This document shows, piece after piece, positions 1-31,023 of a DNA stretch of 31,023 nt (positions are counted from its first letter, which is position 1; every line of letters begins with the position of its first letter). Position numbers and translations under genes: made by a program. The DNA comes from a virus, in the IMG/VR virus record IMGVR_UViG_3300043172_000254, positions 1 through 31,023 of that record; one strand, written 5' to 3'. The notes under the pieces are model-generated. The model made no database searches. It was not told the origin of the DNA and saw only the letters and a list, made by a program, of their open reading frames with translations.

Positions 1-24
1 GGCTTTAAAATAATCCTCCTTTTA

Positions 25-56
25 TTTGCATATATGATATATACGATGTATATTTG
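25..56 (+). promoter_or_regulatory. Bacteroidetes-type promoter at the left edge
   Basis: TTTG at 25-28 and TATATTTG at 49-56 are separated by exactly 20 bases, a full match to the primary sigma factor consensus of Bacteroidetes (TTTG, 19-21 nt, TANNTTTG). The predicted transcript start near 62 leaves a leader of about 18 nt before the ATG at 80. It is the only perfect promoter found on the plus strand of the cassette region. It may therefore drive more than the first gene, like the common cassette promoter (Pc) of integrons. Confidence 0.7.
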
Positions 57-79
57 TAGAGAATTTAAAACTTATTGAT

Positions 80-262
80 ATGTACACAGTAACACTTTAC
101 GACAAATTTAACACTGACATTATTAAAACTATTAGTAATTCTAGTGAAATATTAGCTGAAAACCATTTTAATATATGGCTAAAAGATGATGCTTGCAATG
201 GAGAAACATTAGCAATATATGACGGTGAAAAATGTATTAAAAGTATAATTGTAAGGAAATGA
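80..262 (+). CDS. Hypothetical protein (60 aa)
   Basis: This small soluble protein is not recognised. It is mostly beta-type sequence with alternating hydrophobic residues at both ends (MYTVTLYDKF, CIKSIIVRK) and two cysteines. It sits about 18 nt after the expected start of a perfect promoter, and its stop overlaps the next start as ATGA (259-262), so the two genes are probably translated together. It could be the toxin-side or accessory partner of the helical protein that follows, but nothing in the sequence proves that. Confidence 0.6.
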   Translation: MYTVTLYDKFNTDIIKTISNSSEILAENHFNIWLKDDACNGETLAIYDGEKCIKSIIVRK

Positions 263-393
263 GAAAACTAATTGACATACCAGAAGAAAACAAAGTACTT
301 GAAAAGCTTCAAATACTTGCAGTAAAAGCAAAGAAAGACCTTAAAAATTATATACAGGACTTGCTTATAGAACACGTGCGGGGGCAAAAATAA
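259..393 (+). CDS. Small helical protein, possibly ribbon-helix-helix type (44 aa)
   Basis: The start is set by a 4-nt ATGA overlap with the gene before it. The product begins with a short strand-like stretch (MRKLIDIPEE) followed by two amphipathic helices (VLEKLQILAVKAKKDL and NYIQDLLIEHVR). This resembles short ribbon-helix-helix DNA-binding proteins such as antitoxins, but there is no diagnostic residue. The stop is followed at once by ACCTAAC (401-407), a perfect RYYYAAC-type box, so the gene ends where a cassette gene would end. The two-gene arrangement fits a toxin-antitoxin pair, but the partner at 80-262 matches no toxin family known to me. Confidence 0.55.
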   Translation: MRKLIDIPEENKVLEKLQILAVKAKKDLKNYIQDLLIEHVRGQK

Positions 394-400
394 ACATTGC

Positions 401-443
401 ACCTAACGTTGTTGCTAAGTTTTGAATTTTAAACGATTATATT
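401..443 (+). repeat. Degenerate attC-like remnant
   Basis: ACCTAAC at 401-407 matches RYYYAAC exactly and continues as AACG-TTGTTGC, like the other cassette junctions. No matching GTTRRRY box or closing stem follows before the ATG at 444. This is either half of an attC site whose right side was lost, or a chance match. Confidence 0.35.
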
Positions 444-746
444 ATGAATATTAAAAAATTTGCTGAGAAAATTGCAGAATTGCATTACCCAAATAAACCT
501 AATGCAATAATTGACGAACCATACCGAAAGGTAAGAATGAAAACACTTGCAGAACAAATAGAACGTGAGTTTGAAATTTTAAATTTAGCTTTTGTTACAA
601 ATCTGGAAAATATTATAAAAGTTAAAATACGAGCTACGGGAACAGAAATATTTGTTAGATATGATATGCGACTTAATAGGTGGTGCAATGTAAATACTAA
701 ACCTAAACAATGGTATAAGCGCGAAGATATTGACTTTGGCGATTAA
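444..746 (+). CDS. Hypothetical protein (100 aa)
   Basis: This protein is not recognised. Residues 1-50 form a charged amphipathic helix region (FAEKIAELHY, MKTLAEQIEREFEILN); residues 55-90 look like a small beta domain (NIIKVKIRATGTEIFVRYDM) with several tryptophans near the C-terminus. It follows the degenerate junction at 401 and is followed by TTTGTAAC and another weak junction. Composition and spacing are those of a promoterless cassette gene. Confidence 0.6.
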   Translation: MNIKKFAEKIAELHYPNKPNAIIDEPYRKVRMKTLAEQIEREFEILNLAFVTNLENIIKVKIRATGTEIFVRYDMRLNRWCNVNTKPKQWYKREDIDFGD

Positions 747-757
747 ATATTTTCTTG

Positions 758-806
758 TTTGTAACGTATGGCTGTATGAGGCGTTTTGCCTTGCAAACTG
801 CACCGA
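758..806 (+). repeat. Degenerate attC-like junction
   Basis: TTTGTAAC (758-765) runs into AACG-TATGGCTGTATG, close to the shared left half of the clear sites. A small hairpin (AGGC, GTTTT loop, GCCT) follows. The expected right box (GTTACAAA-like or GTTAGCAA-like) is missing, and the neighbouring cassette ends do not pair here. It is probably a decayed site. Confidence 0.35.
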
Positions 807-845
807 AATAGATTAGAATTATAAACTTTAAATAACAATAAAATT

Positions 846-1037
846 ATGAACAAAGAGAGCAAAATGGCTTATGACAGCGTGTTAGCAAAGCGTAAAGCGA
901 AACGTGATGAACTAATACATAAGTTCTTTAAAAGAGAACCACTTAATTGGGTACGCAAAAGAGGTAATTATTACTACAGTACTGAGGAGGCTTATTTAGC
1001 AATAGATTATTACATTGAAACTGGGGTTGAACCTTAG
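846..1037 (+). CDS. Hypothetical basic protein (63 aa)
   Basis: This small basic protein is not recognised. It has a lysine/arginine-rich helix (SVLAKRKAKRDELIHKFFKR, residues 11-30) followed by an aromatic stretch (GNYYYSTEEAYLAIDYYIE, residues 40-58). An alternative ATG lies six codons in. The ORF ends just before the left box (GCTAAC, 1047-1052) of a large, well-folded attC-like element. The basic helix could bind nucleic acid, but no family is visible. Confidence 0.55.
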   Translation: MNKESKMAYDSVLAKRKAKRDELIHKFFKREPLNWVRKRGNYYYSTEEAYLAIDYYIETGVEP

Positions 1038-1046
1038 CGTATGTTT

Positions 1047-1190
1047 GCTAACGTTTGGGGCTATGTCTAGCCAAGCCCCTCCATTTTGCAAAAATGGATT
1101 AAAGGGGTTTGGTTGGATATAACCTATGTTAGAGCTACGTAGTTGTGAGCTAAACACTGCTCTCGCAAGTAACAGCCCCAAACGTTAGGG
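1047..1190 (+). repeat. attC-like site (about 144 bp)
   Basis: GCTAAC (1047-1052) and GTTAGGGC (1184-1191) bound the element. Inside, GTTTGGGGCT pairs perfectly with AGCCCCAAAC over 10 bp, as the L-box arm of an attC would. The terminal part holds a second hairpin: CCATTTT with AAAATGG, enclosed by CCAAGCCCCT with AGGGGTTTGG. Strong imperfect dyad symmetry with a large variable terminal structure is typical of long attC sites. The next cassette begins at 1185. Confidence 0.72.
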
Positions 1191-1226
1191 CTAATAGTCA
1201 ATACAAAGGAATTTAAAAAATTAATC

Positions 1227-1493
1227 ATGAGAAGAACATTAAAGAAGATTGCTATCAAGCAACAACGAAAAGAAGGTAAAAGGAATTTAGTAAAGAGCTT
1301 AAAACTTGTCAAAAAACAGCTTCGAGATAGCGCGAAGCGCGGTAAGTTAACATTGAGGTATCAGCATTTAGATAACTATTATGAAATATTTATAGTTTTA
1401 AGGTATTTACGGATACATAGCGATTTAAAGTTTGAATTTTACGGAAGCAATTCGAGTGAGTATATAGACTCTTGCGCGGTTTCCTGGGATTAA
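1227..1493 (+). CDS. Hypothetical basic protein in cassette 1185-1607 (88 aa)
   Basis: This protein is not recognised. Residues 1-40 are very rich in lysine and arginine (RRTLKKIAIKQQRKEGKR, then LVKSLKLVKKQLRDSAKRG) and probably helical; the second half is aromatic and beta-like (LDNYYEIFIVLRYL) with an acidic end. It is the only gene of a cassette whose ends pair over 14 of 14 bases. Such a charged N-terminus suggests RNA or DNA binding, but that is only a guess. Confidence 0.6.
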   Translation: MRRTLKKIAIKQQRKEGKRNLVKSLKLVKKQLRDSAKRGKLTLRYQHLDNYYEIFIVLRYLRIHSDLKFEFYGSNSSEYIDSCAVSWD

Positions 1494-1546
1494 TTTTTTA
1501 AATGGTTGGATTGAGTAGAGAGTGAGGCACGAGCGAACGCTATTAG

Positions 1547-1613
1547 CCCTAACGTTCTGTGTATGTTGTCGGATTTGCTCTTCGCAAATATGCAATATTA
1601 CACTTTGTTACCT
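1547..1613 (+). repeat. attC-like site, copy 1 of an identical 63-bp element
   Basis: The left box ends CCCTAAC (1547-1553) and the right box is GTTACCT (1607-1613). Between them GTGTA pairs with TACAC, TTG with CAA, and ATTTG with CAAAT around a CTCTTCG tip, with unpaired bases in the arm as in known attC sites. Bases 1551-1613 are identical to 3066-3128. Confidence 0.78.
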
Positions 1614-1657
1614 GCTTTGTTTTATTTTTTAGGGAGGGATTTTTTAAATTTAATTAT

Positions 1658-2434
1658 ATGAAAAAAGAAACGATTGCTGTATGGTTTAGTTGTGGTGCTG
1701 CAAGTGCAGTTGCGGCAAAATTGACAGTTGATAAATACAAAAACACTCACAATATTTTAATTGTGAACAACCCAGTAAAAGAAGAACACGAAGATAATTT
1801 GCGTTTTTTGAAAGATGTTGAGAAATGGCTTAATGAAAAATATTTTTGGTACAAAGTTTTTGGAATTAAAAAATACAGGATAGTAGAAGCTAAATGCAAA
1901 GAGTATCCGAGTGCTTCGATTGTAGATGTATTTGAAAAAAGAAAATATATTAGTGGAAGATTGGGCGCACCCTGCACAATGCTTTTAAAGAAACAAGCCA
2001 GATATGAATTTGAATTAAATAATAAAATTGACTGGCACGTATTAGGATTTACTTTTGATGAGAAAAATAGGCACGATAGATTTACAATGAATGAACGTGC
2101 AAATGTTTTACCTATACTTATTGAAGCTGAATTGACAAAAGGTAATTGCTTTGATATGCTTATTGAAAACAATATCAAATTACCTGAAATTTATAAACTT
2201 GGCTACCCTAATGCTAATTGTATTGGTTGCGTAAAAAGCCAAAGCCCTACATATTGGAATTTAGTTAGAAAAACATTTCCAGAAGTTTACGAACAAAGAG
2301 CAGAACAAAGCAGAAGGATAGGTTGTAAATTAGTGAAACGGAAAGGAGAAAGGATATTTTTAGATGAGTTACTTATCACTGATAAAGGTGGCAAAATACG
2401 CTCGTATGATTGTGGCATATTCTGTGATACTTAA
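1658..2434 (+). CDS. PAPS-reductase-like PP-loop ATPase, cassette gene (258 aa)
   Basis: This belongs to the adenine-nucleotide alpha-hydrolase (PP-loop) superfamily, in the branch annotated in phages and mobile elements as phosphoadenosine phosphosulfate reductase. The PP-loop is SCGAASAVAAKL (residues 11-22), a variant of SGGxDS. A family-type segment HEDNLRFLKDVEKWL follows (44-58), then GAPCTMLLKK (103-112), which resembles the CT...K motif of relatives. Paired cysteines at 188/191 (CIGC) and 252/256 (CGIFC) could hold a metal or Fe-S cluster. I start it at ATG 1658, because the upstream in-frame extension only translates the attC site. True sulfate assimilation is unlikely in this setting; adenylation or sulfur transfer to a nucleic acid is a more likely role, but substrate and partners are unknown. 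It is the sole gene of cassette 1608-2577. Confidence 0.82.
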   Translation: MKKETIAVWFSCGAASAVAAKLTVDKYKNTHNILIVNNPVKEEHEDNLRFLKDVEKWLNEKYFWYKVFGIKKYRIVEAKCKEYPSASIVDVFEKRKYISGRLGAPCTMLLKKQARYEFELNNKIDWHVLGFTFDEKNRHDRFTMNERANVLPILIEAELTKGNCFDMLIENNIKLPEIYKLGYPNANCIGCVKSQSPTYWNLVRKTFPEVYEQRAEQSRRIGCKLVKRKGERIFLDELLITDKGGKIRSYDCGIFCDT

Positions 2435-2488
2435 TTCTAAATGGTTTTGCAAAAACCAAAGCGCGAGGGCAAAAAAATAAAATATTGC

Positions 2489-2583
2489 AGGTAACGGTTT
2501 GTGTAAGATTTGAAGCACAACCACAAATGATGATTAATTGCATAAAGCCTTATATGTGCTTTTAATTTTACACTTTGTTATAG
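2489..2583 (+). repeat. attC-like site (95 bp)
   Basis: AGGTAAC (2489-2495, an exact RYYYAAC match apart from position 3) opens the site and GTTATAG (2577-2583) closes it. GTGTAA pairs with TTACAC, and AAGCACA pairs with TGTGCTT further up the arm, leaving a variable terminal loop of about 30 nt. The arm carries mismatched and extrahelical bases. Confidence 0.78.
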
Positions 2584-2603
2584 GGCGTTTATTTAAGGAT
2601 ATT

Positions 2604-2852
2604 ATGAAATGTCAAGTATGTAAAATTAAGGAAACAGCCCCAAATAGCATTGTGTGTGGGGATAAATGTAATAATGCAAGATTGGAAATATTAAGACTAA
2701 CAAACAAGTACACCCCAACAAACGGTTGTGATAATTGCTGGGGAGATTTACATCAAGGATGTACAGCAAAATGTAAAGAAGAAGGTAAACTGGCGCATGA
2801 GTTTGTTGATGAATTATATAACCTTGTGCGTGGGGTTTTAAATGCCCTATAA
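2604..2852 (+). CDS. Cysteine-rich, probably zinc-binding protein (82 aa)
   Basis: The product starts MKCQVCKIKE and carries cysteines in zinc-finger-like pairs: CQVC (3-6), C18 and C22, then CDNC (42-45) followed by C53 and C57. Two metal sites of four cysteines each are possible. The C-terminus is a helix (KLAHEFVDELYNLVRGVL). I chose ATG 2604 over an upstream in-frame ATG at 2538, which lies inside the attC site. The stop codon TAA falls inside the left attC box (CCCTATAAC), so gene and recombination site overlap. It is the sole gene of cassette 2578-2899. No precise family is recognised. Confidence 0.65.
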   Translation: MKCQVCKIKETAPNSIVCGDKCNNARLEILRLTNKYTPTNGCDNCWGDLHQGCTAKCKEEGKLAHEFVDELYNLVRGVLNAL

Positions 2853-2905
2853 CGGTTTGTGTATGTGCACACCCTCTTCGGGTTGCATATGACACTTTGT
2901 TATAG
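2847..2905 (+). repeat. attC-like site (59 bp)
   Basis: CTATAAC (2847-2853) and GTTATAG (2899-2905) are perfect complements. Within the arm GTGT pairs with ACAC, one G stays extrahelical, ATGTG pairs with CATAT (one wobble), and the tip is a CCC/GGG hairpin. The size and the single extrahelical base are those of a minimal attC. Confidence 0.82.
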
Positions 2906-2944
2906 GTTTTAAACCTACGGAATTAATAACTAAAATTTATAATT

Positions 2945-3052
2945 ATGTTTGGAATAATAGCATTAGGAGCAGCTTATTTAATAGTAAAAGTGCTTGATAA
3001 AAAAAGCGAGTATAAAACACCGAAAGGAAAACATAAGAACCGCTACAAGTAG
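2945..3052 (+). CDS. Small single-span membrane protein (35 aa)
   Basis: The product begins with one hydrophobic helix (MFGIIALGAAYLIVKVL) and ends in a strongly basic tail (KGKHKNRYK), which predicts an inner-membrane peptide with a cytoplasmic C-terminus. It is the only gene of the 223-bp cassette 2900-3122, whose ends pair at 18 of 20 positions. Peptides of this kind include toxins of type I systems and membrane-stress regulators; no family can be assigned. Confidence 0.5.
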   Translation: MFGIIALGAAYLIVKVLDKKSEYKTPKGKHKNRYK

Positions 3053-3061
3053 GTTTATTAC

Positions 3062-3128
3062 CTATAACGTTCTGTGTATGTTGTCGGATTTGCTCTTCGC
3101 AAATATGCAATATTACACTTTGTTACCT
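3062..3128 (+). repeat. attC-like site, copy 2 of the identical 63-bp element
   Basis: CTATAAC (3062-3068) opens and GTTACCT (3122-3128) closes the site. The 63 bases 3066-3128 equal 1551-1613 exactly, while the genes and outer cassette ends on either side differ. The fold is as described for copy 1. Confidence 0.82.
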
Positions 3129-3191
3129 TTAGTCTTTATTTTTTCTTGCGAGGGGTTCTTATCTTTTCTAATGTTAATTGAATGTTAACAA

Positions 3192-3255
3192 TAAGTATAT
3201 ACTTACATTATTATTGCAAAACACTTGACTTGTATTAAGTATATGCTTATCTTTA
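3192..3255 (+). promoter_or_regulatory. Cassette-borne promoter with twin palindromic operators
   Basis: A 14-bp perfect palindrome (TAAGTATATACTTA, 3192-3205) is repeated with one change at 3236-3249 (TAAGTATATGCTTA), 44 bp centre to centre. Between and overlapping them lies a Bacteroidetes-like promoter: TTG at 3225-3227, 20 nt, then TATCTTTA at 3248-3255 (last base differs from consensus). The second operator touches the -7 box, so a bound repressor would block it. The ATG at 3279 follows about 17 nt after the expected transcript start. Confidence 0.55.
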
Positions 3256-3278
3256 TGGTATAATTAAAAACAAACAAG

Positions 3279-3500
3279 ATGAGAATTTCAACAGAAAAAA
3301 TAAGCAACACAGAATACAAAGTAAGACCTACAAGTAAAAGATTTATCGGAATCATTTCATTTGTAAATTTAGACGAAGAAGAAAACAATTGGATTGTAGA
3401 TTTCAACTACGATAACGAATACGACAACAAAGAAGATGCAATCAGAGCAGCTAAATCAATAGTTACTTTGGAATGGGAAACAAAAGCAGGTTTATTATAA
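3279..3500 (+). CDS. Hypothetical protein, first gene of a three-gene cassette (73 aa)
   Basis: This protein is not recognised. It is a small mixed alpha/beta protein: strands in residues 1-40 (EYKVRPTSKR, FIGIISFVNL), an acidic middle (NYDNEYDNKEDAIRAAKSI) and a helix near the end. It lies directly behind the operator-promoter at 3192-3255 and is followed by a GNRA-capped hairpin. The cassette (3123-4242) is one of the few here with its own control region, which suggests the product must be regulated rather than read from an outside promoter. Confidence 0.6.
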   Translation: MRISTEKISNTEYKVRPTSKRFIGIISFVNLDEEENNWIVDFNYDNEYDNKEDAIRAAKSIVTLEWETKAGLL

Positions 3501-3507
3501 AAACAAC

Positions 3508-3521
3508 GGGGCGAAAGCCCC
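3508..3521 (+). terminator. GNRA-loop hairpin between cassette genes
   Basis: GGGGC and GCCCC close on a GAAA tetraloop between the genes ending at 3500 and starting at 3537. No T-run follows, so it is more likely an mRNA-stability or partial-attenuation element than a full terminator. Confidence 0.4.
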
Positions 3522-3536
3522 ACTAAACTTTCAATA

Positions 3537-3788
3537 ATGAATAATTCAGAACAACACCCAGAGGCGTGGGATTTCTACGAAGAGCAAGCTAGAAATATAT
3601 CTGACGAAAATTCTATTAATCATTTGGGAAACTATAGAATACCAAATCCAGACATGAGCGGAAAGTTTGTCTATGCAACTAACGTTGAAATACTTTGGCA
3701 AAAATTTATACGGGAATGGTATTCGATTGAATCCTTAAATGCCCCAACTGTTAGAGGCAAGATTCAATACATAACAAATAATTTTTAA
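3537..3788 (+). CDS. Hypothetical acidic protein (83 aa)
   Basis: This acidic, tryptophan-containing protein is not recognised (EAWDFYEEQARNISDEN near the start, ILWQKFIREWYSIESL near residues 51-66). No membrane span or signal peptide is seen. It is the second gene of the three-gene cassette, and its stop lies one base before the next ATG (3788/3790), so it is probably co-translated with the HTH-like protein that follows. Confidence 0.55.
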   Translation: MNNSEQHPEAWDFYEEQARNISDENSINHLGNYRIPNPDMSGKFVYATNVEILWQKFIREWYSIESLNAPTVRGKIQYITNNF

Positions 3789-3789
3789 T

Positions 3790-3963
3790 ATGAAGATTAA
3801 CAAACTTAAAAAAGAACTCGGAATATCAGATGCTGATATATCTGATTTTTTCGGATTAAAGAACGTACAAACTTACAGGTGTAGTAGCGCAAAGAAACGT
3901 TATGAAGCTGCACTTTGTTCTTTTTATGCTTTTGTAAAAAGCAACGCGGGAGGGCAAAAATAA
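3790..3963 (+). CDS. Small helix-turn-helix-like protein (57 aa)
   Basis: Residues 3-30 (INKLKKELGISDADISDFFG, then LKNVQTYR) read as a helix-turn-helix: a first helix, then ISDADISDFFGL as the turn region and LKNVQTYR as a possible recognition helix; residues 35-50 form a closing helix. It follows the previous stop by a single base and ends just before the left attC box. As the only likely DNA-binding protein of this cassette, it is the natural candidate to bind the two palindromes at 3192 and 3236. That link is inference. Confidence 0.5.
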   Translation: MKINKLKKELGISDADISDFFGLKNVQTYRCSSAKKRYEAALCSFYAFVKSNAGGQK

Positions 3964-3970
3964 ATATTAA

Positions 3971-4248
3971 AGGTAACGTTCTGTGTATGAATTGAAAATA
4001 AAACGGTTTGACAACCACAAAATTAAATAATATGGATAAAAAGTATTACCACCTAAAAGAAGGTGAAACAATTAAAGAAGGTGACGAGGTAGAAGTATCA
4101 AGTAGATATAACGATGATGCTAAGTGGCAAAAAACTATATGCGCAGGAGGTAAAGCACCGAACCCAAATTACATAGCTCATAGAATGTACAGGCGTTTGA
4201 TTACTGACGGAAGTTAGTTTTATTTTTTATTTATACACTTTGTTCTGT
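3971..4248 (+). repeat. attC-like site with a gene inside its terminal loop
   Basis: AGGTAAC (3971-3977) starts the site with the usual AACGTTCTGTGTATG, but the matching TACACTTTG^TT comes only at 4234-4244. The two arms still pair: GTGTAT with ATACAC, and AAAATAAAAC (about 3998-4007) with GTTTTATTTT (about 4217-4226), 10 of 10. The loop between them, roughly 210 nt, holds the 61-aa gene 4032-4217. Either the variable terminal structure has acquired a gene, or two sites have merged. Confidence 0.55.
4032..4217 (+). CDS. Hypothetical protein nested in an attC loop (61 aa)
   Basis: This small protein is not recognised. It has a KOW/SH3-like opening (YYHLKEGETIKEGDEVEVSS, residues 5-24), then WQKTICAGGKAP and an aromatic, basic end (YIAHRMYRRLITD). 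The pattern of glycines and short strands suggests a small beta barrel. The ATG at 4032 is preferred to 4008, which lies in the attC arm. The gene has no attC of its own, because both flanks are the two arms of one site. Confidence 0.55.
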   Translation: MDKKYYHLKEGETIKEGDEVEVSSRYNDDAKWQKTICAGGKAPNPNYIAHRMYRRLITDGS

Positions 4249-4295
4249 TTAGTTGCGCTCTTTACGTTTTGAATATTTGCGCAATTAAATTGAAC
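4242..4295 (+). other. Gene-less cassette body
   Basis: Cassette 4243-4410 has matching ends (4242-4258 with 4279-4295, 14/17) but only 20 bases between them and no reading frame. Practically the whole unit is recombination site. It may be a deletion product, or a cassette whose payload is the structured RNA itself. Confidence 0.5.
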
Positions 4296-4416
4296 GTACC
4301 GTGTATGTTTTGTACGGCATTATGACAAAAGTCATAGTTTATATAGAAAACTTAAATTAAATTTACAATATTATTAACAGGAACAAAGTAGTATGAAATA
4401 TTACACTTTGTTATAA
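4289..4416 (+). repeat. attC-like site (128 bp)
   Basis: The left side is ATTGAAC (4289-4295) then GTACCGTGTATG; the right side is ATTACACTTTG^TTATAA (R box 4410-4416). GTGTA pairs with TACAC. A separate hairpin, TATGAC-AAAA-GTCATA, lies in the terminal part. The left box is the least canonical of the clear sites. Confidence 0.62.
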
Positions 4417-4427
4417 ATTTTTTAATT

Positions 4428-4577
4428 ATGGTATCACTAATAGTTTATTTAATACTAATATGTACAAATGCGTATTTAGCTACACAAAGGAAGAATAAAG
4501 TGCGAGTATTTAACTTAATAGTAGTTGTGTTTATGGTTATAATGATGTTCTTTATAAAATGGGAATACCTCCCATAA
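4428..4577 (+). CDS. Small two-span membrane protein (49 aa)
   Basis: Two hydrophobic helices, VSLIVYLILICTNAYLA (2-18) and FNLIVVVFMVIMMFFI (28-43), flank a short basic loop (TQRKNKVR). The family is not recognised. The gene fills cassette 4411 onward, whose start and end pair at 17 of 21 positions; the ATG lies 17 nt from the cassette start. Tiny membrane proteins in cassettes may act at the envelope, for example in phage exclusion, but no direct evidence exists here. Confidence 0.5.
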   Translation: MVSLIVYLILICTNAYLATQRKNKVRVFNLIVVVFMVIMMFFIKWEYLP

Positions 4578-4584
4578 TTACATT

Positions 4585-4620
4585 ATTTATAACGTTGTGC
4601 TATCGTTACCTTTTGTCACA
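4585..4620 (+). repeat. Truncated last attC-like site
   Basis: ATTTATAAC (4585-4593) is the perfect partner of the start of its cassette. The usual AACG-TTGTG follows, and TTGTG could pair with CACAA at 4618-4622. No right-hand GTTRRRY box with a TACACTTTG arm follows. The array seems to break off here, at the edge of the phage region. Confidence 0.5.
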
Positions 4621-4635
4621 ATAATCTAATACACA

Positions 4636-4869
4636 ATGATTTACTACAAAAATAACCGTAATTGTTTTGCAGAAAGTTTGGAGTACGATACGTTTTATTT
4701 GCAGGTTTTGCAAATAGTGAAAGATAACTGGAAAAGAACCGGCAATGAACTACTTGGATTAAGTGATTCAAAAGTAAGTAGACTACTTTCAGGTAAGCAA
4801 AAAGATTTTAAAGCACTTGTAAAAATGTGTGAATTTATGAAGTTGGATTTTAGTTTTAAATTGTTTTAA
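4636..4869 (+). CDS. HTH (XRE-like) DNA-binding protein (77 aa)
   Basis: Residues 35-70 form a Cro/CI-like helix-turn-helix: NELLGLSDSKVSRLLSGKQK, then FKALVKMCEFMKL, where L-SDSKVSRLLSG is the turn and recognition helix. The N-terminal 30 residues are aromatic and helical. This resembles small CII/XRE-type phage regulators. It lies between the last broken attC and the terminator at 4866-4898, and is the first gene not enclosed by cassette ends. It could be the last cassette gene, or a phage regulator convergent with the late operon. Its target is unknown. Confidence 0.6.
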   Translation: MIYYKNNRNCFAESLEYDTFYLQVLQIVKDNWKRTGNELLGLSDSKVSRLLSGKQKDFKALVKMCEFMKLDFSFKLF

Positions 4870-4898
4870 AAAAGTCCGGAATGTAATATCCCGGACTT
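4866..4898 (-). terminator. Intrinsic terminator of the leftward late operon
   Basis: AAGTCCGG (4872-4879) and CCGGACTT (4891-4898) form an 8-bp stem with an 11-nt loop. On the minus strand the stem is followed by a T-run (six Ts counting those at the stem base), 17 nt after the last late gene ends at 4914. On the plus strand it lies 2 nt after the HTH gene, so it may also mark the end of rightward transcripts, but without a T-tract there. Confidence 0.75.
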
Positions 4899-4913
4899 AA
4901 CTAAACAGAAAAC

Positions 4914-5297
4914 CTATATTCTATTAACTACTTTAGTCAGCAATCCAGCAATCCATTGCATGGTAGTATAAAATACTAAAATTTGATTTTGCTGAGAACC
5001 TACTTTCATATCTATTTTAGTGTTAATAATTCTGGCACAATACAGTAATATTTCCTCACGTTCCGCAGTTGATATTACATTATCAGCATACGCCTTTGAA
5101 ATCATACTTGTTAGTTGCTCGATGTAGCTTTGCCAAGGTTGAGGGATTTTGTCCCCCCATTTATCATCTGGTATCCGTAACAACAATGGTGCTATTACTG
5201 TTGCTATCATTTTAAGTATGCCTTTAAAATTAAAAGCACTTACAATTACTCTTCCCCAAAGTTTCTCTTCTGTTTTTGTTAAAATCCCTTTTTTCAT
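4914..5297 (-). CDS. Hypothetical protein, last gene of late operon (127 aa)
   Basis: This protein is not recognised. It has a hydrophobic stretch near residues 28-40 (ILKMIATVIAPLLL), an acidic helical middle (STAEREEILLYCARIIN) and a hydrophobic, amphipathic C-terminus (ILVFYTTMQWIAGLLTKVV). It sits 2 nt behind a holin-like gene and 16 nt before the operon terminator. Position suggests a role in lysis or membrane association; a phage holin-associated protein is plausible but unproven. Confidence 0.6.
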   Translation of the reverse strand: MKKGILTKTEEKLWGRVIVSAFNFKGILKMIATVIAPLLLRIPDDKWGDKIPQPWQSYIEQLTSMISKAYADNVISTAEREEILLYCARIINTKIDMKVGSQQNQILVFYTTMQWIAGLLTKVVNRI

Positions 5298-5299
5298 AA

Positions 5300-5548
5300 T
5301 TATTTGTTTTTTTGCCGTTTAAGGCCGTTAATTTTATTTTTGATATAAGTACCTATCTTTTTTCTGTTTCTCCATACACGATGCAACAACGTAGGTATTA
5401 CGCCAGATGAAATCACTATTGTAATCGTCCTTTCAGTTGTCGGATTAATTAACTCTGGTTTGTACAACATTAAAATCTGAAATAGTAGCATCAAAATACC
5501 TATTGCCCCTGTCTTTTTTCCGTTGGTCTTTTTGATTATTGCTTTCAT
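5300..5548 (-). CDS. Putative holin (82 aa, two membrane spans)
   Basis: Two predicted membrane helices (GAIGILMLLFQILMLY, residues 15-30, and TITIVISSGVIPTLLHRVW, 41-59) are followed by a highly basic tail (KNKINGLKRQKNK). Small size, two spans and a charged C-terminus are the usual holin plan. The gene overlaps the DUF5675 gene by ATGA (5545-5548), which couples the two. No sequence family is recognised, so the holin call rests on topology and neighbours. Confidence 0.55.
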   Translation of the reverse strand: MKAIIKKTNGKKTGAIGILMLLFQILMLYKPELINPTTERTITIVISSGVIPTLLHRVWRNRKKIGTYIKNKINGLKRQKNK

Positions 5549-5955
5549 GTTATTTTTATTGATATAGTTTCCTCTCCATCACACAATGCTATTAGCTTAT
5601 TCAAAGCTGTTTTGCTCTGAGAGACATCAATATATCCATCTGCATTAATATCCTTATGAGTAAGTCCGACTAGAATACAACCTTCAGTATTAGTATAATA
5701 ATTTCCGTTGTGTATTAGAATTAAAGTTCTCCCCTTAACATCTTTTAAAATAAAGGCATTCGGATATTTGTTGCTGGAATAATGCTCAACAATATAAAAA
5801 TCTGGAAGAATACAACTTTCAGTAGTTCGGTTATTATCCCAACATAGCTCTAATGTAGCAAGAGAGAATACAAAGAGATTATCTTTATACACGTTCATAA
5901 CTCCAATAACTTGTTTATCAGAGTGCCGTTTTCGCTTTAATTTTAATTCAATCAT
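5545..5955 (-). CDS. DUF5675 family protein, candidate lysis enzyme (136 aa)
   Basis: The sequence follows the DUF5675 pattern: a strand-rich N-terminus with TLELCWDNNRTTESCILP (residues 33-50), a central FYIVEHY, and the signature GRTLILIHNGNYYTNTEGC followed by ILVG (75-97), then a C-terminal S..AL..L helix. The conserved His and Cys of IHNGN and GCILVG look like an active-site pair. Members are common in phage lysis regions and are suspected to act on peptidoglycan, though their chemistry is not established to my knowledge. No classical lysozyme, amidase or CHAP gene occurs in the window, so this is the best endolysin candidate. It overlaps both neighbours by ATGA. Confidence 0.75.
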   Translation of the reverse strand: MIELKLKRKRHSDKQVIGVMNVYKDNLFVFSLATLELCWDNNRTTESCILPDFYIVEHYSSNKYPNAFILKDVKGRTLILIHNGNYYTNTEGCILVGLTHKDINADGYIDVSQSKTALNKLIALCDGEETISIKIT

Positions 5956-6380
5956 GCCGTTTTAGCCTTTAATGCAATCTTGACCTCAGTATCAATTCGA
6001 GCGACACCTGCTGCCATAGTACTCATAATCCCAGTCTGCTTTCTGTTTAAATCAAACAATTCCTTATGGTCAGCCTTATTGTCCTTTTTGAAATTAAACA
6101 TCATAGTTTCATACCTTTTATCAAGTCTGTCAACTAATTTGGAGAATGAATCAATGTCTTTCTCTCTTTGTGCTCGCATCTCACTAACCAATTCTGTTCG
6201 TTCCGTTTTCATCTCTAAAATGTCTTTTTCGATTTCGAGTATCTTTAAATTTATCCGAGTATGTTCGCTTGCTCTTTCATTACTACGCTTAATAGAATTT
6301 CTATTAACTATGTATAACGTAATCACTAATCCAACAAACGAAATTCCTAAAGAGGCAATTTTTATTAATTCTGGACTCAT
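5952..6380 (-). CDS. Membrane-anchored coiled-coil protein, spanin-like (142 aa)
   Basis: One N-terminal membrane helix (IASLGISFVGLVITLYIV, residues 8-25) is followed by a long, charged coiled coil (about 40-120; KILEIEKDILEMKTERTEL, LVDRLDKRYETMMF) and an alanine-rich end. This is the layout of an inner-membrane spanin (Rz-like), and the gene lies next to the DUF5675 and holin candidates. No separate outer-membrane lipoprotein spanin is obvious beside it. Other membrane-anchored phage proteins share this layout, so the role is inferred from structure and place. Confidence 0.6.
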   Translation of the reverse strand: MSPELIKIASLGISFVGLVITLYIVNRNSIKRSNERASEHTRINLKILEIEKDILEMKTERTELVSEMRAQREKDIDSFSKLVDRLDKRYETMMFNFKKDNKADHKELFDLNRKQTGIMSTMAAGVARIDTEVKIALKAKTA

Positions 6381-6428
6381 AACTTAACTGAGTTTATTTA
6401 TACTGTTTTATCACTTTATTTTCTTAGG

Positions 6429-6630
6429 TTAAGTCCCTGCAAATGGCAGGGACTTGTGCAAACCTTCATTGTTTTCAAACCCCAACACTTGCATTACAAG
6501 CGGATTCAATATTTCAATGAACGATTCTTTATAATTTTCCTTTAAAAAAGTTTCGTATCCATTTTAATACACGAATCTTTTTGCCTGTTCCTTTATAACC
6601 TGTTCTTTGCGGTTTGTCTTTCTTTTTCAT
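6429..6630 (-). CDS. Small basic protein with a +1 frameshift (33 or 66 aa)
   Basis: The start is fixed by a TGATG overlap with the stop of the gene before it (6628-6632). In the first frame it gives a 33-aa very basic peptide ending KKIRVLKWIRNFFKGKL (stop at 6529). Moving one base forward at the T6 run (plus-strand A6, 6544-6549) opens a natural-looking continuation (FLKENYKESFIEILNPLV, then MQVLGFENNEGLHK) to a stop at 6429-6431, giving 66 aa in all. The choice between a programmed shift, transcriptional slippage, a real mutation and a sequencing error cannot be made from sequence alone. The short form alone would be a cationic amphipathic helix. The end of the long form overlaps the hairpin 6431-6455. 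Confidence 0.5.
6431..6455. terminator. Strong 10-bp hairpin downstream of the fibre genes
   Basis: AAGTCCCTGC and GCAGGGACTT pair perfectly around AAATG. No T-run follows on either strand (minus: AACCTAAG), so it may slow or partly stop the leftward transcript, or protect the 3' end of a processed mRNA. It begins with the same AAGTCC as the terminator at 4872. Confidence 0.5.
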
Positions 6631-7046
6631 CAGTTACCTCCTAACACTTTGAATTTATATGCAATCTCGGCAATTACCGTTTGAACAATGGTATCTTGTG
6701 GTGTCATCATCAAATCAAGCCATTCGTGGACTTTCTTACCTTGTACAACGGCGTTGAGTTCTTTTTCTCCAAGAATAACTTCCAACTGTTTTATGTGGTT
6801 GACAAGTGATGAATCTACCATGTTGAAGGTTTTTACGTCATAATAAAATGCCACTCCTTTAATTCCAATTTCCCGTTTAGAATTAAATCTCACATCGTAC
6901 CGCATAGTTGATGTATCGTTTGGCATACGCTGTTCAACCTCGTAAGACATTATATCTATACCGTAGTTTGGAACGAATGTTGTGTCTTGTGCTTTAGCGG
7001 AAATCACAAAGGCGAACATCGCTATTAAAATCATTAATCTTTTCAT
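6630..7046 (-). CDS. Secreted hypothetical protein (138 aa)
   Basis: A Sec signal peptide is clear: KR, a hydrophobic core (LMILIAMFAFVIS) and AKAQ, with cleavage predicted after residue 19. The mature part (about 119 residues) is soluble, with a conserved-looking segment MRYDVRFNSKREIGIKG and a helical second half (VNHIKQLEVILGEKELNAVV). The family is not recognised. It follows the fibre genes and is coupled to the next small gene by TGATG. Secretion of a phage late protein suggests an envelope or periplasmic task. Confidence 0.65.
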   Translation of the reverse strand: MKRLMILIAMFAFVISAKAQDTTFVPNYGIDIMSYEVEQRMPNDTSTMRYDVRFNSKREIGIKGVAFYYDVKTFNMVDSSLVNHIKQLEVILGEKELNAVVQGKKVHEWLDLMMTPQDTIVQTVIAEIAYKFKVLGGN

Positions 7047-7064
7047 AATCTTATTTGTTTTTCA

Positions 7065-7742
7065 TTATTCTAAAGTCATAAATGAAAATAAAACTAACGG
7101 CTCAAATGGGTCCCAATCAAATGCAACCTGTACTGAACCACCTGTTCCGGGTCTCGATGCTGTTGCAAATGCAAAACCCCCCGCATCGGAAGTTTGCTGT
7201 GAATCATCTTCTGTGTATCCTGACCCTGTTGCCGTTACAGTTTCATCAGCAGCAAGACAAAGAAACGCACCACCCAATCCGCGTTGTGGTGCTGATGGAT
7301 TATTACCAAATCCAGTACCAGCAGAAGATGTTATTCCTGCCACTCCGTCTATGGTATTAGTTCCAACGTACTGATACATAATACCAGCAGAATTACCACT
7401 ATCATCTATTGTTACTGCTAGATTTCCGGTTTCTGTTCCATCGGCAATTTTGTACCACCATTGACCACTCAAATCAGCATCATCAACGGATGCAATACTT
7501 GTCCATCCAGAAGGGGTTACAAATGTTGTACTTTGCTTTGAAGTGACTAATAATATAAGAAAATCATTAGTATTGACTGTTGCCGGATATGGTACATTCA
7601 CTGTAACACCTGCCGTTACTGTTGCCATTGTTCCAGCACTTCCAAATTCAGAATCACCAAAATTTTGGTTTAATCCATAAAACTGACATTTGCAGCCCAC
7701 AAATAAAAATACTAAAACAGATATTAAAATTAATCTTTTCAT
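7065..7742 (-). CDS. Secreted or lipoprotein-like fibre-region protein (225 aa)
   Basis: The N-terminus (MKRLILISVLVFLFVGCKC) is a signal peptide with a lipobox-like FVGC. If it is used, the mature protein would be a lipoprotein with Cys17 as first residue. The rest is a low-charge, Ser/Thr/Gly-rich beta protein (SAGTMATVTAGVTVNVPYPA, FLILLVTSKQSTTFVTPSGW), of the sort seen in surface adhesins and phage tail decorations. It lies 2 nt after the large fibre gene and ends with LFSFMTLE. The role is unknown; a receptor-binding or surface-coating protein is likely. Confidence 0.6.
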   Translation of the reverse strand: MKRLILISVLVFLFVGCKCQFYGLNQNFGDSEFGSAGTMATVTAGVTVNVPYPATVNTNDFLILLVTSKQSTTFVTPSGWTSIASVDDADLSGQWWYKIADGTETGNLAVTIDDSGNSAGIMYQYVGTNTIDGVAGITSSAGTGFGNNPSAPQRGLGGAFLCLAADETVTATGSGYTEDDSQQTSDAGGFAFATASRPGTGGSVQVAFDWDPFEPLVLFSFMTLE

Positions 7743-7744
7743 AT

Positions 7745-10700
7745 TTATTGAGTTGTATAATTACTTCCAAGTGTTACATATAAGATTGAACCACCACGCC
7801 AATAACTTATAACATCTATTGCTCCTGATAAATTAGTTAAATCAGTATCGTTACCTCGCCATTTTACAGTTAATCCAGCATGAACAAAAGTAACATTGTC
7901 ATCCCCTGAATCACCTTGCGTTATGGCTATATTTCCAGTCTGTCCGTCAATCACATTAGATAGCGTTATAACCGTTGTCTCGTCAATAGTAACTGCTGCA
8001 TGAATACCGTCGTCAGTATCCCATGTAACTGCTCCCGATGTTTCGGTCAAGTTCTGAGTGGTATAATTAAAGTCTGTTCCACCAGCACCAGCAATGGAAT
8101 CTGATATTATTTGCAATAAGTCGTCTCCGTTATAACTAATAGTTAGACCGTCCATATTTATTGTACCATTGGTTGCATCATCTAATCGAAAAATATCAAT
8201 GCCGATTACTGGTGCATCTGCTACTGTTGCTCCGTTGTGAATTGTTACTTCACCATCAGAACTAATCCTCATCTTTTCGGTGCTTGCAGTTCCGAATACT
8301 ATATTATTATTTAAGTCAGCAACATTACTTTGTCCAGAAATATCAATCCATGATTTAGCGAAGGTGCTCGCATCATTTCCTCCTGCTGAAAGTCTTAATA
8401 ATCCAGCTATATGTGCTGGATAAATAGCACTATGTGCCCATATTTCACCATCAATAAGTCCTACATAACCAGAACCAATTGCAGGTCTGGTTGCATCATT
8501 CCATGTCGCTCCTTCGATTGCGAAACTACCATTGTACATATCTAATAGCGCATTTGGGTCATCGGTCTCGATACCAATATTTGTCCCATCAGTAAATGCA
8601 GGACTTGGGGCTATATTAGTGCCGTTGAAATAATTCAAATAACCACTTGATAAACTATTCCCATTTACTGTTACCTCGTCTAAAGTTGGGTTAGCGTTAC
8701 TTATTTCTTCACCGTTTATAGATACTGTAAGTCCGTCAATATTTTCTGTCCCACCCCTAATATCTCCAAGATTAGCCACATCAGCATCTAGTGTACCTTG
8801 CGCTAATTGACCAACCCCTGTTGAATTTATAGAAGCAACCGTACTACTTGTATTTGTACTATAAAATTGCCATCCATCAAAACTTTTCATTCTTAGATTG
8901 CTGCTTGATAATTGAAAACCCCAATTTGCATTAACAATATTAAATGAACTTGCATTTAATGAGCCAGAAAAACGACCTTCTCCGGTAATATCAAGTTCAT
9001 AGACACTATCTGGATTCCTATTAATACCCAATTTTCCATTAATTCTGATAGTTTGATTTAAAGGGTCAGAATCAAAAACTCCATAAATTAGAGAGTTACT
9101 TAATTCTAATGCTGTTGATGTTCTGTCCTGATTGTCTATGATTAATAAATTGTCGTTTATGGTTTGGTTAAATCCAGCACGATAGCCAAGAAATATATTA
9201 TTTTCACCGGTTGTATTGGAATTACCGGAATAACTACCTAATGAAGTATTATTTTGCCCAGTTGTATTTTGTAATGACGCATCACCAATTGCAACATTAT
9301 AAAATGCTGTTGTATTAGAATAAAGTGCTTGGTTTCCGATTGCAGTTAATCCTGCACCAGTAGTATTATTTCTAAGCGCAAGAGTTCCAACAGCAACATT
9401 ATCACGACCTTCTGTGTTTAATAAAAGCGCACCATACCCTAAACCAGATAAATTATTTCCTGTTGTATTGGCTGATAATATAGATGTTCCAACTACAGCT
9501 ATTTGCTGAGTTTCAGTTACTTTGAAATTATTTGCAAATATATTATCTGTTACCGTTGCTGTACCGTTGTCTATTACATCCTGCCAAGTTGATGAAGTTG
9601 GTAATGTCGTTGGTGTATTATCAATATCAGTATCATAATCAACCTGATTTAAAGTCAATACTTGGGTAGGAACATCTAAGGTAGCATAATCATAGCTTCC
9701 ATCAATAGTTAGTTCGGGATGGGAACTTGATTGTAAGGTTGAAATATCATCTTCGTTAGTTTCAATTCTACCTAAGTGGACGGCGGCTGTATCTTGTAAG
9801 TCTGAAATATCTAATGCGTTCCCATCAATACCAGACTGAGCGTTTGTTTCTCCGGTCACTGTTGGAACTAATGTAACCTGAGAGGCAGCAATAGAGCCTG
9901 CAATTGTAGTTCCTTGAGTTACTTCCTGTTTTCTTATATCTGTTACCTCGCGTAATACGCTGTACTTATTGGTTACTCCATAATTTGACCTGTATTGAAA
10001 TATGTACTTATATAATGGTCTAACTTCTCCATCATTTGTATTCGGATAGTTTGATTGAATATTACCCCAACTGTGCGCCTGTGCATCTGTTATAGTTCCA
10101 AATTCAGAAGTTGCTGAAACCAATGACAATCCTTCTCCGGTTCGGGGGTCTTGAATACTGTAAACATAGTACACAAAGTAATTAAGGTTACTTACAAGTG
10201 TTCTGACGCCAGTAGTCGTAATGTATTCAGGTCTGTTTGTTCCGGTATCCCAAGCAAAGGGAAATCTAGTAGCTGGTAATACGTAAAGCAAATTAGCCGC
10301 ATCCCTATATTTGATTGTCATTAATGCTGAGTTTGTAGCATCCAACGAAGCAGGATTCAGTTCGCCTAAATCTTGTTGCCAATCTAAACCACCCGTTGAG
10401 TTCTCAATGGTATAACTTAAATTATCATCTATATTCATCCCTGAATTGAATGAAACAACAGTCTCACTTCCTCCGGCGACAGGTGAGCCACTCGGTAAGG
10501 CATTATTAAAACAATCAAACCCAGAGAAATTAATTGCTCCATATTTATGTTTCCAGGCATGGTCGTCACCTGATATTGTATTTTCGTGTGTTTCAATATT
10601 CTCCACAATTGATTTTGCCGAACCGGACAATGTGGCGTTCCATAATAATCTGTAAACGGCTGCGATTGTATTGAAATTATTCCAAGGCGTTGATGTGGTT

Positions 10701-11692
10701 ATGGATGTTCCTGTTTCATCAAAATAAAAATACCAAATACCAGAAACATCATCAAAGGCAGGAAAATCAATATTTGTATCTTTTCTAAATCTCGTTGATT
10801 TTCCATTGCCATCGACATTAAATTGAAAGTATCCTAATGGCGGTGTTACCGTTAAAACTCTCGTTGTGTAGTTTATGGTTATAGCCGAACTCGGAATAGG
10901 TGTTTGTGCATCAATACCCGGAAAGTTGGTTGCAAAATTAGACGGAGGGGCAGTGTGTTCTAATACCCAAACGCCACTCGTATCATATTGCATAGATACT
11001 GTTTCAAGAGCTAATCCGATATATATAGAAGTCGGGCCACCGGGAATCGCAAGAACATCTGTTCCACTTGTTGTAATTTCAAGTATATTGGCACTTGATA
11101 CAATATTTATGCTCTGAATAACTACTAATGTCCTATCTGTCGGAGCATCTGGAAGAGTTACCGTAAAACCACCTCCTACAACATTGCAACGAATAAACTC
11201 ATTTATACCTGCTGTATAATTTGCTGTTTTTATATCTGTCACGGTTAATGCAAGTGAATCTATCGCCCTTGCAAATAGTTCATTATTACGAGCAACATCT
11301 TTCCATCGACTTAATTCATCAATAACCGAAATATCAACACCGCCAATGCTTGAAAACAACGAAGCACCATTTAATACAGACCTATAACATCGTGCAACTT
11401 GGTTAGTTTGGGGTGCGATATTTTCATGCGCCAAATCTACAACCGTTAACGTTGTAGATGTTGAATCAATTACTTTAAAACATCGAGCTACAAAATCAAT
11501 AACATAATTACCAACTACTCTATCAATTGCGCCCTTATCGTTAAAATCTGTCGGAATCGCATTAATTTGAAAAGTATCGGTATTTATTAAAACAACATCC
11601 GACACTTTAAATTTCCAATCAATTTGTCTGTAATCCTGTGATTGAGCAAATGATATTATAAAAAAAAATAGTATTGTTAATAATTTTTTCAT
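7745..11692 (-). CDS. Large tail fibre protein with N-terminal signal peptide (1315 aa)
   Basis: This is the largest gene of the window. It opens with MKKLLTILFFFIISFAQSQ, a complete Sec signal peptide of Bacteroidetes type. Most of the rest is Thr/Ser/Asn-rich beta sequence with the look of a trimeric fibre. Residues about 740-845 hold six 17-residue repeats (NTTGxxNxxxGxxALxx), like YadA-head beta-roll repeats. Further on are GEGRFSGSLNASSFN and a capping-type end (WRGGSILYVTLGSNYTTQ). No S74 chaperone or lyase motif is seen. It shares ATGA with the gene before it. A receptor-binding fibre is the best call; the signal peptide is unexpected for a cytoplasmically assembled virion part. Confidence 0.75.
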   Translation of the reverse strand: MKKLLTILFFFIISFAQSQDYRQIDWKFKVSDVVLINTDTFQINAIPTDFNDKGAIDRVVGNYVIDFVARCFKVIDSTSTTLTVVDLAHENIAPQTNQVARCYRSVLNGASLFSSIGGVDISVIDELSRWKDVARNNELFARAIDSLALTVTDIKTANYTAGINEFIRCNVVGGGFTVTLPDAPTDRTLVVIQSINIVSSANILEITTSGTDVLAIPGGPTSIYIGLALETVSMQYDTSGVWVLEHTAPPSNFATNFPGIDAQTPIPSSAITINYTTRVLTVTPPLGYFQFNVDGNGKSTRFRKDTNIDFPAFDDVSGIWYFYFDETGTSITTSTPWNNFNTIAAVYRLLWNATLSGSAKSIVENIETHENTISGDDHAWKHKYGAINFSGFDCFNNALPSGSPVAGGSETVVSFNSGMNIDDNLSYTIENSTGGLDWQQDLGELNPASLDATNSALMTIKYRDAANLLYVLPATRFPFAWDTGTNRPEYITTTGVRTLVSNLNYFVYYVYSIQDPRTGEGLSLVSATSEFGTITDAQAHSWGNIQSNYPNTNDGEVRPLYKYIFQYRSNYGVTNKYSVLREVTDIRKQEVTQGTTIAGSIAASQVTLVPTVTGETNAQSGIDGNALDISDLQDTAAVHLGRIETNEDDISTLQSSSHPELTIDGSYDYATLDVPTQVLTLNQVDYDTDIDNTPTTLPTSSTWQDVIDNGTATVTDNIFANNFKVTETQQIAVVGTSILSANTTGNNLSGLGYGALLLNTEGRDNVAVGTLALRNNTTGAGLTAIGNQALYSNTTAFYNVAIGDASLQNTTGQNNTSLGSYSGNSNTTGENNIFLGYRAGFNQTINDNLLIIDNQDRTSTALELSNSLIYGVFDSDPLNQTIRINGKLGINRNPDSVYELDITGEGRFSGSLNASSFNIVNANWGFQLSSSNLRMKSFDGWQFYSTNTSSTVASINSTGVGQLAQGTLDADVANLGDIRGGTENIDGLTVSINGEEISNANPTLDEVTVNGNSLSSGYLNYFNGTNIAPSPAFTDGTNIGIETDDPNALLDMYNGSFAIEGATWNDATRPAIGSGYVGLIDGEIWAHSAIYPAHIAGLLRLSAGGNDASTFAKSWIDISGQSNVADLNNNIVFGTASTEKMRISSDGEVTIHNGATVADAPVIGIDIFRLDDATNGTINMDGLTISYNGDDLLQIISDSIAGAGGTDFNYTTQNLTETSGAVTWDTDDGIHAAVTIDETTVITLSNVIDGQTGNIAITQGDSGDDNVTFVHAGLTVKWRGNDTDLTNLSGAIDVISYWRGGSILYVTLGSNYTTQ

Positions 11693-12339
11693 TCTCCAAA
11701 TATTACATGAATATTTATATCTGCTGAAATAGTGGCTAAACTCTGGACTAACACCGCATCATTGCTTGCATTTAATCCACTATACGCAGCGGTGTTTAAT
11801 AATTTCTGAAACGTTAATGCTGGTGTCTTCGCCCAAACTGTAATCTCTCCTATGAATCTGCCGAGGTCGTGCGTTATTATTAAATCCAATCCCGAAGCCG
11901 TTAACACCCATCCCGAAGGTACTGAAATTGCAGCGTCAATTCTATCCTGAACTGTACCTCCCGCTCCGAGTGTTATTTTAAAAGAAGTTGTTAATGCTGC
12001 ATTTATCAAAGCATACCTATCATCTAAATTAACAGTAAAATCTAAATCAACACCTTTGTAAAAATCAAGATTTCCGGTTGCTATGTCAAACTCTACTGAA
12101 TCCCATCCACTCGCCCCACTTGCTGAATAAGCTAAATAAATACCATCCGACCACGTACTGCCAAAGTCAGCCGAAAACCTCATATAAAGGTCGCCTGAAG
12201 CCCACCCGTAATGCCATATTGAATTATCATCACTAAATTCTAAATCAAATCCAAGTCTGTTTAAATAAGTGATAATCTCATTTAATGTTGTTCTTGCACT
12301 TAGTCCTGAATCTCCGTTGTCTATTTCTGTAAATGCCAT
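11689..12339 (-). CDS. Tail fibre or baseplate-associated protein (216 aa)
   Basis: It starts MAFTEIDNGDSGLSARTTLN, a type of N-terminus often seen in phage fibre-adaptor proteins, with a short helix (NEIITYLNRLGF). A beta-rich middle (WHYGWASGDLYMRFSADFGS) contains aromatic and Asp residues and resembles a carbohydrate-binding-like sandwich. The end is strand-rich (ISADINIHVIFGE). It sits between the baseplate hub and the large fibre, overlapping the latter by ATGA. A linker between hub and fibre is likely. Confidence 0.55.
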   Translation of the reverse strand: MAFTEIDNGDSGLSARTTLNEIITYLNRLGFDLEFSDDNSIWHYGWASGDLYMRFSADFGSTWSDGIYLAYSASGASGWDSVEFDIATGNLDFYKGVDLDFTVNLDDRYALINAALTTSFKITLGAGGTVQDRIDAAISVPSGWVLTASGLDLIITHDLGRFIGEITVWAKTPALTFQKLLNTAAYSGLNASNDAVLVQSLATISADINIHVIFGE

Positions 12340-12350
12340 ATCTTTATTTT

Positions 12351-14303
12351 TTAATTATCTTTCCAAAGTTCTGAATCTATCCAAATATTATTATCTATCC
12401 ATGCCCCTGTTATTAATATCCAATCAGCACTTTCATAAGCTCCTATTTCGTGAAAGATACCATTAAATACTGAGTTCCTTAAATTATAAGAACCACCTTT
12501 GCAATAATATTTTTTAACATTTACATTATAATCTACAATCGTATTGTTAAAATATATAGAGTCTGTTAAAATACTTCCACGCAATACCCATTTAGATTGA
12601 GAAAAGTAATTAGTATATTCATCCCATACCAACCCAGACAAATATGTTGTGGCACTCACCCCACGCTGCGACCATTCTCTTGCTGTCGGAATAAGGGGAG
12701 GTAAAAAACTGCGATATAACCCATTCCACGAAAAAGCCGGAGAGTTTGGTAATGATGAAAATTCCCCGAACTTAAATTCAGTTTCAAATTGAGGAATGTA
12801 TGTCATATTAAAATTAACGCCCGTGTTATAAGGAATAGGAGGAGTTAATTTTAAAAATAAATAGTCATCATATATTCCAAATAATTTATTATAAATTTCT
12901 CCTGAACATTTTGATATATACCAGTCGCTCAGTGTTCCTGTCCCTGATGTCTGATAAGGAGCGTTTATGTTTATCGTTAAATCTCCATCAAAAGGAAGTG
13001 ATATATTTGTTATTTCAACAGTTTTAAATTCTATGTCTTTTGTGTCTTTTATTTCTATATTTTCCAGTAGTATATATGTATTTGATGCTTGCCAAATACC
13101 ATCTGCATCGAGCCAATACGTATCAACTCCATCTGATATTTTAATGGATATTCTTTGGTCTGCTAATACGTCACCGCCCGTTTTTGCTATTCCTACCTTC
13201 AAAGACAAACTCATTCTTAAATTATCAGAACCCAAAGAAGCATCATAAGTGAAATTATCAACCTTTTGAAATATATATTTTGCTGTTGGATTTGAGTAAG
13301 TGTTAAAATCTGTACTATGTTGCATCATTTTATTATCAATAACACCAATATCAACATCCATCCCATAAGTTGAACTCCACCCATTTGCTATTTTTCCAGT
13401 ACCTGATACTACAAAATCATCAAATTCAGGAGTTTCAAATATAAATCTCCTATCCATTAAATGTCTAAAGCGCATCGCATTAACTCCCGGATTAATACTT
13501 AATTCGTGAGATTGTCCTGTGAGTTTATTTAATTGTGATAGTCCTATTAATTTTAATGGATTTTCAGTTGATGCAACTATCGGACTCATATTGACAAAAT
13601 CAAACGTGCGTAATTTGAGTTCATCCTTTTGTTCCATTATTCGTACCATCCTCCACTCTCCATTTACCTGCTGTATTTCTGCCCCTAATCCTGTGCATAT
13701 ATCAGCAAGTATGTCATAATACGTCATTCCTAAATACTTCTTAGTAGGAAATGCACACTGATTCAAAGGAGTGTCATCTAATTCGGTAGTCATATAACTA
13801 TCATAAACATTAACAGCTTCGGTAAATTTTAAATCCAAATCTGTTTTAGATAATATACTACCATATAATAAAACTAACGGACTGACAGCATCGTAATCTG
13901 TATTCCAAATATAAGTTTTAAGTTCTCCTAATCCATCATTAGCAGAAATGGTTACAAAGTAAGGTGCTGAGATATATGATTCATTGTATTGATTAGGAAC
14001 TAACCATCCTACCCAAATAATATTACTGTCTTTAGTTACTGTTACCTTGCAATCTCTTTTACCTGTTACATATAAATCTATTAACGCAAAATCAGTTATT
14101 GATAATAAATCTATACTAAATTCAGAACCCCTTACGGGTTTAAATAAATTCCATTGTTCTTCTGTTTGGCTTATTTCGCCTGAATCTTCTTTTGATTTTA
14201 ATTCGGTAGCATCTCCTGAGTAATCTATAAAATCAAGATTCACTCTAATTAATAAATCAAAGTGATTTTTAAATTCTATATAATATTTAGTTCCATAGCT
14301 CAT
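12351..14303 (-). CDS. Baseplate hub / tail-tip protein (650 aa)
   Basis: This large protein follows the tape measure, where the tail-tip or baseplate hub is expected. The N-terminal 150 residues match the style of hub proteins of Bacteroidetes siphophages: short beta elements, FSIDLLSITDFALIDLYVTG, IIWVGWLVPNQYNE, then a LGMTYYDILADICTGLGAEI helix. The C-terminal half is beta-rich. The last 45 residues (GAYESADWILITGAWIDNNI...) form a tryptophan-rich patch that may contact the next protein. It overlaps the tape measure gene by ATGA. The function is inferred from position and size. Confidence 0.65.
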   Translation of the reverse strand: MSYGTKYYIEFKNHFDLLIRVNLDFIDYSGDATELKSKEDSGEISQTEEQWNLFKPVRGSEFSIDLLSITDFALIDLYVTGKRDCKVTVTKDSNIIWVGWLVPNQYNESYISAPYFVTISANDGLGELKTYIWNTDYDAVSPLVLLYGSILSKTDLDLKFTEAVNVYDSYMTTELDDTPLNQCAFPTKKYLGMTYYDILADICTGLGAEIQQVNGEWRMVRIMEQKDELKLRTFDFVNMSPIVASTENPLKLIGLSQLNKLTGQSHELSINPGVNAMRFRHLMDRRFIFETPEFDDFVVSGTGKIANGWSSTYGMDVDIGVIDNKMMQHSTDFNTYSNPTAKYIFQKVDNFTYDASLGSDNLRMSLSLKVGIAKTGGDVLADQRISIKISDGVDTYWLDADGIWQASNTYILLENIEIKDTKDIEFKTVEITNISLPFDGDLTININAPYQTSGTGTLSDWYISKCSGEIYNKLFGIYDDYLFLKLTPPIPYNTGVNFNMTYIPQFETEFKFGEFSSLPNSPAFSWNGLYRSFLPPLIPTAREWSQRGVSATTYLSGLVWDEYTNYFSQSKWVLRGSILTDSIYFNNTIVDYNVNVKKYYCKGGSYNLRNSVFNGIFHEIGAYESADWILITGAWIDNNIWIDSELWKDN

Positions 14304-16018
14304 CCTATTGTTCCCTGTCTCATTAATGTTCGTGATTGCTGTAATAACATATCAGTTCCTTTTAATACTGGTACTGTCTGCCCTTGCTCATATCTATTAT
14401 TATCATTAACACTCCAAACTCCAAATCCAGCCGGAGGATTTGAGCCTCCTGATGCACCACCACCAACACCACTGCCCGGGCCTCTGCTTGCTAATCCACT
14501 TATCGCCCCTCCTATGGCTACCAATGCTATACCTGCTGCTATTGCTGCAACCGGATTTGTAAATGCCTTTTTAAAAGCCGTCATTCCTATTCCGTATGCG
14601 ATTAACATTTTACCCATTTGTCCAAGAAAATTACCTACTGTGTCTAATATGACACTAAAAAACTCTTGAAAGCCAATATCACCAACTGCCAACCGTCCTA
14701 TCCCTTCTGCAAAAGTAGCTATCATATCTTCGACCCCAAATTCAACCATATCATTCATATCGTTCCAAAACATACCCCATTGTTCTGTTATTGGGTCCAA
14801 TCCTGTAACAAGTGATTCTAAAGAACTAAGCGTTAATTGAATTGTATCATCGTTTACAAATGGAGCGTCAAAGTCAGCATCTTGAAATTCAACAGGAGTT
14901 AATTCAGTCCCTGATAAAGATTTTGCTCTTGCTGTCCTTAATGTAGTAAGCGATTTGATTAGTTTTTCATTTGCTGCAATTTGAATGTTTACTAATTCAG
15001 TCGCGTCCCCTTGTTTTATATTGTATGAATTTAATGACTCTTTTAATACATCGGTTTCGGCTCTTAATTCACCAATGGTTTTAATATGATTTTCCTTTTC
15101 AAAAACTAAATCCTGTTCAGCTGCTATTTGATTTCTGGCGACATTAGTATCAATATCGTTTTGTTCTCTTACTAATCTTGCTGTTTCATCTGCTTGTGCT
15201 TTTAATGCTTCTGATATTGCTATCTGCACTCCTAATTGACCAGATGATAGTCCTATTAACTTTTGCCAAAATGATAATTGGTCAGATGTTAAAAGTTTCA
15301 TAGTCCCCTGCAATACTGTTAATGAAGCACTAACCGTATTCATTACAACACCACTTTCTGAAATAGCAACTTTTACATCGTCCCATTGAGCCGCTAAATT
15401 AGCAACCTTTATTGCGTTAGTGTCAATTATCTTACCAGATTCCTCCATCGAATCGGCAGCAATCTCACCAACAGCTTTTGCTATATCCGCAACTTTAGCA
15501 GACTCAAACCCAACACCCTTCAATTTTTCCCTTAATTGAATTGCTGAAATACCTAAATTATCTAAAATTAATGGAGACTTCCGCCCGATACCAGTAACAA
15601 TAGAGTTAACTAAAAAATCAACCGATTCGCCTGTTTCCTGCGCTCGCTTTGTCGCAAATTCAAAAAGACTTGCTAACTGTTCTATTGGTAATCCTAAGTT
15701 TTTGGCAGAAACAGCACGTTTCATTAACTCTAATTCGGAAACAGTGCCAGCAGTCGCCTTTTGTAAGTCCTCCATTGTTCCCTCTGGTGCAACACGCTCA
15801 AAAGCATTTCTAACACCCTCAGCAATACCACCAAGCATTACCAATTCTTTGCCAAAATTAATAATAGCACCAACAGCAAAAGCCCCGGCAATAAGCCCAC
15901 CAATTTTTGAAACACCTTTCCCAAAAGTATTAGTTTTCTTTTGCGCCTTATCAATACCTCTATTAAATTCGGTACTCTTTAATCCAAGTTTTACAAATAA
16001 ATCAGCGAGTTTAGCCAT
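14300..16018 (-). CDS. Tape measure protein (572 aa)
   Basis: It starts with a conserved tape-measure beginning (MAKLADLFVKLGLKSTEFNR, then GIDKAQKKTNTFGKGVSKIG) and a hydrophobic stretch at 39-62. Long alpha-helical segments rich in Ala, Glu and Lys follow (up to about residue 370), then a hydrophobic Gly/Ala segment (AAIAAGIALVAIGGAISGLA, about 490-510) and a glycine-rich end. The protein sets tail length; at about 1.5 angstrom per residue the ruler would give a tail of no more than about 85 nm. It lies directly after the chaperone pair and overlaps it by 8 nt. Confidence 0.88.
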   Translation of the reverse strand: MAKLADLFVKLGLKSTEFNRGIDKAQKKTNTFGKGVSKIGGLIAGAFAVGAIINFGKELVMLGGIAEGVRNAFERVAPEGTMEDLQKATAGTVSELELMKRAVSAKNLGLPIEQLASLFEFATKRAQETGESVDFLVNSIVTGIGRKSPLILDNLGISAIQLREKLKGVGFESAKVADIAKAVGEIAADSMEESGKIIDTNAIKVANLAAQWDDVKVAISESGVVMNTVSASLTVLQGTMKLLTSDQLSFWQKLIGLSSGQLGVQIAISEALKAQADETARLVREQNDIDTNVARNQIAAEQDLVFEKENHIKTIGELRAETDVLKESLNSYNIKQGDATELVNIQIAANEKLIKSLTTLRTARAKSLSGTELTPVEFQDADFDAPFVNDDTIQLTLSSLESLVTGLDPITEQWGMFWNDMNDMVEFGVEDMIATFAEGIGRLAVGDIGFQEFFSVILDTVGNFLGQMGKMLIAYGIGMTAFKKAFTNPVAAIAAGIALVAIGGAISGLASRGPGSGVGGGASGGSNPPAGFGVWSVNDNNRYEQGQTVPVLKGTDMLLQQSRTLMRQGTIG

Positions 16019-16283
16019 TGTTTGCTATTTTTTCAAATAATTTCAACTTCTCATCTATATCCATCACATTGGTATAATCAATATCTAACTTCCAAAGTTC
16101 CTGCGGTGTCTTTGCTGAAGTTCCTTTTCCCCTGTTGATGTTGTGCATTAAAGCATATAGATTGCGATGATTAGCACTGTTTAAATCCCTTCTTACAACA
16201 AAGCCCCGTATCATTGCCATTAATTCACCATTTGTCAAAGTCCAAAACGTTTCAGGCAATAACTGTAACTCCCCTAAAGCCAT
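16011..16283 (-). CDS. Tail assembly chaperone, frameshift extension (GT-like, 90 aa alone)
   Basis: The product contains ALGELQLLPETFWTLTNGEL, similar to tail-assembly chaperones that carry a FWxLTxxEL motif (gene-transfer-agent type). It probably does not start at its own ATG. The frame is open upstream to the A9 run of the preceding gene, and the joined sequence SEKALTFSEVYNMALGELQL reads as one domain. A -1 shift at 16319-16327 gives a fusion of 226 residues (124 + 102). In lambda the long form (gpGT) recruits tail tube to the tape measure while the short form coats it; the same is expected here. It overlaps the tape measure gene by 8 nt. Confidence 0.75.
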   Translation of the reverse strand: MALGELQLLPETFWTLTNGELMAMIRGFVVRRDLNSANHRNLYALMHNINRGKGTSAKTPQELWKLDIDYTNVMDIDEKLKLFEKIANNG

Positions 16284-16303
16284 ATTGTAAACTTCGCTAA
16301 ACG

Positions 16304-16690
16304 TTAATGCTTTTTCGCTTTTTTTTTACCAGGCAAACGCTTATATCCAAGTTGCTCAGAATCCTGCCAACACTTAACGATTGAATCCATTGTACTTTTA
16401 TCCGCTTCAGTTAAAGCACTTAGCAATCCTTTCTTTGAAAAATTATCTTTTAATCTTAACCCTTCCCGGTAGCTTTGCGCCCCTGCAAATAATGTTTCCA
16501 ACACAACAACTCCTTTAGGTGTATTTTTAAGCCACTCGGAATGATTAGGTAAATCAATTTTATTATTCTCTAAAATGTTGAACATAGCTCGCTGGTTAAA
16601 AGAAAAACCTATTTCCTTTTTAATCCAAAAAGCTATAAATCCAAACTTTACAGGATAAGATAATTTTACTTTTATCGTTCCGTTACGCAT
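16304..16690 (-). CDS. Tail assembly chaperone, short form (G-like, 128 aa)
   Basis: It lies between tail tube and tape measure, the fixed place of the lambda G-type chaperone. It begins with a short beta part (TIKVKLSYPVKFGFIAFW) and is then mainly helical (FNQRAMFNILENNKIDLPNH, LLSALTEADKSTMDSIVKC). It ends with a basic tail, LPGKKKAKKH, encoded by a homopolymeric A9 run where a -1 shift leads into the next ORF. The start overlaps the tail-tube stop by one base. Similarity to gene-transfer-agent tail chaperones is my reading from sequence style, not from a search. Confidence 0.75.
   Translation of the reverse strand: MRNGTIKVKLSYPVKFGFIAFWIKKEIGFSFNQRAMFNILENNKIDLPNHSEWLKNTPKGVVVLETLFAGAQSYREGLRLKDNFSKKGLLSALTEADKSTMDSIVKCWQDSEQLGYKRLPGKKKAKKH
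16319..16327 (-). promoter_or_regulatory. Programmed -1 frameshift site (A9) in the tail chaperone gene
   Basis: On the minus strand the in-frame codons GGT AAA AAA AAA GCG contain nine consecutive A, i.e. A AAA AAA heptamers. A -1 shift bypasses the stop at 16304-16306 and enters the frame of 16011-16283 without any stop between. This conserved shift between G and GT chaperones is known across long-tailed phages. Confidence 0.78.
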
Positions 16691-17118
16691 TAACTATTGG
16701 TTGTTACTGTTGTTGCTCCGTCAAATGTTAAATCGCAACTGAAAGTCAATTTGTCATTGTCCGGGCCATCGAAACTAACATTGCTTATCAATGCTGTTCC
16801 TGTAATAATCCAAGCTCCTGATTCTAAATCACCAGCGGAATCATATTCGGAAATAGTAACAGCTACTTTCGTTCCTGCTACTTCTGCCGCTTGTGCCGCT
16901 TTCCAGTTATACGCTGATTCGCTCGAATCTGTTGTTCCTATCGAACTAACTGAAACATTCTCAGCCAAACGCCCGTACTCAAAATTACTTGCTCTGCCCG
17001 ATGCTTTCGAGCTAATGTCAATAAGATTTACAACCGAGTTTATAGAAGTACTTAACTCCCCAACCATTAATTTAGTCGCAATCTTAATCTTTACTAACGT
17101 TCCTACTTTTGTACTCAT
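16690..17118 (-). CDS. Major tail tube protein, paralogue 1 (142 aa)
   Basis: A TP901-1-type tail tube protein by position and style: MSTKVGTLVKIKIATKLMVG, then NWKAAQAAEVAGTKVAVTIS, and SFDGPDNDKLTFSCDLTFDG near the end. It shares long identical blocks with the next-upstream gene (SSKASGRASNFEYGR, FDGPDNDKLTFS), so the two arose by duplication. It lacks the C-terminal domain of its partner. It lies 13 nt behind the partner's stop and one base overlaps the chaperone start. Confidence 0.8.
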   Translation of the reverse strand: MSTKVGTLVKIKIATKLMVGELSTSINSVVNLIDISSKASGRASNFEYGRLAENVSVSSIGTTDSSESAYNWKAAQAAEVAGTKVAVTISEYDSAGDLESGAWIITGTALISNVSFDGPDNDKLTFSCDLTFDGATTVTTNS

Positions 17119-17130
17119 TTTATTTAATTT

Positions 17131-17838
17131 TTATGATGCTACTGTTACTGTTATTGTCCAATCTTGCTCAGTTGAGCCGTCTGCCGCTGTTATTGTATAA
17201 ACAACAGGACTCGTAAAGTCGTTTGCTGTTGTTCCTGATACCTGAACATCGTCCGATACATCAACGACACTTAATCCAGAACCTATAAACGATGCTACTA
17301 ATGCTGTTACATTTGTGCCGTTTTCAACTTCTATTGCTACCGTGTGCGCCCCTGTGTCGATAGTTGCTGGCCCTGTTTGTTCACTCATTGAGTAACCCAA
17401 AAAGTCAGTTGCCGGATTTGTTTCAACCCTACTCGCTCCATCGAACGTTAAATCCATCGAGAAAGTTAACTTGTCGTTATCTGGCCCGTCAAAATTAACA
17501 TTGCCGATTAAGCAAGTTCCCGAAACTATAATTGCACCCGACACAACTGCACCAGCAGCATTATACTCAGTAAAAGCGGCCTCTACTTTCGTTCCTGCCA
17601 CTTGTGCCGCCTGAGCCGCTTTCCAATTATAAGTTCCGATGGTTGCGTTTGTCGATGCAATAGATGTAATGTTTAACGTTTCCGCTACTCTGCCATATTC
17701 AAAGTTACTTGCCCTACCGGAAGCCTTTGAACTGACCTCAATAAGATTAGCAACAGAAGCCATACTCAGCGAACTTTCTCCGACCATGAATATTGTACCA
17801 ATCTTGATTTTTACTAATGTACCTACTTTTGTTGCCAT
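17131..17838 (-). CDS. Major tail tube protein, paralogue 2 with Ig-like domain (235 aa)
   Basis: Residues 1-142 are the tube domain, closely similar to paralogue 1 (VGTLVKIKIGT, ASGRASNFEYGR, NWKAAQAAQVAGTKVE). Residues about 145-235 add a domain with the pattern IEVENGTNVTALVASFIGSG followed by VVYTITAADGSTEQDWTITV, typical of bacterial Ig-like repeats that decorate phage tubes and capsids. The added domain should face outward on the tail. The two genes differ in this part only, so tube rings could be plain, decorated or mixed. Confidence 0.8.
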   Translation of the reverse strand: MATKVGTLVKIKIGTIFMVGESSLSMASVANLIEVSSKASGRASNFEYGRVAETLNITSIASTNATIGTYNWKAAQAAQVAGTKVEAAFTEYNAAGAVVSGAIIVSGTCLIGNVNFDGPDNDKLTFSMDLTFDGASRVETNPATDFLGYSMSEQTGPATIDTGAHTVAIEVENGTNVTALVASFIGSGLSVVDVSDDVQVSGTTANDFTSPVVYTITAADGSTEQDWTITVTVAS

Positions 17839-17841
17839 AAT

Positions 17842-18264
17842 TTAATTATTATCTTCGATTAAAAAATTAATTCTTATTATTGTGGTGTCAACTACCTGAC
17901 TATCCATTAAGTCCTCTGTCTCGTCTGTGTCGATTAATGTTGCTTCCATTATTGCGAAGTTTCCTGTTAATGCAAACGGAACATTGTTATTTATTATCTG
18001 CTTTATCTTATCAACCGCTGTCCACATAGTTGATAAGTCGGTTAAATCTTTATATACAAGTTGAACGGATAAATCATATTCATACATAAACTGATTCTTT
18101 GGCCCGTTCTCAATATCGGTTATATCAGTAATATAAATAAAAGGATAGCTGATTGGGTTCGATGCGTCCCCTTGCGGAATCTTTGTGTAAGGTGTTAACC
18201 CTGTCGATTTCGCTGCTATCGCTGTTATTAATGCCGTTACTAATTGTGTTCTTACATCTCTCAT
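17842..18264 (-). CDS. Tail terminator / tail completion protein (140 aa)
   Basis: It sits between the HK97 gp10-like gene and the tail tube, where the tail terminator (lambda U-like, DUF3168-like) belongs. The start is helical (MRDVRTQLVTALITAIAAKS), followed by YPFIYITDITDIENGPKNQF and strands ending VDTTIIRINFLIED, an alpha-beta pattern fitting this family. It overlaps the preceding gene by ATGA. The function is to cap the tube and join it to the head. Confidence 0.65.
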   Translation of the reverse strand: MRDVRTQLVTALITAIAAKSTGLTPYTKIPQGDASNPISYPFIYITDITDIENGPKNQFMYEYDLSVQLVYKDLTDLSTMWTAVDKIKQIINNNVPFALTGNFAIMEATLIDTDETEDLMDSQVVDTTIIRINFLIEDNN

Positions 18265-18704
18265 TTAATCTTCTTATTTGCCCGTTCTGGTATCTGTCTA
18301 AAACGTTTATTTACATCAACTGTCTTTGCTGCATATTCAATAAACGAATCCATGTTCTCAATAAACTTTGCATAAATTACATTCGTTCCAAACGCCCCTT
18401 CATGCTTTTTTAAGTTAACTCCTAAAAATCTTAATCCTGTTCCTCCAGCGAAACTATAAACTCTTTTATTAGTTGCTCTTTTTGCGTGTTTCTGTTTTGG
18501 TGTTTTAACAAATAAAGAGTTTCTTAACCTCGATGTAATTATATGTTTATCCTTTTTAATTTTCCTTTGTGCAATTAATTTCATATCAAATAAAATAGCA
18601 ACGATAGCCCTGTACGTCTCTTCTGGATAGTGTTTTTCCATTAATCCGAAACGCTTGTCTAGATTCTTATGACTTATCGGGTCTAATTTAATTGTTACAC
18701 TCAT
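18261..18704 (-). CDS. HK97 gp10-like neck protein (147 aa)
   Basis: A basic protein with LVRN-type pattern of the HK97 gp10 family: helix YPEETYRAIVAILFDMKLIA (25-44), TSRLRNSLFVKTP (57-69), and VIYAKFIENMDSFIEYAAK near residue 109. These proteins connect tail and head during assembly. It lies next to the head-closure gene with no gap, and is followed by the tail terminator with a 4-nt overlap. Confidence 0.7.
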   Translation of the reverse strand: MSVTIKLDPISHKNLDKRFGLMEKHYPEETYRAIVAILFDMKLIAQRKIKKDKHIITSRLRNSLFVKTPKQKHAKRATNKRVYSFAGGTGLRFLGVNLKKHEGAFGTNVIYAKFIENMDSFIEYAAKTVDVNKRFRQIPERANKKIK

Positions 18705-19034
18705 TTAATTTGTCCTTTCGCTTGCTAATACTTTTACAACTCTTTTATTTTCGTCAATCTCTAAAATACTTGATACACTAAATGTTCTGCTTTCGTAAGT
18801 CAATGTAACCGCCTGTGTAATATTTGTTCCCTGTTCGTATCTAAATGTAAATTCATACGCTGCCTGCCCTAATTGCAGCCCGTTTAATAATACCTTACTT
18901 TGGCTCAATGGTGTCGCACTACACCATGTCGTAGTGTTCGTTGCTGCGCCCTTTGTGCTACCACCTGTTGCTGTTGGTGTACTCGCTGCATACGTTGTAT
19001 ATATAATCCTTCTATTTAGTTTACCAATTTCCAT
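18705..19034 (-). CDS. Head-closure / head-tail adaptor protein (109 aa)
   Basis: It begins MEIGKLNRRIIYTTYAAST, the typical start of SPP1 gp16-type head-tail joining proteins (MxxGxLxxRIxI). A small beta barrel follows, with FTFRYEQGTNITQAVTLTYE and an end FSVSSILEIDENKRVVKVLA. It overlaps the connector gene by one base. It closes the portal channel and provides the tail docking surface. Confidence 0.78.
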   Translation of the reverse strand: MEIGKLNRRIIYTTYAASTPTATGGSTKGAATNTTTWCSATPLSQSKVLLNGLQLGQAAYEFTFRYEQGTNITQAVTLTYESRTFSVSSILEIDENKRVVKVLASERTN

Positions 19035-19558
19035 TAATACACTTTAAACTGTTGTAAATAGTTATAAAAATTATCGGTTAATTTTACCAAACCACCCTCG
19101 AAAGTATTACCCCTCTTTTCGTATGATTCAGCGATGCACTTCAACATCGCTAATTTAACACCTGCCGGACAATTTGCTAAAGTTGTATATTTCACATACA
19201 ACCCATTATCAGTACCATCTATTGCTGTAACTCCGTTTACTTTGATTAAAAATTGAGTTAATCCGGATTTCACAAAATCAGCCGTTGCCGTTCCGTTTAC
19301 TTTTACTTCTACAATTGCATTATGATTCGGATATGGTAATTTCACCCAATTTAAAATAATATCAATATCTTCCTCGAAATATTCAATTGTTTTATCAATC
19401 AAAGCCAATCCGCTCGCTTCCTCTGCGATTTCCCGAACCTGAGTAATCAGCGAACCAATCAATGTATCTTCATCGCTAAAGTCAACCTTCAACCAGCTTT
19501 TAACTTCGGCTGCTGTAATTGGCTCTGTACTTCCTACATTTGAATATTTGATTTGCAT
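19034..19558 (-). CDS. Head-tail connector protein (HK97 gp6-like, 174 aa)
   Basis: The N-terminal helix pair is typical: EPITAAEVKSWLKVDFSDED, then TLIGSLITQVREIAEEASGL, followed by LIDKTIEYFEE. The C-terminal part has a long helix (GVKLAMLKCIAESYEKRGNT). This is the gp6 or gp15-like ring that binds the portal. It overlaps its neighbours by one base on both sides. Confidence 0.82.
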   Translation of the reverse strand: MQIKYSNVGSTEPITAAEVKSWLKVDFSDEDTLIGSLITQVREIAEEASGLALIDKTIEYFEEDIDIILNWVKLPYPNHNAIVEVKVNGTATADFVKSGLTQFLIKVNGVTAIDGTDNGLYVKYTTLANCPAGVKLAMLKCIAESYEKRGNTFEGGLVKLTDNFYNYLQQFKVY

Positions 19559-19761
19559 TACTTCATATCTTTATTGCCTATAAAATCCTGTGCTTTGTTC
19601 TTCGGACTTGTCTCAATAGCCTTGTTTTTTGGCTTTTTTGAAATAGACTTAGTTGCATATCCATTCTCTAATAGATACTTTTCATATTTTGCTGGAATAT
19701 CAGTGTAGATTTTTCCTGTTCGATATTTCCCGGCTCTCTTTACCATCATTACTTTTGCCAT
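19558..19761 (-). CDS. Small basic head-region protein (67 aa)
   Basis: This lysine-rich protein is not recognised. Residues 1-40 (VMMVKRAGKYRTGKIYTDIP, AKYEKYLLENGYA) form a short beta-helix unit, and the rest (KPKNKAIETSPKNKAQ) looks disordered. A small protein of this kind is often found between capsid and connector genes. It is the first gene after the tRNA-like element, separated from it by about 30 nt of A/T. Confidence 0.5.
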   Translation of the reverse strand: MAKVMMVKRAGKYRTGKIYTDIPAKYEKYLLENGYATKSISKKPKNKAIETSPKNKAQDFIGNKDMK

Positions 19762-19790
19762 AACTTTTATTTTAAATTAAATTAAATTGT

Positions 19791-19831
19791 GCCTACGGTG
19801 GGAATCGAACCCACCGTTTCACCATATAGGC
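19791..19831 (-). ncRNA. Miniature tRNA-like element (acceptor stem plus T-arm)
   Basis: Read on the minus strand, GCCTAT (19831-19826) pairs with GTAGGC (19796-19791), and GGTGGG pairs with CCCACC around TTCGATT. This loop matches the tRNA T-loop consensus (TTCRANY) at every position. The two stems stack as 6 + 6 = 12 bp, equal to the 7 + 5 of a real acceptor/T-arm. D-arm and anticodon arm are replaced by ten bases (ATGGTGAAAC). The 5' end lies directly after the TAA of the gene before it (19832-19834). No encoded CCA follows (A, then CAA). A degraded tRNA, an RNase P substrate, or part of an attachment site are all possible. Confidence 0.65.
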
Positions 19832-20278
19832 TTACTTATAAACGTATGTAATGTTTATTTTAGTCGTATCTCCGGTATCACCAACCCCTGCAACTCTATA
19901 ATATTTGAATGCCGGGTCTATAATCCAGTTAGCAACTAATCCATTCGTTATAGTTAATTGGTTCAGGTCTGCACCTGTCAAACTCGCAACAGGACTTGCA
20001 GTAATTACACCTCCACCAACTCCGTTAACAAACACATAGCTTGTCCCGTCATTAGAACCATATAAAGCCACCGTTCCGTCTGAAGTACCTCCTAATTGAG
20101 TGCATAGTGCTGTAATACATAAAGTATTGTATGAACCGTTTATAGTCGTTCCGATTTGGAAATTAACGGTTTCAGCACCTTGTAATGTATCTACTGTTAC
20201 GGTGTGCAAACTCCCTCTTTGAGCCATTGAAGCCATAGCGAACAATGAAACAAGTAAAACTAAAAATAACTTTTTCAT
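19832..20278 (-). CDS. Secreted-type protein beside the capsid gene (148 aa)
   Basis: A Sec signal peptide (MKKLFLVLLVSLFAMASMAQ, cleavage after Ala-Gln region at about 19-20) is followed by a beta sandwich of about 128 residues (TVDTLQGAETVNFQIGTTIN, GTSDGTVALYGSNDGTSY, ending FKYYRVAGVGDTGDTTKINI). The place, 5 nt after the major capsid gene, is where head decoration proteins usually are, and the fold style fits one. A signal peptide on such a protein is strange. The stop codon adjoins the tRNA-like element. Confidence 0.6.
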   Translation of the reverse strand: MKKLFLVLLVSLFAMASMAQRGSLHTVTVDTLQGAETVNFQIGTTINGSYNTLCITALCTQLGGTSDGTVALYGSNDGTSYVFVNGVGGGVITASPVASLTGADLNQLTITNGLVANWIIDPAFKYYRVAGVGDTGDTTKINITYVYK

Positions 20279-20283
20279 AATTT

Positions 20284-21495
20284 CTAAGGATTAGTTATTT
20301 CAGTGATTGCAGCAGTAAACGTATCAGTAACAAACGCTAATTTCTTAGCAGTTGGTATAACCAGCACACCTCTTGAATAAAGAGTAATAGTTTTCAATTG
20401 AGCAACGGCATCGGTTTCGTTCTGTTCCCAGATACGAAGTTCCATGTCTTTACGTGTCCAATATTTAGCCTGTTGGAAATCCCCTACAAGGAAAGTACCT
20501 TTTGTTTGTCCCGAATTAGAGATAATTGGTACACCATCAACCTGCGGATTGCTTTGAGTATAAATCGGAATGTAATAGTCACCGTCAGCATTTCTCTCCA
20601 ATTTCATATCGCGCAAATCGGAAGGGTGCAATACAATAAAGTTTGCGCTAAAATTAGCAATGTCAATCTGATTGACAGCAAACATCAAAGCATCGTAGCG
20701 TGTAGCGGTCTGTCCTAATGGAACTTTATCACCACCTGCTGCAAATGCAGTAGCGGCTGTTTGTACTCCATCAAATCCTTCATCACCGCCGGAAGTCCCT
20801 GAAAGTAATGCAGCGTCTAATTTCAACATTTGCAAGGTTACAAGCTCGGTTTGAATCTCACTCATAATCCATTCAATATCATCAAGTGCGTTGTTACTTA
20901 TTTTCAAGAAACTTGAAAGGTTCTGCATAGCAACAGACTGAGTTGTATAACCCAATACAGTTTGAGACGATGGAGCAACGCCCTCATCAACCCATTCCGA
21001 GTTGTCGGTTCTGGTTTTGCGCTCTACATAATAAAGAGTCAATGAACTGGCAATACCACGGGCCACAATGTCAATCATAAATGTTTGACGGTCTGGTGCT
21101 TTAACCAATGATGGGTCTCTTTGAGGCCACGGTATCAATGAACCGGTAGTTACTGAAGCAGTTGCAGTCTCCAAGAAAGACTTAACACTTATCATTAACT
21201 CTTTTTTGTGGGATGCCTTAACGCCTTTGATGTTTTCAATCTCAGCATTTAACTGCTTTCTTAAATCTTCTACGAATGTCACAACAGTTTCTTTTTTGTT
21301 GATTTTCGCGTTTTTTTGTTCCGTTGCAATGTCATCTAATTGCTTTTGCATAACGCCCATTGTGCCGTTTGCTTCATCTAAACTCTTTTGAAGTTCAGCC
21401 TTTTCTTTGCCACTGGCTTCTGACATAGCATCGACAATCTTCTGAATGTCTCCTTTATGTTCTACCAAAGCGGCTTTTAATTCTTTTTCTTCCAC
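20284..21495 (-). CDS. Major capsid protein, HK97 fold (403 aa)
   Basis: The N-terminal 110 residues are a charged coiled coil (IQKIVDAMSEASGKEKAEL, then LDEANGTMGVMQKQLDDIAT), the delta-domain type scaffold cut off by the protease. The rest is the capsid domain: SVTTGSLIPWPQRDPSLVKA, LTLYYVERKTRTDNSEWVDE, NFIVLHPSDLRDMKLERNAD, a typical HK97 E-loop to P-domain order, and the ending KKLAFVTDTFTAAITEI. It lies 3 nt behind the prohead protease, the classical order protease then capsid. Confidence 0.9.
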   Translation of the reverse strand: MEEKELKAALVEHKGDIQKIVDAMSEASGKEKAELQKSLDEANGTMGVMQKQLDDIATEQKNAKINKKETVVTFVEDLRKQLNAEIENIKGVKASHKKELMISVKSFLETATASVTTGSLIPWPQRDPSLVKAPDRQTFMIDIVARGIASSLTLYYVERKTRTDNSEWVDEGVAPSSQTVLGYTTQSVAMQNLSSFLKISNNALDDIEWIMSEIQTELVTLQMLKLDAALLSGTSGGDEGFDGVQTAATAFAAGGDKVPLGQTATRYDALMFAVNQIDIANFSANFIVLHPSDLRDMKLERNADGDYYIPIYTQSNPQVDGVPIISNSGQTKGTFLVGDFQQAKYWTRKDMELRIWEQNETDAVAQLKTITLYSRGVLVIPTAKKLAFVTDTFTAAITEITNP

Positions 21496-21498
21496 TTT

Positions 21499-22203
21499 TT
21501 ATGAATTTAAAATTAATAATATATCTGTTTTAGTTAGCGGCGCATTTTTCAGGTCAGGTGCATGTTTGCGGCGTGACTCGTCAATGAGTGCTGTTATATG
21601 ATTCTTTAAATTTTCTAAATTTTCTAACTTAGCATCTGTAAATTTACAGTTCAATAAATTAGTATAAAATATTTCCTCTTTTACAAGCTCTTCAAAATCC
21701 ATGTCATTAATGGATTTAATGTCTTGTGTTAAAGCATCTGGATGAGCGGCACGTTTTGTTAAACTCGAAACCTCGTATAAGAATATTTCTTTTAAATGGT
21801 TAAACCCATCTTCGCTCTTTTGTTCCCTTACAGGTACATATCCGATTGAATGCCCCATGCTTTTACCAGCAGCGGCCATTGCTTTATATTGTTCAAATGT
21901 CTCTAATCCTAATTGTGTTTTTAACATCAACTGAGATTTTGACAAAAGACCTGTACTATCTTCTATTAATTCAACTAATACTCCCGGCATTAATGTAGAA
22001 TCGTGATTCTTATAATGTTGTATTTCGTTAAAATTCTCAGTAATTGTTTTTGTGTATGCTCCGGGGTCTACAATATCCTTCACTCTATCAGGTGTATTGA
22101 ATACAGATGAATGAAACACCACTACTCCCTTATCATCAATATCTTTAACTGCTGTTAAGCAACTTTTAAACATTGGACTCTTATTTTTTAATTTTTCTTT
22201 CAT
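21499..22203 (-). CDS. Prohead protease, HK97 family (234 aa)
   Basis: A serine protease that matures the prohead by cutting the scaffold domain and itself. The catalytic set is visible: His67 in IQHYKNHDS, Ser119 in GKSMGHSIGY, and Glu144 in LYEVSSLTKRAAHPDA, at the same spacing as HK97 gp4 (65/115/148). The N-terminal strand VVVFHSSVFNTPDRVKDIVD is also typical. The C-terminal 70 residues are helical and may be removed. Upstream lies the plus-strand island, so its promoter or read-through must cross about 340 bp of opposite coding DNA. Confidence 0.88.
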   Translation of the reverse strand: MKEKLKNKSPMFKSCLTAVKDIDDKGVVVFHSSVFNTPDRVKDIVDPGAYTKTITENFNEIQHYKNHDSTLMPGVLVELIEDSTGLLSKSQLMLKTQLGLETFEQYKAMAAAGKSMGHSIGYVPVREQKSEDGFNHLKEIFLYEVSSLTKRAAHPDALTQDIKSINDMDFEELVKEEIFYTNLLNCKFTDAKLENLENLKNHITALIDESRRKHAPDLKNAPLTKTDILLILNS

Positions 22204-22254
22204 CTTATGACTTTTATCATGTTTTTATTCGATACTATTTTATATTTTTGTCTT

Positions 22255-22446
22255 ATGATATTTAATAATACATCTTATTTATTTCTTTGCATTCATTCTA
22301 CTTTTGAATCAGCAAATATTGTTAATATCATACTGAATAAGAAAAAGACAATCCTTGTTAAAGTAAATGGCATGTACCAACCTGAATGCATAAACAATAA
22401 GCAAAGAATTGACTATCTTATCAATCAACCTTATTTCAATAATTAA
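22255..22446 (+). CDS. Plus-strand hypothetical protein inside the late operon (63 aa)
   Basis: This protein is not recognised. It has a short hydrophobic start (SYLFLCIHSTF) and then a convincing soluble part (SANIVNIILNKKKTILVKVN, GMYQPECINNKQRIDYLINQ). It runs against all neighbouring genes between protease and minor head protein. The frame is open back to 22207, but the ATG at 22255 is preferred. A TATTTTTG (22243-22250) resembles a -7 box, but it would leave almost no leader and has no clear -33. It could be an independently expressed extra gene (moron). Confidence 0.5.
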   Translation: MIFNNTSYLFLCIHSTFESANIVNIILNKKKTILVKVNGMYQPECINNKQRIDYLINQPYFNN

Positions 22447-22456
22447 AGAACGTATT

Positions 22457-22549
22457 ATGGAACTTATATTGCAAATATGTCTCTGTTTCTTTCTGGTCTG
22501 TATGGCTATTGCACTTATTGTTCTTGCAATAAAAGCATGTGACCTTTAA
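22457..22549 (+). CDS. Plus-strand membrane peptide (30 aa)
   Basis: The product is almost entirely one membrane helix (MELILQICLCFFLVCMAIAL, then IVLAIKACDL) with four cysteines. It starts 10 nt after the preceding plus-strand stop, and its own stop overlaps the convergent end of the minor head gene by 4 nt. Together with the 63-aa gene it forms a small two-gene unit. Its size leaves doubt whether it is translated. Confidence 0.4.
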   Translation: MELILQICLCFFLVCMAIALIVLAIKACDL

Positions 22550-23331
22550 ATAACTTCGTACAACGTTGTACATCTACAATTAATAACCTCTGCCGCCACT
22601 CCCTGTGGGTCTCCTACAAATCTCATTACATTACCGTTTCCCATGTCAAATAGTGCATCTTTCGCAATCCCTTTAGGATAGTTTTCTTCTGCAAATATAT
22701 GACTATCTCTAATATTTTTTAAACCGGATGTACTCCAAAACTTTCTATATTGTAATCCGGTACTTTCAATCCCGTATTGGCTCGCCTGATTACTTGCTGT
22801 TATCATTTCCGTTTGTGCAATCATCTTTGCCCTGCTCCTGCCAATGTCCCCTAAACTATCAGTTAAAAACTCACGTATCAACCTGGCTGTCTTGTCTATT
22901 CCCAATCCCTCTTCTGATGCCTGAGTTATCGCACTTTCAATTGCACCCCTTATAAATGTCTCAGTCGTTGCCGTTATGCTTACTACCCGCGAACCTGCCT
23001 GTGTTAATCCATATCTCCGTAACTGGTCAGTAAATAAATCATCCCATCGCTCATCTTCTGTCGCCTTTTGTAATTTGGCATCGCTCCTGTACATAATTCC
23101 TATATCTGAAAACATAGGATAGTAATTTAGGAAAAACTCCATTATAGGTGTTTTAGTAACTACCCTACCGACAGAACCAAGTAACTGCTCCGGTGAATAT
23201 ATTCCCACTAAATCAAAGACCGCTTTATATTGTTGTTTGATAGCGTTAAGCGCCATCTTTTGCCCTCTGCTTTCTATTCTGTTTCGTTGTCTTATTACAG
23301 ACCTTTCAAATTTCTTTTTTCTTCGTGCCAT
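22546..23331 (-). CDS. Minor head protein, Mu gpF-like (261 aa)
   Basis: A phage head morphogenesis protein of the Mu gpF / SPP1 gp7 type. The basic N-terminus is MARRKKKFERSVIRQRNRIE; the middle helix region contains IARTEMITA-like IAQTEMITASNQASQYG (about 182-198). The C-terminal signature is FWSTSGLKNIRDSH ... FVGDPQGVAAEVINCRCTTL, with the conserved His and the NCRC. I start at 23331 (MARRKKK) rather than at the in-frame ATG 23352, because the latter adds only seven unrelated residues inside the upstream gene. It is found next to the portal, as usual. Confidence 0.85.
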   Translation of the reverse strand: MARRKKKFERSVIRQRNRIESRGQKMALNAIKQQYKAVFDLVGIYSPEQLLGSVGRVVTKTPIMEFFLNYYPMFSDIGIMYRSDAKLQKATEDERWDDLFTDQLRRYGLTQAGSRVVSITATTETFIRGAIESAITQASEEGLGIDKTARLIREFLTDSLGDIGRSRAKMIAQTEMITASNQASQYGIESTGLQYRKFWSTSGLKNIRDSHIFAEENYPKGIAKDALFDMGNGNVMRFVGDPQGVAAEVINCRCTTLYEVI

Positions 23332-23470
23332 ATAAAAATTTAAACACTTCATCCGTAATGTAAGCCAAATAAATAGAAAACCACTGCGGACTTAATATTG
23401 CCAAAATTAGTAAAACTATTGATGATATTGAAATCAATATTAAAAGTGCTATTCTGTTAATTAACCACAT
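23306..23470 (-). CDS. Small membrane protein overlapping both neighbours (54 aa)
   Basis: One strong N-terminal membrane helix (INRIALLILISISSIVLLIL, residues 4-23) is followed by an aromatic stretch (PQWFSIYLAYI) and a basic end (GTKKKEI). The start lies 14 nt inside the gene before it, and the stop 26 nt inside the minor head gene, in a different frame each time. The overlap pattern suits a translationally coupled phage gene. The role is unknown; it does not resemble a head protein. Confidence 0.5.
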   Translation of the reverse strand: MWLINRIALLILISISSIVLLILAILSPQWFSIYLAYITDEVFKFLYGTKKKEI

Positions 23471-23663
23471 ATCCATCCTTTTCCATTTCTTTTATTATCT
23501 CATCGGTATTTAGTTTTATTTTTTCTCTTATTTGACACAATCCGTGAGTAAATTCAATACATTTCTTATGTCCAAATATATTACCCTTAATTTTTGGACT
23601 CTCACAGTTGGTACTTTTCTTCGGGTTGTATTTACAACGAACCCTAATCGCCGTAATCGCCAT
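23457..23663 (-). CDS. Cysteine-containing protein, possible zinc site (68 aa)
   Basis: This small protein is not recognised. Four cysteines (positions 9, 19, 35, 43) are spaced so that one metal ion could be held, with RVRCKYNPKKSTNCES first and GHKKCIEFTHGLCQ second. The end is helical (KLNTDEIIKEMEKDGYVVN). The start overlaps the portal stop by 20 nt. Similar small zinc-binding proteins of unknown role occur behind portal genes in other phages. Confidence 0.5.
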   Translation of the reverse strand: MAITAIRVRCKYNPKKSTNCESPKIKGNIFGHKKCIEFTHGLCQIREKIKLNTDEIIKEMEKDGYVVN

Positions 23664-24948
23664 AATTCTTATTCTCTAAATTAGTATCCAAATTCAGTTC
23701 ATTCAAAAGTACTTCATTTTGTGCAAATATAGGCTCATCCATTTGTGTGTCTTCAATCCTATCTTTGCCTGTTGCTTCCAATATCTGATTTGCTGACCAA
23801 TGCGCTCTAATCATCCATTCAACTTTTTCTTTTATACCTTCTTGTAATTCCTCAATTTTACTATAATCCATTGCATAAAAGAACCCCGCCTTTTTATACT
23901 CCTCAACAGGTGTAATTATAAATTGGGTTAAATCATTTGAGAACTTATCATTGAAAGGTATTAGTGCGTCAGTCCATGCCGCTTTTCTTGCTGATGTTAC
24001 GTTGTTATAAGTTGAGCCGGCCGGGTCGTTAAATAATGCTGCTGAAAATTGATAAACGTTACATAGTATCCTTCGGCCTTCTCTTGTTGATTCTAATATG
24101 TTCAAATCAGAAATACTAACACCTAACTTAATAGCTCCGAATTTATCCTTCATAACAAGACCAGAACCCTGTTTACCTCTGCTTGCTAAACTGTTTAATT
24201 CTTTTTCTAATGCTACCTTTTGCGGGTCGGTGATATTATTCCACGTTTCAGCACCATCCCTATATAATAGATATGCTGGCCCTTGATTCTCAAATTGTTT
24301 AGCCTGTGTCTTTTCAGCTTCGTTTTGCTTTGCTAATACGTTTGCAGCCGCTTGTAATGGACTTTGACCATATAACGAAGGTGTTGTATAAAAAAACGGA
24401 TTGAAGTACTTAGAATGATATATCTCGTCAGGATTAAATGCTGTGTTTGAATTTTCTAACTTATAGTTAATTTCAGGTGTTATTATTGCATGATTGTCAC
24501 TGAACACCTCTACATCATTTGCAGGCAGTGTATATATCTGTGTTGTTTTTCCGGCATTCATTCCAGACTCTAAAACTGGCTTATACCAGAATGAATTACC
24601 TATTGATAGGAGATAAATTGCGTAAGCCTCACGAAATTCATCCATAGATTGAGTAGGATTAACCATTGTCAAAAACTCATTCAGTGGATGACCATTAACA
24701 TCAACTATCTTCCCGGAAGCATCTTTCTGCTTTAATACCAATTTGGCCTGTGTTGACATCGTTACATAACGCCTAATTATCGAATAAACATCCGCATTTC
24801 CCTGATAACCAAATTTTATATACTCGTCTGCATTGTCTTGAATGTCGTTAACATGACCACCCCTTATCAAGCTGCTACGAATAGCGTTCAATAGCTTATC
24901 GTCTATAACTTCATTTCCTTTGAAAAATTTTGTAAACCAATTAGCCAT
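23644..24948 (-). CDS. Portal protein, HK97 family (434 aa)
   Basis: The twelve-part DNA gate of the head. Typical features are the N-terminal region YIKFGYQGNADVYSIIRRYV (46-65), NGHPLNEFLTMVNPTQSMDE (85-104), then LLSIGNSFWYKPV; the middle has NPDEIYHSKYFNPFF and GQSPLQAAANVLAKQNEAEK, hallmarks of this family; near residue 305-320 comes NDPAGSTYNNVTSARKAAW. It overlaps the large terminase by 8 nt. The C-terminus ends with a Gly-Asp-Tyr repeat (NYGDYGD). Confidence 0.9.
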   Translation of the reverse strand: MANWFTKFFKGNEVIDDKLLNAIRSSLIRGGHVNDIQDNADEYIKFGYQGNADVYSIIRRYVTMSTQAKLVLKQKDASGKIVDVNGHPLNEFLTMVNPTQSMDEFREAYAIYLLSIGNSFWYKPVLESGMNAGKTTQIYTLPANDVEVFSDNHAIITPEINYKLENSNTAFNPDEIYHSKYFNPFFYTTPSLYGQSPLQAAANVLAKQNEAEKTQAKQFENQGPAYLLYRDGAETWNNITDPQKVALEKELNSLASRGKQGSGLVMKDKFGAIKLGVSISDLNILESTREGRRILCNVYQFSAALFNDPAGSTYNNVTSARKAAWTDALIPFNDKFSNDLTQFIITPVEEYKKAGFFYAMDYSKIEELQEGIKEKVEWMIRAHWSANQILEATGKDRIEDTQMDEPIFAQNEVLLNELNLDTNLENKNYGDYGD

Positions 24949-26083
24949 AACTTATAAATAAAGATTCATCTTTTACCTCATTCCTTAATCCTAATGAAAA
25001 CGCATATCTCAAAGCATCAATTCCATGATTAAACATATCAACAGGCTTATTTATGAAATTACCATCTCTGTCTTTTTTCCATTTATAGTGCCTGTATTCT
25101 GTCTTTATGTTAGAACTTCTCCGTGTGAATAAAACAGAATGACGTTTTAAGTAGTCAATTCCTTCCATTATGCTACCGGGACGCTTATCTGCCGGAAGTG
25201 CATTTATTCCGAGTAACTTTAACTCCTGAATGCTTTTAGGCTCTGCACTGTCGCAAATTACAATTTGTCCGTTATACCCGCTATTCTTTAACATTTTGGC
25301 AATATCTGCATTAGTTAACTCGATTTGGTATAGAATTTCATCTACAAAGATACTATTTTTTTCTTTAGCAACCTTTATTATCGCTGTCGGGTCGTTTGAG
25401 AACCCAAAATCTAATCCATACCAGTAGTCTATATTTGGAAATTCATCTATCTCCTCCCAATTCTTAAACACCTTCCCGGCAAACAGATTACCAACTATTC
25501 CCAATCCATAAACCTTAAACCATTCGGGGTCTGAGTTAATGTATGATTCTATTTCATCTATTGCCGCCTGTGGACACGCCTCGTTGTCTTTATAAGTAAC
25601 TATCTCGAATGAAGTATCTTTATTTCCTTTATACTTTGTGTGGGCCCAAAATTCAGCAACCGGGTTAAAATCAATATAAACAACCTCGCGGGTTCTCATT
25701 ATTAACTGCCTGGCGGTTTCCCATTTAATCCGGTCTGCTTCGTTTATAAACAATCCGTCCCGTCTGCCTCCCCTTGCTTTCGTTTCATCGTCTAATCCAA
25801 AGAACTCAAACGTCCAGTTGTTTATATGAACCTCTAATGGGACTTTCGTTTTAGTGTGGGGTATATCTTCAAGAATATTGATAAAGTCTCGGTATGCCCC
25901 TTTCGTAACGTTTGGGTGGGTATCTGTTACTATTGACCAGAGCTTAGTTTGATTTGATTCTAACGCCTGAAGTATTATTTTTTGAAGTATTGAATAAGTT
26001 TTTGAAGCTGAAGATGAACCCTGAATGATTCTTATTCTACCACCCATTGATGAAATAATGTTAAATGATTTTGTTAGTATCAT
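24941..26083 (-). CDS. Terminase large subunit (380 aa)
   Basis: The packaging motor and nuclease. The ATPase part shows Walker A GSSSASKT (22-29), Walker B LFINEAD (111-117) and a motif III region VVYIDFNP (134-141). The nuclease part shows the three acidic sites: D225 in GLDFGFSNDPTA, D278 in CDSAEP and D356 in HGIDALRY, the RNase H-like arrangement. The length is slightly short for the family (usually 400-550). It shares ATGA with the small subunit and overlaps the portal by 8 nt. Confidence 0.92.
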   Translation of the reverse strand: MILTKSFNIISSMGGRIRIIQGSSSASKTYSILQKIILQALESNQTKLWSIVTDTHPNVTKGAYRDFINILEDIPHTKTKVPLEVHINNWTFEFFGLDDETKARGGRRDGLFINEADRIKWETARQLIMRTREVVYIDFNPVAEFWAHTKYKGNKDTSFEIVTYKDNEACPQAAIDEIESYINSDPEWFKVYGLGIVGNLFAGKVFKNWEEIDEFPNIDYWYGLDFGFSNDPTAIIKVAKEKNSIFVDEILYQIELTNADIAKMLKNSGYNGQIVICDSAEPKSIQELKLLGINALPADKRPGSIMEGIDYLKRHSVLFTRRSSNIKTEYRHYKWKKDRDGNFINKPVDMFNHGIDALRYAFSLGLRNEVKDESLFISYG

Positions 26084-26544
26084 TTTTTTATTTTTTCATT
26101 TAATTGCTTTTGAGTGAGTGTTGTTATTATTGTGTGTGGTGTCATAGTGCCTTCAGGACTTTCAAGATTCAATCTATCACCGTACTTCTTAGGCTGCATT
26201 TTGGCTGCAACCCATTTGCGAGAATCTATTTTCAATCTCCGGTGCTGGGTCATGTCACCTTTTTTCTCCTTAGTTCTACCGTGGTCGTCTGTCTCTATAA
26301 CCGTTCCCTCTTCTGTATTATCAGCTATCTCAATTATTTCCTCAAACAGTATGTCAGACCTAACTATACGCGCGTAGTTGTAAAGGGTTTGTAGTCCTTC
26401 TTCTTTTGAAATCCACTTATAAAATGATACTAGCGATATATCAGAATCCTTTACAGCTTCATTAAAAGATATTTTATCTTCAATTACCTTATCGCAAATT
26501 AAAGTGATTATATTTTCTTTCTCGCTATTTGTGTATGTTGCCAT
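26080..26544 (-). CDS. Terminase small subunit (154 aa)
   Basis: The DNA-recognition partner of the large subunit. The N-terminal 60 residues form a helix-turn-helix (NIITLICDKVIEDKISFNEA, DISLVSFYKWISKEEGL), followed by a helical middle (IVRSDILFEEIIEIADNTEE) and the family-like stretch RLKIDSRKWVAAKMQPKKYG DR (105-125). The start at 26544 is fixed by a TAATG overlap with the preceding micro-gene; a further upstream ATG is in frame but belongs to that overlap region. Confidence 0.82.
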   Translation of the reverse strand: MATYTNSEKENIITLICDKVIEDKISFNEAVKDSDISLVSFYKWISKEEGLQTLYNYARIVRSDILFEEIIEIADNTEEGTVIETDDHGRTKEKKGDMTQHRRLKIDSRKWVAAKMQPKKYGDRLNLESPEGTMTPHTIITTLTQKQLNEKIKK

Positions 26545-26639
26545 TACAAATAATTTAAAAAGTACCAACCTATTTCAATCGCTGCTAAAATTAGCACAAA
26601 TATTATGATTAAATTAATTGGCTGTTTTTGTTGTTTCAT
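26544..26639 (-). CDS. Micro-gene: single-span membrane peptide (31 aa)
   Basis: A short polar start (MKQQKQPIN) leads into one membrane helix (LIIIFVLILAAIEIGWYFL). It overlaps the preceding gene by ATGA and the small terminase by TAATG, so it sits in a fully coupled row. This precise joining at both ends is the evidence that it is translated. Confidence 0.55.
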   Translation of the reverse strand: MKQQKQPINLIIIFVLILAAIEIGWYFLNYL

Positions 26640-26716
26640 TTCATTTCCTTCAGGAAGTGATTAATATAAATCGGTTGTCCTAATATGTCTACTCCTATAT
26701 AATAAGTTATTTTCAT
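26636..26716 (-). CDS. Micro-gene at the head of the terminase row (26 aa)
   Basis: The product MKITYYIGVDILGQPIYINH (first 20) is short but looks like a natural protein, and its stop overlaps the next start (ATGA). A TAACTTTG (26729-26722 on minus) lies just before the start and would serve as -7 box, but no good -33 box is present. Confidence 0.45.
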   Translation of the reverse strand: MKITYYIGVDILGQPIYINHFLKEMK

Positions 26717-26721
26717 TTGTA

Positions 26722-26729
26722 CAAAGTTA
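26722..26729 (-). promoter_or_regulatory. Candidate -7 box before the terminase row
   Basis: TAACTTTG matches TANNTTTG and occurs within the same context (AATGA-T-TAACTTTGTA) as at 29403-29410. The -33 position carries ATGT instead of TTTG, so a helper factor would be needed. A small inverted repeat (ATCATT ... AATGAT) overlaps the preceding stop just upstream. Confidence 0.35.
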
Positions 26730-26739
26730 ATCATTTTTT

Positions 26740-27027
26740 TTATAATGATACATCTCGGTCAAAATCAATACTAAACGGATGTATTTTCGTAATATCACCA
26801 GCGGCATTTGTTATCATTCCCCCGAATGTCCATCTGCCTGTTACTGCCACCGCATCATCTATTCGATATGTGATTATATTTGTTGTTGTGTTTACATCTG
26901 TTGGTGTTACATCGTTGGTTATCACATCGGCTGGAGTTTTATACCACAATACAACAGTTGAACCTTCTAATTCTTCTTCTGCTTGCATTTTTACATCAAA
27001 GTCTTGTCCTTCTATTGGATTGCTCAT
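26740..27027 (-). CDS. Virion-associated small beta protein (95 aa)
   Basis: A short beta-sandwich-like protein (FDVKMQAEEELEGSTVVLWY, NIITYRIDDAVAVTGRWTF GG) of the type seen as chaperone or adaptor of fibres. It overlaps the stop of the repeat fibre by 4 nt (27024-27027), so it probably works with it. The family is not certain. Confidence 0.55.
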   Translation of the reverse strand: MSNPIEGQDFDVKMQAEEELEGSTVVLWYKTPADVITNDVTPTDVNTTTNIITYRIDDAVAVTGRWTFGGMITNAAGDITKIHPFSIDFDRDVSL

Positions 27028-28805
27028 AATTCTATATTTTTAATTGTTTCTGATACTGTTACAATATTTATTTCCGTTTCTCTAATTGTAGAAACATCTT
27101 TTGTTATTTCCCTGACTGTTTTAGTATCATACGTTGCTTCTCTGTTTGTCGTTACGTCTTGAATTGATTCCCTTATCGTTGAAACGTCTATTGTTATTGA
27201 TTTTACATATTGTTCCCCGATAACCGGCGCAAATCCTGTAATTATTAATTCCCCTAATGATGGTGTTACATTTTTAACGTCTGTTGCAAATACAGTTGGC
27301 TCGAATCCATTAATAGTTAATTCACCTAATCCTGCTAAAATATTTTTATTCTCTGTTGCGACTATTACGGGTGCAAATCCTTCAATAGTTATTTCTCCTA
27401 ATAAAGGTGTTACATTTACGCCTGCAAATACAGTAATAATAGGTGCAAATCCTATTATGGATAATTCTCCTAAATCAGGCAATATCTCTTTGTTATTAGT
27501 AACTAAAACAGTTGGTTCAAACCCTGTTATTGAAATAATCCCTACATCTGGAAATACATTTTTACCGTCACCCGTTAAAATAGTTGGTTCGAAGCCTATA
27601 ATTGATAATTCACCTAACCCGGCAAATACTTCTTTATGGTCTGTTGTTGAAACGGTAGGTTCAATACCTATTATAGTCAATTCACCAACGTTGGGAGATA
27701 AGTTTTTATTATCAGTTGCAATCACAGTTGGTGCAAATCCTGTTAATAACATAACACCAACATCGGGATTTACATTTTTATTGCTTGCTATTGAAACAGT
27801 CGGCTCAAATCCTGTAATAGATAACTCACCTAAGTTTGGAGTTGCATTTTTCGGGTTAGTGGCAAAGACTGTTGGGACAAATCCTTCAATTGCCAATTCC
27901 CCTGTTAGTGGATAGACGAATGTATTGTTTGAAACTGCTACGGTCGGTTCAAAACCATTAATGGTTAACACCCCTACGTCTGGATTAACTTCTACATTAT
28001 TTGAAACTTCAACCGTTGGTGCAAAACCTTCTATTGTTAACGCTCCAACATCGGGTGTAATATCTATTGCATTACTCGCAAATACGGTTGCAGCAAATCC
28101 GACAATAGCTAATACTCCTGTTAATGGATTAACTTCTATTGGTGTTGCCGGGTCTGTCCAATCAAATTGGATGTAACCACCAGCACCATCAAGTCCATCG
28201 TTTTGTCTGGTACTACTTCCACCACCACCGCCATAAATAGAACCAGCCGTACCAGAACCGTTTCTTTCGGCTGTTCCATCACCGCCAGTTCCAGTTGAAG
28301 GATTATTTGTCCCTCCCGTTCCTCCTGTTATTCCCGAAGCATTACCTCCTGCACCACCTGAACCTGCACCACCGCCGCCACCGCCTGCTAAGGTATCAGC
28401 GACACCATCAGCACCATCTCCACCGTTAAAATTTGTTGAATTTCCTGTTCCAAATGTCCCACCTACACCACCTGTACCACCACCGCCATTTACATAATTA
28501 CCTTTTACACCACCTTTTGCAAATACTAATGTAACATCAATGGTTGAATTTCCGCCATTAGTTGCATTGTCGCCAGATGTTCCGGCAGCACCTAAAGCAC
28601 CAACAACATAATCATAAGAAGTAGTAGGACTTGCTATTGTATGTCTGCGATATTCACCCCCACCGCCGCCACCGTTACCATCATAATTAGCACCACCACC
28701 AATAGCACCACCGCCGCCTGCTCCAATACATTGAATTATTAAATCGGTAGCACCAGCGGGAATTGCTTGCGCTCCCGAACCTGATGTTAATATGGACTGT
28801 CCCAT
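27024..28805 (-). CDS. Repeat-rich fibre protein with glycine-rich head (593 aa)
   Basis: Residues 1-215 form a glycine-rich domain of the phage-fibre type (SGAQAIPAGATDLIIQCIGA, GGG runs, ending GYIQFDW). Residues 222-533 are thirteen tandem repeats of exactly 24 residues with pattern PxxGxLxIxGFxPTVxxxNxxxxx; residues 540-589 are five repeats of 10 residues (DxxTxREx). The repeats should form a long, thin stalk. The gene lies upstream of the terminase, separated from the other fibre genes by more than 15 kb. It could be a side fibre or head fibre. Repeat number is likely to vary between relatives. Confidence 0.72.
   Translation of the reverse strand: MGQSILTSGSGAQAIPAGATDLIIQCIGAGGGGAIGGGANYDGNGGGGGGEYRRHTIASPTTSYDYVVGALGAAGTSGDNATNGGNSTIDVTLVFAKGGVKGNYVNGGGGTGGVGGTFGTGNSTNFNGGDGADGVADTLAGGGGGGAGSGGAGGNASGITGGTGGTNNPSTGTGGDGTAERNGSGTAGSIYGGGGGSSTRQNDGLDGAGGYIQFDWTDPATPIEVNPLTGVLAIVGFAATVFASNAIDITPDVGALTIEGFAPTVEVSNNVEVNPDVGVLTINGFEPTVAVSNNTFVYPLTGELAIEGFVPTVFATNPKNATPNLGELSITGFEPTVSIASNKNVNPDVGVMLLTGFAPTVIATDNKNLSPNVGELTIIGIEPTVSTTDHKEVFAGLGELSIIGFEPTILTGDGKNVFPDVGIISITGFEPTVLVTNNKEILPDLGELSIIGFAPIITVFAGVNVTPLLGEITIEGFAPVIVATENKNILAGLGELTINGFEPTVFATDVKNVTPSLGELIITGFAPVIGEQYVKSITIDVSTIRESIQDVTTNREATYDTKTVREITKDVSTIRETEINIVTVSETIKNIEL
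27207..28142 (-). repeat. Coding tandem repeat, 13 units of 72 bp
   Basis: Each unit encodes 24 residues of the fibre. Protein identity between units is moderate and DNA identity lower, so the array is old and kept by selection; no unit is a recent exact copy. It is followed (27209-27040) by five 30-bp units. Confidence 0.85.
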
Positions 28806-28817
28806 TTAAGACAAATT

Positions 28818-29291
28818 TTAATTGCTGTCTGCCCCACTAATAGTGTACATTCCTGCTGCATTCTGCGTAATAGTGAATGTATTCCCATCTGTTGCTGTAA
28901 CATCTGCATCCGCAGTGTCTAACTTACATACCGCAACCGCAATATTTGATGCGTGTGTTCCATCAATTATAACAGCATATCTGCCCGTAATATCGCCGGC
29001 GTTAGCTGTCCATACAGGATTGTCACCATCAATCTTGATAGTCCCTGTTGTGTTTCCTGATGTTACTGCGAGTACTTTACCCCCTGCCGAACCATCTGCC
29101 TGAACATAACCAAAATTAGTTGCTACCTGATTTGTTAAAGTAGATAAATTCTTTGTCCCGGTAAGGTCATCACAATTTGACGTACTTAGATATAATGCAA
29201 TTTCAAAAGCATCATTTGCGTGGTCAATATCTCCATTTGCCATAGCTAATTTAGCTTCCTCATAAACTTTCCATTTTCCTGCTGCTGCCAT
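28818..29291 (-). CDS. Virion structural protein (157 aa)
   Basis: The N-terminal GKWKVYEEAKLAMANGDIDH, then ANDAFEIALYLSTSN, is a pattern I know from phage structural proteins (KWKVYESAK...F-MALFTSxSN). The rest is Thr/Ala-rich beta sequence (TGTIKIDGDNPVWTANAGDI). It lies 12 nt before the repeat fibre start and behind a perfect promoter (29315-29345), so it begins a transcript. Base or adaptor of the fibre is a reasonable guess. Confidence 0.62.
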   Translation of the reverse strand: MAAAGKWKVYEEAKLAMANGDIDHANDAFEIALYLSTSNCDDLTGTKNLSTLTNQVATNFGYVQADGSAGGKVLAVTSGNTTGTIKIDGDNPVWTANAGDITGRYAVIIDGTHASNIAVAVCKLDTADADVTATDGNTFTITQNAAGMYTISGADSN

Positions 29292-29314
29292 AATAATTTA
29301 TTTTAGGTAAAATA

Positions 29315-29345
29315 CAAAGTTACACATTTTAAAATAATAAACAAA
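29315..29345 (-). promoter_or_regulatory. Perfect Bacteroidetes promoter for the late transcript
   Basis: On the minus strand TTTG (29345-29342), 19 nt, TAACTTTG (29322-29315): an exact match. The start should be near 29308, about 17 nt before the ATG at 29291. The -33 box is part of the 3' arm of the terminator hairpin just upstream. Confidence 0.72.
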
Positions 29346-29369
29346 GCCGCCTCCCTTGAAACGGCTTTG
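29342..29369 (-). terminator. Terminator between small genes and late transcript
   Basis: CAAAGCCG and CGGCTTTG form an 8-bp stem with a 12-nt loop, followed on the minus strand by TTTATTATTTT. It would stop transcripts from the small-gene block. Confidence 0.65.
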
Positions 29370-29407
29370 CAATCAATTAACCTAAAAACAAACACTAAAA
29401 TACAAAG

Positions 29408-29524
29408 TTAGTCATTTTTTCTTAATATGTTTTTTCTTTCAACTTTCTCATATCTGACAATACGTTTTCTTTGCGGAGTTATCATGGTTAATACTTCTGT
29501 TTGGTCTTTAATTGGTGTTTTCAT
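29408..29524 (-). CDS. Small basic protein behind leader box B1 (38 aa)
   Basis: The sequence MKTPIKDQTEVLTMITPQRK (first 20) is followed by RIVRYEKVERKNILRKND. It is basic and soluble, with no family known. The start codon is the end of the repeated 40-bp box B1, exactly as for the gene at 30440. The stop overlaps a TAACTTTG (29410-29403). The shared leader is the best sign that it is a gene. Confidence 0.5.
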   Translation of the reverse strand: MKTPIKDQTEVLTMITPQRKRIVRYEKVERKNILRKND

Positions 29525-29557
29525 TTTATTTAGTTTTAAGTATTCATATATTTGTTA
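29518..29557 (-). repeat. Leader box B, copy 1
   Basis: These 40 bases are identical to 30434-30473. On the minus strand the box runs from TAACAAATATATGAATAC to the start codon and first codon (ATG AAA A). It is a shared 5' leader of two unrelated genes. Confidence 0.8.
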
Positions 29558-29576
29558 ACGTTCATTGTCGCCAAAT

Positions 29577-29909
29577 TTAAAACAAATATTCTTTAAATAT
29601 AAATTCAACCATATCATCGCAATTTGCAAGTGATAGGTTTAATTCATCGTTGTATTTCAAATATATACCCGCCGATACTTCAACCATTAAGGTAGGCAAC
29701 AAACCGCTAATATTTTTCAAATTTAAGCTACTCGTTCTCGTATCAGCCTTTAGCCACCACTCAGGATATTCTTCACTTACTCTATCGCTTCTACAACTCC
29801 ACGCTTCTTTTGTTGTATTCCAATATAAATTACCTTCATTTGTATCATACCAGCCACCAACGTTTGGACAAGTTTCTTTACATTCTGTTTTTATTACATT
29901 TTCCATCAC
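29577..29909 (-). CDS. Hypothetical protein with N-terminal cysteines (110 aa)
   Basis: This protein is not recognised. The N-terminus has Cys at about 10, 14 and 39 (ECKETCPNVGGWYDTNEG, AWSCRSDR) and aromatic patches, possibly a small metal-held domain. The C-terminal half is helical and acidic (NLSLANCDDMVEFIFKEYLF). Either of the two first Met codons may be used. It follows leader box A1 by 33 nt. Confidence 0.6.
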   Translation of the reverse strand: MMENVIKTECKETCPNVGGWYDTNEGNLYWNTTKEAWSCRSDRVSEEYPEWWLKADTRTSSLNLKNISGLLPTLMVEVSAGIYLKYNDELNLSLANCDDMVEFIFKEYLF

Positions 29910-29941
29910 ACTTTGTATTTGTTATTTTTGTTTCAATTTCA

Positions 29942-29975
29942 TTTATAATTCTGTAAATGTAATCTCTATTTACTT
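29942..29975 (-). promoter_or_regulatory. Leader box A, copy 1
   Basis: These 34 bases are identical to 30742-30775. Inside is an inverted repeat, GTAAAT, nine bases, ATTTAC, and a TACATTTA that is one base away from a -7 box. It lies 33 nt before the ATG at 29909. It is probably an operator or promoter used by two genes. Confidence 0.65.
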
Positions 29976-30205
29976 GTAGCATCCCAATTTCCACACTCAT
30001 AAGTCAATGGTTTAACTTTCACAATCATTATTTTTGCCAAAGCACGTCCTATATCTTCACAAGTCCATTTGTTTTTCAAATAAATTTCCCTGTGATTTTC
30101 GTACTCTTTTACACTTTCAGATATTACTTCGGTCAAGTATAATTCTCGTCTTGCTTCCTTTAGGTTGTCTTTTATAAATTTGATAATTTCTTTATTTTCC
30201 TCCAT
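29966..30205 (-). CDS. Hypothetical helical protein (79 aa)
   Basis: The protein is not recognised. A charged helix (MEENKEIIKFIKDNLKEARR, then ELYLTEVISESVKEYENHRE) is followed by YLKNKWTCEDIGRALAKIMI. I prefer ATG 30205 (MEENKE) over 30214; both overlap the stop of the preceding gene (30192). Its end overlaps leader box A1 by 10 nt. Confidence 0.6.
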   Translation of the reverse strand: MEENKEIIKFIKDNLKEARRELYLTEVISESVKEYENHREIYLKNKWTCEDIGRALAKIMIVKVKPLTYECGNWDATSK

Positions 30206-30440
30206 CGCTAACATTTTTTAATTTGTTTTGTTTTAGCTTACTTACAGCATCTTCGTATAAATCCAAAACAGGATTTAAATAAATAATAAATCCACCATAG
30301 AATAATATTTTAGTTATTATATCTGTTATTTCTTCAGATTCACTCATTGGTAGTTTATTCCATCCAAATATAGTGTTTTGAATTACATACATTATAAGTC
30401 CAAAAAAAATTAACGCTTTCCCAATTTTGATTCTTTTCAT
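30192..30440 (-). CDS. Two-span membrane protein behind leader box B2 (82 aa)
   Basis: Two hydrophobic helices (IGKALIFFGLIMYVIQNTIF, about 6-25, and ITKILFYGGFIIYLNPVLDL, about 42-61) flank an acidic loop (PMSESEEITD); the C-terminus is basic (SKLKQNKLKNVSDGGK). No family is recognised. The start codon is the end of leader box B2. It could be an exclusion or holin-type membrane protein of the early block. Confidence 0.6.
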   Translation of the reverse strand: MKRIKIGKALIFFGLIMYVIQNTIFGWNKLPMSESEEITDIITKILFYGGFIIYLNPVLDLYEDAVSKLKQNKLKNVSDGGK

Positions 30441-30473
30441 TTTATTTAGTTTTAAGTATTCATATATTTGTTA
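30434..30473 (-). repeat. Leader box B, copy 2
   Basis: Identical over 40 bp to 29518-29557, ending at the first codons of the gene that starts at 30440. Confidence 0.8.
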
Positions 30474-30489
30474 CAAACAATGAAAATTA

Positions 30490-30693
30490 TTATAGTTTTA
30501 CGGGTTTGTCATCCCATGTAAGTACTTTACCTATAATATCTCTACATATTCGTTTGCTAACATTTGCGAACCTGCCATTATCATCAATATGTCTACTCCA
30601 GTAGCAAAATGCAGGGTTTTCATCTGTGTTTCGTACTGGTTTATTTACAAATAATGCTATCTTTCCATCTTTGTCTGCTGCTATAAATGCCAT
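30490..30693 (-). CDS. Hypothetical protein behind leader box A2 (67 aa)
   Basis: It starts MAFIAADKDGKIALFVNKPV and contains an aromatic middle (ENPAFCYWSRHIDDNGRF) and SKRICRDIIGKVLTWDDKPV; a small alpha/beta protein of no known family. I chose ATG 30693; the longer form from 30729 adds twelve residues that fit poorly. It lies 49 nt after box A2. Confidence 0.6.
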   Translation of the reverse strand: MAFIAADKDGKIALFVNKPVRNTDENPAFCYWSRHIDDNGRFANVSKRICRDIIGKVLTWDDKPVKL

Positions 30694-30741
30694 AATTTTT
30701 AAAGTTTTGTAACAAAAGCTAAATTTCAAAGCCTTTGTTCG

Positions 30742-30775
30742 TTTATAATTCTGTAAATGTAATCTCTATTTACTT
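30742..30775 (-). promoter_or_regulatory. Leader box A, copy 2
   Basis: Identical over 34 bp to 29942-29975 and contains the same GTAAAT / ATTTAC inverted repeat. It lies upstream of the gene at 30693. Confidence 0.65.
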
Positions 30776-30843
30776 AGGAAAATATGATTTTTATCAGGTT
30801 TTCTATTTTAATCATTCTTTGGTAATAGATTTTAGATTTTGAA

Positions 30844-30897
30844 GGTGTGATAAAATTAAGTTACCCCTACCCCTAAAGAATAACTTAATCTCACACC
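30844..30897. terminator. Long hairpin overlapping a gene end
   Basis: GGTGTGA (30844-30850) pairs with TCACACC (30891-30897), and ATTAAGTTA (30855-30863) with TAACTTAAT (30881-30889), with a small internal loop. The 17-nt tip holds two CCCCTA units. On minus it spans the end of a 44-aa frame. No T-run follows, so its role as terminator, processing site or other signal is open. Confidence 0.5.
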
Positions 30898-30990
30898 ATT
30901 CTCAGTATAATGAGTTCCGAGTTTCGTTTTGGCTTTCAATTCGACATAAGTTGCAGAACGTCTTAATTGAAATTTAAGTGAATCACACAT
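30856..30990 (-). CDS. Possible small protein at the right edge (44 aa)
   Basis: The reading frame from ATG 30990 gives MCDSLKFQLRRSATYVELKA and KTKLGTHYTENGVRLSYSLG, natural-looking but without known family. The stop lies in the stem of the hairpin 30844-30897. The frame is closed by a stop right before the ATG. Coding is likely but not certain. Confidence 0.4.
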   Translation of the reverse strand: MCDSLKFQLRRSATYVELKAKTKLGTHYTENGVRLSYSLGVGVT

Positions 30991-31023
30991 TCAATCTGTT
31001 CTAAGTCTTTTTATACTGAATCG

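What the first reader, a model, noticed from the sequence alone, without database searches (positions are those of the whole stretch)
19791..19831. Miniature tRNA-like minihelix inside the head gene operon
An acceptor-like stem (6 bp) stacks on a T-arm (6 bp) with a perfect T-loop TTCGATT; D- and anticodon arms are missing. It starts at the base after a stop codon and lies between the capsid block and the connector block. Acceptor plus T-arm is the minimal substrate of RNase P and RNase Z, so the element may cut the polycistronic mRNA there and let capsid and connector genes be expressed at different levels. It might also be a tRNA-derived attachment site or a relic.
Basis: partly seen in the sequence, partly recalled or inferred. 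Interest (0 to 1): 0.74.

Follow-up and report, generated by a model that had tools for sequence, protein, structure and literature searches.

The report
Mini-tRNAs punctuating phage gene operons
A 41-base RNA element that keeps only the end stem, T-arm and elbow bases of a transfer RNA sits directly after a stop codon in this phage, and dozens of similar elements sit after stop codons in unrelated phages, where they probably mark places at which the host's tRNA-trimming enzymes cut long phage messages into separate pieces.

Summary
It is not a lone relic. Relatives with diverged genes carry it at the same slot, either identical or with both stems changed by compensating pairs (covariation 0.64 versus 0.17 in shuffles). 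Two close relatives swap a mini for a complete tRNA-Thr in that slot. The same architecture occurs in unrelated phages (Mycobacterium phages Papyrus, Konstantine and Archetta, Streptomyces phage Joe, a crAss-like phage, many IMG/VR contigs), up to 12 per genome, on the gene strand; across all elements 49 of 58 lie just after a stop codon (12% expected). Rfam and ARAGORN miss them, GenBank records leave them unannotated, and my literature searches found no report. Best explanation: serial mini-tRNA punctuation, with RNase P and probably RNase Z cutting polycistronic phage mRNA at gene ends, functionally like plant-mitochondrial t-elements. The RNA class is well supported; cleavage itself is inferred and untested.

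The parts
19791..19831 (-). mini-tRNA element (whole), read 5'->3' from 19831 to 19791
   Evidence: identical 41-mer in L002 in a diverged context
19827..19831 (-). acceptor-like stem, 5' strand GCCTA (pairs with 19791-19795)
19817..19826 (-). 5' bulge TATGGTGAAA with D-loop-like GG (19822-19823)
   Evidence: GG present in the bulge of 59 of 59 distinct scan hits against 0.40 in random segments
19810..19816 (-). T-stem, 5' strand CGGTGGG
19803..19809 (-). T-loop TTCGATT
   Evidence: sequence; commonest loop in the class (26 of 59)
19796..19802 (-). T-stem, 3' strand CCCACCG
19791..19795 (-). acceptor-like stem, 3' strand TAGGC
19787..19790 (-). 3' tail ACAA (discriminator-like A, then C; no encoded CCA)
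   Evidence: A73-C74 kept in most elements of the class
19832..20278 (-). 148-aa signal-peptide-like ORF just upstream; its TAA stop abuts the element
20284..21495 (-). major capsid protein gene, upstream block
   Evidence: PHROG major head protein E 3.4e-31
19558..19761 (-). small ORF downstream (67 aa), start codon 29 nt after the element
19034..19558 (-). head-tail adaptor (connector) gene, downstream block
   Evidence: PHROG head-tail adaptor E 9.5e-12

Best explanation
The element is a mini-tRNA: acceptor stem, T-arm and elbow bases (T-loop plus D-loop-like GG) without D-stem or anticodon arm. It belongs to a class of ~41-nt elements that phages of several host phyla place directly after stop codons inside polycistronic operons. 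Most likely mechanism: when the long mRNA is made, the element folds like the top half of a tRNA, host RNase P cuts at its 5' side just after the stop codon, and RNase Z (perhaps followed by CCA addition) cuts at its 3' side. The message is thereby split, here between the capsid block and the connector block, giving separate decay rates and levels. SHOWN: sequence, conserved slot, covariation, stop-codon proximity, natural swap with full tRNAs, multiple copies per genome. INFERRED: elbow formation, cleavage by RNase P/Z, effect on expression.
For: Same slot in window, L002, L006, L017, L019, L021 and L031; 45 nt identical between window and L002 although the neighbouring proteins are 39% identical or unalignable. 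Covariation score 0.641 against 0.174 shuffled (0/500) and 0.11-0.16 when slid; 11 of 13 pairs have compensatory changes. The slot holds a full tRNA in L016, L023, L025 and L030; L017 (mini) and L023 (tRNA-Thr) have a connector 92% identical and differ sharply between stop and next start. Named phages: Papyrus 12, Joe 7, Konstantine 7 (39 of its 69 kb scanned), shuffles ~0; lambda and phiC31 0. 49 of 58 elements lie -8 to +20 nt from a stop codon of a long frame, random 11.6%, p 5e-37. GG in every bulge. Sequence-only detection (no pairing asked) yields both stems at 10/14, 8/12 and 7/8 places in Papyrus, Joe and Konstantine, 0/3 and 0/1 in phiC31 and lambda. Acceptor + T-stem-loop models are efficient RNase P substrates (PMC11143913). 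In L003-L005 the same slot has a terminator-like hairpin instead, consistent with a need to separate capsid from connector expression.
Against: No transcript or cleavage data. Stack length varies (11-13 bp), no CCA is encoded in most, and the bulge replaces the whole D-stem, anticodon arm and variable region. L006, L017 and L029 have loop ATCGTTT, which breaks the canonical T54-A58 pair. L003-L005 do without the element. Many operon gaps in the same phages have no mini.
Confidence: 0.7

Rival explanations
1. The element is a one-sided end protector: only its 3' side is processed and CCA-tailed (or it is merely bound by tRNA-binding proteins), so the upstream mRNA ends in a tRNA-like cap that resists 3' exonucleases, without RNase P cutting.
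For: It lies immediately after stop codons, where a 3' cap would sit. Plant-mitochondrial t-elements are CCA-tailed (PMC11658184).
Against: The G1-like first base (24 of 26 in the actinophage set) and A73-C74 fit RNase P recognition; full tRNAs in the same slot would be cut on both sides.
Confidence: 0.13
2. The element is a decoy or sponge: excised minis titrate a tRNA-binding enzyme or a host defence factor, and their place after stop codons is only convenient.
For: Elbow and acceptor features are kept, the anticodon is lost; several copies per genome.
Against: The window has a single copy; a sponge does not need one copy per gene gap or the fixed stop-codon position.
Confidence: 0.06
3. The element is a transcription terminator or attenuator hairpin between capsid and connector genes.
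For: The slot holds a terminator-like hairpin in L003-L005.
Against: No T tract and no terminator-like site by scan; T-loop and bulge GG are conserved, which a terminator does not need.
Confidence: 0.05
4. The element is a tRNA-derived phage attachment site or a decaying tRNA relic.
For: It is tRNA-like; tRNA 3' ends are common att sites (general knowledge).
Against: No integrase among the window proteins scanned; covariation and 45-nt identity in diverged genomes; up to 12 different copies per genome in other phages.
Confidence: 0.02

Closest known systems
Plant mitochondrial t-elements (Hanic-Joyce 1990; Forner 2007; discussed in PMC11658184, PMC8003010)
   Same: tRNA-like structures inside transcripts at mRNA ends, cut by RNase P and RNase Z to define mRNA ends; not used in translation
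   Different: t-elements are described as homologous to tRNA genes with typical tRNA-like secondary structure and lie in organelles; these are 40-45 nt, lack D-stem and anticodon arm, lie in phages, and occur serially right after stop codons
Mitochondrial tRNA punctuation
   Same: tRNAs between genes act as cutting signals in polycistronic RNA
   Different: there the tRNAs are decoding tRNAs; here the punctuation mark cannot decode, although relatives use a full tRNA in the same slot
RNase P model substrates (acceptor stem, T-stem and T-loop hairpins; PMC11143913)
   Same: the same minimal parts
   Different: those are synthetic; the phage elements would be a natural version, with an added bulge bearing GG
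Phage RNAs processed by RNase P: M3 RNA, antisense C4 RNA, T4 gene 32 mRNA (PMC11143913)
   Same: phage transcripts cut by RNase P
   Different: no T-loop mini-tRNA class and no serial operon punctuation mentioned there
tRNA-like domain of tmRNA (general knowledge)
   Same: acceptor and T-arm with a D-loop lacking a D-stem
   Different: no mRNA-like part, no tag frame, no further helices
Rfam RF04354 Plastid-ycf2 5'UTR
   Same: a tRNA-like stem arrangement; weak match of the opposite strand (27.1 bits, gathering 65.7)
   Different: below threshold, wrong strand, plastid

Membership tests
t-element / tRNA punctuation | tRNA-like fold at mRNA ends within a polycistronic transcript | tested here: met
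   covariation; stop-codon position 49/58; that the transcript is polycistronic is inferred from gene order
t-element / tRNA punctuation | cleavage by RNase P and/or RNase Z defines the mRNA end | not testable with these tools
   needs RNA end mapping or in-vitro cleavage
t-element / tRNA punctuation | interchangeable with a genuine tRNA at the same place | tested here: met
   mini in L017, tRNA-Thr in L023 at the same slot; tRNAs also in L016, L025, L030
t-element / tRNA punctuation | homology to a particular tRNA gene over most of its length | tested here: not met
   40-45 nt only, no anticodon arm or D-stem; ARAGORN and Rfam tRNA do not recognise the minis
functional decoding tRNA | anticodon arm | tested here: not met
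   absent in sequence; no ARAGORN tRNA
tmRNA | tag reading frame and gathering-level match to RF00023 | tested here: not met
   only a 17-nt T-arm match, 15.5 bits, gathering 47
intrinsic terminator | GC hairpin followed by T tract | tested here: not met
   no site
tRNA-derived attP | integrase gene nearby and single copy | tested here: not met
   no integrase among 20 window proteins scanned; up to 12 copies in other genomes

The most novel reading that the evidence does not exclude
Phages of several host phyla use a dedicated class of ~41-nt mini-tRNAs, evolved from full tRNAs by loss of the decoding half, as general punctuation marks: host RNase P (and RNase Z) cuts phage operon transcripts just after stop codons, turning polycistronic mRNA into separately controlled messages.
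Probability: 0.6. Interest if true: 0.93.

Novelty: new variant of a known kind. Interest (0 to 1): 0.87.

Why it matters
If right, tRNA punctuation, known from organelles, is also a phage strategy in bacteria, carried out by a stripped-down tRNA that current annotation tools do not see. It would give natural minimal substrates of RNase P/RNase Z, explain how long phage operons get gene-specific mRNA ends, and offer a portable RNA-cutting part. It is directly testable in laboratory phage-host pairs such as Papyrus in M. smegmatis or Joe in S. coelicolor.

Tried and rejected
Genome-contig scans with the capsid alignment found no relative, and the 148-aa ORF found none in viral contigs. BLAST of the region in phages found nothing. 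Widening the T-loop pattern mainly added pieces of ordinary tRNAs, so it serves as a control: minis with TATATGGT had TTCGATT almost exclusively. A guessed link to phiC31 early 'terminators' was checked: phiC31 has no mini. A small conserved ORF starting at the ATG in the bulge was considered: the frame differs between relatives. tmRNA, terminator and attP readings were rejected as listed. Literature searches found no phage mini-tRNA report, but the library lacks most subscription journals. A search of bacterial genomes with the RNA model could not be started. Caveat: several counts use a scan that requires pairing; the non-circular evidence is the syntenic set, the pattern-found set (only GG/CC imposed), the GG in the bulge, the stop-codon position and the sequence-only detection.

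Full report
OBSERVATION. The element is real and lies on the minus strand, the coding strand of the late operon: GCCTA-TATGGTGAAA-CGGTGGG-TTCGATT-CCCACCG-TAGGC-ACAA from 19831 down to 19787. It forms 5 + 7 bp that can stack into 12 bp, as in the acceptor/T-arm half of a tRNA (7 + 5). It begins on the base after the stop codon of a 148-aa signal-peptide-like ORF that follows the major capsid gene, and ends 29 nt before the next ORF, which precedes the head-tail adaptor. The fold is better than expected, and the structural rule used below gives no hit in shuffled windows. ARAGORN sees nothing, and Rfam gives only sub-threshold matches.

SAME SLOT IN RELATIVES. L002 carries the identical 41-mer (45 nt in all) in the same slot, although the capsid proteins are 60% identical, the preceding ORF 39% and the following small ORF does not align. 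L019/L020 and L021/L022 share another version, L031 a third, and L006 and L017 further ones. The last two, found by synteny and not by structure, have both stems rewritten with pairing kept and a loop ATCGTTT. Other relatives have a complete tRNA in this slot: tRNA-Thr in L016 and L023, tRNA-Met in L030, an odd tRNA in L025. L017 (mini) and L023 (tRNA-Thr) are close: the connector is 92% identical, and the DNA alignment is good up to the stop codon and again from the next start codon, but not between. L003-L005 lack the preceding ORF and have a terminator-like hairpin there instead.

A CLASS, NOT A ONE-OFF. The pattern TATATGGT-N(8-16)-GGTTCGATTCC in IMG/VR found 33 stretches, many of them minis with different, paired acceptor and T-stems. 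On 21 distinct sequences the covariation score is 0.641 against 0.174 in column shuffles (0 of 500 reach it) and 0.11-0.16 when the partner strand is slid; all six acceptor pairs and five of seven T-stem pairs show changes on both sides. Named phages carry unannotated examples: Mycobacterium phages Archetta and Papyrus and crAss-like phage cr131_1. A whole-genome scan gives 12 in Papyrus, 7 in Streptomyces phage Joe (an eighth hit, on the other strand inside a gene, has a 5-bp T-stem and appeared only with looser settings) and 7 in the 39 kb of Mycobacterium phage Konstantine that was scanned, with shuffles at or near 0; phiC31 and lambda have none, and 50 kb of E. coli gives one hit, which appears to be part of a tRNA gene of its rRNA operon. 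Several IMG/VR phages have 2-5. Rfam at gathering threshold recognises none of the minis in eight test loci but does find the genuine tRNA-Leu.

POSITION AND PARTS. Across 58 distinct scan hits (among them the E. coli hit and one or two pieces of tRNA), 49 have the stop codon of a frame of at least 50 codons at -8 to +20 nt, against 11.6% of random same-strand places (p 5e-37). Every one of 59 bulges contains GG although the scan did not ask for it (random 0.40), mostly 14 nt before the T-loop. In actinophages the bulge ACTGGCAGACA resembles a tRNA-Leu D-loop (general knowledge), so the GG are plausibly the G18-G19 that dock on the T-loop to form the elbow (inference). A sequence-only rule (GGY, 11 nt, TTCRANY) in Papyrus, Joe and Konstantine yields both stems at 10 of 14, 8 of 12 and 7 of 8 places, and at 0 of 3 and 0 of 1 in phiC31 and lambda. 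In the actinophage set 24 of 26 start with G, 22 have A at the discriminator place and 25 have C after it, without CCA; this fits the G1-C72 and R73-C74 contacts of bacterial RNase P (established knowledge; inference here).

HOW IT PROBABLY WORKS. Hairpins with only acceptor stem, T-stem and T-loop are efficient RNase P substrates, and RNase P is known to process phage M3 and C4 RNAs and T4 gene 32 mRNA (PMC11143913). Plant mitochondrial t-elements are tRNA-like sequences whose cleavage defines mRNA ends; they are CCA-tailed but not aminoacylated (PMC11658184; PMC8003010). The phage minis keep the parts these enzymes read, drop the parts used in decoding, replace or are replaced by full tRNAs, and stand at gene ends. 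The most economical account is mRNA punctuation: cutting after the stop codon separates the capsid message from the connector message in this phage and divides long operons in others. No cleavage was observed here; that step is inferred.

LIMITS. The library of papers is open-access only, so an earlier report in a subscription journal cannot be excluded. Several counts rest on a scan that demands pairing, so the argument relies on the non-circular parts named above. The loop ATCGTTT in three loci departs from a canonical T-loop and is unexplained. The 11-13 bp range of the stack and the lack of CCA leave open which side is cut first, or whether only one side is cut.

Noticed in passing
L006 4773-4820, L017 6994-7040, L029 ~650-697: Variant minis with loop ATCGTTT in place of TTCGATT: T54-A58 is replaced by A54-T58 while T55 C56 G57 are kept. 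Possibly a different loop geometry or partner.
   Followed up: partly
L025 2757-2840: Odd tRNA in the same slot with an enlarged anticodon loop (ARAGORN: tRNA-???, 4-base anticodon tagc); could be a tRNA already freed from decoding or a frameshift suppressor.
   Followed up: no
L016 5069-5141 and L023 462-534: Apparently identical tRNA-Thr(TGT) genes in the same slot of two phages (the L016 capsid protein is only 24% identical to the window's).
   Followed up: no
L023 ~432-460, L025 ~2730-2755, L030 ~3705-3735, L016 ~4545-4580: CCGGTGAAA..CCGG hairpins recur next to the tRNA or after the capsid gene; possibly another RNA end or terminator element.
   Followed up: no
L003 7246-7275 (also L004, L005): Terminator-like hairpin (AAGCCCATTC...GAGTGGGCTTTT) in the slot where relatives have the mini-tRNA.
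   Followed up: partly
L133/L134 (174-kb IMG/VR phage): Large phage with over 20 tRNA genes, including one with anticodon CTA (amber suppressor-like), and one mini-tRNA at 3398-3441.
   Followed up: no
L129 23971-24010 (Papyrus 59971-60010): A mini overlaps the annotated start of Papyrus gene 78, suggesting that the annotated start is too early.
   Followed up: no
window 1559-2434 (+): Phosphoadenosine phosphosulfate reductase-like gene (phrog_424, E 4e-41), an auxiliary metabolic gene.
   Followed up: no
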